NCBI RefSeq assembly: GCF_004341445.1
Contig: NZ_SLXV01000004.1
Coordinates: forward strand, 1 to 64,000
Direction of reading: 5' to 3'
Source: Baia soyae
Lineage (GTDB): Bacteria > Bacillota > Bacilli > Thermoactinomycetales > Thermoactinomycetaceae
Length of the DNA: 64,000 nucleotides
Shown here: positions 1-64,000 of the stretch, piece after piece
How positions within the stretch are numbered: the stretch's first letter is position 1
Layout of the letters: every line of letters starts with the position of its first letter
Notes under the pieces: generated by a model
Told to the model about the DNA's origin: nothing
What the model saw: only the letters and a program-made list of their open reading frames with translations
Databases searched by the model: none
Program-made: the position numbers and the translations under genes

Positions 1-75
1 CACAAACGCTTGAAGATAAAACTAAAGGGCATGAGCCCGGTTCAATACCGAACGCATACCCTGCGGGTTGCTTAA
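1..75 (+). CDS. IS3-family transposase OrfB, C-terminal end (partial)
   Basis: Only the last 24 codons and a TAA stop lie in the window. The frame reads through the sequence GMSPVQYRTHTL near the end, the hallmark C-terminus of the IS3/IS150-group DDE transposase OrfB. The gene continues to the left of the window. The stop at 73-75 is followed within about 30 bases by an inverted-repeat-like end, as in intact IS3 elements. Whether the copy is complete cannot be told from here. Confidence 0.8.
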   Translation, partial: HKRLKIKLKGMSPVQYRTHTLRVA

Positions 76-81
76 AACTTC

Positions 82-107
82 GTGTCTAACTTTTTAGGTT
101 CACTTCA
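82..107. mobile_element. Right terminal inverted repeat of IS3/IS150-type element
   Basis: The 26 bases ending in CA contain TCTAACTTTTT followed by GGTTCACTTCA, which resembles the right terminus of IS150-group elements (TG...CA ends). It lies just past the transposase stop. The element would end at about 107. The left end and target duplication are outside the window, so the boundary is a prediction. Confidence 0.6.
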
Positions 108-113
108 AAGATG

Positions 114-139
114 AAAAAACCTTTGATCCTTGGCTTTTT
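114..139 (-). terminator. Terminator of the adenylate-forming enzyme gene
   Basis: Read on the minus strand this is AAAAAGCC, a short loop, then GGTTTTTT: a short stem with one G-U pair and a T tract, just behind the stop of the minus-strand gene at 149. It separates that gene from the insertion-sequence end. Confidence 0.5.
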
Positions 140-148
140 AATTAGGGA

Positions 149-1366
149 CTAATGACGTTCCCATTGCTTATGGTGAATTACTTTCTTCTTTACCCGATCC
201 GTTTGAAATTGCTTGGGGTCTGTTACCACATTTACTTGAATCTCATCCAGAATTCCATTTCGAATCATGATTCCGATCTCGGGAATTTGATCTTGTATAT
301 CAACTTGAATTTGTTTCCGAATAAAGTCCGTGATATATGGACTATCAATCCAAACCAACAGTTTATTATGATCTACCTGGATCCAAATAGTAGCCTTGTC
401 CAGATATCGAAATGCGGCCTCCTCTATATCGTAGAAACTGATTTTCTCACCGTGCTTCCATTCTGTACCAACTCTCTTTACAAGCGATTTAAAACTAGGA
501 ACCATTTTCCCTGCTACATGGATCGGTTTAAAACCACGAACCACATCATAGGTAACAAAACGAACAGCAGGGAATGTTTTTCTGGAAAAGGATGTAAGCG
601 CTAGAATCCGCTCATCTTCCCTCAGTAAGTCCTCATCCAATCCCAATTCCTCTGCTCTTATCCCTTCAGGTACTAAGCCTTCTACAAAAAGATAACACCC
701 ATGCTCATGCGAATAATAGGCAATAGTTCCTATTTCGATAGACCCATATGTATCCATAATCTCTTTTCGATCTATACGTAAACGAGATGCCACTTTATTC
801 TGCCACTGAGCACTGGCCACTTCCCCAACTAATATCACCTTTTGTATCCCAAATTGCTCCGGATGATCTGTAGCCGACAGAACACTTTCTAAAATAGACG
901 GCATTGTGTAGAGACAATCTGGCCGAAATTGCTTTAGTAGTTTTACATGATCTTGCACAGGTAAGTGATACGGAATATCCTCACAGATTAATCCTACACT
1001 CTTAAAAACCTCCATTGCCGTATTCGCCGCATGCCCTGTGCCCATATCGGACATAGCTGTTCGAATGGGTTTGTCTTGGAGAAACCGAGCGTATATATGT
1101 ACTTTTTTATCCAAATACTCTTGATCATCTTCCTTTGAATAGACAATTTTCTTCCTTTTTCTCGAACTGGTCCCAGAAGTTTGATAGATCTTCCAAGCTG
1201 GATTAAAGTCTTGATGATAATAATGTTTTTCGAGTATTTCTCTCGTAATCAAAGGCAATCTCAATAAATCATCAGGTTCCATTGAGGATAGGTAATCCCT
1301 ATACCATGGAAAATAAGTAATCATTTCATTTATTTTTGTCTGTAATCTCTCTTTTTCGATCATCAT
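149..1366 (-). CDS. Adenylate-forming enzyme, PaaK / coenzyme F390 synthetase-like
   Basis: The protein (about 405 residues) has the AMP-binding P-loop YQTSGTSS near residue 63 and the adenylate motif YGSIEIG near residue 210, both typical of phenylacetate-CoA ligase/CapK-type enzymes. These activate a carboxylate as acyl-AMP. The C-terminal region contains the R-x-G...IEEA stretch of the mobile AMP-binding domain. It is shorter than standard PaaK (about 430). A frame-compatible GTG lies six bases upstream at 1372; I chose ATG 1366 because the purine-rich stretch GCGAG sits at a better distance. It is divergent from the YheC/YheD-like ATP-grasp gene 120 bp away, which may share its pathway. 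The substrate is not evident; phenylacetate genes are absent nearby, so a paa role is unlikely. Confidence 0.75.
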   Translation of the reverse strand: MMIEKERLQTKINEMITYFPWYRDYLSSMEPDDLLRLPLITREILEKHYYHQDFNPAWKIYQTSGTSSRKRKKIVYSKEDDQEYLDKKVHIYARFLQDKPIRTAMSDMGTGHAANTAMEVFKSVGLICEDIPYHLPVQDHVKLLKQFRPDCLYTMPSILESVLSATDHPEQFGIQKVILVGEVASAQWQNKVASRLRIDRKEIMDTYGSIEIGTIAYYSHEHGCYLFVEGLVPEGIRAEELGLDEDLLREDERILALTSFSRKTFPAVRFVTYDVVRGFKPIHVAGKMVPSFKSLVKRVGTEWKHGEKISFYDIEEAAFRYLDKATIWIQVDHNKLLVWIDSPYITDFIRKQIQVDIQDQIPEIGIMIRNGILDEIQVNVVTDPKQFQTDRVKKKVIHHKQWERH

Positions 1367-1487
1367 AACCACTCGCTTTCTATGAAATTTCGTTTAAATC
1401 ATTATATGAATTTGTGTCAGGGCGAATTCCTTCTGCCGTGAACAATTCTGAACTTGTACATATATTGGAGCAAAGGAGTGAGGTTCA

Positions 1488-2249
1488 TTGAAAAGATATT
1501 CATTTCGTTTGTCTAGCAAATGGACTAAGACACTAGCTTTATCAAAAAGCACCCATCTTAAAGCTAATATTCCGACAACCGGAATGTGGAGTAAAGAGAA
1601 TCTCCAAGACTTTTTAACAACATATCAAATGGTTTATATAAAACCTGACTTAGGCTCACAAGGAAGAGGAATTTTTCGAGCTAGCATCAAAGAAGGGAAA
1701 TATGAAGTACGCTATGAGAAGAGTACTAGAATTTTTGCAAATTTCAATCCATTATATAAGTTTATAAACAAGTATACAGGTAAGGAAAAATATTTAATTC
1801 AACAAGGGATTAACATGCTAACCCATAAAAAATCTTCTTTTGATTTTCGAATTATGGTTCAACATAATCCCAGCAAGCAATGGGAAGTAACTGGTATAGC
1901 CGGACGAGTAGGGAATAAAAAATTGGTCGTAACCAATGGAAGTAAAGGAGCTACTATTAAGCCGATCGAAACCCTTCTAGCACCTTATGTTCCTGCTGCC
2001 AAATTACCAACATATATTCGTCAATTAGAAACATTTAGTGTATCTATCGGAACACATCTACAAAAAGTGTACCCTAGTATTCGAGAAATCGGACTTGATA
2101 TCGCACTCGACTCCGATCTCAAACCATGGATCTTGGAATTTAACACAAGCCCCGGCCTCCATCCTTTTGCAAGATTACCTGATAAACGAGCGCTTTATAA
2201 AATGATCCGCTATGGAAAAACCTACGGTCGTAACAAGTATCTATATTAA
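1488..2249 (+). CDS. YheC/YheD-family ATP-grasp protein (spore-associated)
   Basis: The 253-residue product matches the YheC/YheD family, ATP-grasp-fold proteins linked to the Bacillus spore coat. Visible elements are IKPDLGSQGRGI (ATP-binding lysine and glycine-rich loop), FDFRIMVQ, and the metal-binding end GLDIALD...WILEFNTSPGL with the D/E/N ligands of ATP-grasp ligases. It starts at TTG, preceded by AAAGGAG with good spacing. About 28 bases upstream a CATATATT with an AC 15 bases before it could be a mother-cell (sigma K type) promoter, but this is weak. Family members are usually found in sporulating Bacillales and their substrate is unknown. A divergent adenylate-forming gene adjoins it. 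Confidence 0.82.
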   Translation: MKRYSFRLSSKWTKTLALSKSTHLKANIPTTGMWSKENLQDFLTTYQMVYIKPDLGSQGRGIFRASIKEGKYEVRYEKSTRIFANFNPLYKFINKYTGKEKYLIQQGINMLTHKKSSFDFRIMVQHNPSKQWEVTGIAGRVGNKKLVVTNGSKGATIKPIETLLAPYVPAAKLPTYIRQLETFSVSIGTHLQKVYPSIREIGLDIALDSDLKPWILEFNTSPGLHPFARLPDKRALYKMIRYGKTYGRNKYLY

Positions 2250-2275
2250 AAAGGCCACCTCTTTTCAAAGGTGGC
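2250..2275 (-). terminator. Hairpin terminator of the secreted protein gene
   Basis: Perfect GCCACCT / AGGTGGC stem. On the minus strand it is followed by CCTTTTTA, so it terminates the gene ending at 2331. On the plus strand no T tract follows, but it may also stop the ATP-grasp transcript. Confidence 0.75.
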
Positions 2276-2330
2276 ACAATCGTTTGTTTCAAGTCTAATG
2301 GGGAGGCGATACCTCAGGCGGCCTGCCCAT

Positions 2331-4481
2331 TTACTTATTTTGTGCTAAAAGTGCGTCCAAGATAAGGGAAACATCCTTCTTAGCATCTTTATTGATCCAA
2401 TCCGGATTTTTAGATACCAACTCTACTATTTTACCAACCGAAACAAGCCCATTTGCTTTATAGAGAGTTCCTAAAATCCAATTCCCTTTTGTAAATTCCT
2501 CATGTGCGAGGGTGAAATATTTTTTCGCTTGATCCGCATGTTGTAAAATAGGTTTTTCCAGCTTAGGGTTGATCCACTTGCTGTTTTTTACATAATCACA
2601 TAGAAAATCTACATCCACTTTTGCCACTGGAATCGTAACAACTTGAGCTTTCTCCATATTTCCTACTGAGTCAATGGAGCGAAATGACAATGGTTGTGAT
2701 TGCTCACCGTTCAAAGATATGGGAGCTGAATACTCCTCCCAGTTTTCCTTTCCTTCAAAACGGTACTCTACTTTCTTCACTGCCGTATCGTCCGTTGCTT
2801 GTAAGGTAAGAGTCGCTTTATTCAAATATGTCCCTGTTGATAGCTTCGTTCCCTCTACGGAATAAGTCGTAACAGGAGGCTTTACGTCAGAAGGCTCGCC
2901 TGGTAGCGGTTCTACAGGTACTCGATTAATCGTAACAGTCTTTGAGGTTACAGCCGCTTTATCGAGACGAAGACGTAGAGTAGCCGATCCTGTTGTAGCT
3001 GGCTTTATTTTCATCGTAAGATCGATTTTCGCTTTTCCTGTTGCATCCGCCTTTATATCAAATGGAGCACTATACCCATAAGAATCTGGCCACGTACCAT
3101 CTACTTTTTTCAACATCGCTACTTGGGAACCACCTGCTTGATAAATCCCTAGATCTAAACCAGATAACGTCTGACCAGGTGTTAAGTGATCTACCGTAAC
3201 TCTCAGCCCAAATTCTTCACCATCAGGGAGAACGGATTGATGAGTAAGGGTATAAACCGGCTGAACTGGAGCTGCTTCTGAGGAACCATACGATCCTGGT
3301 TTAAAAGTACTAGGATCCCACCATTTATAACCTGCCTCAGGTGCTGCCCAAGGTTCTGCTTGAGGTTCAGTCGAAGCCGCTGGTTCTTCCATTGGCAAGG
3401 TTGGAGTTGGCTGATCTAACTGAAGCCCCTCAACCTGATCGAAACTAGTATATTTTTCTTTTTTAGCTAACCAATTAACCGTGTTCACTAATAATTTCGC
3501 ATCATCTTGTTCTTTAAAACCATCATAAGTGGTCTTCTTTTTTCCTGTTTCCTCACGAAGATATTTAGGAGTAATATCCTCAACTGGGGAAGAATCACCG
3601 ATGAAAGCGGCTTTTCCTTGTCCTTTTTTCGCCACCGCCATATAAGGGCCTTCTGCTACTCCACCACCCATATAGACTCCCTGGTCAACTGCGGGCGCCC
3701 ATTTAACATTCGTAGTTGGTAGATATACAAGACCTTTCGCTTTTTTAGGGTCGGTAATCATTAACGTAGATCCAGCATGCATCGCTACATTTGAAACACC
3801 TGATGTAATCCCAAAGCTCTGCTCAGGAGCTACAACATGGTTTGCGGTTACATCTCCAATTGCATTATATCGGAAGCGGATACCAAACTGCTCGTTAAGC
3901 CAGTCAGTACTTGTCACATCCTTCATCGCTTCCGAATTTTTCTCCTCGTCACTCATCCCCTTTGTTGGATTTCCATATGCTCCACGTCGATAGCCGTTCA
4001 TTACCTCAGAACCATCCCAGCGGTTTTTATTACGGTCTGCATTGTAGTGATCCCCAATGAAGAAAATACTGCCACCTTGCTCTACATATTGTTTCATAGC
4101 AGCTTGTTCAGTTTGTTTATATGGGATATTTGCTTCACCAATAACCAGCACATCATATCCCTTTAGATCGTTAAGTGTAATCGGAGTTTTCTTTCGCAGT
4201 TCTTTTACATAGAAGCCATCATTAGCAAGTCCATTTGCAAAATCAGAAAAACCACCATCCATTACCCAGTCAGCCGCACCAGCAGTTTGTCCATGGGTAT
4301 TATCAAACAATACCTTTTTTCCAGCATTCCCATTTACAACCTTTGGATTGATAAATGGAGCTGGATCCGTTGGTCCCTCTGCGTAAACAGATGTTTCATT
4401 CCAAAAATAGAGCGGGACAGATACTGTCACGATTGCAAACGAAAGAACAAGCTTTGACGATTTCCGCAACAAGCTTAGCAT
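2331..4481 (-). CDS. Large secreted multidomain protein with ThuA/GATase1-like N-terminal domain
   Basis: A signal peptide (positive MLSLLRKSSK, hydrophobic core, predicted cleavage after VYA at residue 34) leads into a Rossmann-like domain, roughly residues 50-360. It contains FDNTHGQT, YDVLVIGEANIP, GGSIFFIGDHYN and GKAAFIGDSSPV, resembling ThuA/DUF4350-type glutamine-amidotransferase-fold domains. Two beta-rich Ig-like segments follow; the second (VKKVEYRF...SVGNMEKAQ) resembles OmpL47-type repeats. The C-terminal 90 residues are helical and may be a FIMAH-like domain. The start is fixed by AGGAGG six bases before ATG 4481; an in-frame ATG at 4565 has no ribosome site. Export is clear. The function is unknown; similar Bacillus proteins carry vague names such as DNA-binding protein. 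Confidence 0.75.
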   Translation of the reverse strand: MLSLLRKSSKLVLSFAIVTVSVPLYFWNETSVYAEGPTDPAPFINPKVVNGNAGKKVLFDNTHGQTAGAADWVMDGGFSDFANGLANDGFYVKELRKKTPITLNDLKGYDVLVIGEANIPYKQTEQAAMKQYVEQGGSIFFIGDHYNADRNKNRWDGSEVMNGYRRGAYGNPTKGMSDEEKNSEAMKDVTSTDWLNEQFGIRFRYNAIGDVTANHVVAPEQSFGITSGVSNVAMHAGSTLMITDPKKAKGLVYLPTTNVKWAPAVDQGVYMGGGVAEGPYMAVAKKGQGKAAFIGDSSPVEDITPKYLREETGKKKTTYDGFKEQDDAKLLVNTVNWLAKKEKYTSFDQVEGLQLDQPTPTLPMEEPAASTEPQAEPWAAPEAGYKWWDPSTFKPGSYGSSEAAPVQPVYTLTHQSVLPDGEEFGLRVTVDHLTPGQTLSGLDLGIYQAGGSQVAMLKKVDGTWPDSYGYSAPFDIKADATGKAKIDLTMKIKPATTGSATLRLRLDKAAVTSKTVTINRVPVEPLPGEPSDVKPPVTTYSVEGTKLSTGTYLNKATLTLQATDDTAVKKVEYRFEGKENWEEYSAPISLNGEQSQPLSFRSIDSVGNMEKAQVVTIPVAKVDVDFLCDYVKNSKWINPKLEKPILQHADQAKKYFTLAHEEFTKGNWILGTLYKANGLVSVGKIVELVSKNPDWINKDAKKDVSLILDALLAQNK

Positions 4482-4646
4482 AGTACTCCTCCTAAAATTA
4501 AAAAAATTATGATTACACATTCCCCTTAGATCGAAACAAACAATCCCATCATAACATGAAATCATCTATATAACACGCAATTGTCAATAATTTTATACTT
4601 TGTATATCTAAAATTTACACTTTATAAACTAACTAGTACACTCATA

Positions 4647-4690
4647 GCAAAAACCCCTCTATCGTCATGAGCCAACGGAGGGGTTTTTGC
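4647..4690 (-). terminator. Terminator behind glpD
   Basis: Arms GCAAAAACCCCTC and GAGGGGTTTTTGC are perfect complements around an 18-base loop. T tracts occur on both strands, so it can work in both directions. It lies six bases past the glpD stop. Confidence 0.9.
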
Positions 4691-4696
4691 ATTTCA

Positions 4697-6355
4697 TTAA
4701 AGTGCTTCTGTAGCATATTTGATTTCTTGTTCAAGATTCTTCATATGGTATTCCGTGGTCTGCTCATCCCAATTTAATTGTTCTTTCATGTATTGTAAGA
4801 CAAGCTCTTTCCATTCTCTAACCCATGCGATATCAAATAATAAACTACCTGTTCGACGAATAAAGAAGTCAACTGGAGTCGCTACCATTTCGTATGCCAT
4901 TCCGTACGCAAGCGCCCCATATACTTCTGAAGAAAGATTATATTTCTTTGCCTCTTGATCGCCTTTAGTTATCATTTCATAAACTTGATCGATATTACTA
5001 CCATAGCGGTTAGCTAGACGTGATGCTGCATCTCTAGACAAACCTAATTGAACGCCTAGCTCTATTTTTCCTTCGATAAATGCTTTATAGCCGTTAGAAC
5101 CTCCTAGATCCCCACCAGAAAGAACCATTTTCTCTGTATGACAACCTTTAAAGCTTCTTCCTTCTTCTTGTTCAAGCTCAGAACCAACTAAATCAACCAC
5201 TCGTTCAGCCATTTTACGATATCCAGTCAGCTTCCCACCCGCAATCGTAATCAATCCTGATTCGGAATGGAAGATCTCATCTTTTCGAGAAATTTCAGAT
5301 GGAGATTTCCCTTCTTCATGAATGAGAGGTCTGACTCCCGCCCAACTTGATTCCACATCTTCTGCTGTCAAATCAACGGAAGGGAACATATGATTCGTTG
5401 CAGCAATAATGTAGTCACGGTCTTCTTTCGTCATCCTAGGATGCGTAAGATCTGCATGGAAATCAGTGTCTGTTGTTCCGATATAGGTTTTACCATCACG
5501 TGGAATCGCAAAAACCATACGTTTATCATGAGTATCAAAATAAACTGCTTGGCCGAGTGGGAATCTCTTTTGATCTACCACAATGTGTACACCTTTGGTC
5601 CAATGTAGATATTTTCCTTTTTTAGAACCATCTTGTTCACGCAGTTCATCCACCCATGGACCTGTAGCGTTTACAATCTTTTTAGCATAGATATCAAACT
5701 TCTTATTCGTGAGTAGGTCAATCGCTTTTACACCGACTAACTTTCCATTGTCATAAATAAGACCTTCTGCTTTGACATAGTTAAATGCTCTTGCACCATA
5801 TTCAGATGCTTTTTTCATTACTTCTAACGTAAGCCTTGAATCATCCGTGCGATATTCTACATAATATCCAGAACCCTTTAGATTTCCCTCACGAAGAAGC
5901 GGTTCTTTCTCGCGAGTTTGATCTAGATTTAACATCTTACGACGTTCATTTCTCTTTACACCCGCTAATAAATCGTAAATCCAAATCCCAATCGAACTGG
6001 CTAACTTACCGTAGGTTCCACCTTTTACGATCGGTAAAAGCATCCATTCAGGCTTCGTAACATGGGGTGCGTTTTCATATACAATCGCACGTTCTGTACC
6101 TGTCTCTGCAACAATTCCAAATTCCAATTGTTTCAGATAACGTAGTCCCCCATGAACCAACTTTGTGGAACGGCTTGATGTTCCTGCAGCAAAATCTTGC
6201 ATTTCAATTAAAACGGTGTTTAATCCACGTGATTGAGCATCCAGCGCAATCCCGGCACCTGTAATTCCACCACCAATTACTAATAAATCGACCTTCTCTG
6301 AGGATACCTCTTGTAACTCTTTTGCACGCTCATTAACAGAAAAAACGGTATTCAT
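4697..6355 (-). CDS. glpD: Aerobic glycerol-3-phosphate dehydrogenase
   Basis: FAD-dependent oxidation of glycerol-3-phosphate to dihydroxyacetone phosphate, donating electrons to the membrane quinone pool. The N-terminal dinucleotide fold VDLLVIGGGITGAGIAL begins near residue 21, followed by the family motif GTSSRSTKLVHGGLRYL. The C-terminal helical domain of GlpD (after about 390) is present. From ATG 6355 the protein has 552 residues, close to the Bacillus enzyme (555). That start has GGGAGG eight bases upstream, whereas ATG 6361 is only two bases away. It is last in the glp cluster and is preceded by a terminator hairpin plus a motif shared with the glpF leader, so it is probably controlled by GlpP antitermination. 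Confidence 0.97.
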   Translation of the reverse strand: MNTVFSVNERAKELQEVSSEKVDLLVIGGGITGAGIALDAQSRGLNTVLIEMQDFAAGTSSRSTKLVHGGLRYLKQLEFGIVAETGTERAIVYENAPHVTKPEWMLLPIVKGGTYGKLASSIGIWIYDLLAGVKRNERRKMLNLDQTREKEPLLREGNLKGSGYYVEYRTDDSRLTLEVMKKASEYGARAFNYVKAEGLIYDNGKLVGVKAIDLLTNKKFDIYAKKIVNATGPWVDELREQDGSKKGKYLHWTKGVHIVVDQKRFPLGQAVYFDTHDKRMVFAIPRDGKTYIGTTDTDFHADLTHPRMTKEDRDYIIAATNHMFPSVDLTAEDVESSWAGVRPLIHEEGKSPSEISRKDEIFHSESGLITIAGGKLTGYRKMAERVVDLVGSELEQEEGRSFKGCHTEKMVLSGGDLGGSNGYKAFIEGKIELGVQLGLSRDAASRLANRYGSNIDQVYEMITKGDQEAKKYNLSSEVYGALAYGMAYEMVATPVDFFIRRTGSLLFDIAWVREWKELVLQYMKEQLNWDEQTTEYHMKNLEQEIKYATEAL

Positions 6356-6382
6356 CCTCATTGCCTCCCTTTTTCTCAAAGG

Positions 6383-6426
6383 AAAAACCACATTACCCTA
6401 ACACAATGTGTCAGGGTGATGTGGTT
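6383..6426 (-). terminator. Leader terminator (attenuator) in front of glpD
   Basis: On the minus strand AACCACAT-C-ACCCT-G-ACAC, a short loop, then GTGT-T-AGGGT-A-ATGTGGTT and TTTCC form a long stem with single mismatches, ending in a T tract. It lies in the glpK-glpD gap, 28 bases before glpD. Bacillus glpD has such a leader terminator, overcome by GlpP with glycerol-3-phosphate. Confidence 0.85.
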
Positions 6427-6428
6427 GA

Positions 6429-6443
6429 TCTCCTCGTCTCATC
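6429..6443 (-). promoter_or_regulatory. Conserved glp leader motif, copy 1 (candidate GlpP target)
   Basis: Minus-strand GATGAGACGAGGAGA sits immediately 5' of the glpD leader terminator. The same 15 bases with one change recur in the glpF leader at 8873-8887. Position and duplication suggest the GlpP antiterminator binding site; this is inference. Confidence 0.6.
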
Positions 6444-6474
6444 CATTTATTAACTTGTTCAATTCGTTACGAAA

Positions 6475-8016
<1,542 letters not shown>

Positions 8017-8023
8017 TTATCTA

Positions 8024-8734
8024 TTACAGAATTGCACCATATACAACAGCTGCCAAGATTGCTCCGACAATCGGTCCAAGAACTGGGATCCATGCATATC
8101 CCCAATCGGAAGATCCTTTACCTGCGATGGGTAGAATTGCGTGAGCAATACGAGGTCCTAAATCACGCGCTGGATTGATTGCATATCCAGTTGTTCCACC
8201 GAGTGACATACCGATCGAAACGATTAAAAATGCTACTGCCATCGTTTGTAGTCCATCAGCAAATACTAGACCTTTTGCTCCAAATGCTAACAAGACGAAA
8301 ACAAGAACGAATGTACCAATTGCTTCACTGATAAAGTTGGAAAACGGACTTCTAATAGCTGGGCCTGTAGAGAATACTGCTAATTTATCTGCAGGGCTTT
8401 GTGTTTCCTTCCAATGTGGAAGATAGTGCAACCATACAAGAGCGGCTCCTAAGAAAGCTCCGATCATTTGAGCAGCAATCATTGGGCCCACTTGTGCCCA
8501 TGCTAGCTTTCCAGCTACGGCAAATCCAATTGTTAAAGCAGGATTTAGATAAGCTCCACTATAGTGACCTACCATATAAGCTGCCAGCATTACGGCAAAT
8601 CCCCAACCAAACGTAATAACGATCCAGCCCGAGTTTTGGGCTTTTGATTTGTTCAGTACTACTCCCGCTACTACTCCGTTTCCTAAAAGGACTAGAAGCA
8701 TGGTACCGATTAATTCTGCTACAAAAATAGACAT
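8024..8734 (-). CDS. glpF: Glycerol uptake facilitator (aquaglyceroporin)
   Basis: MIP-family channel of 236 residues with six hydrophobic membrane segments and the two half-helix signatures YLNPALT and INPARDLGPR. The Asp after NPAR is diagnostic for glycerol facilitators rather than water-only aquaporins. The start at 8734 has GGGAGG eight bases upstream; the longer frame to 8785 lacks a ribosome site. It is the first structural gene of the glp transcript, 55 bases ahead of glpK. A promoter, cre site and attenuator lie in its 229-base upstream gap. Confidence 0.96.
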   Translation of the reverse strand: MSIFVAELIGTMLLVLLGNGVVAGVVLNKSKAQNSGWIVITFGWGFAVMLAAYMVGHYSGAYLNPALTIGFAVAGKLAWAQVGPMIAAQMIGAFLGAALVWLHYLPHWKETQSPADKLAVFSTGPAIRSPFSNFISEAIGTFVLVFVLLAFGAKGLVFADGLQTMAVAFLIVSIGMSLGGTTGYAINPARDLGPRIAHAILPIAGKGSSDWGYAWIPVLGPIVGAILAAVVYGAIL

Positions 8735-8823
8735 ATGAGATGCCTCCCTAGTATTTTGGTAGTGATGGGATGAATAAAAAAACAAATTATTTAAACATCA
8801 GAGCGAAAGAAAAAAGACCCACT

Positions 8824-8860
8824 AAAAAACCCTTCTCCCTTCTTCATTCAGAAGCAGAAG
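8824..8860 (-). terminator. Leader terminator (attenuator) in front of glpF
   Basis: On the minus strand CTTCT-G-CTTCT, loop GAATGA, AGAAG-GG-AGAAG, then GGTTTTTT: two 5-bp stem blocks with a small internal mismatch and a T tract. It lies between the glp promoter and the glpF ribosome site, so it should block glpFK unless GlpP acts. Confidence 0.85.
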
Positions 8861-8872
8861 ACTTTCCGTGAC

Positions 8873-8887
8873 TCTCCTCATCTCATC
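8873..8887 (-). promoter_or_regulatory. Conserved glp leader motif, copy 2 (candidate GlpP target)
   Basis: Minus-strand GATGAGATGAGGAGA lies 12 bases before the glpF attenuator stem. It is identical to the glpD leader copy (6429-6443) except for one base. See that entry. Confidence 0.6.
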
Positions 8888-8905
8888 ACTACTACTATTA
8901 ACTTG

Positions 8906-8919
8906 TGAAAACGATTTCA
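8906..8919. promoter_or_regulatory. cre site (CcpA operator) of glpFK
   Basis: TGAAAACGATTTCA agrees at every defined position with the cre consensus TGWNANCGNTNWCA. It begins just past the predicted -10 box and covers the start of transcription, a location where CcpA represses. Confidence 0.85.
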
Positions 8920-8926
8920 TGGATTT

Positions 8927-8955
8927 ATGATAAATGATTATGGTGCCTATGACAA
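8927..8955 (-). promoter_or_regulatory. Sigma-A promoter of glpFK
   Basis: On the minus strand -35 TTGTCA (8950-8955), a 17-base spacer and -10 TATCAT (8927-8932). Predicted start near 8920, giving a leader of about 185 bases that holds the cre site, GlpP-type motif and attenuator. Confidence 0.75.
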
Positions 8956-8963
8956 GCCTTTAT

Positions 8964-9524
8964 TTAGAATTTTATTTTCCAAAGTTTCTCACTTGACGTT
9001 GTCGCCGCCACAGCACCTGCTTGAATGGCTTGCTTCACTTCCTCTTCTGTCCGAATCAGTCCCCCTGCTAGTGCGGGTATACCTGTATGTTCCACAACTT
9101 CACGGATAATATGCGGCATAATTCCAGGTAAAACTTCCACAAAGTCAGGTTTAAATGATTCGAGTAATCGATAGCTTGTATTTAAAGCATGCGCATCTAA
9201 CAGAAAAACTCGCTGAATCGCGATCAGTGATTTCTTTTTGGCCACACTTACAACAGGGGTTCGAGTTGAAATCAATCCCGCGGGTCGAACCGTTTGACAA
9301 AGAAATTCAGCAGCGTACTCATCACTACGCAACCCCTGTACTAGATCCACATGTAACAATACTTTTTTCTGATGTTGATTCGCTAAATTCATTAATGCCT
9401 GCAATTGAGCTACATGGCTATCCAGGAGAATAATATATTCAAAATTCGTCTTCATTAACCTCTCGAACTGCTTAATATTCTTGGCAGCAGGAAGGATTTT
9501 TTGGTTTTTAAAGTGGTGATTCAT
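8964..9524 (-). CDS. glpP: Glycerol operon antiterminator
   Basis: The roughly 186-residue protein matches GlpP, a TIM-barrel RNA-binding regulator that, with glycerol-3-phosphate, lets RNA polymerase pass the leader terminators of glp genes. Family features include ILLDSHVAQL, VLLHVDLVQGL near residue 57 and the phosphate-binding loop PALAGGLIRTEEEV near the C-terminus. Two ATGs (9527, 9524) follow GGAGG; the second is better spaced. It precedes the glpFK promoter on the same strand. The two leader terminators at 8824 and 6383 are its expected targets. Confidence 0.95.
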   Translation of the reverse strand: MNHHFKNQKILPAAKNIKQFERLMKTNFEYIILLDSHVAQLQALMNLANQHQKKVLLHVDLVQGLRSDEYAAEFLCQTVRPAGLISTRTPVVSVAKKKSLIAIQRVFLLDAHALNTSYRLLESFKPDFVEVLPGIMPHIIREVVEHTGIPALAGGLIRTEEEVKQAIQAGAVAATTSSEKLWKIKF

Positions 9525-9704
9525 CATTTCCTCCGAAATTTATAGGTATATTACCAATTTCGCCTAGGTAATAGGATAAAATACCTCATTTCCATGCGAA
9601 ATTGATTTTTCTTTTGTGTTTGCTCAGCAAACTAGTTTTAATATAATTTGTATAAAATGACCATTCATTTTCATGTTATCATATTTACATATAGGTAAAA
9701 TTAG

Positions 9705-9747
9705 GTGATCATATAATGATCACTTTTCTAGGGAATAGAAAAGTGAT
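9705..9747 (+). promoter_or_regulatory. Overlapping palindromes upstream of the Ser/Thr kinase gene
   Basis: GTGATCA-TATAA-TGATCAC (9705-9723) is a perfect dyad that contains a TATAAT (9712-9717). Its right arm also begins a second perfect inverted repeat, ATCACTTTTCTA / TAGAAAAGTGAT (9719-9747), so the two structures exclude each other. No T tract follows. It may be an operator around a -10 box; the -35 box is poor. The surrounding 270-base gap also holds several TAGGTA-like hexamers. Confidence 0.5.
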
Positions 9748-9801
9748 TTGTACCTATTCATTATCCGATAAATAGGTTTCCTGAGAGGAATAGATATATA
9801 G

Positions 9802-11205
9802 ATGGAAATAGGTCATAAATTAGACAACCGATATGAGCTGGTAGAACAGATTGGTGGCGGTGGAATGGCCACTGTATACAAAGCGATTGATTTAGTATTA
9901 GAGCGTTTTGTTGCCGTAAAAATCTTAAATCACTCGTTGTTAGATGATCAAGCATTTGTCAATCGCTTTGTTTTCGAAGCACGTGCCACCGCCAAACTCT
10001 CACATCCACATGTGGTTAAGGTGTTTGATGCTGGAGTAGACTATCAAAATTACTATATAGTAATGGAACTTGTGGAAGGGCAAACATTAAAACAATACAT
10101 CACTCAGCATGGTCCTCTAGACGAAATGGAAGCTGTACATATTATGAGACAAATTTGCCTTGGACTTGCCCATGCCCATAATCAAGGAATCATCCATAGA
10201 GATATGAAACCCCAAAACATTATCTACTCTACTGAGGATGCTACCTATAAAGTGGCAGACTTCGGAATATCTCGTGTTATGCAAGAGACAAACTCCTTTA
10301 CACAAACAGGAAAAGTAGTTGGCTCTGTTCATTATATGTCACCGGAGCAAATTACTGAGCAACCAGTCAGCTTTGCCACTGATCTATACTCATTAGGAGT
10401 TGTATTTTTCGAACTCCTAGCAGGGCGACCTCCTTACCGTGCTAAAGAAATGGTTATGGTTGCTCTCCAACATATTAATGACCCGGTCCCAGATCTCAAA
10501 AAATACAATGCTGTCATTTCTGATAGAAGCATCCAAGTTATCGAGAAATTACTTGATAAAAATCCAGACAACCGATATCAAAGCATAGGGGATCTACTAA
10601 ATGAATTAGATGGCATATTGCCTACTGAGCATCGAAAACTACAAACTAAGAACCTTCGGTCTCAAAAAAAACAGAAGAAATACGATCGTAAGTGGTTTAC
10701 ATTTCTTCTTTTTCTGTTAGGAATCATCATGATTGGCATTATCGTGATAATTGGATACCCATCGTTCTCAAATCAAGCATCAACGCCAAACAAAACAGAA
10801 CAACCATCCACTAATCATCCTGTGAACACAGGAGATCAAAAAATACCTAGGTGGAAAAAAGAAGAACCTAAGTATTTTATAAATGATGTATTCCTTAAGC
10901 ACTCTGTAATAGGATCGAATGGGAATTATATTGTAAAATTAAAGATATCACAAAAACTTGTACAGCCAGCCATCCACTACAATGTATATGTAGTTGGAAA
11001 AACCACCTCCGAGATAATCATTACTCGGAAAAAAGTTCCTATTCAATTGAAACCAAACGAAAAGAGTACAGACATCGAATTTTCCGTCAATATACCCAAG
11101 TCTCAAATTCCTTCAGAGGGCATTTTTAAAATTGAGATTTTCTGGTTAGATGATAAAGGTGATTACCGTCGAGATCGAATCGAAAACTTGTTAGAAAAGT
11201 TTTAG
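9802..11205 (+). CDS. Membrane-anchored Hanks-type Ser/Thr protein kinase
   Basis: Residues 1-270 form a protein kinase domain: glycine loop IGGGGMATVYK (17-27), ATP lysine in VAVKIL (40), catalytic loop HRDMKPQN (near 133), DFGISR (near 152) and the SPEQ stretch of the activation segment. A basic juxtamembrane region is followed by one membrane helix (about 295-320) and an extracytoplasmic domain of about 145 residues. That domain is beta-like and has no PASTA repeats, so it differs from PrkC/PknB. Neither a PP2C phosphatase nor a ribosome-assembly GTPase is adjacent, as around prkC. A GAGAGG lies about 13 bases before the ATG, a wide spacing. The ligand and substrates are unknown. Confidence 0.9.
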   Translation: MEIGHKLDNRYELVEQIGGGGMATVYKAIDLVLERFVAVKILNHSLLDDQAFVNRFVFEARATAKLSHPHVVKVFDAGVDYQNYYIVMELVEGQTLKQYITQHGPLDEMEAVHIMRQICLGLAHAHNQGIIHRDMKPQNIIYSTEDATYKVADFGISRVMQETNSFTQTGKVVGSVHYMSPEQITEQPVSFATDLYSLGVVFFELLAGRPPYRAKEMVMVALQHINDPVPDLKKYNAVISDRSIQVIEKLLDKNPDNRYQSIGDLLNELDGILPTEHRKLQTKNLRSQKKQKKYDRKWFTFLLFLLGIIMIGIIVIIGYPSFSNQASTPNKTEQPSTNHPVNTGDQKIPRWKKEEPKYFINDVFLKHSVIGSNGNYIVKLKISQKLVQPAIHYNVYVVGKTTSEIIITRKKVPIQLKPNEKSTDIEFSVNIPKSQIPSEGIFKIEIFWLDDKGDYRRDRIENLLEKF

Positions 11206-11243
11206 AACCAAAAGCCAATTCATCGGAATTGGCTTTTGGTTCT
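11204..11243. terminator. Bidirectional terminator between kinase gene and ung
   Basis: Eighteen-base arms beginning AGAACCAAAAGCC are perfectly complementary around an ATCG loop. The kinase stop (11203-11205) touches the left arm and ung ends just to the right. Confidence 0.9.
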
Positions 11244-11244
11244 A

Positions 11245-11925
11245 CTAGTCTATAAAAGGAATAGACCAGTCAATTGGATTTATTTTGTTTTTTTGTAAAA
11301 ATTGGTTGATATGAGAAAATGGCTTAGATCCAAAAAAGCCACCTCTCGCCGATAATGGACTTGGATGAACAGACTCTAAAATCAGATGGTGTTGCCCGGT
11401 AATAAGCTTTTTCTTCGTCTGAGCAGGCTTTCCCCATAATACAAACACAACGGGTTGTTCCCGCTCATTACATTTTTGGATAACAGCATCCGTAAATCGT
11501 TCCCAGCCCATCTTTTTATGTGCGAGTGGCGTGCTTTCTCTCACTGTCAAAATCGTATTCAATAACAGTACACCTTGCTGCGCCCACGACTGCAAGTACC
11601 CATGATTGGGGGCGGGAATGCCTAGATCTGATTCGAGTTCCTTATAAATATTTTTTAAAGAAGGAGGTGTTTTGATCCCTGGTTGAACCGAAAAGCTTAG
11701 ACCATGAGCTTGTCCCGCACCGTGATATGGATCTTGACCTAGAATGACGACTTTGGTGTCAGCATATGAAGTAAGCCGGAAAGCGGAAAATAAATCTTCC
11801 TGCTTGGGGTATACGGTATGCGTTTTCCTTTCTTCCTCTACTTTCGAGAGTAATCCTGTAAATTCATCATTATGTACAATGCTTGTTAATACTTGATCCC
11901 AATCATTTTCGAAATACGCTTTCAT
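11245..11925 (-). CDS. ung: Uracil-DNA glycosylase
   Basis: Family 1 UDG removing uracil from DNA at the start of base-excision repair. The catalytic water-activating motif GQDPYHG lies near residue 61, followed by AHGLSFSV. The DNA-intercalation loop HPSPLS with its catalytic histidine lies near residue 187. The length of 226 residues is typical. It starts at ATG 11925 with a GAGAGA ribosome site. It is a single-gene unit between two terminators. Confidence 0.97.
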
Positions 11926-11992
11926 TATGATCTCTCTCTTCTATATGTTGTCATATATTTAATAATAAATCGAACAAGTGTTTCTGTAAATA

Positions 11993-12028
11993 GAGAAGCT
12001 ACATCCCATAAAAAAGATACAGCTTCTC
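11993..12028 (-). terminator. Terminator behind carboxypeptidase T
   Basis: GAGAAGCT and AGCTTCTC form the outer stem with further pairing inside. On the minus strand the tract after it (TATTTAC) is weak, so termination efficiency is uncertain. Confidence 0.6.
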
Positions 12029-12036
12029 GCATGTTA

Positions 12037-13308
12037 TTATTTAGATGGACATGATTTTCCAATCACAGAATAAGGACAAGCAGCTTTATCTGCTAGGTAT
12101 AGCACAGCAGCTTTATTACGAGTTGTTTCTTTAGCAATTGCCTCATCAGGAGGATAAAATCCTGGGAAAGAGCTTTTTGGGTACATTTCAAACGTAAAGG
12201 CAAATATCTTATGAGCCCCATAAGCCCAGTCTGTCATCTCACCATCTGCTATATACAGCTCGCTCGATTGTTGCGGAGTATAACCGTTTGTACCTGCCAT
12301 TGCTTTTGCCATGGTTTCAAAAACATTGTGATCATCTTGCGTCATATCGCTTGGAACCTCATCGTACGTATAGCCGTATGGATACAGAATAAGCTCGCTA
12401 TACGTATGGAACGTGATTAATGCCTTGATTTGTTGCTTCCCCCCGACTACTCTGCTATTGATAAAGTCGCGCATGGCCGCAGTCTCAGGAGCAGAAAATG
12501 CCGATGGCCCGCGATAAGTCTCACTTGACTTGGAGCTACTTGATCCCCCACAACAGCCCCATTTGTAACCATAGTTCCGATTTAAATCGGTTCCTACATA
12601 AGAACTACCTGAATTGGGTTGACGGTTTTTACGCCAGTAATTATATCTACCTGTGGCAATGTCATACTCTCCACCATCTGGATTGACGTTAAAGACAATG
12701 TAAATTTCGCGCCCATTTACAAGGTCGGTAATTTGCTTATTGCTTCCATATTCCTTCGTAAATAGGTCAAGTGTATACAATGCCATTTCAACTGTTAGAT
12801 GTTCTCTTGCATGATGCAGGGAAGTATAAAGCACTTCTGGTTCATTCTCATCTGCTCTCACATTGTCGCTAATTTTTACCGCCCATAATTCTCTGCCTTG
12901 GTAGGAACGACCGATGCTAAACTTCTGAACGATATTTGGATAGGCGAGTACTGCAGCATCGATTTTGGCAACCATTTCATTATAATTATGGTAGCCTGAA
13001 TCAGATGAAGGGAAATCCTCTGGATAGAAGTTTACTTCTTCTTTCACAGAAAATCCTTTTTGTTTGATGCTTTTTATCTCTTGAGGGGTTGCCACTACTT
13101 TTACAAAATCAGCACCCACCTCTTCAATCGCAACACCTGTAGAAGATATAGCTGTTCGTTGCTCCTTCGTTTTCACATTCATTACCTTATAAAACTTTGT
13201 CCCTAACTCATACGTAGTAGGGCTTTTACTTTGACTAAACCCAAGTACTGGAAAACAAGCAACGATCAACACAACAATGGAAACCAGAGAAAGCCATTTT
13301 TTGTTCAT
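12037..13308 (-). CDS. cpt: Secreted zinc carboxypeptidase, carboxypeptidase T type (M14)
   Basis: A signal peptide ([19 protein letters not shown]...) and a propeptide of about 75 residues precede a mature enzyme beginning [16 protein letters not shown] recall almost the same mature start in carboxypeptidase T of Thermoactinomyces vulgaris. The zinc ligands are in HHAREH (H and E) and FHTYSE (H); the catalytic Glu is in FTFEMYP. The Cys-rich WGCCGG loop and the C-terminal [10 protein letters not shown] also agree with CpT. It should cleave C-terminal residues from peptides outside the cell. The start at 13308 has AGGAGG upstream; ATGs at 13329 and 13326 overlap that ribosome site. No protease or peptide-uptake partner is adjacent. 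Confidence 0.95.
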
Positions 13309-13455
13309 GCTATACACCCTCCTCATCATTTTGAGTAAAGCTGTTCATAACAGAAGACTTCTCCCTTCTTACCATATTCGACATAAAACAATAACAACCT
13401 TCTCAAAAATAAAAATAATCTGACAATTAGTGAAATTATTATTCTATATGGACAA

Positions 13456-13493
13456 TAAAAAGAACAGCTCGATATAAAAGTGATCGGCTGTTC
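13456..13493 (-). terminator. Terminator of the aceBA operon
   Basis: On the minus strand GAACAGC-CGAT, loop, ATCG-A-GCTGTTC, then TTTTTATT: a stem of 11 pairs with one bulge and a T tract, 18 bases past the aceA stop. Confidence 0.85.
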
Positions 13494-13510
13494 GTAGACA
13501 AGCTTTACGT

Positions 13511-14794
13511 TTAAGCAGAAAACTGCTCTTCCTCTGTTGAACCTGATAAAGCAGTAGTCGACGAGGTGCCTCCCGAAATAACCATGGAAACCTCATCAAA
13601 ATAACCTGTTCCTACTTCACGTTGATGACGAGTTGCGGTGTAACCTAGTGGTTCTGCTGCAAATTCCTCTTCTTGTAATTCGGAGTAAGCCGCCATCCCC
13701 TGTTCGCTATATCCTTTTGCTAATTGGAACATGCTATGATTCAAGCTATGGAAGCCTGCAAGCGTAACAAACTGGAACTTATACCCTATCTTGCCAAGCT
13801 CCTCTTGGAATTTCGCAATCGTGGCATTATCTAATTTTTTCTTCCAGTTGAAGGAAGGAGAGCAATTGTAGGCTAGGAATTTCCCAGGGAATTTCGCGTG
13901 AATCGCCTCTGCAAACTGTCTAGCTTCTTCTATATTTGGCTCTGAAGTCTCACACCAGATCAGATCCGCATAAGGTGCATAGGCAAGCCCCCGGGCAATA
14001 GCCGTTTGTAAACCTGGACGAATTCGGAAGAATCCTTCAGAAGTACGTTCTCCCGTTAAGAAATCAGCATCACGCGGATCAATATCGCTGGTTAATAACT
14101 CTGCCGCATTTGCATCTGTACGTGCGATGATGAGAGTCGGTACACCCATAACATCTGCGGCTAAACGTGCAGATACTAAATTACGAACTGCATGTGCTGT
14201 TGGGATCAATACTTTGCCACCTAGATGACCACATTTCTTTTCAGATGCCAATTGATCTTCGAAATGAACACCTGCCGCACCCGCTTCGATCATGCCTTTC
14301 ATTAACTCAAATACATTTAGCGGCCCACCAAAACCTGCTTCTGCATCCGCCACAATCGGTGCAAACCAATACCGCTCACTTTTTCCCTCTACATGCTCTA
14401 CTTGATCAGCGCGTTGCAATGCTTGGTTGATGCGTTTGACAACGGACGGAACCGAGTTAGCTGGATACAAGCTTTGATCTGGATACATATGGCCAGATAA
14501 GTTTGCATCCGCCGCTACTTGCCATCCACTTAAATAGATCGCCTTTAAACCTGCTTTCACTTGTTGAACAGCCTGATTTCCAGTTAGCGCACCCAGTGCA
14601 CGCACAAATGGATCTTGATGCATCAGATCCCATAAACGTTCAGCTCCCTTCTTCGCAAGCGTATGCTCGATTACTAGCGATCCACGAAGTTTCAGTACCT
14701 CTTCTGCTTGATATGGGCGCACAATTCCATTCCAACGAGGATTTAATTCCCACTCTTGTTTGAGTAATGTAAGTTGATCTTGAATCATGATCAT
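13511..14794 (-). CDS. aceA: Isocitrate lyase
   Basis: Cleaves isocitrate to succinate and glyoxylate, the first step of the glyoxylate bypass. The active-site loop KKCGHLGGK (near residue 195) contains the catalytic cysteine. Other family blocks are [19 protein letters not shown] and the C-terminal TGYFDEV. The length of about 427 residues is standard. Candidate starts are ATG 14794 and 14788, after AAGGGAG; the frame also opens at ATG 14812, which overlaps the aceB stop. It follows aceB by 17 bases or fewer and is clearly co-transcribed with it. Confidence 0.97.
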
Positions 14795-14811
14795 CCACTC
14801 CCTTTTTATCA

Positions 14812-16419
14812 TTAAGTTAAAATGTCATAAGCCGGTATCGTTAAGAACTCTTCAAACTCATCTTTAAGACTAAGCTTCGAAAACAACTTAGTTGCCTCTT
14901 GAAATCGCCCATTCATATATTTCTCTTCGCCTATTTCCGTTTTTAGCTTCAACAACTCTTCTTCGAGTAACATTTGAAATAAATCGGCCGTTATGTTGCG
15001 ACCGTCTTCTAGTACTCCTTTGTTATGATGAATCCACTGCCAAACTTGTGCTCTCGAAATTTCAGCAGTTGCTACATCTTCCATCAAATGATTAAGCGCT
15101 ACAGCTCCAAAGCCGCAGAGCCACGCCTCCAGATATTGAACACCCACTCGAATGTTCATGCGTAGTCCTTCTTCGGTGATTGTACCTTCAGGCACAGCAA
15201 GTAAATCACTAGCGGAAACCTCTACATCTGGTCGCTGTTTGGAGTATTGATTTGCAGCTGGCATCATTCGATCAAATACTTCCATCGCGATCGCAACTAA
15301 AGCTGGATGAGCTACCCATGTTCCATCATGTCCGTCAGATGCTTCCCTTTCTTTATCTGCTTTTACCTTATCCATCGCTTCTTGGTGTAACACTGGATCC
15401 CCCTTGACAGGTATCTGTGCCGCCATCCCGCCAATTGCAGGAGCATTTCTTCGATGACATGTTTTCACAGTTAATAAGGTATAAGCTCTCATAAAAGGAA
15501 CCGTCATCGTAACTTGGGACCGGTCTGGTAAGATGACATGGGGTTGCTTGGATAACTTCTTAATGTAGCTAAAAATATAATCCCAACGGCCACAATTCAA
15601 TCCAGCGGAATGCTCACGTAATTCATATAGAATTTCATCCATTTCAAATGCAGCTAAAATGGTTTCAATGAGCACTGTCGCTTTAATCGTACCTCGCGGA
15701 ATTTCCATATAATCTTGAGCGAATAGAAAAACATCATTCCATAGCCTAGCTTCCAGATGGCTTTCTAGCTTGGGCAAGTAAAAATAAGAACCCTTACCAC
15801 GTGCAAGCAATTCATGAGCGTTATGATAAAAATAAAGTCCAAAATCAAACAAGCTAGCAGGAATTGGCTTTCCATCCACAAGGAAATGCCTCTCATTAAG
15901 ATGCCATCCTCGCGGCCGCACGAGTAAAACAGCAGGTTTTTCCTTCAATTTATACTCTCTGCCAACCTCATTTACAAAGTCAATCTGATGACGAATAGCA
16001 TCTCGCAGGTTGATTTGTCCCTGTATGCAGTTCTCCCAATTAGGGGAATTCGAGTCTTCTAAATCAGCCATAAAGACCTTAGCTCCAGAATTAAGAGCAT
16101 TGATCACCATCTTCCGATCACTAGCGGGCCCTGTAATCTCGACACGGCGATCTAATAGATCCTCAGGTAACGAAGCGATGGTCCAGTCACTTTCCCGAAT
16201 TCGTTTGGTTTCAGATAGAAAATCAGGTAACTCTCCTTGATCCATTCTTTTCTGACGGTCGATTCTGTTATATATCAGTTCATCCCTACGTTTTGTGAAA
16301 CACTGTGCTAACTCCACCAAAAATGAAATAGCATCTGGAGTTAAAATTTGATGTTCCATTTCACTACAATGTCCTAAAATCACTACTTCCTCTGGAATTA
16401 CGAACTTTTGATCCAACAA
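14812..16419 (-). CDS. aceB: Malate synthase A
   Basis: Condenses glyoxylate with acetyl-CoA to malate, the second glyoxylate-bypass step. Diagnostic blocks include [14 protein letters not shown] near residue 95, [13 protein letters not shown] (metal-binding acidic residues), [11 protein letters not shown] and [13 protein letters not shown]. At 535 residues it is a normal A-type enzyme. It starts at TTG (16419, or the adjacent in-frame TTG at 16416) after GGAGGGG. It is first in the aceB-aceA operon. Its upstream region carries a 17-base palindrome twice, exactly 50 bp apart, probably binding a repressor. Confidence 0.96.
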
Positions 16420-16449
16420 ATCCCCTCCTCTATCTAATAAATAAATTTA

Positions 16450-16466
16450 CTGTTGTATAACAATAT
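16450..16466. promoter_or_regulatory. Palindromic operator candidate upstream of aceB, copy 1
   Basis: CTGTTGTATAACAATAT contains the near-palindrome TGTTGTATAACA. It differs by one base from the copy at 16500-16516 and lies about 30 bases upstream of the aceB start, downstream of the likely promoter. No known regulator is assigned. Confidence 0.6.
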
Positions 16467-16499
16467 CTCACTTTTCATAATCTATACTAACACAGGTTT

Positions 16500-16516
16500 C
16501 TGTTATATAACAATAT
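16500..16516. promoter_or_regulatory. Palindromic operator candidate upstream of aceB, copy 2 (with -35 region)
   Basis: CTGTTATATAACAATAT contains the perfect 12-base palindrome TGTTATATAACA. On the minus strand its ATTGTTATATAAC could supply a -35 (TTGTTA), with TAGTAT 18 bases further as a weak -10. The second copy lies exactly 50 bp away (16450). Confidence 0.6.
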
Positions 16517-16679
16517 GTATTTTGAAAATTATTTGTTACCTTATTTTTGTAAAAATGTGCGATGACATAATGAAGGACAAGTCTTACAAAATAGTAAGAT
16601 TTGATTAAGGTAAATCCATAGTACCCAGTTCTTTCTTTATTTACATTTATACATAGATGAAAGCAAGGAGAGGTTTCAC

Positions 16680-18209
16680 ATGAAAAAATGGACAAATATT
16701 GCAATAGCAGGATCGATTTTATCGAGTATCACACTTTCCACCATCCCATTGCATGCGGACGCAATGGAAAAGCCAAATCAAATAGACAGGCCCCAGTATC
16801 AGATTGACGCTAAGCTAGATCAGAAACAACATAGGATCCAAGCAAGTGAAACGGTGTCATTTAAAAATAAATACGGTCAAAATCTGAATGACTTGGTCTT
16901 CCATCTATACCCAGACTCCTATAACAAACTGGAAACCATGAGCAATATGCAAGCTAAGCCTAACACTCCAGAAATGCTTGCAGAGATAAAGAAGAAATAC
17001 CCCAATGTTACAGAAAAGGATTTCTTAGGGGATATTGAAGTCAAAAGTGTTACCATTCAAGGGAAAAAAGTCTCATATACTCAAGAGAAACAAGCACTTA
17101 AGATCCAACTTGCTACCCCCCTACAGCCGCATCAACAAATCGATGTGAAAATTGATTTCACAGTTACGATTCCGTTTGGTTTTCAACGAATGAACCATAG
17201 AGATGGCTTCTACGCTCTTACCAAATGGTATCCGATTCTCTCTATGTATGATCCAAAAGTAAAGAAATGGGACGAAAATCCGTACCATCCAGATGGGGAA
17301 TCTGATTACAGTGATTTCTCCGATTATAAAATGAAGCTTACGGTTCCGAAAGAGATGACCGTCGCAGCTACAGGAATCGAAAAGGAGACCATCCAGCAGA
17401 ACGAAAAGATCGTTCAAGTAGACGCTCCCAATGTGAGAGAATTTGTTTTCTTTGCGAGCCCCCACTATACCAAGGAAACTCGAAAAATAGCAGGTACTAC
17501 GGTAAATAGCTACTATGATAAACGAAATCCCCAGAGTAAAGAGATCTCATTAACTGGGCTCAAAAGTGTAGAAAAAGCAATTCCATTTTTCAATCAAAAG
17601 TTTGGACAGTACGACTATCCGGAATTTGACATTATGGAGACTCGTGTTATGGGGGCCGATATGGAGTACCCAACGATTATCCAAATGGGGGAGTATTCAA
17701 ACGAAGGTGCAAACATGTCACTGGTTCATGAACTTGCTCATCAATGGTTTTATGGAATGATTGGAAATAATCCTTACCGCGATCCAGCCTTAGACGAGAG
17801 CTTTACTACATTTGCCGATATGTATTTTCATGAATATGATACGAAAGGAAAGTATGGATTTAAAACACATCTATCTTATAGTGAGAAGGCAATCAAAGGA
17901 ATGTCTGGAGCTATCAATCGACCACTAGACCAATATCCTTCTAGCAGTGACTATAACGAATACGTGTATGGAAAAGGATATATTGCTTTAATCGATCTAT
18001 ACTATAAAGTCGGAGAGAAAAAGTTTGATCAAATCATGAAAACATACTTTGCTCAAAACAAATTTACCAACGCTACCTTTGCTAATTTCTTTGAGGCAGT
18101 CCATAAAATAGCAGGTAAAGAGGTCAAAGATTATATGGAAAAAGCATTTACGAAGCCTGGTTATCATCCTACACACCTAATCCAACCGAAAAAAGAGACG
18201 AAGAAGTAA
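16680..18209 (+). CDS. Secreted M1-family zinc metallopeptidase
   Basis: A signal peptide (MKKWTNIAIAGSILSS..., cleavage likely after the ADA near residue 29) is followed by an aminopeptidase-N-like beta domain and a gluzincin catalytic domain. That domain has HELAHQW (near 350) and the third zinc ligand in DESFTTFAD 18 residues later. At 509 residues it is shorter than PepN, as in the small extracytoplasmic M1 group of Bacillales. The start has AAGGAG nine bases upstream. It is monocistronic, divergent from aceB and ends at a terminator. It presumably trims peptides outside the membrane; the substrate is unknown. Confidence 0.9.
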   Translation: MKKWTNIAIAGSILSSITLSTIPLHADAMEKPNQIDRPQYQIDAKLDQKQHRIQASETVSFKNKYGQNLNDLVFHLYPDSYNKLETMSNMQAKPNTPEMLAEIKKKYPNVTEKDFLGDIEVKSVTIQGKKVSYTQEKQALKIQLATPLQPHQQIDVKIDFTVTIPFGFQRMNHRDGFYALTKWYPILSMYDPKVKKWDENPYHPDGESDYSDFSDYKMKLTVPKEMTVAATGIEKETIQQNEKIVQVDAPNVREFVFFASPHYTKETRKIAGTTVNSYYDKRNPQSKEISLTGLKSVEKAIPFFNQKFGQYDYPEFDIMETRVMGADMEYPTIIQMGEYSNEGANMSLVHELAHQWFYGMIGNNPYRDPALDESFTTFADMYFHEYDTKGKYGFKTHLSYSEKAIKGMSGAINRPLDQYPSSSDYNEYVYGKGYIALIDLYYKVGEKKFDQIMKTYFAQNKFTNATFANFFEAVHKIAGKEVKDYMEKAFTKPGYHPTHLIQPKKETKK

Positions 18210-18238
18210 TGCAGGCTCCATGAGATATTGTATAAATA

Positions 18239-18280
18239 AAAGCCCATCCAAAAGTGATTCACCTACTTTTGGATGGGCTT
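18239..18280. terminator. Terminator between the M1 peptidase and the YdhG-like gene
   Basis: AAGCCCATCCAAAAGT and ACTTTTGGATGGGCTT are exact complements around an 8-base loop. Short A and T tracts flank it, so it probably serves both convergent genes. Confidence 0.8.
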
Positions 18281-18308
18281 ATCAAATTTCCATACCATCA
18301 ATCCTGCT

Positions 18309-18680
18309 CTATTTCCTCCAAAATGCAGAGTAGTCTGCCTTATCTACTATGTTAAACTCGATGATCTTCTCAATTAAGGCGTAGTCAATTGGGTCATCCC
18401 AACGAATTCGTACTAATTGCTTGGTGTGTTCATAGCCAGCACGTTTAATTTCATCGGAAAAACGATCGATTACTACCTTTTCCGGCGAAAAGGAAAAATG
18501 ATGTTTAGCCACACTAAAACCAATAATAAATGTACCATGATCGGTAAACATAGGCTGTTTCCACGCAACTCTACGTACTAGATGGGGAAATGTTTCAGAT
18601 ACCCAAGTAAGCACTTCTTCTAATCGGGCCCGATTTTGTTGATTCTCAATTGTAGCTAGGTAATCTGCAAAAGTTTCCAT
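18309..18680 (-). CDS. DUF1801 / YdhG-like iron chaperone family protein
   Basis: A 123-residue cytoplasmic protein of the DUF1801 (YdhG/Fra) family: F[14 protein letters not shown], [16 protein letters not shown] and [21 protein letters not shown]. The Bacillus subtilis homologue Fra was reported as a frataxin-like iron chaperone. The start is clear (GGAGG before ATG 18680). It stands alone, convergent with the M1 peptidase. The iron function is by family only. Confidence 0.85.
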
Positions 18681-18863
18681 TGTTTCCTCCTAAGTAGAAC
18701 TATGTTGTTTAAGAAACATCTGGTTCTCTATCTTCTAATTTCTATCATAATGTTCGAAAATATGTATTATCAGGTCAAAAACCGAATTAATCCTGATTAT
18801 CCAGTCGGATTATGATATGATTCTGTAGAATGTCTATAAAATAGGACAAAGCGAGGTGAGAAC

Positions 18864-19568
18864 TTGCAAGCTGTCTATGAATCAACCAAACTTCCCATGG
18901 TAGAAGTATTTCAAACCGTGGAAGGAGAAGGGATGCGAGCGGGCTTTCCTACTGTTTTCGTCCGTGTATTCAACTGTAATTTGCGGTGCACTTGGTGTGA
19001 TACACCCTATAGCTATGCACCTAGTACACCCGAATATCTTGCTACGATTTCAGAAATCCTAACACAAGTAAAGCAATATCCAGCGAAACACATTTGTCTG
19101 ACCGGCGGAGAACCGCTTATGCATGGACAAAAGTCATTATTGCTTCTTCAAGCGCTAGCAGAGTTGGATCATATTGTTGACGTCCACATCGAGACCAATG
19201 GTGCGATCGATCTTACCCCTTTTCAAGAATGGCGGCAAATCCATCCACAAGGCCATAAGGTTCGATTCGTCATGGATTACAAATTACCTGCTAGTGGCGA
19301 ATCTGAAAAAATGAATCTTCTTAATTTTGATCTCCTCCAAGCTGACGACGAAATCAAGTTTGTCATTGGGAATGAGGTGGATTTCCATTCAGCCCTGATC
19401 ATCGCGAAGCAATATGTAAAGCAAGGCATCCCGATGTTTAGCCCTGTATGGGAATCAATGCCTCCACATCGTCTAGTTGAATTAATGCTAGAGCATCAAC
19501 TAACTGACATCAAACTAAACCTACAAATTCATAAAGTCATCTGGGATCCAAACCAGCGTGGCGTATAA
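18864..19568 (+). CDS. queE: 7-carboxy-7-deazaguanine synthase
   Basis: Radical SAM enzyme converting 6-carboxytetrahydropterin to 7-carboxy-7-deazaguanine in queuosine synthesis. The cluster motif CNLRCTWC (CxxxCxxC) lies near residue 32, after FQTVEGEGMRAG. TGGEPLMHG is the SAM-binding GGE motif. The 234-residue length is normal for Gram-positive QueE. It begins at TTG after GAGGTGAG. It is first of four genes queE-queC-queD-queF spaced 9 to 28 bases apart. The 180-base gap before it holds a dyad (ATCAGG/CCTGAT, 18769-18797), but I cannot recognise a preQ1 aptamer. Confidence 0.96.
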   Translation: MQAVYESTKLPMVEVFQTVEGEGMRAGFPTVFVRVFNCNLRCTWCDTPYSYAPSTPEYLATISEILTQVKQYPAKHICLTGGEPLMHGQKSLLLLQALAELDHIVDVHIETNGAIDLTPFQEWRQIHPQGHKVRFVMDYKLPASGESEKMNLLNFDLLQADDEIKFVIGNEVDFHSALIIAKQYVKQGIPMFSPVWESMPPHRLVELMLEHQLTDIKLNLQIHKVIWDPNQRGV

Positions 19569-19582
19569 CGTGGAGGCCTCTT

Positions 19583-20278
19583 ATGAAGAAAAAAGCAGTA
19601 GTTGTGTTAAGCGGTGGTCTAGACAGTACCACTTGTATGGGGATTGCCGAGCATCGAGGATATGAATTATATCCGATTACCTTCTTCTACAATCAACTTC
19701 ATCAACGTGAAGTGGAGCAAGCAAAATGTGTCGCCGCTCACTACGGAGTGAGTCAAAGCCATAAGATAGTTGATCTCTCTTATCTGGGGCAACTCGGGGG
19801 CAGTGCTTTAACTGACTCAACCATTCAAGTTCCCACAACAGGCGTTAATGAAGACGAAATTCCAGCCACTTATGTTCCCGCACGAAACTTGATTTTTTTG
19901 TCGATGGCTACTGCTTATGCGGAAGTAATCAGCGCTAAAAAAATATTCGTTGGAGTTAGTGCTGTAGACTATAGTGGATACCCCGACTGTAGACCTGAAT
20001 TTATTCAATCGATGTCAGAGACAATCAATTTAGCTACTAAGATGGGCGTAACCTCTGGTTCGGAAGACCGTCTCTCCATAGAAGCCCCGCTTATTCATTT
20101 GAATAAAGGAGAAACCGTAAAATGGGGATTGGAATTAGAAGTTCCTTATCATCTTACTACCTCTTGTTATCAGGGTTCTGAAGAGGCTTGTGGGGTTTGT
20201 GATAGTTGTCTCCTTCGTTTAAAAGGCTTTACTGAAAACGATGCTACGGATCCGATTCCCTATGCACAGAAGTCTTGA
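19583..20278 (+). CDS. queC: 7-cyano-7-deazaguanine synthase
   Basis: ATP-dependent conversion of 7-carboxy-7-deazaguanine and ammonia to preQ0. The PP-loop VVLSGGLDSTTC lies near the N-terminus. The C-terminal zinc site has four cysteines (C-YQGSEEAC-GVC-DSC). Length 231, start ATG 19583 with GGAGG upstream. Second gene of the que operon. Confidence 0.97.
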   Translation: MKKKAVVVLSGGLDSTTCMGIAEHRGYELYPITFFYNQLHQREVEQAKCVAAHYGVSQSHKIVDLSYLGQLGGSALTDSTIQVPTTGVNEDEIPATYVPARNLIFLSMATAYAEVISAKKIFVGVSAVDYSGYPDCRPEFIQSMSETINLATKMGVTSGSEDRLSIEAPLIHLNKGETVKWGLELEVPYHLTTSCYQGSEEACGVCDSCLLRLKGFTENDATDPIPYAQKS

Positions 20279-20287
20279 GGTGAACGT

Positions 20288-20674
20288 ATGCAAGGTAAAT
20301 ACACATTAACCAAACACTTTTGGATCTCTTGCGCACATAGTGTACCTGGCGCCGGCAAATGTGAAAGAATTCACGGTCATAACTACAAAGTTACTTTTTG
20401 TGTAGATGGAACCAAACTAGACGAAAGCCAAATGCTAATCGATTTTCGTCTAGTTAAACATGTAATCGAAAAAAAGTACGACCATCACCTACTAAATGAC
20501 TTTCCAGAGTTTAATACCGAATTAGGTGGTGCTGCGCCTTCAACCGAAAAAGTTGCGGAAATCTTTTTCTATGCGATTGACCAGCTTTGTGAGCAAAAAT
20601 CCAACCAACCAACCCTTCGCTGGGTAGAAGTACAAGAAACCAATGAAGCTTTTGTTCGCTTCGAACGAGCTTAA
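20288..20674 (+). CDS. queD: 6-carboxytetrahydropterin synthase
   Basis: QueD/PTPS-family enzyme turning dihydroneopterin triphosphate into 6-carboxytetrahydropterin. It has the catalytic cysteine and zinc histidines in CERIHGHNY (residues 25-33), the upstream zinc histidine in SCAHSVPG, and the distal YDHHLLND. At 128 residues it is a bacterial single-domain QueD. GAGGTGA lies before ATG 20288. Third gene of the que operon. Confidence 0.96.
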   Translation: MQGKYTLTKHFWISCAHSVPGAGKCERIHGHNYKVTFCVDGTKLDESQMLIDFRLVKHVIEKKYDHHLLNDFPEFNTELGGAAPSTEKVAEIFFYAIDQLCEQKSNQPTLRWVEVQETNEAFVRFERA

Positions 20675-20702
20675 ACTAACGCACTGAGATGAGGATAATA
20701 TA

Positions 20703-21185
20703 ATGGCTCAACATGATCTAGACTTACAATTACTTGGGCAAAAAACAAACTACCACTTTGAATACAACCCAGATGTATTGGAGTCATTTGATAATCGACA
20801 CCCTGACACGGACTACTTTGTAAAATTCAATACTCCTGAGTTTACCAGCTTGTGTCCAATTACCAACCAACCTGACTTTGCCACACTCTACATTAGCTAT
20901 GTACCAGATCAGAAACTGGTTGAAAGTAAATCACTGAAGCTCTATCTTTTTAGCTTCCGAAATCATGGTGACTTTCATGAAAACTGCATTGTGGTCATCA
21001 TGAAAGATCTGATCAAGCTACTGGATCCAAAGTACATCGAGGTTTGGGGCAAGTTTCTACCTCGTGGTGGAGTCAGCATTGACCCATATGCAAACTACGG
21101 AAAGTCTGGTACTCGCTGGGAAGCAATTGCCGAGCAACGCCTTGCACAACATGACCTCTATCCTGAGACCATTACCAATCGGTAA
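20703..21185 (+). CDS. queF: NADPH-dependent preQ0 reductase (7-cyano-7-deazaguanine reductase)
   Basis: Type I (YkvM-like) QueF of 160 residues, reducing the nitrile of preQ0 to preQ1. The catalytic cysteine lies in [11 protein letters not shown] (near 56) and the NADPH motif [20 protein letters not shown] follows. It closes the que operon; the terminator at 21191 follows at once. Confidence 0.97.
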
Positions 21186-21190
21186 AAACA

Positions 21191-21228
21191 AAAAAACCTA
21201 GTGATCTATGTGATCACTAGGTTTTTTT
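21191..21228. terminator. Bidirectional terminator shared by queF and the phosphopantetheinyl transferase gene
   Basis: AAAAAACCTAGTGATC and GATCACTAGGTTTTTT are exact complements around TATGT. The stop codon of the minus-strand gene (21206-21208) lies in the hairpin, so the right arm also encodes that protein's C-terminus. Confidence 0.9.
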
Positions 21229-21928
21229 CAAGCTTGGATAATTCATCGTATTTGATCTCTTTCACTCTGTAAAATGGTTCTGCTTCCTGCTTTGAACTTA
21301 GTGCAATCGATATCATGCAATCTGGCTTGGGATGAAACGTATAAAAGTGATATTCACCATCAAACTCCCTATGATGAAGAAGAGGTACGGTAAATGATAA
21401 CGGCTTCATGGAAAAGCCTTTACCCGCTGCCTTCATAACTGCCTCTTTCCGAGTCCAAAGCCAGTAAAAATGTTGAAGCCTAGTTTCAAGATCATTTGGC
21501 TTTTTAACAAATGCTTGTTCTTCTTCTTGAAACACGAGAGGCATTACTTCCAAGTGATCTTTGACTGTGTTTTCAACATCAATCCCAACTTCACCCGTTC
21601 GCGTAACAGCACATGCCACGAGACCGTCTGTATGGGTTAGGTTAAAATAGATCTGTTTCTTCTCTTGTAAGTTCGGAGTTAGATACAGCTTCCCATATTC
21701 GTTTTCTTGAAACCTTATATCAGCCGATTCTAACCCCAAATATTGACCTAGTACCCCTTTTAACAACATTCTTCCCAACAGGAACTCTTTCTTCTTATGG
21801 TCAACTAGATAAGAATAGAGTTTTTCTGCTTCTTTTTGATCTAAGATAGCTGTATACGGGCTCAACTCATCAGAATGCATAGCTGAAGGAATCTTAATCC
21901 AATAAATTTCTACGGTGTTTTTATTCAT
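21206..21928 (-). CDS. 4'-phosphopantetheinyl transferase, Sfp type
   Basis: Transfers the phosphopantetheine arm of CoA to carrier-protein serines. The 240-residue two-domain (Sfp/AcpT) protein shows FNLTHTDGLVACA, the metal-binding GEVGIDVE (near 114) and WLWTRKEAVMKAAGKG (WxxKEA, near 160). No acyl-carrier protein, NRPS or PKS gene lies in the window, so its client cannot be named. The ATG at 21928 lacks a strong Shine-Dalgarno sequence; AAAGGATTAAAATGA lies upstream. The last codons form one arm of the terminator shared with queF. Confidence 0.92.
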   Translation of the reverse strand: MNKNTVEIYWIKIPSAMHSDELSPYTAILDQKEAEKLYSYLVDHKKKEFLLGRMLLKGVLGQYLGLESADIRFQENEYGKLYLTPNLQEKKQIYFNLTHTDGLVACAVTRTGEVGIDVENTVKDHLEVMPLVFQEEEQAFVKKPNDLETRLQHFYWLWTRKEAVMKAAGKGFSMKPLSFTVPLLHHREFDGEYHFYTFHPKPDCMISIALSSKQEAEPFYRVKEIKYDELSKLEKNLVIT

Positions 21929-22004
21929 TCATTTTAATCCTTTGATTTTTGTATTCATTATATCAGCATCCGCCCTACATTCTCAAAGGATTGTTGAACC
22001 CTAG

Positions 22005-22646
22005 TTAAATAGCCTCTGGTTTGATCCCCATGAATTCCCGTAACTTACTCATATCCGTTAAATCCTGATTGCACTCCTGACTATCCAGACACATATAATT
22101 TCCGGATACCAATTCTTGACTTCGTTTCGTCGTTACCAGTCCAATCTGGCTTCCCATTCGACTCTGGTTACATAAACAGCAGAAGCTACTTTTATTTCCG
22201 GAAAGGGGCGTGTATCGACACGCAAGGCCATATAGTTCTCCCTCTTCATAGTAAACAAGGTAAAGAGACTGTGTTCCTACGTCCCGCCAACCTAAATAAC
22301 CGAGAGTAGAATCATCCATGTTTTCAAAATCGGGTATATTCATCTTTTTTACTTTCGGAAACAGCTTTCGAACTTGGCTCGATGTAACCTTTGGAAACTT
22401 CTCTACGTAAGGGGATAGTAGCTTCATAAATTCATTTACTTCATCCTGTCCACGAAATCTGCTTACATTTCGAAATAAATCCTTAACCTCAGGATCCAAA
22501 CGATGAATCACTTCCCCGATCTTTATTTCCACTGCCTCTTCAATCGCTCGCAATGTCCGAAAATCACCCACAAAGTAAACCGTTTGAATGAGATGATGTA
22601 ACTGCTGACGAATGAAATTGCGTTCATAAGGTTTGAGTAATTCCAT
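22005..22646 (-). CDS. FusB/FusC-type EF-G-binding zinc protein
   Basis: The 213-residue protein looks like the FusB/FusC/FBP family, which binds elongation factor G and releases it from the ribosome; plasmid members confer fusidic acid resistance. The N-terminal half is helical (LLKPYERNFIRQQL...). The C-terminal half has a treble-clef zinc finger: FCCLCNQSR (near 166), GLVTTKRS, and MCLDSQECN (near 190) supply the cysteines. GAGGGAGAA lies before the ATG. It is probably a housekeeping chromosomal homologue; resistance cannot be inferred from sequence. Confidence 0.8.
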   Translation of the reverse strand: MELLKPYERNFIRQQLHHLIQTVYFVGDFRTLRAIEEAVEIKIGEVIHRLDPEVKDLFRNVSRFRGQDEVNEFMKLLSPYVEKFPKVTSSQVRKLFPKVKKMNIPDFENMDDSTLGYLGWRDVGTQSLYLVYYEEGELYGLACRYTPLSGNKSSFCCLCNQSRMGSQIGLVTTKRSQELVSGNYMCLDSQECNQDLTDMSKLREFMGIKPEAI

Positions 22647-22691
22647 TTATGTATTCTCCCTCTCATTTATGAACTTCTAATTTTTAAAGAT

Positions 22692-23375
22692 CTATACCTG
22701 AGCTTCTTCCTCCATGAGTTGCCCACCTATTGATAGAACCAGCAAACGTAATCCCTCACAATCACTGGTAGCCCGATGACTTGGAATGTATTCAATTTCT
22801 TTCTGCCCTAACGCCCTTGTTAAGGAAACAAAGCGTTCATCTCGGTGTAACTGCTTATACATTTTCATCACACACCGCGGATCGTAACTAATCAGTGGCA
22901 ATTGATACTTCTTACAGGTTCTACGAATCATCATGATATCTGCATCAGAGGCATACATTAAAACGGTCTTCCCTTGAATAATGCTACCTACTTCCGGCCA
23001 AATTTCAGACCATCCAGGGGCATCTTGTACCATTTCATCTGTAATACCATGGATATCCGTCGTCCGCTTTGGAATCGGCTGAGAAGGTTTGACAAGTGAT
23101 TCGAATAAAATCGTTCCCTCCGCGTCTGTGATACCGATCTCAATAATTTCGTCCTCCCGTCCACCCCCTGTAGACTCCGTATCCAGCACTAACCAATCTC
23201 GTTTTAGATACCATTTCCGAAATAATTGTTTGCTCTGTTCAAATTCCTTCTCCACTTCTTTACATTTTTTCTCATAACATAGTGGACAAAGATTTACTTC
23301 TTCCATCCGTGCACGTTTCTTACAGCGTTTACATCGTTGAATTTTTGGTTCGTTTTGTGTTTGATTTTGTTTCAT
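22692..23375 (-). CDS. DnaQ-like 3'-5' exonuclease with N-terminal cysteine cluster
   Basis: The catalytic domain has the DEDDh signatures: DTESTGGG (first acidic pair, near residue 67), TDIHGITDEMV, ASDADIMMIRR (second Asp) and the HRATSDCEGL block (His and last Asp). This resembles the epsilon/PolC exonuclease group. In front lie four cysteines in two CxxC pairs (CKRCKKRARM...CPLCYEKKC) and a helical linker, suggesting a zinc ribbon that binds nucleic acid. Start ATG 23375 is chosen after AAGGGG; a GTG at 23399 is possible. It is upstream of the FusB-like gene by 45 bases, perhaps in one transcript. The substrate is not known. Confidence 0.82.
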   Translation of the reverse strand: MKQNQTQNEPKIQRCKRCKKRARMEEVNLCPLCYEKKCKEVEKEFEQSKQLFRKWYLKRDWLVLDTESTGGGREDEIIEIGITDAEGTILFESLVKPSQPIPKRTTDIHGITDEMVQDAPGWSEIWPEVGSIIQGKTVLMYASDADIMMIRRTCKKYQLPLISYDPRCVMKMYKQLHRDERFVSLTRALGQKEIEYIPSHRATSDCEGLRLLVLSIGGQLMEEEAQV

Positions 23376-23549
23376 ATGAGTAAATTTCCCCTTGTGCACA
23401 ATCCCAAACGAAATGTTTATCAGTTTATATGTATACTCTCTTACTACTATATCCTAACTGGCCTCATTCACACTATCAAATAATGAGACAAAAGGACTAA
23501 TCTGTTAACTAAAAACTAGAATCATGACGAATCATAGAAGGATATGACT

Positions 23550-24440
23550 CTAGTGAACAGCCCTCATCTTAAAATGTCCACCCTTTACCTCATGAATATT
23601 ACCAACGGCCAAAAAAGCTTGTGGGTCTATATCTTCTACAATTTCCTTTAGCTTTACTTCTTCGAGGCGCGTCACAACACAGAAGATTACCTTTTTGTAC
23701 TCTCCCGTGTATCCACCTTCCCCGCTCAAGTAGGTAACCCCTCTTCCAAGGTGTTTCAAGATGCAATTGCCTAGCTTTTCCGGTTCTTCACTCATAATCC
23801 AAACGAGCTTGGTTTCATCAAATCCTGCGATTACAACGTCGAGGAGCTTAAATACGATGAAATAAGCAATAAAAGAATACATAGCACGCTCCCAACCAAA
23901 TAAAAAGCCCGCACTTCCCAAGATAAACAAGTTAAAGAACAAAACAATTTGACCGACAGAGAAGGGAGACCTCTTATTAAAAAGGATGGCAAGAATCTCA
24001 GTTCCATCAAGAGATCCGCCATATCGAATGACTAACCCAACTCCAATCCCTACCATGATTCCACCAAATATAGATGCCAGTAGAGGGTCATTTGTGAGAG
24101 GAGGCAGCGAGTGAAGAGAATAGGTGCCGATCGACATAACTGCCACACCAAACATGGTGGAAAGCGCAAACGTTTTACCAATTTGCTTATACCCCAAGAA
24201 AAAGAATGGGAGATTTAGTACAAACAAAAGAATACCTAACTTCAGACCTGTTAAATAAGAGAGAATCATAGAAATACCAACAATCCCTCCATCAATTACC
24301 TGGTTGGGGAGTAAAAAAATTTCTAATCCGACGGCAACTAACATAGCTCCCAGTAAAATGACCAAAATACGTTTTAACAGATTTCTCTTTGTCAACTTAT
24401 GATGACTTGTTTTTTCCAACTTAGGGGGTACTATTTCCAA
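23550..24440 (-). CDS. YitT-family membrane protein (DUF161 + DUF2179)
   Basis: Five to six hydrophobic helices (about residues 22-195) are followed by a C-terminal cytoplasmic DUF2179 domain (FDETKLVWIMS... through FLAVGNIHEVKGGHFK). This is the YitT/YpjC architecture common in Firmicutes as several paralogues. It starts at TTG 24440 with AAAGGAG nine bases upstream. It is isolated on the minus strand; the function of the family is not established. Confidence 0.88.
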   Translation of the reverse strand: MEIVPPKLEKTSHHKLTKRNLLKRILVILLGAMLVAVGLEIFLLPNQVIDGGIVGISMILSYLTGLKLGILLFVLNLPFFFLGYKQIGKTFALSTMFGVAVMSIGTYSLHSLPPLTNDPLLASIFGGIMVGIGVGLVIRYGGSLDGTEILAILFNKRSPFSVGQIVLFFNLFILGSAGFLFGWERAMYSFIAYFIVFKLLDVVIAGFDETKLVWIMSEEPEKLGNCILKHLGRGVTYLSGEGGYTGEYKKVIFCVVTRLEEVKLKEIVEDIDPQAFLAVGNIHEVKGGHFKMRAVH

Positions 24441-24594
24441 CTGATTTAACTCCTTTAAACATGTATCACTTATAAGATCTTTGGATAGTATCCCCTGTTA
24501 TCTATTAGTTATGTTGTAAAAACAAATGAAACTTAAGAAAGCACACAACAGAGTAGTTGTCTCATATATGTAACTCTATGAATCTACAACAATA

Positions 24595-24629
24595 AAAGGC
24601 AGTAGACCTACATGTAGATCTACTGCCTT
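24595..24629 (-). terminator. Terminator of tdh-kbl
   Basis: AAGGCAGTAGA and TCTACTGCCTT pair around an inner self-complementary core; on the minus strand TTATTG follows. It lies about 20 bases past the kbl stop. Confidence 0.85.
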
Positions 24630-24648
24630 CTCTATTCTCACTATTTTA

Positions 24649-25827
24649 TTAGGAAATGACACCTAACTCTTTTCCAACCTTTTCAAAAGCAGCCAGTGCT
24701 TGTTGAAGATCTTCTTTGGTCTGGCTAGCTGTTACAATCGTCCGTACACGGGCTTTCCCTTTTTGAACAGTCGGGAAAGCAATTCCTTGGGCATATACAC
24801 CCTCTTCAAATAAGGCATCAGAAAACTTCATCGTGAGGGCATCATCACCAATAATAACGGGTGTAACAGGGGTTTCACTATGACCTGTATTAAAGCCTAG
24901 TCTAGAAAGTCCCTCTTTAAAGAAGCGGGCATTATCCCAAAGGCGTTCCATAATCTCAGGCTCTTCTAGCAACACATTAACTGCTTCCAAACAGGCAGCC
25001 GTTACTGCTGGTGGATGCGAAGTGCTAAATAAGAACGGGCGAGCACGTTGAATCAAATATTCACGTAATACTTTAGGCCCTGCTACATAACCTCCCAAGA
25101 CACCGATCGCCTTCGATAAGGTACCAATTTGAATATGCACACGACCATTTAGATCAAAATGATCAACCGTACCACGACCATTACGGCCCAAGACACCACT
25201 CGCATGAGCATCATCTACCATGACAATCGCATTGTATTTCTCTGCAAGCTCCACGATTTGCGGGAGCGGGGCAATGTTGCCATCCATACTAAATACGCCA
25301 TCCGTTACAATTAAGCGCATCCGTGCAGATTGCGTTTCTTGTAGCGCCTTCTCCAAATCTTCCATATCCACATGCTTATAAATTCGGCGTCCTGCTTTCG
25401 TAAGACGAATGCCATCGATAATGCTGGCATGGTTTAGCTCATCACTAATCACTACATCTTCAGCAGATAAAATCGTTGCCACAACCCCGACATTGGCGGT
25501 AAATCCAGATTGGAATACTAGAGCTGCTTCTGTATGTTTGAACTCAGCCAATTTACGCTCAAATTCCTCATGAAGAGAAAATGTCCCCGCAATGGTACGA
25601 ACAGAACCTGTACCAGCACCAAATTTTTCAACCGCCTCAATCGCTGCCTTACGCAAACGCGGATGGGTCGTTAGACCTAAGTAGTTATTCGATGAAAGCT
25701 GAATGGCTTCTTTTCCACGAATCACAACCCGAGCACCTTGCTCTGATTCGATTTCCGTAAGCTGACGATACATGCCTGCATCTTTCCAGCTTTGAATTTC
25801 CTCTTCCAGATGTGCAAATGGGTTCAT
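24649..25827 (-). CDS. kbl: Glycine C-acetyltransferase (2-amino-3-ketobutyrate CoA ligase)
   Basis: PLP enzyme of the alpha-oxoamine synthase family that splits 2-amino-3-oxobutyrate with CoA into glycine and acetyl-CoA. The PLP lysine is in [12 protein letters not shown] (near residue 241); [11 protein letters not shown] carries the PLP-contacting Asp and His; [11 protein letters not shown] is the N-terminal block. Length 392. AGAGGTG lies before ATG. It is paired with tdh upstream (36 bases), giving the complete threonine-to-glycine route. Confidence 0.95.
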
Positions 25828-25863
25828 GCTTACACCTCTTCTGTTATCGTTTTATCTATTTCA

Positions 25864-26904
25864 TTATAGAGAAAAAACAACTTTCCCACTACGTCCACTT
25901 TTCATTAGTTCAAATCCTTCTTCAAAATCATCTAAGGATAGGCGGTGTGTAACGAGTGGATTCAAGTCTACAGCTCCTGACTCTAAGAAAGAAGCAGTTT
26001 GTTGCCATGTCTCATACATGCGGCGTCCTGTGATCCCTTTGACTGTAATTCCTTTAAACACAATGTCATTGGTTATATCTAATTCAATCGGACGAGTCGG
26101 TAGGCTTAGGATGGAGATTCTCCCTCCTGGAGTTAGCATCTCAAATGCCTGTTTCATCGCAATCGGATGTCCAGACATCTCCAAAGCTACTTCTACACCC
26201 TCTCCTCGCGTAATGGCTTGGATCGCTTTTACTGGGTCTTCTTTATGAGAGCGAATGATATGTGTAGCTCCCATCTGTTCAGCAAGGTTCAAACGATATT
26301 CATTTACATCTAGCGCAATTACTTTAGAGGCACCAGCTGCTTTAGCAACCGCCGCCGCCATAATACCAATCGGACCACATCCTACTACAGCGACACTACG
26401 TCCAGCTACCTCTCCTGATAAGACCGTATGAACAGCATTTCCCATCGGTTCCATTAAGGATGCGATTTCAAATGGCAAGCTTGGATCATTCACCCATAAA
26501 TTAGATGCCGGAAGGGCAACATATTTGGTAAAGCATCCATCTCTATCTACCCCGATGATTTGAGTGTTAAGGCAAACATGGTAATCATTCCGTCGACACG
26601 CTACACAATGACCACATACGATATGGGTTTCGGCAGAGACATGATCACCTACTTGCAAATTGGAAACGTTTTCACCAACCGCTACTACAACTCCACCCAA
26701 TTCATGACCAAATACATAAGGTGGTTTAACCCGGCTCTGTGCCCATTCATCCCATGTATAAATATGAACATCTGTTCCACAGATACTGGAAGCTTTTACC
26801 TCAATTAATGCTTCATCTGGCCCAATGGTTGGGATTGGTACTTCACGTAATTGTGCCCCTTCATCTTGATGATGTTTAACCAGAGCGCGCATAGTTCCCT
26901 CCAT
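25864..26904 (-). CDS. tdh: L-threonine 3-dehydrogenase
   Basis: Zinc-containing medium-chain dehydrogenase oxidising threonine to 2-amino-3-oxobutyrate with NAD. Catalytic zinc ligands are in SSICGTDVHIY and GHELGGVV. The structural-zinc cysteines are in CGHCVACRRNDYHVC (near 95-110). The NAD fold is at VVGCGPIGIMAAAVA. From ATG 26904 (AAAGGAG eight bases before) the protein has 346 residues, as in Bacillus Tdh. It is first of tdh-kbl and divergent from the DHA2 exporter gene. Confidence 0.95.
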   Translation of the reverse strand: MEGTMRALVKHHQDEGAQLREVPIPTIGPDEALIEVKASSICGTDVHIYTWDEWAQSRVKPPYVFGHELGGVVVAVGENVSNLQVGDHVSAETHIVCGHCVACRRNDYHVCLNTQIIGVDRDGCFTKYVALPASNLWVNDPSLPFEIASLMEPMGNAVHTVLSGEVAGRSVAVVGCGPIGIMAAAVAKAAGASKVIALDVNEYRLNLAEQMGATHIIRSHKEDPVKAIQAITRGEGVEVALEMSGHPIAMKQAFEMLTPGGRISILSLPTRPIELDITNDIVFKGITVKGITGRRMYETWQQTASFLESGAVDLNPLVTHRLSLDDFEEGFELMKSGRSGKVVFSL

Positions 26905-27024
26905 GACGGACACTCCTTTCCTTTTCCTCGTTCGGTTATATATAAGATCATGAATCATTATAAATGATTTAAGGCCATAAGGGTAGTAGCAACATGTCCT
27001 TTTAGAGCGGACAAAACTCATTGA

Positions 27025-27054
27025 TTGACCCAATCGGGGCCAGATTGATATAAT
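27025..27054 (+). promoter_or_regulatory. Strong promoter of the DHA2 exporter gene, with inverted half-sites
   Basis: -35 TTGACC (27025-27030), an 18-base spacer, -10 TATAAT (27049-27054). GATTG (27023-27027), CAATC (27031-27035) and GATTG (27043-27047) alternate in orientation across the promoter and could be a repressor site. Confidence 0.75.
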
Positions 27055-27124
27055 GAATTTCGTTATTCGAAAGACGTTAATAGCTTCCTATATAACAAAA
27101 CAAAAATACGTTGGAGGAATTACC

Positions 27125-28663
27125 TTGCAAGGGAAAAATAAACTGGTTCTTCTAGCCATGGCACTTGGTATCTTAATGGCGTCGCTAGATAACACGATCA
27201 CCTCTGCTGCAATTAATGCCGTCATTGAGGATATTGGCGGTTTTGACCGAGTAAGCTGGGTGTTTACCGCTTATGTGCTCGCTTCCACCAGTACGATGTT
27301 AGTTTTTGGCAAAATGTCTGATATCTTTGGTCGGAAATTACTATACTTAATTGGAATTGGGCTGTTTCTCACTGGGTCTGTCCTATGTGGATTCTCCCAA
27401 AATATTGATCAGTTGATCTGGTCACGTGTCCTTCAAGGGATTGGTGCCGGGTCACTCATGCCCATTAGTTTTACCATTATCTTTTCATTGTTCACTGATC
27501 CAAAAGAAGCATCTAAGCTCACTGGTGTATTTGCTGGGATCTTCGGATTATCTTCTGTAGCAGGGCCACAGCTCGGAACATGGATCTCCTCTTCTTTGGA
27601 TTGGCGTTGGTGTTTCTTTGTAAACGTGCCCGTTGGCATCCTAGCCTTTGTCATTCTACTGTTTGCTCTACAAGAATCTCGTTCTCAAGTACGACCTAAG
27701 ATTGATTACTTCGGAACCGTCTTTATTATTATTACAACCGTTTCGTTTATGCTCGCAGTCGAGTGGGGTGGAAAAGAGTATGCATGGGGGTCTTGGCAGA
27801 TTATTGGTTTATTTGCCCTCTCCATGATATTTGGAGTCGCCTTTATCATGACCGAGAAGAGGGTTGCCGAACCTATCTTGCCACTGCACCTCTTTAAAAA
27901 CAAAGTAGTACGTGGAACCAGTCTCATGTGTCTGTGCCAAGGTGCCATTCTGTTTGCTGCAATTACGTATCTACCTATCTTTGCCGTGGCTGTACTCGGA
28001 AAAACAAACTCTAACAGCCTACTTACTCCTATGATGTTTTCCTTGATGGTTGGGGCGAGTGTAGCAGGTATCCTGCAAAGTAAGATCTCCTTCCGTACTT
28101 TAGCGACGATTTCGATGCTATCTGCTATTGGAATTAGCATTGCACTAACCATGCTATCCCATACTGCATCCTGGACCACTATCACCATTCTGATGATCAT
28201 ATTGGGTGCCTTTGCACTAGGACCATTGATGAGTACTGCTCAAAATGCTATCGCGGCCAATGTAGAGCCTCGCTATCTAGGTATCACGAGTTCTATTATC
28301 GGTTTCTGGCGTAATATCGGTGGGGTATTAGGTGCTTCCATCATGGCAACGATCGTAAATAATCAACTCCAACATAAAATACAAGATGGTGCAACTAAAT
28401 TAGGCATCCCAGCAGATAAAGTGGATCAATTAGCAAATCCCGAAATTCTTATGCACGCTGGTGGGCAAGTCCCTCCACAAATTAAACAGTTTCTACGTGA
28501 TGCGCTCGAACTTGCTATCAACCACGGCTTTTATCTCGCTGTCGTCTTCTCCGTCATCGGGTTAATAGCGGCAATTAGTGTTGGCAAAGGCAATTTCTTA
28601 GAAGCTCGCTTTAAAAACCAAAAGGAAGCGTCCATGGCTACGGCAACAAATAAGGACGAATAG
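27125..28663 (+). CDS. DHA2-family (EmrB/QacA-like) major facilitator drug exporter
   Basis: About 14 membrane helices in 512 residues. The first helix has MASLDNTITSAA, the position of the D1 motif of 14-helix MFS exporters; GKMSDIFGRK is motif A in the first cytoplasmic loop; AGPQLGTWI resembles motif C of proton antiporters. It likely exports hydrophobic or cationic compounds by proton antiport. I start it at TTG 27125 after GGAGGAATTACC; the frame runs open back to 27053 but without a ribosome site. It has its own strong promoter 70 bases upstream. No regulator gene is adjacent. Confidence 0.9.
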   Translation: MQGKNKLVLLAMALGILMASLDNTITSAAINAVIEDIGGFDRVSWVFTAYVLASTSTMLVFGKMSDIFGRKLLYLIGIGLFLTGSVLCGFSQNIDQLIWSRVLQGIGAGSLMPISFTIIFSLFTDPKEASKLTGVFAGIFGLSSVAGPQLGTWISSSLDWRWCFFVNVPVGILAFVILLFALQESRSQVRPKIDYFGTVFIIITTVSFMLAVEWGGKEYAWGSWQIIGLFALSMIFGVAFIMTEKRVAEPILPLHLFKNKVVRGTSLMCLCQGAILFAAITYLPIFAVAVLGKTNSNSLLTPMMFSLMVGASVAGILQSKISFRTLATISMLSAIGISIALTMLSHTASWTTITILMIILGAFALGPLMSTAQNAIAANVEPRYLGITSSIIGFWRNIGGVLGASIMATIVNNQLQHKIQDGATKLGIPADKVDQLANPEILMHAGGQVPPQIKQFLRDALELAINHGFYLAVVFSVIGLIAAISVGKGNFLEARFKNQKEASMATATNKDE

Positions 28664-28675
28664 TTTTATCATAAC

Positions 28676-28730
28676 AAAAAGGTATTCTTTCCTCTTTCAC
28701 AACTTAAGGAGGGTGAGAATACCTTTTTTA
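28676..28730 (+). terminator. Terminator of the DHA2 exporter gene
   Basis: AAAAAGGTATTC pairs with GAATACCTTTTT around a loop of about 29 bases that has internal CCTC/GAGG-like pairing. A T tract follows. Confidence 0.85.
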
Positions 28731-28835
28731 TTTTATGTTCTTATTGATTGTAAGAGGATTTTTCATTTTTGTTTGTGTAGAAAACTAGTCTGATAATATA
28801 AAAATAATTTATAGACATTTATTTATGAAAATCCG

Positions 28836-28873
28836 ATAAAAACAAGGATCCCGAAAAATTCGAGATCCTTGTT
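28836..28873 (-). terminator. Terminator of korAB
   Basis: On the minus strand ACAAGGATC-T-CG, loop, CG-G-GATCCTTGT then TTTTATC. It lies 37 bases past the korB stop. The 105 bases between it and the exporter terminator show nothing recognisable. Confidence 0.85.
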
Positions 28874-28909
28874 CGTCTATATAAGGAAGAAAAATGAGGA
28901 CATAAGATC

Positions 28910-29776
28910 TTATGCGAATTCAGCCATGAGACGGTCAAATTGCTCTTCCGAGATGTTAAGATCTTGTTTTGCCAAACCTTCTTCTTTAAAGCCTTTAATC
29001 ATTGCTTCATAAGGTAGACGTTCTTTGTTTTGATAAAGAATACCCGTTACCAAGCCATCATGCTCCATCAATGTTTGCATCGCTTGTCCTCGGTTAGCAT
29101 TATCGTATCCTTCTAAGGTATCTAGGTTTACGATGTTCTGCTTAAACCATTCGTAGGTATTAATCTTGTTGTATGTTACACAAGGGCTGTACACGTTGAT
29201 TAAGCTAAAGCCTTTATGCTTCAATCCTTCTTCAATCACGTGAGTAAGTTGCTTCAAGTCACTGGAGAATGATTGTGCTACAAAGCCAGCATTTAATGAT
29301 AGTGCTAATTCCAATGGAGAAATCGCTTGTTCAATCGATCCTTGAGGCGTACTTTTCGTCTGGAATCCTTGTGCACTACGTGGAGAAGTTTGTCCTTTTG
29401 TCAAACCGTAGATTTGGTTATCCATTACGATATAAGTAACGTCTACATTACGACGGATCGCATGTACCGTATGACCCATACCGATGGCAAAACCATCACC
29501 ATCTCCACCTGATGCTACGACTGTTAAGTCACGATTCGCCAATTTTAGACCTTGGGCAATTGGCAACGCACGACCATGTACTCCGTGTAAGCCGTACGCA
29601 TTTACATAACCAGAGATTCGACCCGAACAGCCGATTCCGGAAACAATTGCTACCTCTTCTGGCTCCAGGCCTACATTAGCAAACGCGCGTTGCATAGCTG
29701 CGAGTACTGAGAAGTCCCCGCAACCTGGGCACCAGTTGGGTTTCACTTTGTTGCGGAAATCTTTAAATGTTGCCAT
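28910..29776 (-). CDS. korB: 2-oxoacid:ferredoxin oxidoreductase, beta subunit (KorB type)
   Basis: Thiamine-diphosphate subunit of a 2-oxoglutarate (or related 2-oxoacid):ferredoxin oxidoreductase. It has WCPGCGDFSV near the N-terminus, IGCSGRISGY, and the TPP/Mg motif GGDGDGFAIGMGH (near 92) with VMDNQIYGLTKGQ. Length 288. Its ATG at 29776 overlaps the korA stop by 14 bases, indicating translational coupling. It works with KorA to decarboxylate a 2-oxoacid to acyl-CoA with ferredoxin reduction. The exact oxoacid is by homology only. Confidence 0.93.
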   Translation of the reverse strand: MATFKDFRNKVKPNWCPGCGDFSVLAAMQRAFANVGLEPEEVAIVSGIGCSGRISGYVNAYGLHGVHGRALPIAQGLKLANRDLTVVASGGDGDGFAIGMGHTVHAIRRNVDVTYIVMDNQIYGLTKGQTSPRSAQGFQTKSTPQGSIEQAISPLELALSLNAGFVAQSFSSDLKQLTHVIEEGLKHKGFSLINVYSPCVTYNKINTYEWFKQNIVNLDTLEGYDNANRGQAMQTLMEHDGLVTGILYQNKERLPYEAMIKGFKEEGLAKQDLNISEEQFDRLMAEFA

Positions 29777-31523
29777 GAACTAACAGCTCCTTACATGCGT
29801 TTGTAATTTCAGCTGGGTAAAATGGATTTCCATCATACTTACCATAGAATTCGATTTTCTCAGCCATTCCTACATTCATCTTAATTAAGGAGGTCAACTG
29901 ACCTGTTGCATTGTTTTCAACGACAAGAACTTTTTTCGCGTTCTTCATTTGCTCTGCCAATAAATCAGTTGGGAAAGGCATTAACTGACGTACATGTGCT
30001 TGGTTTACTTTTAAACCATCTAATTCAAGACGTTCTCTCGCCTCAGCAATGCTACCTTTGGTTGAGTTAAAACCAATTACGAGAAGATCTGCTTCTTCGT
30101 GAGGTGCATCAACCGCTACTGGATTGGTGTAACCGATATCCTGGCTAAGTTTTCCTAAACGTTTATCCATCATGTTAATCCGGTTTTCAGCACTTTCAGA
30201 AGGACGACCTGTCTCGCTATGCTCAACACCTGTAACATGGTGAATACCATTTTTAGTACCTGGAAGCGTACGACGAGAAATTCCATCTTCTGTAAGCTCA
30301 TAGCGCGGGAACAATTCTGAGTCGCCCAATTGCGGAAGATCTCCATCAAATGGAAGCAGTTTTCCACGGTCAATACTTACTCGATCGTAAGATAATGGAT
30401 CAACTGTCTGCTTCCCTAGAGATACCGCTAGGTCCGTTAAGATAATAACCGGACATTGATACTTCTCAGCCATGTTAAATGCTTCAATCGTATCGTAGAA
30501 ACACTCTTCAGCAGAGCTTGGAGCGATTACGATTTTAGGGATCTCTCCGTGAGTGCTATATAGCATAGAAAGCACATCGGATTGCTCTTGTTTCGTTGGT
30601 AGACCCGTACTTGGACCACCACGTTGGGTATCCACGATCACACATGGGGTTTCTGTCATACCAGCAAGTCCGATTGCTTCTGTCATCAAAGAAAGTCCAG
30701 GACCAGCAGAAGCTGTTAGCGCACGCACACCACCATAGTTAGCACCGATAGTCATGGTAATCGCTGCTAATTCATCTTCTGTCTGAACAACTGTTCCACC
30801 AAACTCAGGAAGTTTCCGAATCAGGTATTCCATAATTTCAGATGATGGAGTAATTGGGTATGCAGCCATCAAACGAGCACCAGCCGCAACAGCTCCAAAT
30901 GCAATCGCATCGTTACCGATCATGTAAAGACGCTTTTGACCATCAGAAGTAGCTAATTCAAAATCAGGAAGGTCATCGATTGCAAGTTCTTTCACATAGT
31001 CACGGCCGCGTTCAATTGCTTCCATGTTTTTATCAACGACTTTTTGCCCTTTTTTCAAGAAGCGTCCTTCGATTACTTCACGGAACGCAGCAAGTGGCAA
31101 TCCGAGTAGAGCTGTCGAAGCACCTACCGCCACCATATTTTTCATCTGAGCCATGCCAACTTCTTCAGCGATTTTCGTGAATGGTACCGCTAATAAGTGA
31201 GCTGTAATACCTTCAGGCAATGTAGGATCAAACTTTTCATCTGCCAAGATGACGCCGTTTTTGATTAACTCATGTGCATTAAGATCGATCGTTTCTTGGT
31301 CAAATGCAACCAAAATATCGAGGTCATCGGCGATCGAACCGATTGGATCGGTACTCATACGAAGCTTAGTATTCGAATGTCCACCTTTAATCCGAGAGGA
31401 AAAGTGGCGATACGCGTATAGATGATAACCTTGTCGGTTTAATGCAGTCGAAAGAATCTCACCGGCACTGTCAATCCCTTCACCTTGCTGTCCGCCCACT
31501 TTCCACGAAAGCTGCTTAATCAT
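29763..31523 (-). CDS. korA: 2-oxoacid:ferredoxin oxidoreductase, fused gamma-alpha subunit (KorA type)
   Basis: The N-terminal 190 residues are the gamma domain (GGQQGEGIDSAGEIL, HFSSRIKGGHSNT). Residues from about 200 on are the alpha domain, with YMIGNDAIAFGAVAAGARLMAAYPITPSSE and TDLAVSLGKQTV. The fused arrangement, 586 residues, is typical of Bacillales KorA. AAAGGAG lies before ATG 31523. A promoter fits at 31659-31687. In Bacillus this pair sits between an M19 dipeptidase/spoVS and miaB; the dipeptidase and spoVS are indeed just upstream here. Confidence 0.93.
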   Translation of the reverse strand: MIKQLSWKVGGQQGEGIDSAGEILSTALNRQGYHLYAYRHFSSRIKGGHSNTKLRMSTDPIGSIADDLDILVAFDQETIDLNAHELIKNGVILADEKFDPTLPEGITAHLLAVPFTKIAEEVGMAQMKNMVAVGASTALLGLPLAAFREVIEGRFLKKGQKVVDKNMEAIERGRDYVKELAIDDLPDFELATSDGQKRLYMIGNDAIAFGAVAAGARLMAAYPITPSSEIMEYLIRKLPEFGGTVVQTEDELAAITMTIGANYGGVRALTASAGPGLSLMTEAIGLAGMTETPCVIVDTQRGGPSTGLPTKQEQSDVLSMLYSTHGEIPKIVIAPSSAEECFYDTIEAFNMAEKYQCPVIILTDLAVSLGKQTVDPLSYDRVSIDRGKLLPFDGDLPQLGDSELFPRYELTEDGISRRTLPGTKNGIHHVTGVEHSETGRPSESAENRINMMDKRLGKLSQDIGYTNPVAVDAPHEEADLLVIGFNSTKGSIAEARERLELDGLKVNQAHVRQLMPFPTDLLAEQMKNAKKVLVVENNATGQLTSLIKMNVGMAEKIEFYGKYDGNPFYPAEITNACKELLVHGNI

Positions 31524-31658
31524 GAACTCATCTCCTTTAAACTCCCAAACAAAACGATTACAATATAATGTATATGTTAGATTCTAGATCGGCTCTTCAC
31601 AAACGAAAAGATACAGTCCATTTTTTGTGGTGAGTCGTCTAACGCATTTTCATTTATC

Positions 31659-31687
31659 ATTCTAGACCTGCCCACCTGAAAAAGCAA
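31659..31687 (-). promoter_or_regulatory. Promoter of korAB
   Basis: On the minus strand -35 TTGCTT (31682-31687), 17-base spacer, -10 TAGAAT (31659-31664). Leader of about 130 bases; no terminator seen in it. Confidence 0.6.
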
Positions 31688-31778
31688 CCGTTTCCCCTCT
31701 AAAATTGTTCACATTTTGTTTCATTGCACCAATAAACCACTAAAATTAATTCATATGCATGTATATTTATACAATATG

Positions 31779-32744
31779 TTATGAAAACGCTTTACTATAG
31801 AATACATAACTGCTTTTCCATGCCCATTTTTCTACTAAATCAGATGGATAATATTGCAGTAGCATGTGGATGAATGAAGTGTACTGCTTTGCCGTTTCCA
31901 AACCAGTCACTTTTTCCTCAATTCCATCAAAGTCAGAACCAAACATGATAGAATCCGCTCCTCCCAGCTCACAAATATGTTCAATATGTCGTATGACATG
32001 ACTTATATTAGACTCGTTTGATGGTTGATGCACAAAGCATGGAACAAATGTCACACCAATCATACCGTCTTTCTGAATCAAGGCTCGAATTTGATCATCC
32101 TCTAAATTTCGGACATGCGGACATAAGGCGCGTGTATTGGAGTGACTAGCCATCACCGCCAAATCAGTATACTCCATCACATCCCAGAAACTTCGGATGG
32201 AGAGATGGGATACATCGCAAATCATCTTTAGCTTCCTCATTTCTTCCAAAACTTGGTGTCCAAATCGAGTAATCCCCCCGTTGCGTAATTCTTGCACTCC
32301 ATCTGCCACTTCGTTTGCATAGTTCCACGTTAGACCCATGGAGCGCACTCCTAGACGATGAAATAAACGCAAATAAGCAATCTCCCCTTGAAGAGCGTCT
32401 GCACCTTCTAGAGATAAGATTGCCCCAATTGGAGCATGGTCGTCCTTTTCACGAGCCACTCGTAGACCATCCAACTCATTGCGATTGGTAATCAAAGCCA
32501 TCTTCGATTGATCCTGGAGCACCTTATGATAAAAAATATCAATTTGCTGGGCCGCCGCTAAAAATTGCTGTCCTACAGGAATTCGCGGTGGGACAAAGAC
32601 AGCAAAGTTTTGTATGAAACTGTTAGCGGAGCATAGGCCATGATACGAAACATCTAGTGTGGATTCTTCTTCATAGAAGTGATGTTCGTCTGGAGAATTC
32701 CACAATTTTAACAGCACGTCACAATGTCCATCTATCACCCACAT
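31779..32744 (-). CDS. Membrane dipeptidase family (M19) zinc peptidase
   Basis: The 321-residue protein has the M19 signatures: DGHCDVL at the N-terminus (zinc His and Asp), GAILSLEGAD (bridging Glu), GLTWNYANEVADG, ICDVSHLS and MASHSNTRALCPHVRN (distal histidines). The family hydrolyses dipeptides, including D-residue ones. No signal peptide is visible, so it is probably cytoplasmic. GGGGGA lies before the ATG. It sits between spoVS and korA as in other Bacillales. Confidence 0.92.
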   Translation of the reverse strand: MWVIDGHCDVLLKLWNSPDEHHFYEEESTLDVSYHGLCSANSFIQNFAVFVPPRIPVGQQFLAAAQQIDIFYHKVLQDQSKMALITNRNELDGLRVAREKDDHAPIGAILSLEGADALQGEIAYLRLFHRLGVRSMGLTWNYANEVADGVQELRNGGITRFGHQVLEEMRKLKMICDVSHLSIRSFWDVMEYTDLAVMASHSNTRALCPHVRNLEDDQIRALIQKDGMIGVTFVPCFVHQPSNESNISHVIRHIEHICELGGADSIMFGSDFDGIEEKVTGLETAKQYTSFIHMLLQYYPSDLVEKWAWKSSYVFYSKAFS

Positions 32745-32771
32745 ATATGTTCCCCCGTAAAATCAATCTCA

Positions 32772-32812
32772 AATAAAAAATAAACCTGTCTATTATGATA
32801 AACAGGTTTTAC
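32772..32812 (-). terminator. Terminator behind spoVS
   Basis: On the minus strand AAACCTGT, a 12-base loop, ACAGGTTT then ATTTTTTATTT. It lies between spoVS and the dipeptidase gene. Confidence 0.85.
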
Positions 32813-32839
32813 CTAAAAGTTATATACAAAGTCTAGGTT

Positions 32840-33100
32840 TTAGCGAGGTTCTACAATTAATTTGATCGCCGTACGCTCTTCTCCATCGATTACAATGTCT
32901 GTAAATGCTGGAACGCATATGAGATCAATCCCACTAGGCGCCACAAATCCTCGTGCAATCGCAACAGCTTTCACTGCTTGATTAAGTGCACCCGCTCCAA
33001 TAGCTTGCATTTCCGCTTGACCGCGTTCACGCAAAACCCCAGCGAGTGCGCCTGCTACAGAATTCGGGTTGGATTTTGCTGAAACTTTTAATACTTCCAT
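32840..33100 (-). CDS. spoVS: Stage V sporulation protein S
   Basis: The 86-residue product matches SpoVS along its length: MEVLKVSAKSNPNSVAGALAG, QAIGAGALNQAVKAVAIARG and the C-terminal IKLIVEPR. It is a small Alba-like protein needed late in sporulation. GAGGAGG lies before the ATG. A perfect sigma-H promoter fits 45-71 bases upstream, as expected for early-induced spoVS. Confidence 0.98.
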   Translation of the reverse strand: MEVLKVSAKSNPNSVAGALAGVLRERGQAEMQAIGAGALNQAVKAVAIARGFVAPSGIDLICVPAFTDIVIDGEERTAIKLIVEPR

Positions 33101-33144
33101 GACTGTACCTCCTCGATGGTTATGAGTGAGTCCACTCCTAATAT

Positions 33145-33171
33145 ATTCGACTAAGTTTTAAAAATTCCTTC
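33145..33171 (-). promoter_or_regulatory. Sigma-H promoter of spoVS
   Basis: On the minus strand GAAGGAATT (RNAGGAWWW, 33163-33171), 11-base spacer, GTCGAAT (RNNGAAT, 33145-33151). All defined consensus positions agree. Confidence 0.8.
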
Positions 33172-33232
33172 TTAAAAATGTAGATAGAAATGAAAAATCA
33201 GAAAGAATTTTATTCGAAAACTACCGAAGTCA

Positions 33233-34033
33233 TTAATGAAACCACGGTGAGTCTTCGTCAATTCGAATCCTTTGAATTCGTCTAGCTTTTTTAGTCGAAG
33301 AGTCAAAATCAAGAAGAACAGCATTTAACTGAAACCTACCTCCAGCTACTTCGAAACGGACGGGCAACTGAGTGAGATAACGACGAATGACTAGCTCCCG
33401 ATCCATTCCAATTATTCCATCATAAGGACCCACCATTCCCACATCTGTTAGATAAGCTGTGCCTTTAGGAAGGATTCGTTCATCTGCTGTTTGTACATGT
33501 GTATGCGTGCCAATCACCGCAGATGCCTTTCCATCTACAAACCAAGCAAAAGATTGTTTCTCAGAGGTAGTTTCAGCATGAAAATCAACCAAAATATAGT
33601 GTCCTGCCGATATTTGTTTGTACATTTTTTCAAAACTTTTCATCGGGCAATCCAAAGTAAGAGGAGACATAAAACTACGCCCCATCAGATTCATAACCGT
33701 CACTTTCCCTTTCGGAGTCGAAAGAGTAGTAAATCCTTTACCAGGTGTTCCTTCAGGGTAGTTGGCAGGTCGTACTAGGTGTTCTTCTTCTTCAATAAAA
33801 TCAAAGATCTCAGACTGTCCCCACGTATGATTGCCTAGTGTTAAACAATGCACCCCTAATGATCGGAACTCTCGAACAATCTCTTTCGTAACCCCTCGCC
33901 CGTTATTCGCGGAATTCTCCGCATTTACAACGATCACATCCGGTTGATAAGCACTTTTTAACTTTGGTACGTACGTTTGGAGAGTTTGTCGACCAAGCCG
34001 GCCCACGATATCACCTATCATTAAAATTCTCAT
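33233..34033 (-). CDS. ymdB: YmdB-type metallophosphoesterase (cyclic nucleotide phosphodiesterase)
   Basis: Family TIGR00282: MRILMIGDIVGRLGR, VNAENSANNGRG, LTLGNHTWGQ, VDFHAETTSEKQ and GTHTHVQTADERIL provide the di-metal ligands (Asp, Glu, Asn, three His). In Bacillus subtilis YmdB hydrolyses 2',3'-cyclic nucleotides and influences the choice between motility and biofilm. Length 266. It lies 73 bases behind rny, its usual neighbour. Confidence 0.96.
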   Translation of the reverse strand: MRILMIGDIVGRLGRQTLQTYVPKLKSAYQPDVIVVNAENSANNGRGVTKEIVREFRSLGVHCLTLGNHTWGQSEIFDFIEEEEHLVRPANYPEGTPGKGFTTLSTPKGKVTVMNLMGRSFMSPLTLDCPMKSFEKMYKQISAGHYILVDFHAETTSEKQSFAWFVDGKASAVIGTHTHVQTADERILPKGTAYLTDVGMVGPYDGIIGMDRELVIRRYLTQLPVRFEVAGGRFQLNAVLLDFDSSTKKARRIQRIRIDEDSPWFH

Positions 34034-34106
34034 AAATTTAATATTTCCTCCAACCTCATCATAAAAATGAACTTAATAAAAAAAATAAAGCGGCGTTCCA
34101 GCCACT

Positions 34107-35645
34107 TTATTTTGCATACTCTACCGATCTTGTTTCGCGGATTACCGTCACCTTGATTTGTCCTGGATAGTCCAGTTGACTCTCAATCTGTTTCGTAATC
34201 TCACGTGCAAGACGACTTGCCTCTACATCATCCACTTCTTCTGGGCGAACAATAATACGGCATTCACGTCCTGCTTGAATAGCATACGATTTCTCGACAC
34301 CTTCAAACGACTCACAGATCTCTTCTAGTTTCTCCAGTCGCTTGATATACGCTTCTAACGTCTCACGTCGTGCTCCTGGGCGAGCTGCCGATAGTGCATC
34401 AGCCGCACGTACTAACACAGCAATGACACTTTCTGCCTCACAATCACCATGATGGGAAGCAATACTATTGATTACGACTGGATGTTCACTGTACTTCTTG
34501 GCCAATTCTACACCAATTTCTACATGAGAACCTTCCACTTCGTGGTCAATTGCTTTCCCGATATCATGCAAAAGACCTGCACGTTTCGCCAAATGAATAT
34601 CTTCACCTAGTTCGGCTGCTAGCAATCCACAGAGATGTGCCACTTCCATCGAATGTTTTAAGACATTTTGTCCATAACTTGTACGGAATTTCAATCGACC
34701 TACAATCTTGATCAAATCCGGGTGGATTCCATGAACACCTGTCTCAAAAGTAGCTTGCTCTCCGTATTCTCGAATGCGTTCATCCACATCACGGCGTGAT
34801 TTCTCCACCATCTCTTCAATGCGAGCTGGATGGATTCGACCATCTGCTACGAGTTTTTCGAGTGCGACTCGAGCTACTTCACGACGAATTGGATCAAAGC
34901 CAGACAGAATAACCGCTTCTGGCGTATCATCAATAATGAGGTCAATACCAGTCAATGTTTCTAAAGTACGGATATTACGCCCTTCACGCCCAATGATTCG
35001 TCCCTTCATCTCATCGTTCGGTAGGGTAACCACAGAGACTGTTGTTTCCGCTACATGATCTGCGGCACAACGTTGGATACAGAGAGACAAGATATTACGC
35101 GCACGCTTATCTCCTTCTTCTAAAGCTTGTTGCTCCATATCCTTCACGATTTGAGCCGTTTCATGACGCATCTCGTTTTCTACTCTGGTTAGGATCAACT
35201 GTCTTGCTTCGTCTGTAGTCAAGTTCGAAATCCGTTCCATCTCACGAACTTGCTTTTGATACAGATCTTCGATTTGCTCCACTCGCGCTTCTAGTTGGCG
35301 TTCCTTATTCGCTTGAGCTTCCTCGCGACGTTCTACACCATGTTGCTTTCGTTCGAGCGTTTCTTCTTTTTGTTCAAGACGCCGTTCAAAACGTTGTAAT
35401 TCGTTTCGCTGTTCACGAATTTCTTTTTCTACATCCATCCGAAGCTGATGGGCTTCATCACGTGCCTCAAAAATCTTTTCTTTTTTGGCTGCTTCCGCAT
35501 TTTGATGTGCCTTTTCAATTATGGCCTGCGCTTCTTTCTCAGCACTTCCAATGCGAGCTTCCGCACTCACTTTCCGAATCCAGTAACCTACCCCAAATCC
35601 TGCCAATAGTGAGGCTAAAAGCAGAATGATGGTTTCCAATTGCAT
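34107..35645 (-). CDS. rny: Ribonuclease Y
   Basis: Membrane-bound endoribonuclease starting bulk mRNA decay. It has an N-terminal membrane helix (residues 3-20), a long coiled coil (about 30-190), a KH domain with [15 protein letters not shown] (near 215), and an HD domain with [10 protein letters not shown] (near 360). The C-terminal segment ends RSVEYAK. Length 512 (Bacillus 520). AGGAGGTG lies before ATG. Its upstream gap contains a promoter, a leader of about 165 bases and a terminator-like hairpin 18 bases before the ribosome site. Confidence 0.97.
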
Positions 35646-35672
35646 CCGCTTTCACCTCCTCTTTTCTTTTAT

Positions 35673-35700
35673 TAAAAAACAAGACCGATTCATTTCGGTC
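35673..35700 (-). terminator. Terminator / possible attenuator in front of rny
   Basis: On the minus strand GACCGA, loop AATGAA, TCGGTC, then TTGTTTTTT. It ends the short transcript predicted from the promoter at 35848-35877 or, if read through, attenuates rny, whose ribosome site lies about 18 bases further on. Confidence 0.75.
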
Positions 35701-35847
35701 CATTAAGCTTGTCCCTCTGTTGTTTGCTCTTTACCAAGTTAGGCTGAATATCCAGCAAATTGATCATTTCATATGCATCATCATAGGAACTTCTCAAACC
35801 AAGCACATCTCTTTCAAAGTCATCCCTCTGAAAAAAGATATAACTTG

Positions 35848-35877
35848 ATTTTATTATTTATAAATTACCATTGTCAA
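35848..35877 (-). promoter_or_regulatory. Promoter of the rny leader
   Basis: On the minus strand -35 TTGACA (35872-35877, consensus), 18-base spacer, -10 TAAAAT (35848-35853). The -35 overlaps the stop of the SbcC C-terminal gene. Predicted start near 35841. The leader (35841-35701) contains an open frame of about 45 codons without a normal start codon; I do not call it a gene. Confidence 0.7.
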
Positions 35878-36536
35878 GGAGAGGTAAGAAGGACTACCTC
35901 CGACTTCCCACCATTTAGGCGCACTTCATAGACTTGATCCGCAGATTCGGTCAAATCACTATTATGTGTAACAAGGATGATTTGTCTTCCGTATGTTTGC
36001 GAAATGAGCTGGAGAAATTGAACCATCGGGACAACATAGTCCTTACTTACATGTTTGCCAGGTTCGTCTAAAATTAACGGCCCCTCTACACGAGGTTGAA
36101 TCGTTGTAATGAGTGCAATTCGCAAAGCAAGAGAAATTATATCAACAATTCCTCCCCCGCGTGAGTCTTGAGGTTTGTTTTTTACCTGCATTCCGTCCCA
36201 GTCGGTGACAACAAAAAACTCCGCGCTTGGATTTTTTCCAGCTTCCGACAATTCAATGATAAAAGAAAAGGCGGGACCAAATACCATTTGCAACGCCCTT
36301 GTTACCAGTAACTCTAGTTGTGCTTTTGCTTGTTGTCTCGCATAGTCAGAGGCTTTTTGAAATAGAATGCGAACTTGATCGAGTAATTCTTTTTCCTCTT
36401 GATAAAGTTGCCAATGTTTTTCCACTTCATGAAGCTGTTCTAAAAGAAGGTCCTGTTTCCCTTTCCTTTCAGACCACTCTGTTTCATATTGCCTTACTCT
36501 TTTCTCTAGAGCTTCTAGAGAGAGATCTATCTCCAT
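35874..36536 (-). CDS. SbcC/Rad50-like ATPase, C-terminal half (signature and Walker B)
   Basis: The first 90 residues are coiled coil. Then follow a SMC-type core: the signature-like RGGGIVDIISLALRIAL (near 126), Walker B PLILDEPGKHV (near 152) and the H-loop ILVTHNSD (near 185). It carries no Walker A. It therefore completes the N-terminal half encoded at 36760-38235, and the pair should form one Rad50-like head. ATG 36536 follows immediately after the in-frame TAG of the coiled-coil gene, with AAGGGG nine bases upstream. It is the last gene of the recA-recX-sbcD-like unit. Bacillus SbcC is normally one chain of over 1100 residues; the total here is about 790. Confidence 0.8.
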   Translation of the reverse strand: MEIDLSLEALEKRVRQYETEWSERKGKQDLLLEQLHEVEKHWQLYQEEKELLDQVRILFQKASDYARQQAKAQLELLVTRALQMVFGPAFSFIIELSEAGKNPSAEFFVVTDWDGMQVKNKPQDSRGGGIVDIISLALRIALITTIQPRVEGPLILDEPGKHVSKDYVVPMVQFLQLISQTYGRQIILVTHNSDLTESADQVYEVRLNGGKSEVVLLTSP

Positions 36537-36779
36537 CTAAGTCAGCCCCTTAGGCAGGAGATCGTTTACTTCCTGGATTCCTCTTTGAATCTCTCTCTCC
36601 AGACGGCCGATCTCTTCTTCAAGCTCTTCCGGTTTTACCCCTAACTGCTCTAACTCGTTTAACAACTCCGCCTCTTGCTTCTCTAGATTCTCTAATTTTC
36701 CCTCTGCCCGTGTTCTTTGCTCTCTAGCCGTTTCAATTCGGACCTTTAACTCTTTCATCTTATCTTCTAATTGTAGCAT
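36537..36779 (-). CDS. Small coiled-coil protein between the SbcC halves
   Basis: The 80-residue, almost wholly coiled-coil protein (LEDKMKELKVRIETARE...EELEEEIGRLEREIQRG) is rich in Glu, Lys, Leu and Arg. The start at 36779 has AGGAGG eight bases upstream, inside the 3' end of the preceding gene; another ATG at 36785 is only two bases from it. It overlaps the N-terminal ATPase gene by 20 bases and ends with TAG directly before the ATG of the C-terminal ATPase gene, in the same frame. It looks like the middle of the returning arm of a Rad50 coiled coil. Read-through would give a 300-residue protein. Confidence 0.7.
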   Translation of the reverse strand: MLQLEDKMKELKVRIETAREQRTRAEGKLENLEKQEAELLNELEQLGVKPEELEEEIGRLEREIQRGIQEVNDLLPKGLT

Positions 36780-38235
36780 ATACATCGCCTCCTAATTCGC
36801 CCATTAGATGTTCCAATACATCCCCATGAATCTGGGAACCACATGTTGGACACTTCTTATTTACTTGAAGCAACCTTACGTATTCTTCGGTTAAATGTTT
36901 AATCTCTTCTTCTTGGTCTGTACAATACTTTCGACCTTTCATCACCCGTTGATGGAGGTAAACGTATTTTGATCGTTGTTCACGATATAATTCCATTTGT
37001 TTTTTATGTGTTTCCAATTTAGGTAGTAAAATCCGACAAACTTGATCAATCGCCTCTGTTTTGGCTAAAACGGCTAGTTGCTGTTGTTTTTGAGAGTAAA
37101 TAGATTGATAGATTTTCCATCTGTGGCCCAACTGAGCCTTTTTCTCACTTTCATGAATCATCTGCTGAAAACGCTCTGCGGCTTCTCTAAGGTTCTGATT
37201 CCTCTCTAAAACCTGTATCGTTTGTGCTTGCTCTGACTTTACATTCTCATAGCTATGGTATAGGCGGAAAAGTAGTTTGAATCGAATAGACAAATCCATA
37301 AGCTGGGCCAAACGTGTTTCCGCCTCTGGGGATTTCTCAAGATGAACCAGTTGTTGCTGGCACTGACGTTTTCCACTTTGATGATTCTTCCATCTGGTTA
37401 GTCTTTGTTGTAGTTGTATTTGCTGAAAAGCCATCATCTCTAACTCTGCTTTTTTCATCTCGGCTTGAGGGAGTTGTGATAACGATTCTAGCACTCCAGT
37501 CCAATACACTTGCTCCTGTTTCACTTCTATATAGAGGTGAGCTGTCTTTCGAAGTTGCCAGAGCCTATGCTTCAACTCTTTGATTCTAGCAATCTTCTGC
37601 TTACTCTCATCTAGTTGGCGACGTACATTACCTAAATCCTCATAGGGCTTCAACTGTTCCAGTAGGGATTCTTTGTTTCGCTCTGTTCTTCTTCCTTCCT
37701 CTAAAATCGCCTTTCGATCACTGTTAGCCTGTTTTAAAGCTACATCAATGATCTGCGCACCACTGATAAAGCCTAACATTTTTGCCTTAGTCCCAGGAGA
37801 TTCAGATAGTAGGAAAGGCCCTTCTAATTGACTACCAAACTGAAGAAGAATCTCTTGCGCGGCATCTAATTTCACAGGTGTCATCTGATGAATTTCTGTG
37901 ATTTCATGTGGAACTTCTGAACCAAACCCTTCAAAAATCATCTCTTGTTCATCCGGCTTGCGCAAGATATAGCGATTAATCGAGCCTGTACTGCGGATCC
38001 GTTCAATCTCTGTCCCGTCGTCCATCGTAAGGGTTACTTGACACTTGGTTGTTCCTGTACGAATATAATCAGCCCCACGAGGAACATTAAACAACACCCA
38101 ACGCAGAGCCCGTAAAATAGCGCTCTTCCCATTATCAGATGCACCTACAAATACGTTTAAACCAGGAGAGAGTTGTACGACCGTATGCTCATGAGATTGA
38201 AAGTTATGGATCTCCAGCTTCCGAAATTGCTTCAC
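36760..38235 (-). CDS. SbcC/Rad50-like ATPase, N-terminal half with zinc hook
   Basis: Begins FRKLEIHNFQSHEHT, then Walker A GASDNGKSAILRAL (near 32) and the Rad50-like region up to the Q-loop area. A coiled coil follows from about residue 165 to 460, and a zinc-hook CPTCGSQ lies near residue 468, only 23 residues before the stop. No signature or Walker B is present; those are in the ORF at 35874-36536. GTG 38235 overlaps the stop of the SbcD-like gene (GTGA), with GGAGAGG upstream. The gene thus ends right after the hook, where a Rad50 chain would turn back. It is probably a DNA double-strand break repair ATPase acting with the SbcD-like nuclease. Confidence 0.82.
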   Translation of the reverse strand: MKQFRKLEIHNFQSHEHTVVQLSPGLNVFVGASDNGKSAILRALRWVLFNVPRGADYIRTGTTKCQVTLTMDDGTEIERIRSTGSINRYILRKPDEQEMIFEGFGSEVPHEITEIHQMTPVKLDAAQEILLQFGSQLEGPFLLSESPGTKAKMLGFISGAQIIDVALKQANSDRKAILEEGRRTERNKESLLEQLKPYEDLGNVRRQLDESKQKIARIKELKHRLWQLRKTAHLYIEVKQEQVYWTGVLESLSQLPQAEMKKAELEMMAFQQIQLQQRLTRWKNHQSGKRQCQQQLVHLEKSPEAETRLAQLMDLSIRFKLLFRLYHSYENVKSEQAQTIQVLERNQNLREAAERFQQMIHESEKKAQLGHRWKIYQSIYSQKQQQLAVLAKTEAIDQVCRILLPKLETHKKQMELYREQRSKYVYLHQRVMKGRKYCTDQEEEIKHLTEEYVRLLQVNKKCPTCGSQIHGDVLEHLMGELGGDVYATIRR

Positions 38236-39221
38236 GCGCCCTCTCCTCCCCGCATCTCTTTTGCCTTGCTAATTCTTCGTAAGGCATCTAATCTTACCTG
38301 TTCTTGAATTTGATCGTTCTCCGCAATCGTTTCAATAATCGTATCCACATTTAATGTCTTTAACTCCAACGCAGCGTCTACTTGTCTCGTGAATTCCGCC
38401 CAACGCTCTTCCTGATAACGTGCCTTTTCAATGTGACTCCGATCCAAGATCTCCTCGCCTAATTGCGCAGAAGTTAGCGGGATCACGGTAACATCCACAC
38501 AGTCTGTTAGGGTAAGCAATACCACTTGAGGTGTTCGCCTCATCTCAGATAGATGATTATTTACCCGTGCAATCGCTCCTGGATTGAGCACATATCTTCC
38601 TTCCCGATGCTGGACCGGAAATCCTGCATGATAGTGCCCTGTCAAAACGACATCCACATCGCTGTCTAACTCCCATAATTGAGAAATCAAAGTATGACCC
38701 ACGCTATCAGGCAACGGACGATCAACCAACATACTATGTACCATATGAATACAAAAATGAGCTTCCATCTCATTCTTAACAGCATAATCAAGGGCAATGT
38801 CGCGCTTATCTAAATCATAGTGGAAAGGCTGACCACTAAGTTGTACCACGATGCCATCTTTCTCTAGCTTGATACGATTTCCTTCGTGTACCAGTTGCAA
38901 TGTACCAAACGCATCCAGCAATCCTAGCATCGTACGCGGGAGAGTAATCGGATTATGGGCATATACATCATGATTCCCTGCAATCGCATAGACCGGCACT
39001 CCAAAGCCACGAAACAAACTCGCAAAATCCCCTACCACTGCTGGCGATAGATTAGGATGATCAAATACATCCCCACCATGTAACACATAATCTACTTGAT
39101 GCACATTGGCAAGTTCGATAATCTCTTCCATTTTTCTACGGATCGTGGATGGAAAATCATCCTTCCGACTTCGTGGTGAATTCCCACGAATGTGGGTATC
39201 CGTAAAATAGAGTATCTTCAC
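38232..39221 (-). CDS. SbcD/Mre11-like metallophosphoesterase (DNA repair nuclease)
   Basis: Calcineurin-like nuclease fold: TDTHIRG (first metal site), LHGGDVFDHP, AGNHDVY (GNHD), and LTGHYHAGFP (GHxH). A C-terminal helical region (ILDRSHIEKARYQEERW...) could be the capping domain that binds the ATPase. From GTG 39221 it has 329 residues. The GTG overlaps the recX stop (GTGA) and the stop overlaps the next GTG, so recX, this gene and the ATPase are translationally coupled. Predicted to process DNA ends with its split SbcC partner. It is divergent enough that I leave the symbol empty. Confidence 0.85.
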   Translation of the reverse strand: MKILYFTDTHIRGNSPRSRKDDFPSTIRRKMEEIIELANVHQVDYVLHGGDVFDHPNLSPAVVGDFASLFRGFGVPVYAIAGNHDVYAHNPITLPRTMLGLLDAFGTLQLVHEGNRIKLEKDGIVVQLSGQPFHYDLDKRDIALDYAVKNEMEAHFCIHMVHSMLVDRPLPDSVGHTLISQLWELDSDVDVVLTGHYHAGFPVQHREGRYVLNPGAIARVNNHLSEMRRTPQVVLLTLTDCVDVTVIPLTSAQLGEEILDRSHIEKARYQEERWAEFTRQVDAALELKTLNVDTIIETIAENDQIQEQVRLDALRRISKAKEMRGGEGA

Positions 39222-39910
39222 AAACGATCCCCCTTTTCGTGCCGATGAATGGACCGAAAATGTTTTAAAATTGGGTAGACAATATCCGCTGAAAAACCAC
39301 GTCTCATTAAGTATTGTCCGAGTTTCCGTTCTACTTTTGACCAAAGGTCGTCTTGAATACGAGAATAGCGCCTCTCGGCAAGGGTCATTGCCAGTTGGCG
39401 CTCTTCATCTTGTTCAATGTAGGATAATGCCTTGTCAATCCAATGATCCGCCACGCCTTTTTGCTTTAATTCTTGACGTAATCGAGTCGATCCTAGGCCC
39501 TTCAGCCTCTGCCGTTCCTCAACCCACGCCATAGCGTATTGCCCGTCATTGAGATAACCTTGCTGCACCAATTCCTCTGTGGTTACTTGGATATGCTCAA
39601 GAGAAAATCCTTTTTCTAAGAGGTGCTGGTGAACCTGGTAAACCGTACGTGGACGATAGCCTATATACTTAAAGGCGATTTGACGAGCACGATTCTGTTC
39701 CTCAGCAAGCAACCAGTGCTGGCAATCAGCCTCACCTACATCCATCCCTTTATGTAGTCGGAATTTGACTAACACATCCTCATGGATAGAGAGCGCAAAC
39801 TCTCCATCCACATAAATGTGGTAACGTCTGCCCAATGCTGATTCCTTTTCGATCCGGGTGATATTCGAACTCACTTTCTTCACCCGCCCTTTTTTAATCT
39901 TCTTGGTCAA
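39218..39910 (-). CDS. recX: Regulatory protein RecX
   Basis: Helical-repeat protein modulating RecA filaments. Recognisable parts are [25 protein letters not shown], then [29 protein letters not shown] and the repeat [25 protein letters not shown]. About 230 residues from TTG 39910, which overlaps the recA end by 17 bases; a GTG at 39874 is an alternative start. Directly behind recA, as is common in bacteria, and coupled to the SbcD-like gene downstream. Confidence 0.92.
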
Positions 39911-41006
39911 GACCTGCTGCTAAAGCTGCCGTAATAATCGGGTCAGAATCTGCTTGTTCTTTTGCTTTACGACCGCGAGGCTCACTTTTTTCCTCTACAG
40001 CTGGAGCTGGGACTTGTGCAAGTGGTAACTCATAATGGGTACGAATTCGATTTTCGATCTCAATAAACAATGCAGGATTCTCTTTCAAGAATAACTTTGC
40101 ATTTTCACGACCTTGACCCAAACGCTCCCCTTCAAAGGAGTACCAAGCACCACTCTTATTCACAATATCCAATTCGGTAGCAATATCCAGTGCACTACCT
40201 TCACGAGAGATTCCTTCTCCGAACATAATATCTACTTCAGCTGTTTTAAATGGAGGAGCTACTTTGTTTTTTACTACTTTAATCTTCGTGCGATTCCCTA
40301 CCATGTCCGTACCTTGCTTAATCGTTTCAGCACGACGAACTTCAAGCCGAACACTCGAGTAAAACTTTAACGCACGGCCACCTGGCGTTACCTCAGGGTT
40401 ACCAAACATAACCCCTACTTTTTCACGAATCTGGTTAATAAAGATCGCGATGGTCTTTGATTTATTAATAGCTCCAGAAAGCTTCCGCAGTGCTTGTGAC
40501 ATCAAGCGAGCTTGAAGACCTACATGAGAGTCTCCCATCTCCCCTTCAATCTCTGCCTTAGGAACCAGTGCTGCTACAGAGTCGATTACGATCACATCGA
40601 CAGCGCCACTACGAACGAGTGCTTCCGCAATTTCCAAAGCTTGTTCCCCTGTATCTGGTTGAGATAAAAGCATCTCAGAGATATTTACACCTAACTTTTG
40701 AGCGTAAACTGGATCTAGTGCATGTTCCGCATCAATAAATGCAGCTTGTCCACCCATTTTCTGTACTTCTGCAATCGCGTGCAAAGCAACCGTCGTCTTA
40801 CCTGAAGATTCTGGTCCGTATACCTCAATAATTCTTCCGCGAGGGAATCCACCAATTCCCAGTGCAATATCTAATGCGAGAGCACCAGTAGAGGCCGTCT
40901 CCACTTGGAGAGTCGATTCCTCACCCATGCGCATAACGGAACCTTTTCCGAATTGTTTTTCAATTTGTCTAAGTGCGATTTCTAAAGCCTGACGACGATC
41001 TGACAA
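39894..41006 (-). CDS. recA: Recombinase RecA
   Basis: Strand-exchange ATPase and LexA co-protease: Walker [10 protein letters not shown] (near residue 65), [21 protein letters not shown], loop 2 region [27 protein letters not shown], and an acidic C-terminus. The start is TTG 41006 after AGAGGAGTG, giving 370 residues. The frame is open further up to 41126, but that part spans the promoter and LexA-like box. First gene of a unit with recX and the split sbcCD-like genes. Confidence 0.98.
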
Positions 41007-41043
41007 TGCACCCACTCCTCTAGTCCATTTATGTACTAGTATT

Positions 41044-41072
41044 ATCATACCTTGTTTTTCATTTACTGCCAA
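41044..41072 (-). promoter_or_regulatory. recA promoter
   Basis: On the minus strand -35 TTGGCA (41067-41072), 17-base spacer, -10 TATGAT (41044-41049). It ends about 38 bases before the TTG start. Confidence 0.8.
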
Positions 41073-41082
41073 TACCATTTTA

Positions 41083-41096
41083 CGAACATCCATTCG
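41083..41096. promoter_or_regulatory. LexA (SOS) box of recA
   Basis: CGAACATCCATTCG matches the Bacillus SOS consensus CGAACRNRYGTTCG in the outer bases, with one change in the right core (ATTC for GTTC). It lies ten bases upstream of the recA -35 box. Confidence 0.65.
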
Positions 41097-41170
41097 TTTT
41101 TTGTTTTTGATTTGGCTATGGTACATTGTAAGAAGGAGAGAAACCGAACATCGTATGGGAGGCTATTACC

Positions 41171-41485
41171 TTGAATCAGGACGTAATGAAAGAAGCCATT
41201 TTAGATGAATTAGAAAATGTGCTCGACCCAGAGCTTCATATCGATATCGTAAATCTTGGGCTTATCTACAATCTGGAAATTGATGACAAGCAAAAAGTTA
41301 CCGTCACGATGACACTAACCGCAATGGGATGCCCTCTCTCTGGCACTATCCACGGCATGGTCACCGAAGCAGTTATGAAAGTAAACAATGTCCAAGATGT
41401 GGAAGTAAATATCGTCTATGATCCTCCTTGGGACAAGAGTCGCATGTCCCGCTATGCCAAGATTGCTCTTGGAATTGCAGACTAG
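41171..41485 (+). CDS. MIP18/DUF59-family iron-sulfur cluster assembly factor
   Basis: The 104-residue protein is of the SufT/PaaD-like DUF59 family: LENVLDPELHIDIVNLGLIYN, VTVTMTLTAMGCPLSGTI (conserved cysteine near 58), and VNIVYDPPWDKSRMS. These proteins help load iron-sulfur clusters. It starts at TTG with GGGAGG nine bases before. It is the only plus-strand gene in this stretch, divergent from recA and convergent with the DEAD-box helicase. Confidence 0.93.
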   Translation: MNQDVMKEAILDELENVLDPELHIDIVNLGLIYNLEIDDKQKVTVTMTLTAMGCPLSGTIHGMVTEAVMKVNNVQDVEVNIVYDPPWDKSRMSRYAKIALGIAD

Positions 41486-41520
41486 GCATTACGATTCATC
41501 GAAATTCCATATTCACCCAT

Positions 41521-41554
41521 AAAAAAGAACCATCCTGTTGGATGGTTCTTTTTT
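41521..41554. terminator. Bidirectional terminator between the DUF59 and DEAD-box genes
   Basis: AAAAAAGAACCATCC and GGATGGTTCTTTTTT are exact complements around TGTT; T tracts occur on both strands. Confidence 0.92.
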
Positions 41555-41558
41555 ATGC

Positions 41559-43187
41559 TTATCCTCTAGGTGGCGCTGTACGTGCTGTACGTTCAGAAGG
41601 AGGTGTACTCGTACGCGGACGAGCAGGTTCCATATTCACACGCGCACCGTTGATTTTAGATTGACGAAGTGCTTCATAGACAAATGGAGCTACATCTTCT
41701 GGCACTTCTACAAATGAGAAACGGTCATAGATATTAATTCGTCCAACCTGGCGCAAGGCAATTCCTGCATGATCAGCAATCGCTTGTGCCAACTCTTGTG
41801 GGCGCATATTTACATTACGTCCGACATTGATAAAGAACCGAACCATACCTGGCGACGCACCTGTTTCTCCAAAGTTATATCCTGCATCAGGGCCTTTAGA
41901 AAATCTTTCTGAGAAGGACAGATAAAGCGCAGCTGCAGCTACCTTTTCTGCGGAGTACTTCTCACTCAATTGTCCTAACATCTCTTCGAATAGGCTAAGA
42001 TCTGTCTCAGCTTGGATTACTTCTCCGATTTGAGTCATCCATGTCTGCTGTTGCTTGGTAGCAATCTCTTCTAAAGTAGGAAGCTCTTTTGATTTCAAAC
42101 GGTTACCTGTTTCCTCTTCAATCGTACGCAATTGCTTCATCTCGCGTGGAGTTACGAGAGTTAAAGCAACACCCGCACGACCAGCACGGCCCGTACGGCC
42201 AATTCGGTGTACATAACTCTCTACATCTTGCGGAATATCAAAGTTAATCACGTGTGTTACACTGCCCACGTCAATTCCACGTGCAGCTACATCGGTCGCA
42301 ACAAGCAATTCAATCTCACTATTACGGAAAGCACTCATCACGCGATCCCGTTGGTATTGCTGGAGATCTCCATGTAGCCCGCCAGATAAATAGCCACGTG
42401 CCTGAAGTGCTTCTGCTAGCTCATCTACCCCTTTTTTCGTACGACAGAAGACAATTCCTAAATTTACTTCCTCACTATCTAAAATTCGACAAAGCGCGTC
42501 TATTTTATGATTCTCAAGTACCCGGTAGTATACTTGCTTGATCATAGGTACACTCACATCGCCTCGATTAATCGTAATATACCGTGGCTTGCGCATATAC
42601 TTATTCGCTAACTGACGAATAGCTGGAGGCATCGTAGCTGAGAAAAGAAGAAGCTGGCGGTCTGTTGGTACAAAACGTAACACAGATTCAATGTCCTCGA
42701 TGAAACCCATATCTAGCATTTCATCTGCTTCATCTAGTACGATCACCTCAATTGCGTCCACCTTTAGTGTTCCACGACGCAAATGATCTAGTAACCTTCC
42801 TGGAGTACCAATAACGACATGAACGCCTTGCTCCAATGCTTTTACTTGGCGTCCGATAGATTGTCCACCATAGATTGGGAGTGTTTTAATCCGACCTGGC
42901 CGACCAAGGCGCCGTAACTCTTCTGACACCTGAATCGCTAACTCCCGAGTAGGCGTGATAATAATGCTTTGCACTTGATTCACTTGGGTTTGAATTCGAT
43001 CTAATATCGGAATCCCAAAAGCCGCAGTCTTACCTGTTCCTGTCTGTGCCTGACCAATCACATCTTCCCCGCGTAATACTGCTGGGATACATTCGATCTG
43101 AATCGGAGAAGGCTCTTCAAAACCAATATCATAAATTCCTTTTAAAATATCTGGCTGTAATCCAAATTCATCAAAACTCTTCGTCAT
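41559..43187 (-). CDS. DEAD-box RNA helicase with C-terminal DbpA-type RNA-binding domain
   Basis: Core motifs in order: Q motif region FEEPSPIQIECIP, AQTGTGKT (motif I, near 47), PTRELA, TPGRLL, DEAD (near 156), SATMP, IVFCRTKKG, ATDVAARGID and HRIGRTGRAG. A helical region and a DbpA/RBD domain (FFINVGRNVNMRPQELAQ...) follow, then an Arg/Pro/Thr-rich tail. This matches DeaD/CsdA-type helicases used in ribosome assembly and cold growth. It starts nine bases after the cinA stop, so it is probably in the pgsA-cinA transcript. In Bacillus subtilis recA follows cinA directly. Confidence 0.93.
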   Translation of the reverse strand: MTKSFDEFGLQPDILKGIYDIGFEEPSPIQIECIPAVLRGEDVIGQAQTGTGKTAAFGIPILDRIQTQVNQVQSIIITPTRELAIQVSEELRRLGRPGRIKTLPIYGGQSIGRQVKALEQGVHVVIGTPGRLLDHLRRGTLKVDAIEVIVLDEADEMLDMGFIEDIESVLRFVPTDRQLLLFSATMPPAIRQLANKYMRKPRYITINRGDVSVPMIKQVYYRVLENHKIDALCRILDSEEVNLGIVFCRTKKGVDELAEALQARGYLSGGLHGDLQQYQRDRVMSAFRNSEIELLVATDVAARGIDVGSVTHVINFDIPQDVESYVHRIGRTGRAGRAGVALTLVTPREMKQLRTIEEETGNRLKSKELPTLEEIATKQQQTWMTQIGEVIQAETDLSLFEEMLGQLSEKYSAEKVAAAALYLSFSERFSKGPDAGYNFGETGASPGMVRFFINVGRNVNMRPQELAQAIADHAGIALRQVGRINIYDRFSFVEVPEDVAPFVYEALRQSKINGARVNMEPARPRTSTPPSERTARTAPPRG

Positions 43188-43196
43188 GTTGTAAAA

Positions 43197-44438
43197 TCAC
43201 CCTTTTTTTAATCTCTGCCATAGATGGAATAGAGCATATTTTGCTGCTAGTAGCTGGACTCGTTTGCGTTGCCCTCTGATCATATGATGATGGACCTCAG
43301 TCTTGCCATTTTTCGCGGCAATCGCAATCCAAACCTCTCCAACAGGTTTTCCTTCCGCAGGCGTTGGCCCCGCAAGTCCTGTCACACTGATGGCAAGATC
43401 ACTCTGGAATTGATCCCTGGTGTGCTCTGCCATCTCAGTCGCGGTTTCTCCACTAATCGCACCGTACTTTTGAAGCGTATCTACTGAAACGTTTGTCATA
43501 CGCTCTTTAATTTTATTGGTATACGTAACGACACCACCAAGCACAGCTTGACTGGAGCCTGGTATGGTGGTTAGTAGATAAGTAAGGAAGCCGCCCGTAC
43601 AACTCTCTGCTATCGATACGGTCTGCTTCCGTTCCTGCATAATAGATAGAACAACTTCTTCCAACGCCTCTTTTTTCTCACTAAAACAAAAATCTCCTAC
43701 ACGATGAAGGATTTCTTGTCGAATCAGTTCGATTCTTGCCTTCGCCTCTTTCGCTGAATCGGCTTCTACCGTAATTCGCAAAACAACTCCCGCTTCTTCA
43801 GCATATGTCGCGATAGATGGAGATGTTTCTGATTGGATCAAATCCTTCAGTTGATCTTCTAATAAAGATTCTCCAATTCCAAAAAATGAAAGAGGATGAG
43901 ATACAATTATCCTTCGATTTGGGATAAGGGAAAGAATAAATTCACGAATCTGATCCTCAAACATGGGGCGCATTTCACCCGGAGGACCTGGCAAAAGGAT
44001 ATACGTAACTCCTTCAGACGTAACAGCAAGACCTGGAGCAGTACCTCTGGAGTTTAAAAAAGTAGTTCCATTCGGAAATGCATATGTTTGTTTCAAATTG
44101 TTCTGTGTCATGGGGATAGAGCGTCCAGCAAAAGCGGATTGCAATGCTTCAAGGGCCGCTGGATCTTGGATCAACTCAACATTCAAAAAATCTGCCAATG
44201 TTTCTTTTGTCAAATCGTCTAGTGTCGGACCCAGTCCACCACAAACGATTACTAACTCAGAACGAGACTGGGCAAGCTGAAATGTCTGGTAAAGTCGATC
44301 ACGATCATCATCTACAGAAGTATGGAAATGAACCGGTATCCCCAACATGGCACATTCCTGTGATAGAAAGCCAGAGTGAGTATCTAAGGTATATCCCATT
44401 AACAACTCTGTTCCAACGGTAATGACTTCCGCCTTCAT
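43197..44438 (-). CDS. cinA: CinA-family protein (competence-damage induced; NMN amidohydrolase-like)
   Basis: The N-terminal molybdopterin-binding-like domain has AEVITVGTELLMGYTLDTHS and VCGGLGPTLDDLT. The C-terminal CinA domain (near 255 onward) has SIAESCTGGFLTYLL, GAISGETATEMAEH and SVTGLAGPTPAEGKPVG, the nicotinamide mononucleotide deamidase part. 413 residues. AGAGGAG lies before ATG. It stands between pgsA and the helicase, 15 bases behind pgsA. In Bacillus cinA and recA are co-transcribed in competence; here recA has its own promoter. Confidence 0.95.
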   Translation of the reverse strand: MKAEVITVGTELLMGYTLDTHSGFLSQECAMLGIPVHFHTSVDDDRDRLYQTFQLAQSRSELVIVCGGLGPTLDDLTKETLADFLNVELIQDPAALEALQSAFAGRSIPMTQNNLKQTYAFPNGTTFLNSRGTAPGLAVTSEGVTYILLPGPPGEMRPMFEDQIREFILSLIPNRRIIVSHPLSFFGIGESLLEDQLKDLIQSETSPSIATYAEEAGVVLRITVEADSAKEAKARIELIRQEILHRVGDFCFSEKKEALEEVVLSIMQERKQTVSIAESCTGGFLTYLLTTIPGSSQAVLGGVVTYTNKIKERMTNVSVDTLQKYGAISGETATEMAEHTRDQFQSDLAISVTGLAGPTPAEGKPVGEVWIAIAAKNGKTEVHHHMIRGQRKRVQLLAAKYALFHLWQRLKKG

Positions 44439-44453
44439 AAGCGAGTCTCCTCT

Positions 44454-45047
44454 TTACTGTTTCGAGTTCGAAGTGGTAAGTGAAACAAATTTCCTATTTT
44501 TATAGAAATAATCGACTCCTGATACAACCGTAATCATCACCGCCAGCCATTTGGCGATCAAGGCAAACGGAATAGCATACTCAGCAAACGGAATATTGTT
44601 TAACATCAGCGCCACGATTGCCACGATCTGAATGATGGTTTTCGCTTTCCCCAATGCGCTAGCAGCGATAACTTTCCCTTCCACTGCTCCAATCAAACGC
44701 AATCCTGTAACAGCAAACTCTCGACTAATAATGATAATAGCCATCCATGCCTCTAATCGATTCATCTCTACGAGTGAAATGAGTGCGGCTGTAATTAATA
44801 GCTTATCTGCTAGAGGATCAAGAAATTTCCCGAGATTGGTTACTATTTTATTCTTTCGAGCTATATAGCCGTCCAAACCATCTGTAACAGCCGCTAGAAC
44901 AAATACCAATGTCGCAATCAATTCACTCACTGTTATCGTGACTTGACCAAATTGTATCGATCCAAGATCAAAACGAACAAGTAAAAAGATCATGACCACG
45001 GGAACAAGAAAAATACGTGCCATTGTTATCTTGTTGGCTACGTTCAC
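44454..45047 (-). CDS. pgsA: CDP-diacylglycerol--glycerol-3-phosphate 3-phosphatidyltransferase
   Basis: Committed step of phosphatidylglycerol synthesis in the membrane. The CDP-alcohol phosphotransferase motif DGLDGYIARKN...GKFLDPLADK (near 60-85) is intact. Four to five membrane helices in 197 residues. GTG start (45047) with AGGAGG eight bases upstream. First gene of pgsA-cinA-helicase, with a promoter at 45219-45248. Confidence 0.95.
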   Translation of the reverse strand: MNVANKITMARIFLVPVVMIFLLVRFDLGSIQFGQVTITVSELIATLVFVLAAVTDGLDGYIARKNKIVTNLGKFLDPLADKLLITAALISLVEMNRLEAWMAIIIISREFAVTGLRLIGAVEGKVIAASALGKAKTIIQIVAIVALMLNNIPFAEYAIPFALIAKWLAVMITVVSGVDYFYKNRKFVSLTTSNSKQ

Positions 45048-45218
45048 TGTGATCTACCTCCTGGACAATCCATTAATTTGGTTCTTGGAGGAAATCCTCT
45101 CAATGATCCCTTGTGTGGAAGAAACGAACAGGATTGCGACTGAATTATACGCAGGTATGTATTTCATGTGTGATCAATTCTTCCAAATATGTAGTAGATA
45201 GCAGATAATCCTTCCGTA

Positions 45219-45248
45219 AGTATAAACTATGCAAAAGTAAGGTGTCAA
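45219..45248 (-). promoter_or_regulatory. Promoter of pgsA
   Basis: On the minus strand -35 TTGACA (45243-45248), 18-base spacer, -10 TATACT (45219-45224). Predicted leader of about 165 bases without a terminator. Confidence 0.75.
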
Positions 45249-45285
45249 AAGCTTACCAACAAAAAGCTCTTCTTTTACCGAATCT

Positions 45286-45882
45286 TTAATCAACTAAGAA
45301 AAATCGATATGATTGAGCGCTTTTCGTATTGGATGTATCAATTTGAATTCCATTTACTTTTAATTGAACTTGATCAGGATTTTCGATAGTTACATACAAC
45401 TCTTTTTTATCTTCTATCTTTTCTACATTATTTGCTGAAAGTTTCCCCTCTTTTAGCGGTGTTCCTTTCGATGAACCGCGATACACCTTAAAAGAAGCAC
45501 TACTCTTACTTGAAAGAGAAACCTCTACTTTGCCTACATTACCTAAGCGATATTGCTCACCAGAGTCTTTCCCTTCGGAATGAGGTTGCAATTCTATTTC
45601 CGGTCGACTCGGATTACTTTTACCGATTTCCATTTCAGTGGGGACAGGTGGAGACTTAGTCACTTGATTCGGTGAACCTCCTTTGAAGGCATAAAAACCA
45701 ACTGGAATAGCCAAAGCCACAAGCGCTACACCCAACCATCCGAACCAAGGGACTGGCTTCTTTTTTATCTTTTGAGCATGTTTTTTTCTTCTACTTACGA
45801 ACTGACTTGAGATTTGTTGTGATGATGACTTTTGCTCCATGTCTACCATAGCTCTGAAGATGTCCTCCCATCTACTCTCCAT
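45286..45882 (-). CDS. RodZ-like membrane protein without HTH domain
   Basis: Short basic cytoplasmic part (SRRKKHAQKIKKKPVPW), one membrane helix (WFGWLGVALVALAIPVGFYAF), then an extracytoplasmic region. Its last 90 residues (GKVEVSLSSKSSASFKVYRG...QVQLKVNGIQIDTS...YRFFLVD) resemble the C-terminal beta domain of the adjacent RodZ-like protein (gene at 45964). The N-terminal helix-turn-helix is missing. The frame is open to 45948, but that part runs through the upstream terminator (45915-45940). I use ATG 45882; ATG 45849 is also possible, and neither has a good ribosome site. It is probably a truncated paralogue of its neighbour. Confidence 0.65.
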   Translation of the reverse strand: MESRWEDIFRAMVDMEQKSSSQQISSQFVSRRKKHAQKIKKKPVPWFGWLGVALVALAIPVGFYAFKGGSPNQVTKSPPVPTEMEIGKSNPSRPEIELQPHSEGKDSGEQYRLGNVGKVEVSLSSKSSASFKVYRGSSKGTPLKEGKLSANNVEKIEDKKELYVTIENPDQVQLKVNGIQIDTSNTKSAQSYRFFLVD

Positions 45883-45914
45883 TCTGATGTCAGTATATCC
45901 TAGGAAAAACAAAA

Positions 45915-45940
45915 GAAAAAGCCTGTTAAAAGGCTTTTTC
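45915..45940 (-). terminator. Terminator between two RodZ-like genes
   Basis: GAAAAAGCCT and AGGCTTTTTC are exact complements around GTTAAA (minus-strand loop TTTAAC); TTTTG follows on the minus strand. Confidence 0.85.
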
Positions 45941-45963
45941 AGGAACATTTTTTAACCATCTTA

Positions 45964-47589
45964 TTATTTTTTCACTAAAAATGTAAGGTCTTTAACTGGA
46001 TTCACTTTATTAATGGATATATTTCCATTTGCCATAATCTCTACGTCATCTGGCTTGGTGATGGAAATGGTTAACTTATTCGCATCTCCAGAAAACGTAT
46101 ATAAAATCTCTGGGGCTTTCGGATATTTGGTACTCAAAACAAACCCAGGTTTAATATCTTTACCCCCTGCATCTTTTAGTACAATTTGTCCACTAGTAGA
46201 AGCGCCTTGTTTTAATTTGAAAGAGAGCTTCAGTTCATTCCCCTTCGAGACATGATACGTTCCAGCACCTGATTTTTCGATCTCAACAGGACCCGTTTCA
46301 GTTGAAGGCGGTGTATCAGGGGTCGATTCCTTTGCTTCACTTCCTGGTTTCGTTGTTTGTTCAGTAGTGGCTGGCTTAGAAGTATTTGTTTTCTTAGCAT
46401 CATCTCCACCAGAAAAAGTATATATCAATACTCCAACAACTAGCACCAAGAGTCCAGCAGCTCCCGCAATCCAGTACCATTTCACAGGAAAATCAACTTT
46501 CCACTTAGACTTAGAACTACGACTCGTTTTCATCGCACTACGGCTCAATGTTTTGAGCGATTCTACATCTTGTGAGTAGCGTGAGTCTAGTTTTTCATCA
46601 CGTGAAGAGCCAAATTTCTCACGACGTGTCATGATAGTATCGGAGAGCGGAACCAAACCTGTCTCCAACTCACGACCTACGTCCAATTTAGGATCGGTTT
46701 GATTTCTTGTGTCGAATCGAGCAGTACGTTCAAACCGAGGATCACGTTTCGTTTCTAGGCGAGAGCTCGATTCCATCTTTTTCGATCCAGATCCAGGCAT
46801 GGTAGACGATAAATTCGTTGTCCCAAGCTTTTGATCTAATCCTTGGTCCTTTATCATCTCGAACGGTACCGTTTCCTGTCCTACTAGGCCTATCTTGGTA
46901 GTAGACGCAGAAGGAACCACTGTTGATGACGTTTGGGTGGTTTCCTCGGAACGAACCTTGTGATTCTTAGCGATCGTCATAGATTGTTCGCGTAAAGTAC
47001 GACTAGGACGATTAACTCCTGAACTCTCTAGTGCCTTCATCCTTTGTGTTTGTGCTGGATTAAATGGTGGCATCGTCTGAGTTTTTCCAGGCTCGAACGA
47101 TGGATTCGTAGCAGATAGACTCTGAGTTTGATCGATTGCACGCAGTTTCTGTGTTTGTGCAGTCCGATCTATTACCGGCTTGGTCTGTATTTGCGTGTTA
47201 GCACTAGGCTTCGCAATCGTAAGTGCTGTTTGAACTTTAATACGATTTGAACTTGCAGGCTTCTGGATTGTCGTCTGACTCAAGGAAAAATGACCCGTTT
47301 GCTGTCCTACAGCAGGCATAACAGCCGTATTTTGTTGAACTCCATACCGCACAGCCTGCTCTTCTTTTCGATAGTGACGCAAAATATGATGAGGTTCTAC
47401 CTTGACTTGATTGGCATAAGAACGCAGATAGGTCCTCACATAAAAAGGGCTCGGTAGTTTATCAAAGTCACCATTTTCAATCGCTATAAGAAAAGGTTTT
47501 TGGATCTTTGTTTTTTCTTGTAATTGGTCGAGGGACAGTCCTATCGACTCCCGGGCCTGCCGAAGATAATGTCCAATCTCTTCAGACAT
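45964..47589 (-). CDS. RodZ-like protein (HTH, membrane helix, extracytoplasmic beta domain)
   Basis: Residues 1-70 form a RodZ-type helix-turn-helix (IGHYLRQARESIGLSLDQLQEKTKIQKPFLIAIENGDF, FYVRTYLRSYA). A long linker of about 280 residues is rich in Thr, Gln, Arg and Ser. A membrane helix (WYWIAGAAGLLVLVVGVLIYTF) is followed by a Thr/Pro/Glu linker and a C-terminal DUF4115-like beta domain. RodZ links MreB to the cell envelope in rod-shape control. The start at 47589 has GGGAGG eight bases before. Larger than usual RodZ (about 300). Second of three related genes in a row. Confidence 0.85.
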   Translation of the reverse strand: MSEEIGHYLRQARESIGLSLDQLQEKTKIQKPFLIAIENGDFDKLPSPFYVRTYLRSYANQVKVEPHHILRHYRKEEQAVRYGVQQNTAVMPAVGQQTGHFSLSQTTIQKPASSNRIKVQTALTIAKPSANTQIQTKPVIDRTAQTQKLRAIDQTQSLSATNPSFEPGKTQTMPPFNPAQTQRMKALESSGVNRPSRTLREQSMTIAKNHKVRSEETTQTSSTVVPSASTTKIGLVGQETVPFEMIKDQGLDQKLGTTNLSSTMPGSGSKKMESSSRLETKRDPRFERTARFDTRNQTDPKLDVGRELETGLVPLSDTIMTRREKFGSSRDEKLDSRYSQDVESLKTLSRSAMKTSRSSKSKWKVDFPVKWYWIAGAAGLLVLVVGVLIYTFSGGDDAKKTNTSKPATTEQTTKPGSEAKESTPDTPPSTETGPVEIEKSGAGTYHVSKGNELKLSFKLKQGASTSGQIVLKDAGGKDIKPGFVLSTKYPKAPEILYTFSGDANKLTISITKPDDVEIMANGNISINKVNPVKDLTFLVKK

Positions 47590-47724
47590 CCCAGTCACCT
47601 CCCAAAAGGTTTACAAACAAATGCTATATACAAGAAGCTATTTTGTTCTTCAACCTGACTGTTTGTTATTTCAAAAAATACGCATAAATTTGATACAAGC
47701 ATATCAAAATACGTATACTCTGTC

Positions 47725-47749
47725 AAAAAAGCTCTCTTGGCAAGAGCTT
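47725..47749 (-). terminator. Terminator behind the first RodZ/YmfM-like gene
   Basis: On the minus strand AGCTCTT, loop GCC, AAGAG-A-GCT then TTTTTT. Confidence 0.7.
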
Positions 47750-47772
47750 GAACGGTTTTAAGTCTTATGTAT

Positions 47773-48585
47773 CTAAGAGCTCACTCGCAAATAAAGAACA
47801 TAGAGAGCTGCAACCGCAAGAACAGCTGCCCAAAACAGTAAAAATTTCGTGTAAAACGTGAATTTCTTTTCTGATTTCCCTTTTCGCTCTCTCGAACGGG
47901 GTTCTAAACTCGGTACAAGCTCTTTTTCTTCTGTTGAGCGTTTTTGGCGATCGCTACGTGATAAGCTTTTCAAATTTTGTAAAGCCTGTAGCTCCTTAGA
48001 ACGAGGACTTTGTTTCGTTGCAGGTTGCATAGAACGCTCTGATGGTACGACTGTCGGTAATTTACTCGATTGACTTAATCGCTCCGCTCTCTCTGGATCT
48101 CGGCGTCTCATCGGGCGATTAGGTGAAGTAGTAGTAACAGCCTGTTCTTGCTCCACCTCTTGCAAATGATTTTCAATACGTTTTACATCCCAGCGAACCG
48201 TATTCCCAAATGAACGAGTAGTAGCAAGCTCTTTCTCTGGTTGCCAGCGATTTTCGGCTACTGCTGTACTTTGCTCCGACATGCTAGATAAACGTTGATT
48301 ACGGGGCCTTTCAGAAGCAACTGAGACACTTTGTCTTGCATTTTCTTTAGCAGATTGTGCCTGCCCCTGCCGCACTTGATGTAATATTTTATGTGGATCC
48401 AGACCTAGCGATAGCGCATATGTCCGAATATAAGACCTTACATATATGGAACCTGGCAACAGGTGGAATTGACCATTTTCAATTGCTGATAGATATTGCT
48501 TTTGAATTTTAGTATGGGCTTCTAATTCTTCTAAACTAATGCCAAGAGATTCACGAGTGCTTCTAAGCTGTTGTCCTACTCCCAT
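47773..48585 (-). CDS. ymfM: YmfM/RodZ-like protein (HTH and C-terminal membrane helix)
   Basis: The N-terminal helix-turn-helix (VGQQLRSTRESLGISLEELEAHTKIQKQYLSAIENGQF, IYVRSYIRTYA) is closely similar to that of the next gene. A charged low-complexity linker follows, then a membrane helix at the very C-terminus (FYTKFLLFWAAVLAVAALYVLYL). The extracytoplasmic domain is absent. The start at 48585 has AGGGAGG eight bases before, in the same context as the neighbouring paralogue. Its position between ymfK and pgsA is that of ymfM in Bacillus. It probably takes part in cell-shape control. Confidence 0.85.
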   Translation of the reverse strand: MGVGQQLRSTRESLGISLEELEAHTKIQKQYLSAIENGQFHLLPGSIYVRSYIRTYALSLGLDPHKILHQVRQGQAQSAKENARQSVSVASERPRNQRLSSMSEQSTAVAENRWQPEKELATTRSFGNTVRWDVKRIENHLQEVEQEQAVTTTSPNRPMRRRDPERAERLSQSSKLPTVVPSERSMQPATKQSPRSKELQALQNLKSLSRSDRQKRSTEEKELVPSLEPRSRERKGKSEKKFTFYTKFLLFWAAVLAVAALYVLYLRVSS

Positions 48586-48651
48586 TATGGTCACCTCCCT
48601 GAGCTAATTATTGGTTTCTCTTTAGGAAGCTTCTTTCCCTTCAGAACATCA

Positions 48652-49422
48652 CTAAAACATGGAATGACGTTCGTCCATCAGATCGTATACAATCTCTTCA
48701 TCAGGATGATTTCTAAGCTCAATCATATAGTTGAAATCTTCTAGTCGATACTCCGAGTTTCTAACAAAGATATCAGGGTGTTCAATCACCTTTGTCGTCT
48801 CCATCCGCATCACTTCTCGAAGCAAACAAACATGATCTTCTGAAAAACGGCGTGTAGAGACGATACCATCTATTATGTAAACATGGTCAGTCGAAAGTTC
48901 ATTCGCGGCTAATTGTGTGCGAATCGTTTGTCGTAAGAGTGTTGAGGATAGAAAAGACCACCGTTTATTAGCACATACGCTAGATGCCACAATGGATTCT
49001 GTCTTTCCAACACGCGGCATTCCTCGAATTCCAATTAGCTGATGTCCTTTTTTCTTCATTTGTTCTGCGAGAAGATCTACTAAAATACCGATCTCATCTC
49101 GAATAAATCGGTATGTCTTAATATCGTCACTAGAGAGTTCAACATACTTTCCATGCCTCACTGCAAGACGATCGGTCACATTAGGCTTGCGTAAAGCAGT
49201 TACATGGATATGATCCATCCGATGTAAGATTTGGCTTAAAGCCTCTATTTTTTCAGGTTTACTTGTGCGCAGGATCAGACCACGACGATCATTGGTTACC
49301 CCGTTAATCGTCACAATATTAATCTTTAACATCCCGAGTAGTGACGCCAAATCCCCCAACAAACCAGGACGGTTTTTATTCTTGTGAATTTGATATTCAA
49401 GATACCATTCGTGATCTTCCAT
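48652..49422 (-). CDS. ymfK: YmfK-family protein (DUF3388)
   Basis: About 256 residues. The N-terminal part (LEYQIHKNKNRPGLLGDLASLLGMLKINIVTINGV) looks like an ACT domain. A P-loop-like GIRGMPRVGKTES lies near residue 128, followed by VYIIDGIV, which resembles a Walker B strand. It matches the DUF3388 family of Bacillales. Start ATG 49422 after GAGGTG; a frame to 49485 exists without a ribosome site. It sits between ymfJ and ymfM as in Bacillus. The function is unknown. Confidence 0.88.
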   Translation of the reverse strand: MEDHEWYLEYQIHKNKNRPGLLGDLASLLGMLKINIVTINGVTNDRRGLILRTSKPEKIEALSQILHRMDHIHVTALRKPNVTDRLAVRHGKYVELSSDDIKTYRFIRDEIGILVDLLAEQMKKKGHQLIGIRGMPRVGKTESIVASSVCANKRWSFLSSTLLRQTIRTQLAANELSTDHVYIIDGIVSTRRFSEDHVCLLREVMRMETTKVIEHPDIFVRNSEYRLEDFNYMIELRNHPDEEIVYDLMDERHSMF

Positions 49423-49549
49423 TTCACACCTCATTCTCTCATTCAGACACAAGTGTAAACGAATGTTTTTTACAGTATAGCACATACATCTTTCGGAACG
49501 AAGAAAGATTCGTGACTAATTCCTTACATAAAAGGCGTTGTCCGTTAAA

Positions 49550-49592
49550 AAATAAAATAAAACAAACCTCAATCGCAAGGCTTGTTTTATTA
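49550..49592 (-). terminator. Terminator behind ymfJ
   Basis: On the minus strand AATAAAACAA-GC-CT, loop, AGG-TT-TGTTTTATT, then TTATTTTTT. Confidence 0.8.
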
Positions 49593-49605
49593 GTTAAGTA
49601 TACAA

Positions 49606-49860
49606 TTATTGTTTACCGTCACTTACCATTTTCACCATAAGCTCTGCTATCATTTTTTGTTCTTCTGGTCCCGCTACTTTCCATAAATCACGTAACAATA
49701 ACTCTTGTTCGTTTTGAGGTTGAACATCCTTTGCTAGATAATCTCCTAACTCATAGGCGATATCTTGAATCGAATTTTCATCCATTCCTAAGCTTTTCGC
49801 TTGGCCTACACGTTCGGATAAAAATCCTTTCCACTCTTGAAAATCGTCTAGAACCGACAT
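49606..49860 (-). CDS. ymfJ: YmfJ-family protein (DUF3243)
   Basis: An 84-residue soluble helical protein of the DUF3243 family: WKGFLSERVGQAKSLGMDEN, IAYELGDYLAKDV and LLLRDLWKVAGPEEQKMIAELMVKMV. It is small, acidic and conserved in this gene order in Bacillales. GGAGGTGATC lies before the ATG. The function is unknown. Confidence 0.9.
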   Translation of the reverse strand: MSVLDDFQEWKGFLSERVGQAKSLGMDENSIQDIAYELGDYLAKDVQPQNEQELLLRDLWKVAGPEEQKMIAELMVKMVSDGKQ

Positions 49861-49905
49861 GTTAGATCACCTCCTACGGGAGTAATATAACCTAACATCT
49901 AAAAA

Positions 49906-50655
49906 TTATGTATACCAACCGCCATTTATATGAATAACCTGACCTGTTATATATCTACTCTCAGGTTCACATAAATGACTAATAAGTCTGGCGACCTCTT
50001 CTGGCTTTCCTAACCGACCCATTGGGATTTCCTCTGCCAACTCCACTTGCTCCTCATCTACTAGTTGCGCGGATAATAATGGCGTCTCAATGGCTCCAGG
50101 AGCCACTGCATTCACCGTAATGTGGGAACGGGCTAGTTCTTTCGCGAGAGCCTTCGTTAGCCCTTGAATGGCTCCTTTGGCGGCTGAGTAGATAACCTCT
50201 CCAGCACCTCCCGCTTCTCCCCAAATCGAAGATAATAAAATGATACGTCCCTTCTTTTGTTGAATCATGTTTGGAACCGCAGATTGAATCATCTGCACCG
50301 CTCCTCGGACATGCGTATCCATCAACTCATCATACTGTTCCATGGTCACATCTTGCAGTAGCCCAACCTGAGTACCACCTGCAGCGTGGATTACGATAGT
50401 CGGTGCTCCCAATGCCCAACAAACTTGTTGATAGCAATTTCGCACCGATTCTGCTTGTTTTACATCCAATTGAAACCCTTCAGCCATACTTCCTGCTTCT
50501 CGGCACTTTCTTACAATTCCTTCTGCCCGCCCAAGTGAATGCTGATAACAAACCGCGACTTTAGCACCTAACTCAGCTGCACGAATCGCGATCGCACCGC
50601 CAATACCCCCACTAGCTCCTGATATCCAGATTACTTCTCCTTGTAATGTCTTCAC
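49906..50655 (-). CDS. ymfI: Short-chain dehydrogenase (YmfI, FabG-like)
   Basis: The Rossmann motif SGASGGIGGAIA (near residue 12), HAAGG (NNAG equivalent), the catalytic Ser block ILLSSIWGEAG and YSAAKGAIQGLTK (YxxxK, near 155) define a classical SDR of 249 residues. The C-terminal YITGQVIHINGGW is typical. The substrate is unknown; FabG-like by family. Between ymfH and ymfJ as in Bacillus. Confidence 0.92.
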   Translation of the reverse strand: MKTLQGEVIWISGASGGIGGAIAIRAAELGAKVAVCYQHSLGRAEGIVRKCREAGSMAEGFQLDVKQAESVRNCYQQVCWALGAPTIVIHAAGGTQVGLLQDVTMEQYDELMDTHVRGAVQMIQSAVPNMIQQKKGRIILLSSIWGEAGGAGEVIYSAAKGAIQGLTKALAKELARSHITVNAVAPGAIETPLLSAQLVDEEQVELAEEIPMGRLGKPEEVARLISHLCEPESRYITGQVIHINGGWYT

Positions 50656-50683
50656 ACAACGCCACTCCTACTCCTACTCGTAT

Positions 50684-50709
50684 AAAAAGCCGTGCCTGAA
50701 GAAGGCACG
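50684..50709 (-). terminator. Terminator behind ymfH
   Basis: On the minus strand CGTGCCT, loop, AGGCACG, then GCTTTTT. Confidence 0.8.
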
Positions 50710-50720
50710 ACCCCATTTTT

Positions 50721-52034
50721 TTAAACAGTAGGTTTCGTCGATTGCTCTAATGGACGTACAGTAGAGACCGCAAATCTCGCAAAATCAATATGCTCTCTCA
50801 TTCGATTGTTTACATCCTTTAACGTAATCGATTCCAACGTTGGAATCATCTCGAATAGATCAGAGTCGTGAAAACGATAACTCGTAAATTGATTCGCAAT
50901 CCACTCAACTGAGTTAAGTGAACGCAAAACACTTCCGATTTTCTTTTTCTTTACTAGCTCAAACTCCTCAGCAGAGATTCCCTTTGCTACTTTCTGAGGA
51001 AATAATTGTTCGATACGGGCTACAAGTTCATCTGGCTTCCTTGTATCTCCGCCCATCATCGTAAATCCATAACCCTGTTCAATCGAATAATCATGTCCAA
51101 ATGAGTCATCAATCAACCCTTCCTCATACAGGCTTTGATATAGCTCGGAAGACGACCCTATTAAGGACTCCATAAACAACTGCGTGCATAGCTCCATCTT
51201 CAACATATTGTTTCCAGAGTTCGCTATAATAGCTGGTGCTTCTTTAAATCCAAAATAGCACTTAGAAGCATTTACACTTAGGCGCATTTCCTTTCTCTTC
51301 TCCGCAACTGCATTTGGTTCCTTATCAAAAAAGCGCTCGATCTCACCTTGTGGCTCAAATTTTTTCTGGGCTTGATTTTCTTTTACCAACTGAAAAATAC
51401 GTTGTGGATCCACAGCTCCAATCACAAACAACAACATGTTGCTCGGATGATAGAAGGTGTTATAACAGGTGTAAAGTGTCTCTTTGGTAATTTTGGCGAT
51501 GGATTCGACTGTACCCGCAATATCAATCTTTACAGGATGATTTTGATACATTGCCTCGATCAAACCAAAGTAGACTCTCCAATCCGCATTGTCATCATAC
51601 ATACGAATCTCTTGGCCAATAATCCCCTTTTCCTTCTCTACATTCTCATCTGTAAAATAAGGGCTTTGTACATAATTTAATAAAGTGGTGAGATTGTTTT
51701 CCACTTGATCCGTACAAGAGAATAGATACGAGGTACGCGTAAAACTGGTAAATGCATTTGCCGATGCACCTTGTCTGGAAAACGACTGAAATACATCCTC
51801 GCCAGATTCCTGTTCAAACATCTTATGTTCTAAGAAATGTGCAATTCCATCCGGGACATGTACCTTTTCTTTTCCGGGAACCTGAAACGTATTGTCAATG
51901 GAACCGTACTTGGTAGTAAAGGTAGCATACGTTTTAGCAAACCCCTGCTTAGGTAGTACATACACATCTAATCCATTGGGCAGTGTCTCATGATAAAGCG
52001 TCTCTTTTAGCTGTTTATATTCAATTTTTTTCAT
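50721..52034 (-). CDS. ymfH: YmfH, M16-family zinc peptidase
   Basis: M16 (insulinase/mitochondrial processing peptidase type) protein with the inverted zinc motif HFLEH (near residue 66) and the distal glutamate in GIIGQEIRMY. About 437 residues from ATG 52034. GGAGGAGAAGCTG precedes the start, which overlaps the ymfF stop by 14 bases. With YmfF, which lacks the zinc motif, it probably forms a heterodimer. Peptide substrate unknown. Confidence 0.92.
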   Translation of the reverse strand: MKKIEYKQLKETLYHETLPNGLDVYVLPKQGFAKTYATFTTKYGSIDNTFQVPGKEKVHVPDGIAHFLEHKMFEQESGEDVFQSFSRQGASANAFTSFTRTSYLFSCTDQVENNLTTLLNYVQSPYFTDENVEKEKGIIGQEIRMYDDNADWRVYFGLIEAMYQNHPVKIDIAGTVESIAKITKETLYTCYNTFYHPSNMLLFVIGAVDPQRIFQLVKENQAQKKFEPQGEIERFFDKEPNAVAEKRKEMRLSVNASKCYFGFKEAPAIIANSGNNMLKMELCTQLFMESLIGSSSELYQSLYEEGLIDDSFGHDYSIEQGYGFTMMGGDTRKPDELVARIEQLFPQKVAKGISAEEFELVKKKKIGSVLRSLNSVEWIANQFTSYRFHDSDLFEMIPTLESITLKDVNNRMREHIDFARFAVSTVRPLEQSTKPTV

Positions 52035-53325
52035 CAGCTTCTCCTCCTTGATCCCGTAAGAAGTAGATTGTGTCAAGCTGAATTTTTTGCGCTACTTTCT
52101 GCACATCCTCCTTCGATACTTGTGCAATCTCTTTTAGAATCTGTTCTAATGGGCGGTTCGTTCCACTTAGAACAGAGTGATAGTGTGACTGAACGATCTC
52201 ATAGGCACGATCCTGTTGCTCACGGAATTGATTGGAAAGGGTCGCTTTTGTTTGCGCTAATTCTTGATCGCTAATTTGACCCTGACGCATTACTTCCATC
52301 TGTTCTTTAATGATGGTTACAGCCTTCTCAAAGTTTTGGATCTCGATTCCTGATTGAATATGCATAACTCCTTTATGACTTTCAAGCCGCGAAGAAGCAT
52401 AGTAAGCTAGGCTCGCTTTTTCACGCACATTCATAAACAACTTAGAATGTGGAAAACCGCCGAGAATCCCATTATACATAAGCAAAGAAGGGTAATCGGA
52501 ATCTTGCACTGTTATATGGGTTCGGCATCCCATATTTAGTTTTCCTTGATTTACAGGTAAATGCTCAATCACAGTGTTCACTTGTTGTACAGATACAGGT
52601 GCAGTTTGTGAGAGGCCCAATTGTTTTCGTTCGGAAGTAAACATCTCAGAAGGAAGATACTTCTGGAACAAGGAGATCACTCTTTGAATATCCACATCTC
52701 CTACACAATAAAGATCTAGTGGGCAATGGTACAGCAGTTCTTGATAGTATGTATAAAGATTATCTGCTTGAATTGCAGGAATATCCTCCACTCGTCCATT
52801 TATAAAAATGGCGTATGGCTCGTTCTTACACATCGCTTCAATGCTACGTTGTGCTGCATACTGGGCCTTCTCATCCACCAAGCCTTCAATTTGTTGCTTT
52901 AGGTTTCGTTTCTCCGCCTCTACATAGCTTTTCACAAATATATCTTGCTCTAAGGCTGGCTTCGTAATCACTTCACACAGCAGGCCCACTGCTTCTTCGA
53001 GCAACGGAGAGGCATCATGAAGATATTGTTCATTTGCGATATCTACTCCAAAGTGGAGGATTTGCCTTTCGCCACGCTTAAAAACATCTCCAAAGAGACC
53101 CGCGCCATATAGATCGTTTTGCTTCTTTTTTAGATCGAGCATCGTAGGATATTGCTCTGTTCCCCGAAGCAATACGTTTGAAAGGAGAGCTGTTTGAGTT
53201 ACATACTTCGTTGATAGCTCTTGCTGAAACATCGCCACCAGCATCGTGGTTTTAAACTTTGTACTCGGACAGACATGTAGACGTACATTGCCTATTTGCC
53301 TCGTCTGAAATTGTCCAGATGACAT
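52021..53325 (-). CDS. ymfF: YmfF, M16-like protein lacking the zinc motif
   Basis: 434 residues of M16 fold. Where active members have HxxEH, this one reads SNVLLRGTEQYPTMLDLKKKQND, so zinc binding is not expected. The rest (LYGAGLFGDVFKRGERQILHFGV, GGFPHSKLFMNVREKASLAYYASSRLE) matches the family, including the substrate-contacting region. It is the first gene of ymfF-ymfH-ymfI-ymfJ and likely a non-catalytic partner of YmfH. Confidence 0.92.
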   Translation of the reverse strand: MSSGQFQTRQIGNVRLHVCPSTKFKTTMLVAMFQQELSTKYVTQTALLSNVLLRGTEQYPTMLDLKKKQNDLYGAGLFGDVFKRGERQILHFGVDIANEQYLHDASPLLEEAVGLLCEVITKPALEQDIFVKSYVEAEKRNLKQQIEGLVDEKAQYAAQRSIEAMCKNEPYAIFINGRVEDIPAIQADNLYTYYQELLYHCPLDLYCVGDVDIQRVISLFQKYLPSEMFTSERKQLGLSQTAPVSVQQVNTVIEHLPVNQGKLNMGCRTHITVQDSDYPSLLMYNGILGGFPHSKLFMNVREKASLAYYASSRLESHKGVMHIQSGIEIQNFEKAVTIIKEQMEVMRQGQISDQELAQTKATLSNQFREQQDRAYEIVQSHYHSVLSGTNRPLEQILKEIAQVSKEDVQKVAQKIQLDTIYFLRDQGGEADEKN

Positions 53326-53377
53326 GCTCCGCTCACCTCGTTTATTAGAAAATATTACCTAGTCTCCATTATAGACT

Positions 53378-53462
53378 AAAAAAAAAGAACATGGAATTGT
53401 AAGAGCTTACAACAAGGAAAATTCTCCTATGCTTAGTAAGTTTCCTACTTCCATGTTCTTTA
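53378..53462 (-). terminator. Long terminator behind the BMP lipoprotein gene
   Basis: On the minus strand AAAGAACATGGAA pairs with TTCCATGTTCTTT around about 50 bases holding a further GTAAG/CTTAC hairpin; a nine-base T tract follows. It separates the transporter from ymfF. Confidence 0.8.
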
Positions 53463-53495
53463 GTCATATATTCACGATATGACAAGGTTCAAAAA

Positions 53496-54494
53496 TTATT
53501 TAGAAGGAACGGTGATTTCACCTTTGATGATTTTTTGCTTAAACTCTTCTACTTGTTTCATTACCTCTGGAGAGATTTTTGAGTTTTTAGAAAGACCTAC
53601 ACCTTCATCCTTCAATCCAAAGTTCACTTCTGTACCTAGTTTTAAAGTACCTTCTTTGGCTTGCTTCGTGATCTCAAATACCGCTACGTCAACACGTTTG
53701 ATCATCGAAGTAAGTGTATGTTCTGGTGCCAAACGGCTTTGGTCCATGTCTACACCAATCGCCCAATATTTGCCTGCTTCGCGGGATTTTACTTCGTCAA
53801 AAAGACCTTTCCCTACACCACCTGCTGCATGGTACACAATGTCTGCTCCGCCATCATACAAAGATTTTGCCAGAGAGCGACCCTTCGTTGCATCGGAAAA
53901 TGATTCGGCATAAACAACTTTTACAGTTGCCTTCGGATTTGCTTGCTTCACGCCTGCAGTAAAACCTGCTTCAAACTTTTTAATCAGTGGAGACGACATT
54001 CCACCGATGAAACCAACTTGATTTGTCTTGGTAGTCTTCCCTGCTGCCACCCCTGCTAAGAAAGAACCTTCTTCATCTTTAAATGTTACCGCTACAACAT
54101 TTGACGGGATTTTCCCACCTAAGTTGCTATCCACAATCGCAAATTTGCTATCTTTAAATTCCCCTGCTACATCTGGAATTGCTTTATCAAATTTGAAGCC
54201 TACACCCCAGATAAGATTTCGTTTGTCCTTGGCAAAACGAGTTAAGTTAGGAACATAATCATCATCTTTTTTAGATTCTTGTGCTTTCACATCCACTTTT
54301 ATATCGTTCTTCGCTTTTTGAAGACCCATATTAGCAGATTGGTTAAAGGATTCATCATTTAAACCACCTGTATCCGTAACAAGACCAACAGAAAAGTCTC
54401 CTTTTGCTGTCTCCTTACTTTTATTACCTCCACAACCAACAGCTAACGTTGCTACTAGAGAAACAGCTACGAGTGAGCCTAACAAACGCTTCAT
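53496..54494 (-). CDS. BMP-family nucleoside-binding lipoprotein
   Basis: Substrate-binding component of a nucleoside-type ABC transporter. A lipoprotein signal ends in TLAVGC (Cys 21). The BMP domain has SVGLVTDTGGLNDESFNQSA, NLIWGVGFKF and IVYHAAGGVGKGLFDEV. About 332 residues; ATG 54494 after GGGG. It lies behind the ABC genes (order ATPase-permease-permease-binding protein) but is 268 bases apart and has its own promoter and cre-like site. In Bacillus subtilis the corresponding nupN precedes nupOPQ. Confidence 0.93.
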   Translation of the reverse strand: MKRLLGSLVAVSLVATLAVGCGGNKSKETAKGDFSVGLVTDTGGLNDESFNQSANMGLQKAKNDIKVDVKAQESKKDDDYVPNLTRFAKDKRNLIWGVGFKFDKAIPDVAGEFKDSKFAIVDSNLGGKIPSNVVAVTFKDEEGSFLAGVAAGKTTKTNQVGFIGGMSSPLIKKFEAGFTAGVKQANPKATVKVVYAESFSDATKGRSLAKSLYDGGADIVYHAAGGVGKGLFDEVKSREAGKYWAIGVDMDQSRLAPEHTLTSMIKRVDVAVFEITKQAKEGTLKLGTEVNFGLKDEGVGLSKNSKISPEVMKQVEEFKQKIIKGEITVPSK

Positions 54495-54672
54495 TTGCAT
54501 ACAAATACCCCTTTACTAAAAGTGTTTGATTTTGTACTGCAGGGAGAATGGTGTTAGTAGTATGAACCAGAGACGAGCGGATATTTGTGATTTCGCTAGG
54601 AAATTAAATCCATTTTTTCCTCTGTGTTATGAACTAGACTAATGATTCCAATTAACCCCAAAGCTTATCACA

Positions 54673-54686
54673 CGAGAACGCTTTCA
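54673..54686. promoter_or_regulatory. cre-like site of the BMP lipoprotein gene
   Basis: On the minus strand TGAAAGCGTTCTCG agrees with the cre consensus except for the last base. It lies about 16 bases downstream of the -10 box, compatible with CcpA repression. Confidence 0.55.
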
Positions 54687-54701
54687 ACTCCAACTCTTAT
54701 T

Positions 54702-54730
54702 TTTATACATAAATTACTTTATATCAACAA
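54702..54730 (-). promoter_or_regulatory. Promoter of the BMP lipoprotein gene
   Basis: On the minus strand -35 TTGTTG (54725-54730), 17-base spacer, -10 TATAAA (54702-54707). Leader of about 200 bases; I see no purine-riboswitch core in it. Confidence 0.55.
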
Positions 54731-54768
54731 AAACTTTTGTTTCTGTGAAAAAATTTAATCACTAAACC

Positions 54769-55704
54769 TTAACGGCTTCCTCTTTCATACAATTTCCCAA
54801 TCGCCGCTGGAGCATTGGCACGCCCTACAAATCCTGCTAACGCTAAGATGGTCAATACATATGGGAGCATAGTCAAGATTTCGGAAGGCACATATTCCGT
54901 TAATCCCCAAACTTGACCTGTTAAAGATAAAGCTACGGAAAAGCCGAAGAAAGCAGCGGCCCCTAGAACACCAAACGGCTTCCATTTACCAAAGATTAAC
55001 GCTGCGATCGCGATAAAGCCTTGACCCGCAACGGTAGTTGCACTAAACTCACTCCCGATCGAAGTGGAAAGTGTCGCGCCACCAATAGCCGCTAATGCTC
55101 CGCTAATTAAGACAGCAACATAGCGCATTTTGACAACCGATACACCCGCTGTCTCAGTAGCATGTGGATGCTCCCCCACAGCACGTAGGCGCATACCAAA
55201 TGGCGTACGGTATAACACGAAGTAACTAACAAAAACTAAGATTAACGCTATATAGGTAATCGGTGAAGTATTAAAAAGGGGATCACCTATGAGAGGGATA
55301 TCTTTTAAAACCGGGATCGCCAAATCTGTAAATTTACTTTCTACAACAGGCGTTTGTCCCGCACCATCATAGAGGGCTTTTACTAGATATACGGCTAATC
55401 CTGCTGCTAAGAAGTTAATCGCAACTCCACTTACTGTTTGATCTGCATTAAATGTAACGGTAGCAACTGCATGAATCAGCGCCAGAAGAATACCCGCTAC
55501 AATTCCTGCCAAGAGGCCGATCCACGGACTTCCTGTATTGATCGCAACGACTGCTGAGGTAAACGCACCGATTGTCATAAGGCCTTCTAAACCAATGTTA
55601 ATAACACCCGAACGTTCTGAGAACAAACCACCTAACGCCGCTAAGATTAGGGGAGTTGAGTAAAGAATAGTGGTCTCTAAAAGGTTGGTCATTGTACTAA
55701 GCAC
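54769..55704 (-). CDS. Nucleoside-type ABC transporter permease (YufQ/NupQ-like)
   Basis: BPD_transp_2-type permease of 311 residues with about eight membrane helices. ERSGVINIGLEGLMTIGAF and FGMRLRAVGEHPHATETAGVSV are hallmark segments of the RbsC/BMP permease family. GTG start at 55704 overlaps the preceding gene by eight bases, with GGGGAG upstream. Second permease of the transporter. Confidence 0.93.
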   Translation of the reverse strand: MLSTMTNLLETTILYSTPLILAALGGLFSERSGVINIGLEGLMTIGAFTSAVVAINTGSPWIGLLAGIVAGILLALIHAVATVTFNADQTVSGVAINFLAAGLAVYLVKALYDGAGQTPVVESKFTDLAIPVLKDIPLIGDPLFNTSPITYIALILVFVSYFVLYRTPFGMRLRAVGEHPHATETAGVSVVKMRYVAVLISGALAAIGGATLSTSIGSEFSATTVAGQGFIAIAALIFGKWKPFGVLGAAAFFGFSVALSLTGQVWGLTEYVPSEILTMLPYVLTILALAGFVGRANAPAAIGKLYERGSR

Positions 55705-56764
55705 TAGCTTTCTCCCCTTTCTTCTTACGGTTCTTTCTATTTCCTAATTGTTTTACAAAATTAGCTGCTACGAAGAGAATAATAGCTGCAAATACAATTC
55801 GAATCACTTCAAAAGGTACTTCTGCTACATACTGCATGTTGCTCCCACCATTAAATAATCCTCCAAACAACATGGATGAAAGCACCACACCAATTGGGGT
55901 ATTGGCTCCTAAAAGTGCTACCGCAATCCCATCAAAACCAGTTCCTGGAAGAGATGGATTAATGGCTAGATACTCACTCGTCCCAAGTAGCTCAACCGCA
56001 CCTGCAAGACCAGCGATTCCACCTGATATCATCATGGAAAGAATAATATTTCGCTTTACACTCATCCCCGCGTACTCGGAAGCATCCGGGTTCAAACCAA
56101 CCGCACGTAACTCATACCCTAACTTGGTTCTGAAAAGCAATACATAGACAAAGATAGTCGTCAAAATAGCTAGAATAAGGCCTAGATGCACACGTGCTCC
56201 ATCAAACATATCCGTTAAGAAATCAACACGAATGGATGCACTTGGATGAATTTTCTCGGTGGAATCACTATTATTGGAAAGAACTTTTCCGACCATGTAG
56301 TTACTTAAGAATAAAGCAATCCAGTTCATCATGATGCAGACAATCACTTCATGTACACCACGAATTGCTTTCAACAAACCTGGGATCAGCGCCCATATCG
56401 CACCAGCTAGTGCTCCTACTACTAATGCCACGATCGCATGCAACACAGGCGGCAACTCTAACTTCAATCCAACAAAAGCGGCTGCTAAACTACCAATGAC
56501 TAACTGACCCTCTACGCCGATATTGAACATCCCTGTACGGAACGCTAGTGCTACAGCCAAACCGGCAAAGATGAGTGGAGTAATCGTACGCAGTGTTTCA
56601 CCCATATCAGATGCAGAACCAAATACACTGCTAAATAATGCACCGTAAGCTGAAATCGGATCATATCCGGATAATAGCATCGCGATTGCCCCGACTAACA
56701 TCCCCAAAATAATTGAAATGATGGATGAAAGAAGAGTCGAATTCCGATTTAATTTACCAATCAT
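55697..56764 (-). CDS. Nucleoside-type ABC transporter permease (YufP/NupP-like)
   Basis: 355 residues, eight to ten membrane helices. FRTGMFNIGVEGQLVIGSLAA and LGYELRAVGLNPDASEYAGMSV are family landmarks. Its ATG overlaps the ATPase gene stop by four bases (ATGA), so it is coupled. It pairs with the other permease at 54769. Confidence 0.93.
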   Translation of the reverse strand: MIGKLNRNSTLLSSIISIILGMLVGAIAMLLSGYDPISAYGALFSSVFGSASDMGETLRTITPLIFAGLAVALAFRTGMFNIGVEGQLVIGSLAAAFVGLKLELPPVLHAIVALVVGALAGAIWALIPGLLKAIRGVHEVIVCIMMNWIALFLSNYMVGKVLSNNSDSTEKIHPSASIRVDFLTDMFDGARVHLGLILAILTTIFVYVLLFRTKLGYELRAVGLNPDASEYAGMSVKRNIILSMMISGGIAGLAGAVELLGTSEYLAINPSLPGTGFDGIAVALLGANTPIGVVLSSMLFGGLFNGGSNMQYVAEVPFEVIRIVFAAIILFVAANFVKQLGNRKNRKKKGEKASA

Positions 56765-58284
56765 TGTGAAGCCCCTCCTTTCGCTTTGCTTCCTGCCATT
56801 AAGAGTCCAAGCTCTTCTTCTGTTGCCGTTCTTGGATCAACCCAACCCTGAATTTTTCCTTCATAGATCACGGCCACTCGGTCACTTACTTTAAGAACCT
56901 CTTCCAACTCGAGGGAAACAAGTAATACGGCATTGCCTGTATCGCGGTGTTGGATGAGACGTTTATGAATAAATTCGATAGCGCCCACATCCAACCCACG
57001 AGTAGGTTGTGCTGCAATCAGAAGGGACGGATTTCGGTCCACTTCACGTGCAATGATCGCTTTCTGTTGGTTACCACCTGAAAGCGCACGTGCTGGTGTA
57101 TCTTTATCTGGGGTTCGCACATCAAACTCTTGAATCAGTTTATTCGCATAATCCCCTACTGCTTTGTAATTGATTCCAAAGCCATTTGAAAACGGTTTCT
57201 TATAATAGGACTGTAAAATTATATTTTCACTAACAGAAAAGTCTAGAACCAAACCGCGTTTATGTCGGTCCTCTGGAATATGGCCAAGGCCTGTCTCGGT
57301 AATTTTTCGAGGGGCCAATCCTGTGACATCTTTATTATTTAAAATGATTCTGCCTGATTTTGGTTTCATAAGACCACAAATCGCTTCAATCAGCTCGGAT
57401 TGACCATTTCCGTCAACTCCAGCAATCCCTACAATTTCACCCGCCTTAATCTCCAGATCTAAACCGCGAACAGCGGGATTATTACGGTTATCATCCACTG
57501 CTAAGCTTTGAACCTTAAGAACAGGTTCCTGTGGGTTAGATGGTTGTTTATCCAGTTCAAATGAAACCTCACGACCTACCATGAGCGATGCTAACTCGTT
57601 TTCATTGGTTTCCGAAATATTAACTGTGTCAATCATCTTCCCGCGACGAATAACGGTACAACGATCACACGTACTCATAATTTCTTTTAGCTTATGAGTA
57701 ATAAAGATGATCGTCTTACCTTCTTTTACGAGTTTCCGCATGATCTCAGTTAATTCTTCAATCTCTTGAGGAGTTAATACAGCTGTTGGTTCATCAAAAA
57801 TAAGAATATCTGCTCCACGATACAGAGTCTTTAAAATTTCAACACGTTGCTGCATTCCTACACCAATATCTGCAACAACAGCTCGTGGGTCGACTTGAAG
57901 CCCATATTGATCTGATAAAGCTTGTACTTCACGTTCAGCCTTTTTGTAATCAATTCTCCCACCAGAAGCTCTTTCGTCACCAAGAATAATATTTTCGGTT
58001 ACGGTAAACGGTTGCACTAACATAAAATGTTGATGGACCATACCAATCCCTAGTTTGTTTGCCATTGTTGGACCCGTGATCGCAACTTCTTTTTCTTTAA
58101 TGAAAACCTTACCTTGCTCTGGTTGATAGAGACCAAATAGGATATTCATTAACGTTGACTTACCTGCACCGTTTTCACCTAGTAGAGCATGAATCTCACC
58201 CTTTTTTACAACTAGGTTTATGTTATCGTTTGCAGTAAACGAACCAAAGCATTTGGTAATGCCTCGCATTTCTACAACGTTCAT
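56761..58284 (-). CDS. Nucleoside-type ABC transporter ATPase (YufO/NupO-like), tandem domains
   Basis: Two fused ABC domains in 507 residues. The first has Walker A GENGAGKST (near 36) and Walker B DILIFDEPTAV; the second has the degenerate GVDGNGQSE and the signature LSGGNQQKAIIARE, typical of sugar/nucleoside importers. GGGAGG lies before ATG 58284. A terminator-like hairpin (58310-58337) stands just upstream, so expression may depend on read-through or on a promoter in that gap. Confidence 0.94.
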   Translation of the reverse strand: MNVVEMRGITKCFGSFTANDNINLVVKKGEIHALLGENGAGKSTLMNILFGLYQPEQGKVFIKEKEVAITGPTMANKLGIGMVHQHFMLVQPFTVTENIILGDERASGGRIDYKKAEREVQALSDQYGLQVDPRAVVADIGVGMQQRVEILKTLYRGADILIFDEPTAVLTPQEIEELTEIMRKLVKEGKTIIFITHKLKEIMSTCDRCTVIRRGKMIDTVNISETNENELASLMVGREVSFELDKQPSNPQEPVLKVQSLAVDDNRNNPAVRGLDLEIKAGEIVGIAGVDGNGQSELIEAICGLMKPKSGRIILNNKDVTGLAPRKITETGLGHIPEDRHKRGLVLDFSVSENIILQSYYKKPFSNGFGINYKAVGDYANKLIQEFDVRTPDKDTPARALSGGNQQKAIIAREVDRNPSLLIAAQPTRGLDVGAIEFIHKRLIQHRDTGNAVLLVSLELEEVLKVSDRVAVIYEGKIQGWVDPRTATEEELGLLMAGSKAKGGASQ

Positions 58285-58309
58285 CCGTGTCCCTCCCTTG
58301 CATTAGGAT

Positions 58310-58337
58310 AAAAAAAGCCAGCGGCGTGGCGCTAGCT
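58310..58337 (-). terminator. Terminator between spoIIIE and the transporter operon
   Basis: On the minus strand AGCTAGCG, loop CCACGC, CGCTGGCT (one G-U pair), then seven T. It lies only 25 bases before the ATPase start, so it could also be a leader attenuator. Confidence 0.8.
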
Positions 58338-58366
58338 CACTTTTTTTAGTTTGCGTAATCGCTACC

Positions 58367-58417
58367 AAAAAATCAAGAGATTTTTTTATAGCTTATGAAA
58401 AAATAAGAGATTTTTTA
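58367..58417 (-). repeat. Two tandem A/T-rich hairpins behind spoIIIE
   Basis: AAAAAATC-TCTT-GATTTTTT (58367-58387) and a similar AAAAAAT...ATTTTTT (58397-58417) are two copies of one hairpin about 30 bases apart. They may act as weak terminators of spoIIIE in addition to the one at 58310. Confidence 0.55.
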
Positions 58418-58423
58418 TATAAT

Positions 58424-60760
58424 TTACGTATTGGAAATTTCTTGCATGCGTTCTTCTGTCACCAAAACCTCTCTCGGTTTACTACCTTCATAAGGACCTA
58501 CAATTCCACGAGATTCCATCAAATCAATCAACCGTGCCGCCCGAGTATATCCTACTCGAAGCCGTCTCTGGAGCAATGACACCGAGGCTGTTTTCGCTTC
58601 AAGCACTAGTTGAACCGCTTGCGGATACATATCATCATCAATTAGTTCTCCACTCGAATTCTCTGGTACATCCGGAATCATCTCTTCGTTATAATGTGCT
58701 TCTTGTTGATTTTTAACAAAATTTACAACAGACTCTACTTCTTCATCTGTCACAAATGTGCCTTGGACACGGATCGGTTTAGGGGCTCCGATCGGCATGT
58801 ACAACATATCTCCACGACCTAATAATTTTTCTGCGCCCCCCATGTCTAAAATAGTACGGGAATCGGCTTGTGAAGAAACGGTAAAAGCGATTCGAGAAGG
58901 AATATTGGCTTTAATAACGCCTGTAATTACATCCACAGAAGGACGCTGTGTAGCTAAAATCATATGGATTCCCGCCGCACGTGCCATCTGAGCAAGCCGA
59001 CAAATGGCATCTTCGACATCTCCAGGCGCAACCATCATTAAATCTGCGAGCTCATCTACAATCACAACTATATACGGTAAAATAGGCATAACAGCCTCGT
59101 CACTTCGATCTCTTGCCAATTGATTATAACGCTCTAGATCGCGGGCACCATTTTTAGCGAACAATTCGTATCGCTTCTCCATCTCAGAAACCACTTTCTT
59201 CAGAGCAATGGCTGCCTTTCTCGGGTCTGTCACAACAGGTACAAGCAGATGAGGGATCCCATTGTATATATTGAGCTCCACCATCTTAGGATCAATCATC
59301 ATCAGTTTTACTTCGTCCGGTCTTGCTTTGTACAAAAGACTTATAATAATTCCGTTTACACAGACACTCTTTCCCGCACCTGTTGCACCCGCAACTAACA
59401 AATGCGGCATCTGAGCTAGGTTCGCAATCACCGCTTCTCCTGATATATCCTTTCCAAGTCCAATTGATAGCTTACTTGGATTTTTTTGGAACCCAGGAGA
59501 ATCGATTACATCTCGCAAGCCAACCATGGCTGTCTCTGAATTAGGTACCTCAATTCCAATCGCTGCTTTCCCGGGAATAGGAGCCTCGATTCGGATCGAT
59601 TTTGCAGCCAATGCTAGTGCAATATCGTTGGACAAGCGGACGATTTGACTTACCTTCACCCCTACTTTGGGTTGAATCTCATATCGCGTTACCGCAGGCC
59701 CATGCTGAACATGGTTTACCTTTGCCTTTACTCCGAAATTTTCGAGCGTCTCCTCCAATTTGGATGCTTTTGATTTTAAGTAGTCTTCATCTAGCTTATC
59801 TCTTTTCTTTAAGGCTCTAAGGATGGTAAATGGCGGAATTTTATAATGATCCAAACGCTCTGTAGTATGAAATTTTACTACTACATCTTCTCCATCGGTT
59901 GAGCTTCTTTGCGGTTCAGGCTTCATCTCAGAAGTTGATTTTAAAGAAAGCGTCAATTGCTTTGGCTTTTTTACGAGTTCCCTCTCAGGTACCGGATCTG
60001 GTTCATAATAATAAGCAATAGTAGGTTCAGAGGAAGATGATGACGATGATTCCAATTCATCCTCAAACTCAGGATGGAGCTCTCTTTCAATCTCACGATT
60101 ATGCGATTGCTTTTTTTGTTGGTTCGCTTTCCCATGTTTCACCAACATAGAGTTGACATTTTTTTTAATGCTGGCTCTGTGGCTTTGAAAAAGCATATAC
60201 AGTTTCTGTAAAAATTGAATGTATGAGATTCCAAATACAAGAAGAATTCCTGCTAATAAAAATGCAGATAAAGCAATGACTGTGCCTACATCATCGAATA
60301 AAAAATGGAACATGCCATAAATAAGTCCACCGATCATCCCACCTCCTATGTCAGTAGGGAGTCTGGACGAGTATTCATTTATCAAGAGATTCCATGTAGT
60401 GTCCATAACAGAACCCGTTTTGCCTGTAGCTTGTATGTACTGAAACGTATTAAAATGCACAAAGCCCAGTGTACACAAAACAATCGTTAGGACCCCTGTC
60501 ATCTTAGGTGTCCAACTTTGTGGCCATCTTCGTTTTATCATGATGTATAAAGCAAGTCCAATTGTTACGATCGGAATTAGAAAATCCCATGTTCCGACTA
60601 AGAAACGGGATAAATATGTTAGATTTCGTCCAATTGCTCCCAAAGTAGCTAAACTAATTACTGCAAGTGCGATCATGGCAATTCCATAGATTTCAAATAG
60701 CAGGTCATGTTTCACACGACTAGCTCGTTTCACGTCTTTTCGTTTTTTCTTCTTGGACAT
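58424..60760 (-). CDS. spoIIIE: DNA translocase SpoIIIE/FtsK
   Basis: Septum-anchored ATPase that pumps the chromosome into the forespore. Four membrane helices lie at about residues 22-170. A charged/serine-rich linker follows ([10 protein letters not shown]), then alpha-beta motor domains with Walker [14 protein letters not shown] (near 455) and Walker [14 protein letters not shown]. The C-terminal gamma winged helix ([33 protein letters not shown]) reads SRS sequences. About 778 residues; Bacillus SpoIIIE has about 787. The start at 60760 follows GAAGGGG; the frame extends to 60808 across the promoter. Order tepA-ylzJ-spoIIIE as in Bacillus. Confidence 0.96.
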
Positions 60761-60799
60761 CTTATCCCCTTCTCCCGAATTCAAAGCAGTCTTCTGAAC

Positions 60800-60805
60800 A
60801 TTATA
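60800..60805 (-). promoter_or_regulatory. -10 element of a spoIIIE promoter
   Basis: Minus-strand TATAAT about 40 bases upstream of the spoIIIE start; the -35 region (TACAAA at 17 bases) is poor. Confidence 0.45.
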
Positions 60806-60924
60806 CATTTATTTGCCATATTTTTGTAGATGTAAGTAAGGTAAAATCTTCAGTTTCCCAATGTACTGGCAGACAAAATAAGTTCAGAAGAACAGAGATG
60901 TGTTAGCATGTCCCAGGTCAATGT

Positions 60925-60959
60925 ATCCTCGCAAGCTCAAATAGTGAGCTTGCGAGGAT
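60925..60959. repeat. Perfect 15-bp inverted repeat between ylzJ and spoIIIE
   Basis: ATCCTCGCAAGCTCA and TGAGCTTGCGAGGAT flank AATAG. No T tract occurs on either side, so a standard intrinsic terminator is doubtful. The 239-base gap otherwise holds only the spoIIIE promoter. Confidence 0.7.
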
Positions 60960-60999
60960 GTGGAAAGCAAGTCCACTTTTCTAGTTGATTGCTTTCACT

Positions 61000-61224
61000 T
61001 TACTCTAATAGTGGTTGTAATGTAAGCTCCGCGCCGGGTTGAAACTTGGGATTTAGATAATCTTGTGGATTCGGGCTTAGTAGGCGATTGATTTGGGCTT
61101 TTCCAGTGGGGAGGATTTCGATTACCATTTGAATCCCATCGATGGTACATTCTTGGAAGTGTGGCTGGTAAACTTGCTCGGCCTGATCGTTCCAATCGGA
61201 TGGCAATATAGACCAGTGTGTCAT
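61000..61224 (-). CDS. ylzJ: YlzJ-like protein
   Basis: A 74-residue protein of the YlzJ family: begins [11 protein letters not shown], contains [36 protein letters not shown]. Its ATG overlaps the tepA stop (ATGA). Position between tepA and spoIIIE is that of Bacillus ylzJ. The function is unknown. Confidence 0.88.
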
Positions 61225-61973
61225 TGGAGATATTCTCCTTTTTTCTCTTGGATCAAACGATCTAGCTCTTGCAAAGCACTCGAAATTCCACCTAATCGGT
61301 CGATAAGTCCCATCTCCACTGCATCTTTTGCGACTACATTGGTTCCGATATCACGTGCCAGTTCTCCTGTTCGAAACATTAAATCTCGCAACTTCTCTTC
61401 CGTAACTTTTGAATGGCTAGAAATAAAATGAATGACTCGATCTTGCATTCTTTCTAGATACTCAAATGTTTGCGGTACACCGATCACTAAGCCTGTCAAT
61501 CGAACCGGATGAATCGTCATCGTGGCTGTCTCCGCGATAAAGGAGGTACAGGTGGAAACAGCTATAGGGACCCCAATGCTATGCCCTCCACCTAAGACAA
61601 TCGAGACAGTTGGTTTACTCATCGTAGCAATCATCTCCGCAATGGCTAGGCCTGCTTCCACATCTCCCCCTACAGTATTTAAGATCAAAACAACCCCTTC
61701 GATCTTGGGATTCTGTTCAGCAGCTACAATTTGAGGAATTACATGTTCGTATTTCGTTGTCTTATTTTGCGGTGACATCACCATATGTCCTTCAATCTGT
61801 CCAATAATCTGAAGGCAAAATATATTAGACTCCAACTGAGGAACATTTGTTTGACCTAAAGATTGGAGTGTTTGAAGCATATTTTTCTTCTTTAGTTCAT
61901 CGGCGATTGCTCGATCGGGCGCTGTTTCTGGTGATTCGGCATTTGGATTTAACTCTTCATTCATCTGATACAT
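61221..61973 (-). CDS. tepA: TepA, ClpP-like serine protease (translocation-enhancing protein)
   Basis: A 250-residue ClpP/crotonase-fold protein. [24 protein letters not shown] is the ClpP oxyanion-hole region, and [12 protein letters not shown] near residue 133 carries the nucleophilic serine; the following TATMTIHPV contains the histidine. The TepA family (YmfB) is membrane-associated and affects protein export and forespore functions. Start ATG 61973 with AAGGAG seven bases before. First of tepA-ylzJ-spoIIIE. Confidence 0.92.
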
Positions 61974-62063
61974 TTTCATTCTCCTTCTATCTGCGTCCTC
62001 ACGGATCTTATCTTTATTCTCTAAGCTAATTTGCTTCTAATTTGCTATCTTATACCATCATGA

Positions 62064-62092
62064 TTGTAAAAAATTACTATTTTATATATACT
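62064..62092 (+). promoter_or_regulatory. Promoter of the PadR-family gene
   Basis: -35 TTGTAA (62064-62069), 17-base spacer, -10 TATACT (62087-62092), 33 bases before the TTG start. Confidence 0.7.
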
Positions 62093-62125
62093 AATGAGTG
62101 AAAGATATATAGGAGAGGATGTCAG

Positions 62126-62683
62126 TTGGAATCTTTTGTTTATACCATTTTGGCGATCTTAGCGAGGGATAGTGGATCCAGCTTTGAGATTGCCAAGAAA
62201 ATGGATTTGTGCTGGCAAACAAAGCATAATCAGATTTATCCGATTTTAGTGGAGCTAGAAGAGCGTGATTTGATATTTTGTACCACGATACCCCAATCTG
62301 GAAAACCTGATAAAAAGGTATTTTCGATTACGGAACAAGGAAAAGAAGCGCTTGCTAAGTGGGTACCCAATGTGTTTCAAGAGCCGATTATTCGTGACGG
62401 ATTTCTCGCAAAAATCTATGCACAATGGTTATTAGATCCCGATACAATGGTGCAGTTATTAGAAGAACGGATGCAGTTTTTTCAACACAAAATCGGGGAG
62501 CATGAATCGGAAATTGCACAATTGGAAGCTGATGCAGGTGCTTCTCTCAAGGACCCTAGTAGCCCTCACTTCGGACGCTATATTCTCCTCATGCGCAAAT
62601 TACAAATGGAACAAGATGAATCAGACTGGTGCGCCTGGGCACTCGCTTTCTATCAAAAAGAACCGATTATCCAATATGAATAA
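62126..62683 (+). CDS. PadR-family transcriptional regulator
   Basis: N-terminal winged helix (FVYTILAILARDSGSSFEIAKKM, QIYPILVELEERDLI, KKVFSITEQGKEAL) and a C-terminal helical dimerisation domain (Vir_act_alpha_C type; EERMQFFQHKIGEHESEIAQLEA). 185 residues, TTG start after AGGAGAGG. PadR proteins usually repress a neighbouring membrane or detoxification gene. No obvious target adjoins: tepA is divergent and a lipoprotein gene converges. The ligand is unknown. Confidence 0.92.
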   Translation: MESFVYTILAILARDSGSSFEIAKKMDLCWQTKHNQIYPILVELEERDLIFCTTIPQSGKPDKKVFSITEQGKEALAKWVPNVFQEPIIRDGFLAKIYAQWLLDPDTMVQLLEERMQFFQHKIGEHESEIAQLEADAGASLKDPSSPHFGRYILLMRKLQMEQDESDWCAWALAFYQKEPIIQYE

Positions 62684-62684
62684 T

Positions 62685-62735
62685 AAACAAAGCCCTACAG
62701 GCCTGTTCCAAGACAGTCTCTGTAGGGCTTTGTTT
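62685..62735. terminator. Bidirectional terminator between padR-type and lipoprotein genes
   Basis: AACAAAGCCCTACAG pairs exactly with CTGTAGGGCTTTGTT around a 19-base loop; weaker pairing continues outward. T-rich stretches on both strands. Confidence 0.85.
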
Positions 62736-62750
62736 GTTATTCATATTACT

Positions 62751-63362
62751 TTACTTCGTAACTTGTTCGCCAGTCACTTTTTTATTAAACTCTTCCCAAG
62801 ACTTGTTGAACTGTTCTGTACCTGCTGTTGCCTGGCTTGAAGAATTATTATACTTCTCTACTACATCATTTACAGATTTGTCGTCTTTACCTAATGACTT
62901 TAAATACTTACCGTTTGCCTCAATATATTGCTCTTGTAATGCACCCCTTTGAATATCTAGTTTAATAGATTTCTCAAAATCAGCAACAAATTGGTCTGCT
63001 AATTTCTTGATTTCAGTATCAGTAAATTTAGCAGCTAGCCCTTTTAACTTTGGAATGTCACTTTCAACTTTTTTAGTCGCTTCACTATATGCTTTTGCTT
63101 CCTTTAAAGCATTATCCAAATGTGGCTGAGCTTTTTTGATTACATCGGAAGTAATTTTACCTTTAATCATTTTCTCAAACTCAGATAATTGCTCATCAGA
63201 TTTCGTGGATAGATCCTCGTTTTTGTTTGCTTTCTCAACAATCTTATGCATGTCATCGGCGATTGCCGTTGCATTCACCTGGTCTTTTACAAAAGAGCAA
63301 CCTGTCGCAGCGGTTAGCAGAAATAGCGACGCAGTGAGTGCTAAAATCGGTTTTTTCAACAT
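62751..63362 (-). CDS. Helical lipoprotein of unknown function
   Basis: A lipoprotein signal (MLKKPILALTASLFLLTAATGC, Cys near residue 22) is followed by about 180 residues that are almost entirely helical and lysine/glutamate rich. There are no cysteines after the lipid-anchor one and no recognised catalytic motif. It resembles small Bacillales cell-surface lipoproteins of the YkyA kind only in general make-up. ATG 63362 follows AGAGGA. A 14-bp inverted repeat lies 40 bases upstream. Function not recognised. Confidence 0.8.
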   Translation of the reverse strand: MLKKPILALTASLFLLTAATGCSFVKDQVNATAIADDMHKIVEKANKNEDLSTKSDEQLSEFEKMIKGKITSDVIKKAQPHLDNALKEAKAYSEATKKVESDIPKLKGLAAKFTDTEIKKLADQFVADFEKSIKLDIQRGALQEQYIEANGKYLKSLGKDDKSVNDVVEKYNNSSSQATAGTEQFNKSWEEFNKKVTGEQVTK

Positions 63363-63402
63363 TACCATTCCTCTTTGTTATATGTAATATGGCGTCTATA
63401 AT

Positions 63403-63452
63403 CATAATACATGGCTGTGAACTATGTAAATACCTTTTAGCCATGTATTATG
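63403..63452. repeat. 14-bp inverted repeat upstream of the lipoprotein gene
   Basis: CATAATACATGGCT and AGCCATGTATTATG are exact complements around 22 bases. No T tract follows on the minus strand. It lies between the lipase-like gene and the lipoprotein start, so it may be an operator or leader hairpin. Confidence 0.6.
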
Positions 63453-63533
63453 AATTTTATTATAAAATATAACTACTAGATCATTTATCCACAATTATGC
63501 CTCCACTAACTATTTAGTAAGCTGGAGTCTCTG

Positions 63534-64000
63534 CTACTTTTGAGCAACAGACAAGCTACATAAATCATCCGAAAAAGTAGGACAAAATCCGGGATTCTGC
63601 TCACACATCTTCAGCGCAAAGTCAGGAACCTGCATACGAACGGCATTAAAGTAGTTTTTCAAGGCATGATTTCTACCTAGTGGGATCTCTAATGGAGTCG
63701 ATTCTTTATTGCATTGAAACGAAATAGGAAATAGATGATGGACATGGGAATAAGAGATCGTCTCTTCTGTAAAGGGTGGGGGAATTTCAGAAACCGGGTT
63801 AAGAGGAATGTAATCATGAAGATTGGTGATGCGAATACTTTGAGGGACTAACGAATTATACGCGTCCGCGAACCTGGGATCACCGACTTTAGGAGAACCG
63901 CTATGAGAAACGCAGATTCGTGAATAAGGGCCATTTACTGTTAAATCTGGGGCAGCTAGAGTGGCTAAGGCAGCGCCTAAACTGTGACCTGTGAGAAAAA
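63534..64000 (-). CDS. Class 3 lipase-like protein, C-terminal part (partial)
   Basis: The minus-strand frame is open from the window edge to the TAG at 63534-63536. It begins FLTGHSLGAALATLAAP, the GxSxG nucleophile of class 3 (fungal-type) lipases. SHSGSPKVGDPRFAD, LHDYIPLNP (catalytic Asp candidate) and GRNHALKNYF (His candidate) follow in the proper order. About 155 residues are in the window; the N-terminus lies beyond 64000. Whether it is secreted cannot be seen. Confidence 0.85.
   Translation of the reverse strand, partial: FLTGHSLGAALATLAAPDLTVNGPYSRICVSHSGSPKVGDPRFADAYNSLVPQSIRITNLHDYIPLNPVSEIPPPFTEETISYSHVHHLFPISFQCNKESTPLEIPLGRNHALKNYFNAVRMQVPDFALKMCEQNPGFCPTFSDDLCSLSVAQK

Follow-up and report, generated by a model that had tools for sequence, protein, structure and literature searches.

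What are three consecutive RodZ/YmfM-type genes doing in a cell without MreB? The window, a stretch of 64,000 nucleotides from Baia soyae, raises this question at the position of the Bacillus gene ymfM. RodZ is thought to serve the wall-elongation machine and has mostly been studied as an adaptor of MreB; a role independent of MreB is an open question in the field. The source genome and many of its relatives kept an array of RodZ genes even though MreB and the other parts of this machine were lost.

Three RodZ/YmfM-type genes between ymfK and pgsA

Three ORFs (genes A, B, and C), all on the minus strand, occupy the ymfM position, with ymfK on one side and pgsA on the other (Table 1). The first-pass annotation had described them as three consecutive RodZ/YmfM-type genes, and the predicted ORFs, HTH_25 domains, transmembrane (TM) helices, and RodZ_C homology were all found. 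The domain layout that it gave for each gene was also recovered: HTH and terminal helix in A, HTH with linker and outer domain in B, and helix and outer domain in C. Hydropathy placed the single TM helix of A at residues 251 to 269; A has the HTH_25 domain and the single helix of the family and lacks the RodZ_C outer domain, because only 3 residues remain beyond the helix. The single helix of B (residues 377 to 395) is followed by 148 residues. The outer domain of B was not matched in a Pfam search for RodZ_C and was found to be homologous to RodZ_C by profile-profile comparison (10/10 pairs at ≥98.4% probability). The outer domain of C matched RodZ_C (PF13464, formerly DUF4115) at 1.7e-6, above the gathering score, with pLDDT values of >90 across most of its length in the predicted structure; no HTH was detected in C by profile search. 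In fold searches of the PDB, neither the outer domain of B nor that of C matched any entry at an E value of ≤0.001. A and B share N-terminal HTH sequence, as had been noted, and the possibility raised with that description, that the outer domains might be unrelated to RodZ_C or the HTHs not paralogous, runs counter to the Pfam and profile-profile results and to the tree, respectively.

Table 1. Coordinates of the three genes, their domains, and flanking features in the window
Feature	Position	Strand	Basis or remark
ymfK (DUF3388), conserved upstream neighbor fixing the locus	48652..49485	-	Profile match and conserved order
Gene A (P2), tail-anchored HTH protein without outer domain	47773..48585	-	ORF as called 47773-48594; ATG at 48585
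HTH_25 of gene A	48382..48582	-	Profile match, 3.3e-22
C-terminal membrane helix of gene A	47788..47844	-	Kyte-Doolittle 2.45
Terminator-like hairpin, then T-run, 3' of gene A	47729..47749	-	Fold; absent from terminator scan
Gene B (P3), complete: HTH, long linker, TM helix, outer domain	45964..47589	-	ORF as called 45964-47598; ATG at 47589
HTH_25 of gene B	47377..47580	-	Profile match, 2e-21
Membrane helix of gene B	46414..46470	-	Hydropathy
Outer domain of gene B, all-beta, RodZ_C-related	45973..46284	-	Profile-profile comparison
Intrinsic-terminator-like hairpin 3' of gene B, overlapping called start of C	45915..45940	-	Terminator scan and fold
Gene C (P4), Bacillus YmfM/RodZ orthologue by position, HTH lost	45286..45849	-	ORF as called 45286-45948
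Membrane helix of gene C	45682..45744	-	Hydropathy; helix 36-56
RodZ_C outer domain of gene C, all-beta	45295..45600	-	Pfam match; predicted structure
pgsA, conserved downstream neighbor fixing the locus	44454..45047	-	Profile match and conserved order

The called start of C falls inside the terminator of B; the likely start is the ATG at 45849, which is preceded by GGGAGG and gives a product of 187 aa. Hairpins with T-runs follow both A (8-bp stem) and B (10-bp stem), in agreement with the terminators originally proposed for these genes. Judged from the hairpins, separate transcription of A, B, and C is plausible and is graded no higher, since a scan of the region for terminators and promoters revealed no excess of either over shuffled sequences.

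A four-gene array and the loss of the elongation machinery

The locus was compared across 42 genomes of the GTDB order of Thermoactinomyces and kin, including the source genome (G000). Tandem RodZ-family genes numbered four (P1 to P4) in 23/42 genomes, three in 16/42, and one in 2/42, and were fragmented in 1/42; the array was common to five of the six families. Among 360 genomes of Bacilli outside the order, for each of which the best 15 first-look candidates were scored, 350 had one HTH_25 gene, 5 had two, and 5 had none, with never more than two. P1 to P3 formed one clade (98/95), outside which P4, the single gene of family f6, and Bacillaceae YmfM fell. The paralogue labels of one genome on a long branch (G009) are uncertain, and the P3 of another (G025) is missing its HTH on the available contig.

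A, B, and C were assigned to P2, P3, and P4, with P1 lost. From these sequence comparisons, A-B-C is the remnant of an old four-gene RodZ row. A recent duplication giving rise to A and B was ruled out, since P2 and P3 are distinct groups across several families. The earlier proposal of duplication followed by loss of complementary parts holds for the paralogous HTHs and the complementary losses but fails in pairing A with B as local duplicates and setting C beside them as a third gene; similarly, the description of the trio was accurate but too narrow, as the trio is a reduced form of the four-gene array. Outer domains were lost repeatedly, with P2, P1, or both affected in several genera, and the HTH of P4 was lost in three genera.

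The mreBCD genes were cleanly absent from the source genome and from 17/41 other genomes (18/42). Assembly gaps were ruled out, as radC directly adjoins minC, where mreBCD would lie, in 18/18 MreB-negative genomes. Presence or absence of mreBCD changed at least three times on the tree (best estimate, 5). SEDS genes numbered three in 24/24 MreB-positive genomes and two in 16/16 near-complete MreB-negative genomes; the missing gene scores as RodA, and the two in the source genome score as FtsW-type and SpoVE. A PBP2-type class B PBP was present in 24/24 MreB-positive genomes and 1/18 MreB-negative genomes. Genome searches of the source genome found no mreB, mreC, mreD, or rodA, and the Rod complex (elongasome), taken as MreC, MreD, RodA, and PBP2 together, is not present there. 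The suggestion that the set links MreB to the wall therefore fails in this genome. The lack of MreB in the same cell lowers any claim of MreB-dependent function and leaves membership in the RodZ/YmfM family unaffected, since the RodZ of cocci also occurs without MreB. A hyphal habit was not supported as the cause of MreB loss, as Thermoactinomyces vulgaris (G018) is hyphal and has MreB. DivIVA copy number did not differ visibly between MreB-positive and MreB-negative genomes, and an insert between minD and spoIVFA, considered as a common trait of MreB-negative genomes, differed in content among the four genomes examined.

MreB-contact residues and candidate functions of the paralogues

Substitutions Y53A/Y57A (E. 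coli F60A/Y64A) are reported to weaken binding to MreB (PMC6946637). The positions equivalent to T. maritima RodZ Y53 and Y57 are both Tyr in the HTHs of A and B, and both are gone from C together with its HTH. The HTH of B shows zero amino acid changes across the three species of its genus, which is MreB-less. Both aromatics were present in P4 of 17/20 MreB-positive versus 0/12 MreB-negative genomes; in the other MreB-negative genomes, the P4 HTH was lost in four and the P4 gene in one (G010), and a P4 cut by a contig end (G004) was excluded from these counts. Both aromatics were kept by P1 (22/22 MreB positive, 15/15 MreB negative), P2 (20/22 and 16/16), and P3 (12/12 and 14/16). In family f2, Y57 but not Y53 has been lost from P4, and f2 P3 likewise lacks Y57. 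An independent-pairs test found three pairs on well-supported branches (five on all branches) and none opposite, too few for significance. P4 is damaged in four MreB-positive lineages (one aromatic lost in G016, G031, and G034; HTH lost in G037/G038), so either it is not strictly required for MreB or another paralogue substitutes. The aromatics of P1 to P3 may be kept for folding and not for binding.

These patterns are best explained, with a probability of roughly 0.6, by P4 being the MreB adaptor and the HTHs of P1 to P3 serving an MreB-independent partner. An array of four tandem paralogues would have arisen in the order, in which P4, adjoining pgsA, would be the canonical YmfM/RodZ, its HTH tethering MreB and its outer domain reaching the wall machinery, and the separate clade of P1 to P3 would bind a different cytoplasmic protein. 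Once the source lineage had lost mreBCD, rodA, and the PBP2-type PBP, a MreB-binding HTH would have been useless to P4 and shed, so that C is now just an outer domain with its membrane anchor. P2 (A) would have shed its outer domain to become a tail-anchored HTH, with P3 (B) remaining complete. A and B may cooperate with C as complementary halves.

By analogy, the partner of P1 to P3 probably sits at septa. Candidates at the division or sporulation septum, drawn from the literature on other bacteria, are FtsZ, which E. coli RodZ is reported to bind through its cytoplasmic domain (PMC6946637), and SpoIIE and MinJ, for which interactions with RodZ have been reported in B. subtilis (PMC4945075 and PMC5778138, respectively). 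The array would then be a septal scaffold joining septal proteins to the remaining FtsW/SpoVE-PBP pairs. An extended version is decidedly speculative: the array would be an actin-free growth scaffold, in which P1 to P3 became the link between cytoplasmic positioning proteins and wall synthesis of the FtsW/SpoVE type, in cells that form hyphae and spores, once MreBCD, RodA, and PBP2 had repeatedly been lost. Under this reading, the decay of P4 would mark, residue by residue, the former MreB adaptor.

Decay of the P4 HTH could instead merely reflect faster general evolution of MreB-negative lineages and be uninformative on which paralogue bound MreB. Branches are longer in several MreB-negative genera, and P1 HTH HMM scores are also lower in MreB-negative genomes (P = 0.0089), so that part of the change in P4 may be of this kind. 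As a full account it is improbable, given that among 34 conserved P4 columns ranked by loss, Y53, a published MreB-contact residue, showed the largest drop and Y57 the fifth largest, whereas P1 to P3 showed no drop at Y53 and ≤0.12 at Y57. A similarly low probability is given to P1 to P3 being membrane-bound XRE-type DNA- or RNA-binding regulators rather than morphogenetic adaptors, with A as the clearest case: HTH_25 overlaps the XRE-type HTH_3/HTH_19 models, and A and several P1 and P2 lack an outer domain, but the conserved part is the RodZ helix-4 motif and not a DNA-recognition helix, and the E. coli RodZ HTH is reported not to bind DNA (PMC6946637).

Less probable still is that the array in MreB-negative genomes is a decaying remnant, its domains vanishing singly without a replacement function. 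The domain losses in A and C, the loss of P1 in the genus, and the loss of the P4 gene in G010 fit such decay; against it, A, B, and C are under purifying selection (dN/dS of 0.16 to 0.27, three congeners), P1 to P3 kept both aromatics in 45/47 MreB-negative cases, and f2, which lost MreB, retains the array, complete in its two near-complete genomes. Replacement of MreB by a divergent actin-like filament, bound by the HTHs of P1 to P3 through the same aromatic surface, is equally doubtful: the aromatics are kept exactly in P1 to P3 and every genome contains distant actin-fold matches (e.g., G000:C26:21805-22551, which lies within a 536-residue open frame), but the matches score equally low, in a putative DnaK/FtsA range, in MreB-positive and MreB-negative genomes alike.

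Relation to known RodZ systems

Among the matches listed in the literature search, which covered few subscription papers, no paper was found on multiple or tandem RodZ or on RodZ in MreB-less Thermoactinomycetaceae, nor was a tandem RodZ array outliving the Rod complex found in print. The order combines repeated removal of MreBCD, RodA, and PBP2 with retention of multiple RodZ copies, and relatives with the complete machine provide controls. The array would thereby separate MreB-dependent from MreB-independent functions of RodZ by sequence and points to genes and residues for testing.

Among solved structures, A and B scored best against the S. aureus YmfM HTH (3fym) and T. maritima RodZ-MreB (2wus); the similarity is distant and confined to the HTH (E values of 1.8e-11 to 1.7e-4), and the MreB partner is missing here. 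RodZ/YmfM of B. subtilis and E. coli shares with the array the HTH_25 domain, one TM helix, a beta-rich RodZ_C outer domain, and the ymfK-pgsA locus; it differs in being one gene and not four tandem paralogues, among which A is without an outer domain and C without an HTH, in a cell without MreB. RodZ without MreB is already known from cocci, among which Streptococcus and Staphylococcus carry a single RodZ. These two genera are reported to retain RodZ in this way together with MreC, MreD, and RodA and its PBP (PMC6946637 and PMC10936418), all of which are gone here while the array remains. The joint loss of mreBCD, a PBP2-type PBP, and rodA has a counterpart in Neisseria and Moraxella, which are reported to have become cocci (PMC4498754); there rodZ was lost as well, whereas here the RodZ genes were kept.

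RodZ-type genes at the ymfM locus

The three adjoining RodZ/YmfM-type genes of the window, designated A, B, and C, are flanked on one side by ymfK, ymfJ, ymfI, and M16 peptidase genes and on the other by pgsA and cinA, and these neighbors identify the locus as the ymfM locus. Domain searches placed HTH_25, the N-terminal domain family, at the start of A (E 3e-22) and B (E 2e-21) and the outer domain family, RodZ_C, in C above the gathering score; no HTH was found in C by the same searches. Hydropathy gave one membrane helix per protein, with 3, 148, and 131 residues between the helix and the protein end in A, B, and C, respectively. A hairpin with a T-run lies 3' of B, and a similar one was seen in a fold 3' of A. 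Across three genomes of one genus (window genome G000, G001, and G002, the last being Thermoactinomyces sp. DSM 45892, a member of the window genus), dN/dS was 0.16 to 0.27 for A, B, and C, indicating purifying selection on all three.

RodZ-type genes of the window (ORFs as called)
Gene	Positions	Strand	Length (aa)
A	47773-48594	-	273
B	45964-47598	-	544
C	45286-45948	-	220

A tandem RodZ array in the order

Four HTH_25 matches were found at a single locus in most of 23 family genomes. Loci were then read gene by gene in 42 genomes representing six families and 27 genera of the order, which takes in Thermoactinomyces, Lihuaxuella, Melghirimyces, Marininema, and Marinithermofilum (for the two named genera looked up, the NCBI taxonomy family is Thermoactinomycetaceae). 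The locus carried four RodZ-family genes (P1 to P4, with P4 adjoining pgsA) in 23 genomes, three in 16, and one in 2 (family f6), and was too fragmented to count in G025. An evenly drawn sample of 398 genomes from the class included 38 from this order; the other 360 had one HTH_25 match in 350 cases, two in 5, and none in 5, as read from the table; at least three matches were found in 0 of these 360.

In an HTH tree (157 rows, 67 columns), P1, P2, and P3 formed a single clade (98/95), with P4, the f6 single genes, and Bacillaceae YmfM outside it. The row for Staphylococcus aureus YmfM has a long branch and fell within P3, a placement that we take as an artifact. A grouped with P2 rows and B with P3 rows, and C is assigned to P4 from its position beside pgsA and its outer domain, which scored 138 bits against the P4 profile (C itself being a row of that profile) versus at most 50 against the others. 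A genome-wide search returned just two strong HTH_25 matches in the window genome, and P1 is therefore absent from the window genus.

Outer-domain profiles of P1, P2, P3, P4, and Bacillaceae matched one another in 10 of 10 hhalign pairs (probability, 98.4 to 99.7); the outer domains of all paralogues are homologous. Predicted structures of the B and C outer domains were all-beta, with about ten strands; the available text of a review (PMC6946637) gives nine for the B. subtilis RodZ ectodomain. A fold search found no PDB match for either at E 0.001 or better. Domain losses in the array are recurrent: the outer domain is missing from P2 and/or P1 in several f1 genera, including the MreB-containing G017 and G018; P4 lacks the HTH in G000 to G002, G012, G037, and G038; and G010 lacks the P4 gene.

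Some further features of the array were observed. In family f1 (G003 to G022 loci), the P2-P3 gap is 39 to 494 bp, mostly >120 bp, versus a P1-P2 gap mostly <45 bp, which suggests that P3 is transcribed separately there. The P3 ribosome-binding context is highly conserved in DNA beyond the SD, reading CAGGAGGTGGCTGGGGTGTCTGTCGA or close to it at window positions 47589-47610 and at the same place in other P3 genes; CAGCC/GGCTG flanking the SD could pair around it in some genomes, making this context a possible candidate for translational control. Family f3 (G026 to G035) has one or two extra HTH_25 genes of about 350 to 600 aa away from the ymf locus. In Marinithermofilum abyssi (G032; locus L082, 4645-5842, array strand), P1 is in two ORFs, reflecting a frameshift or a sequencing error.

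Loss of the Rod complex

A strict search found MreB in 24 of the 42 genomes and did not find it in the window genome; under relaxed settings, the matches were limited to weak actin-fold hits, which MreB-containing genomes also have. MreD was found in the same 24 genomes, as was MreC, with one additional sub-cutoff match in G022. The minD neighborhood was fetched for all 18 MreB-less genomes, and in every one, including two of about 67% completeness, radC was followed directly by minC; mreBCD lay between them in both MreB-containing genomes read alongside. On a six-protein tree, the absence of mreBCD required five changes, three of them forced by well-supported branches.

SEDS genes numbered three in 24/24 MreB-containing genomes and two in 16/16 near-complete MreB-less genomes, with counts of 1 and 0 in two incomplete ones. 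(Extra matches in G040 came from one gene split by an in-frame TAG, at G040:C1:1335964-1337024; this genome was counted as having three genes overall.) The extra SEDS gene of G003 is RodA (TIGR02210, 378.6 bits; cutoff, 336.7), and the two of the window genome score as FtsW-type and SpoVE. The top-scoring class B PBP group (at least 105 bits), which we infer to be PBP2-type, was present in 24/24 MreB-containing genomes and 1/18 MreB-less genomes (G036). The remainder of the Rod complex is likewise missing.

Separately, the minD-spoIVFA interval looks like an insertion hot spot. It holds two sugar-type ABC permease-like genes (identified by eye) in the window genome (L180:9023-10724) and other, unrelated genes in G012, G013, and G021; in MreB-less G012, a bactofilin-like polymer-forming protein is encoded beside minD on the minD strand (L187:10286-11123, by eye).

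MreB-contact residues and proposed roles

Substitutions Y53A and Y57A in Thermotoga maritima RodZ (F60A and Y64A in Escherichia coli) lower MreB binding, according to the available text of PMC6946637. These positions were located in P1 to P4 by alignment. In P4, both were aromatic in 17/20 rows from MreB-containing genomes versus 0/12 MreB-less rows retaining the HTH. Among 34 P4 columns conserved in MreB-containing genomes, Y53 showed the greatest loss in MreB-less genomes (0.90 to 0.25) and Y57 the fifth greatest (0.90 to 0.58); by chance, two named columns would rank so high in 6 of 561 draws (calculated by hand, phylogeny ignored). In MreB-less genomes, both positions were aromatic in 15/15 P1, 16/16 P2, and 14/16 P3 rows, and the HTH of B had no amino acid changes over the three species of the window genus. 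Against a P4-MreB link, P4 is also spoiled in four MreB-containing lineages, and P1 scores drop somewhat as well. Because there were just 3 to 5 independent pairs, the association test could not reach 0.05.

P4 is probably the MreB adaptor, and P1 to P3 are probably adaptors for a different partner. The likeliest would be a septal or sporulation protein, since in other bacteria RodZ is reported to contact FtsZ (E. coli; PMC6946637), SpoIIE (B. subtilis; PMC4945075), and MinJ (PMC5778138), in the available text of each source. In the window genus, the cytoplasmic half may come from A and the outer half from C, and B has the two combined, a division of labor that we infer.

MreB-less streptococci keep MreC, MreD, and RodA. 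RodZ without MreB is already known from streptococci and staphylococci (available text of PMC6946637 and PMC10936418), and MreB-less S. aureus has kept MreC, MreD, and RodA (PMC10936418, same text), whereas genomes of the window order lacking MreBCD have also lost RodA. Literature searches on multiple or tandem RodZ and on RodZ in MreB-less Thermoactinomycetaceae found, among the papers listed, no report of a RodZ array outliving MreBCD, RodA, and the PBP2-type PBP. Neisseria and Moraxella have lost rodZ along with the elongation genes, according to the available text of PMC4498754.
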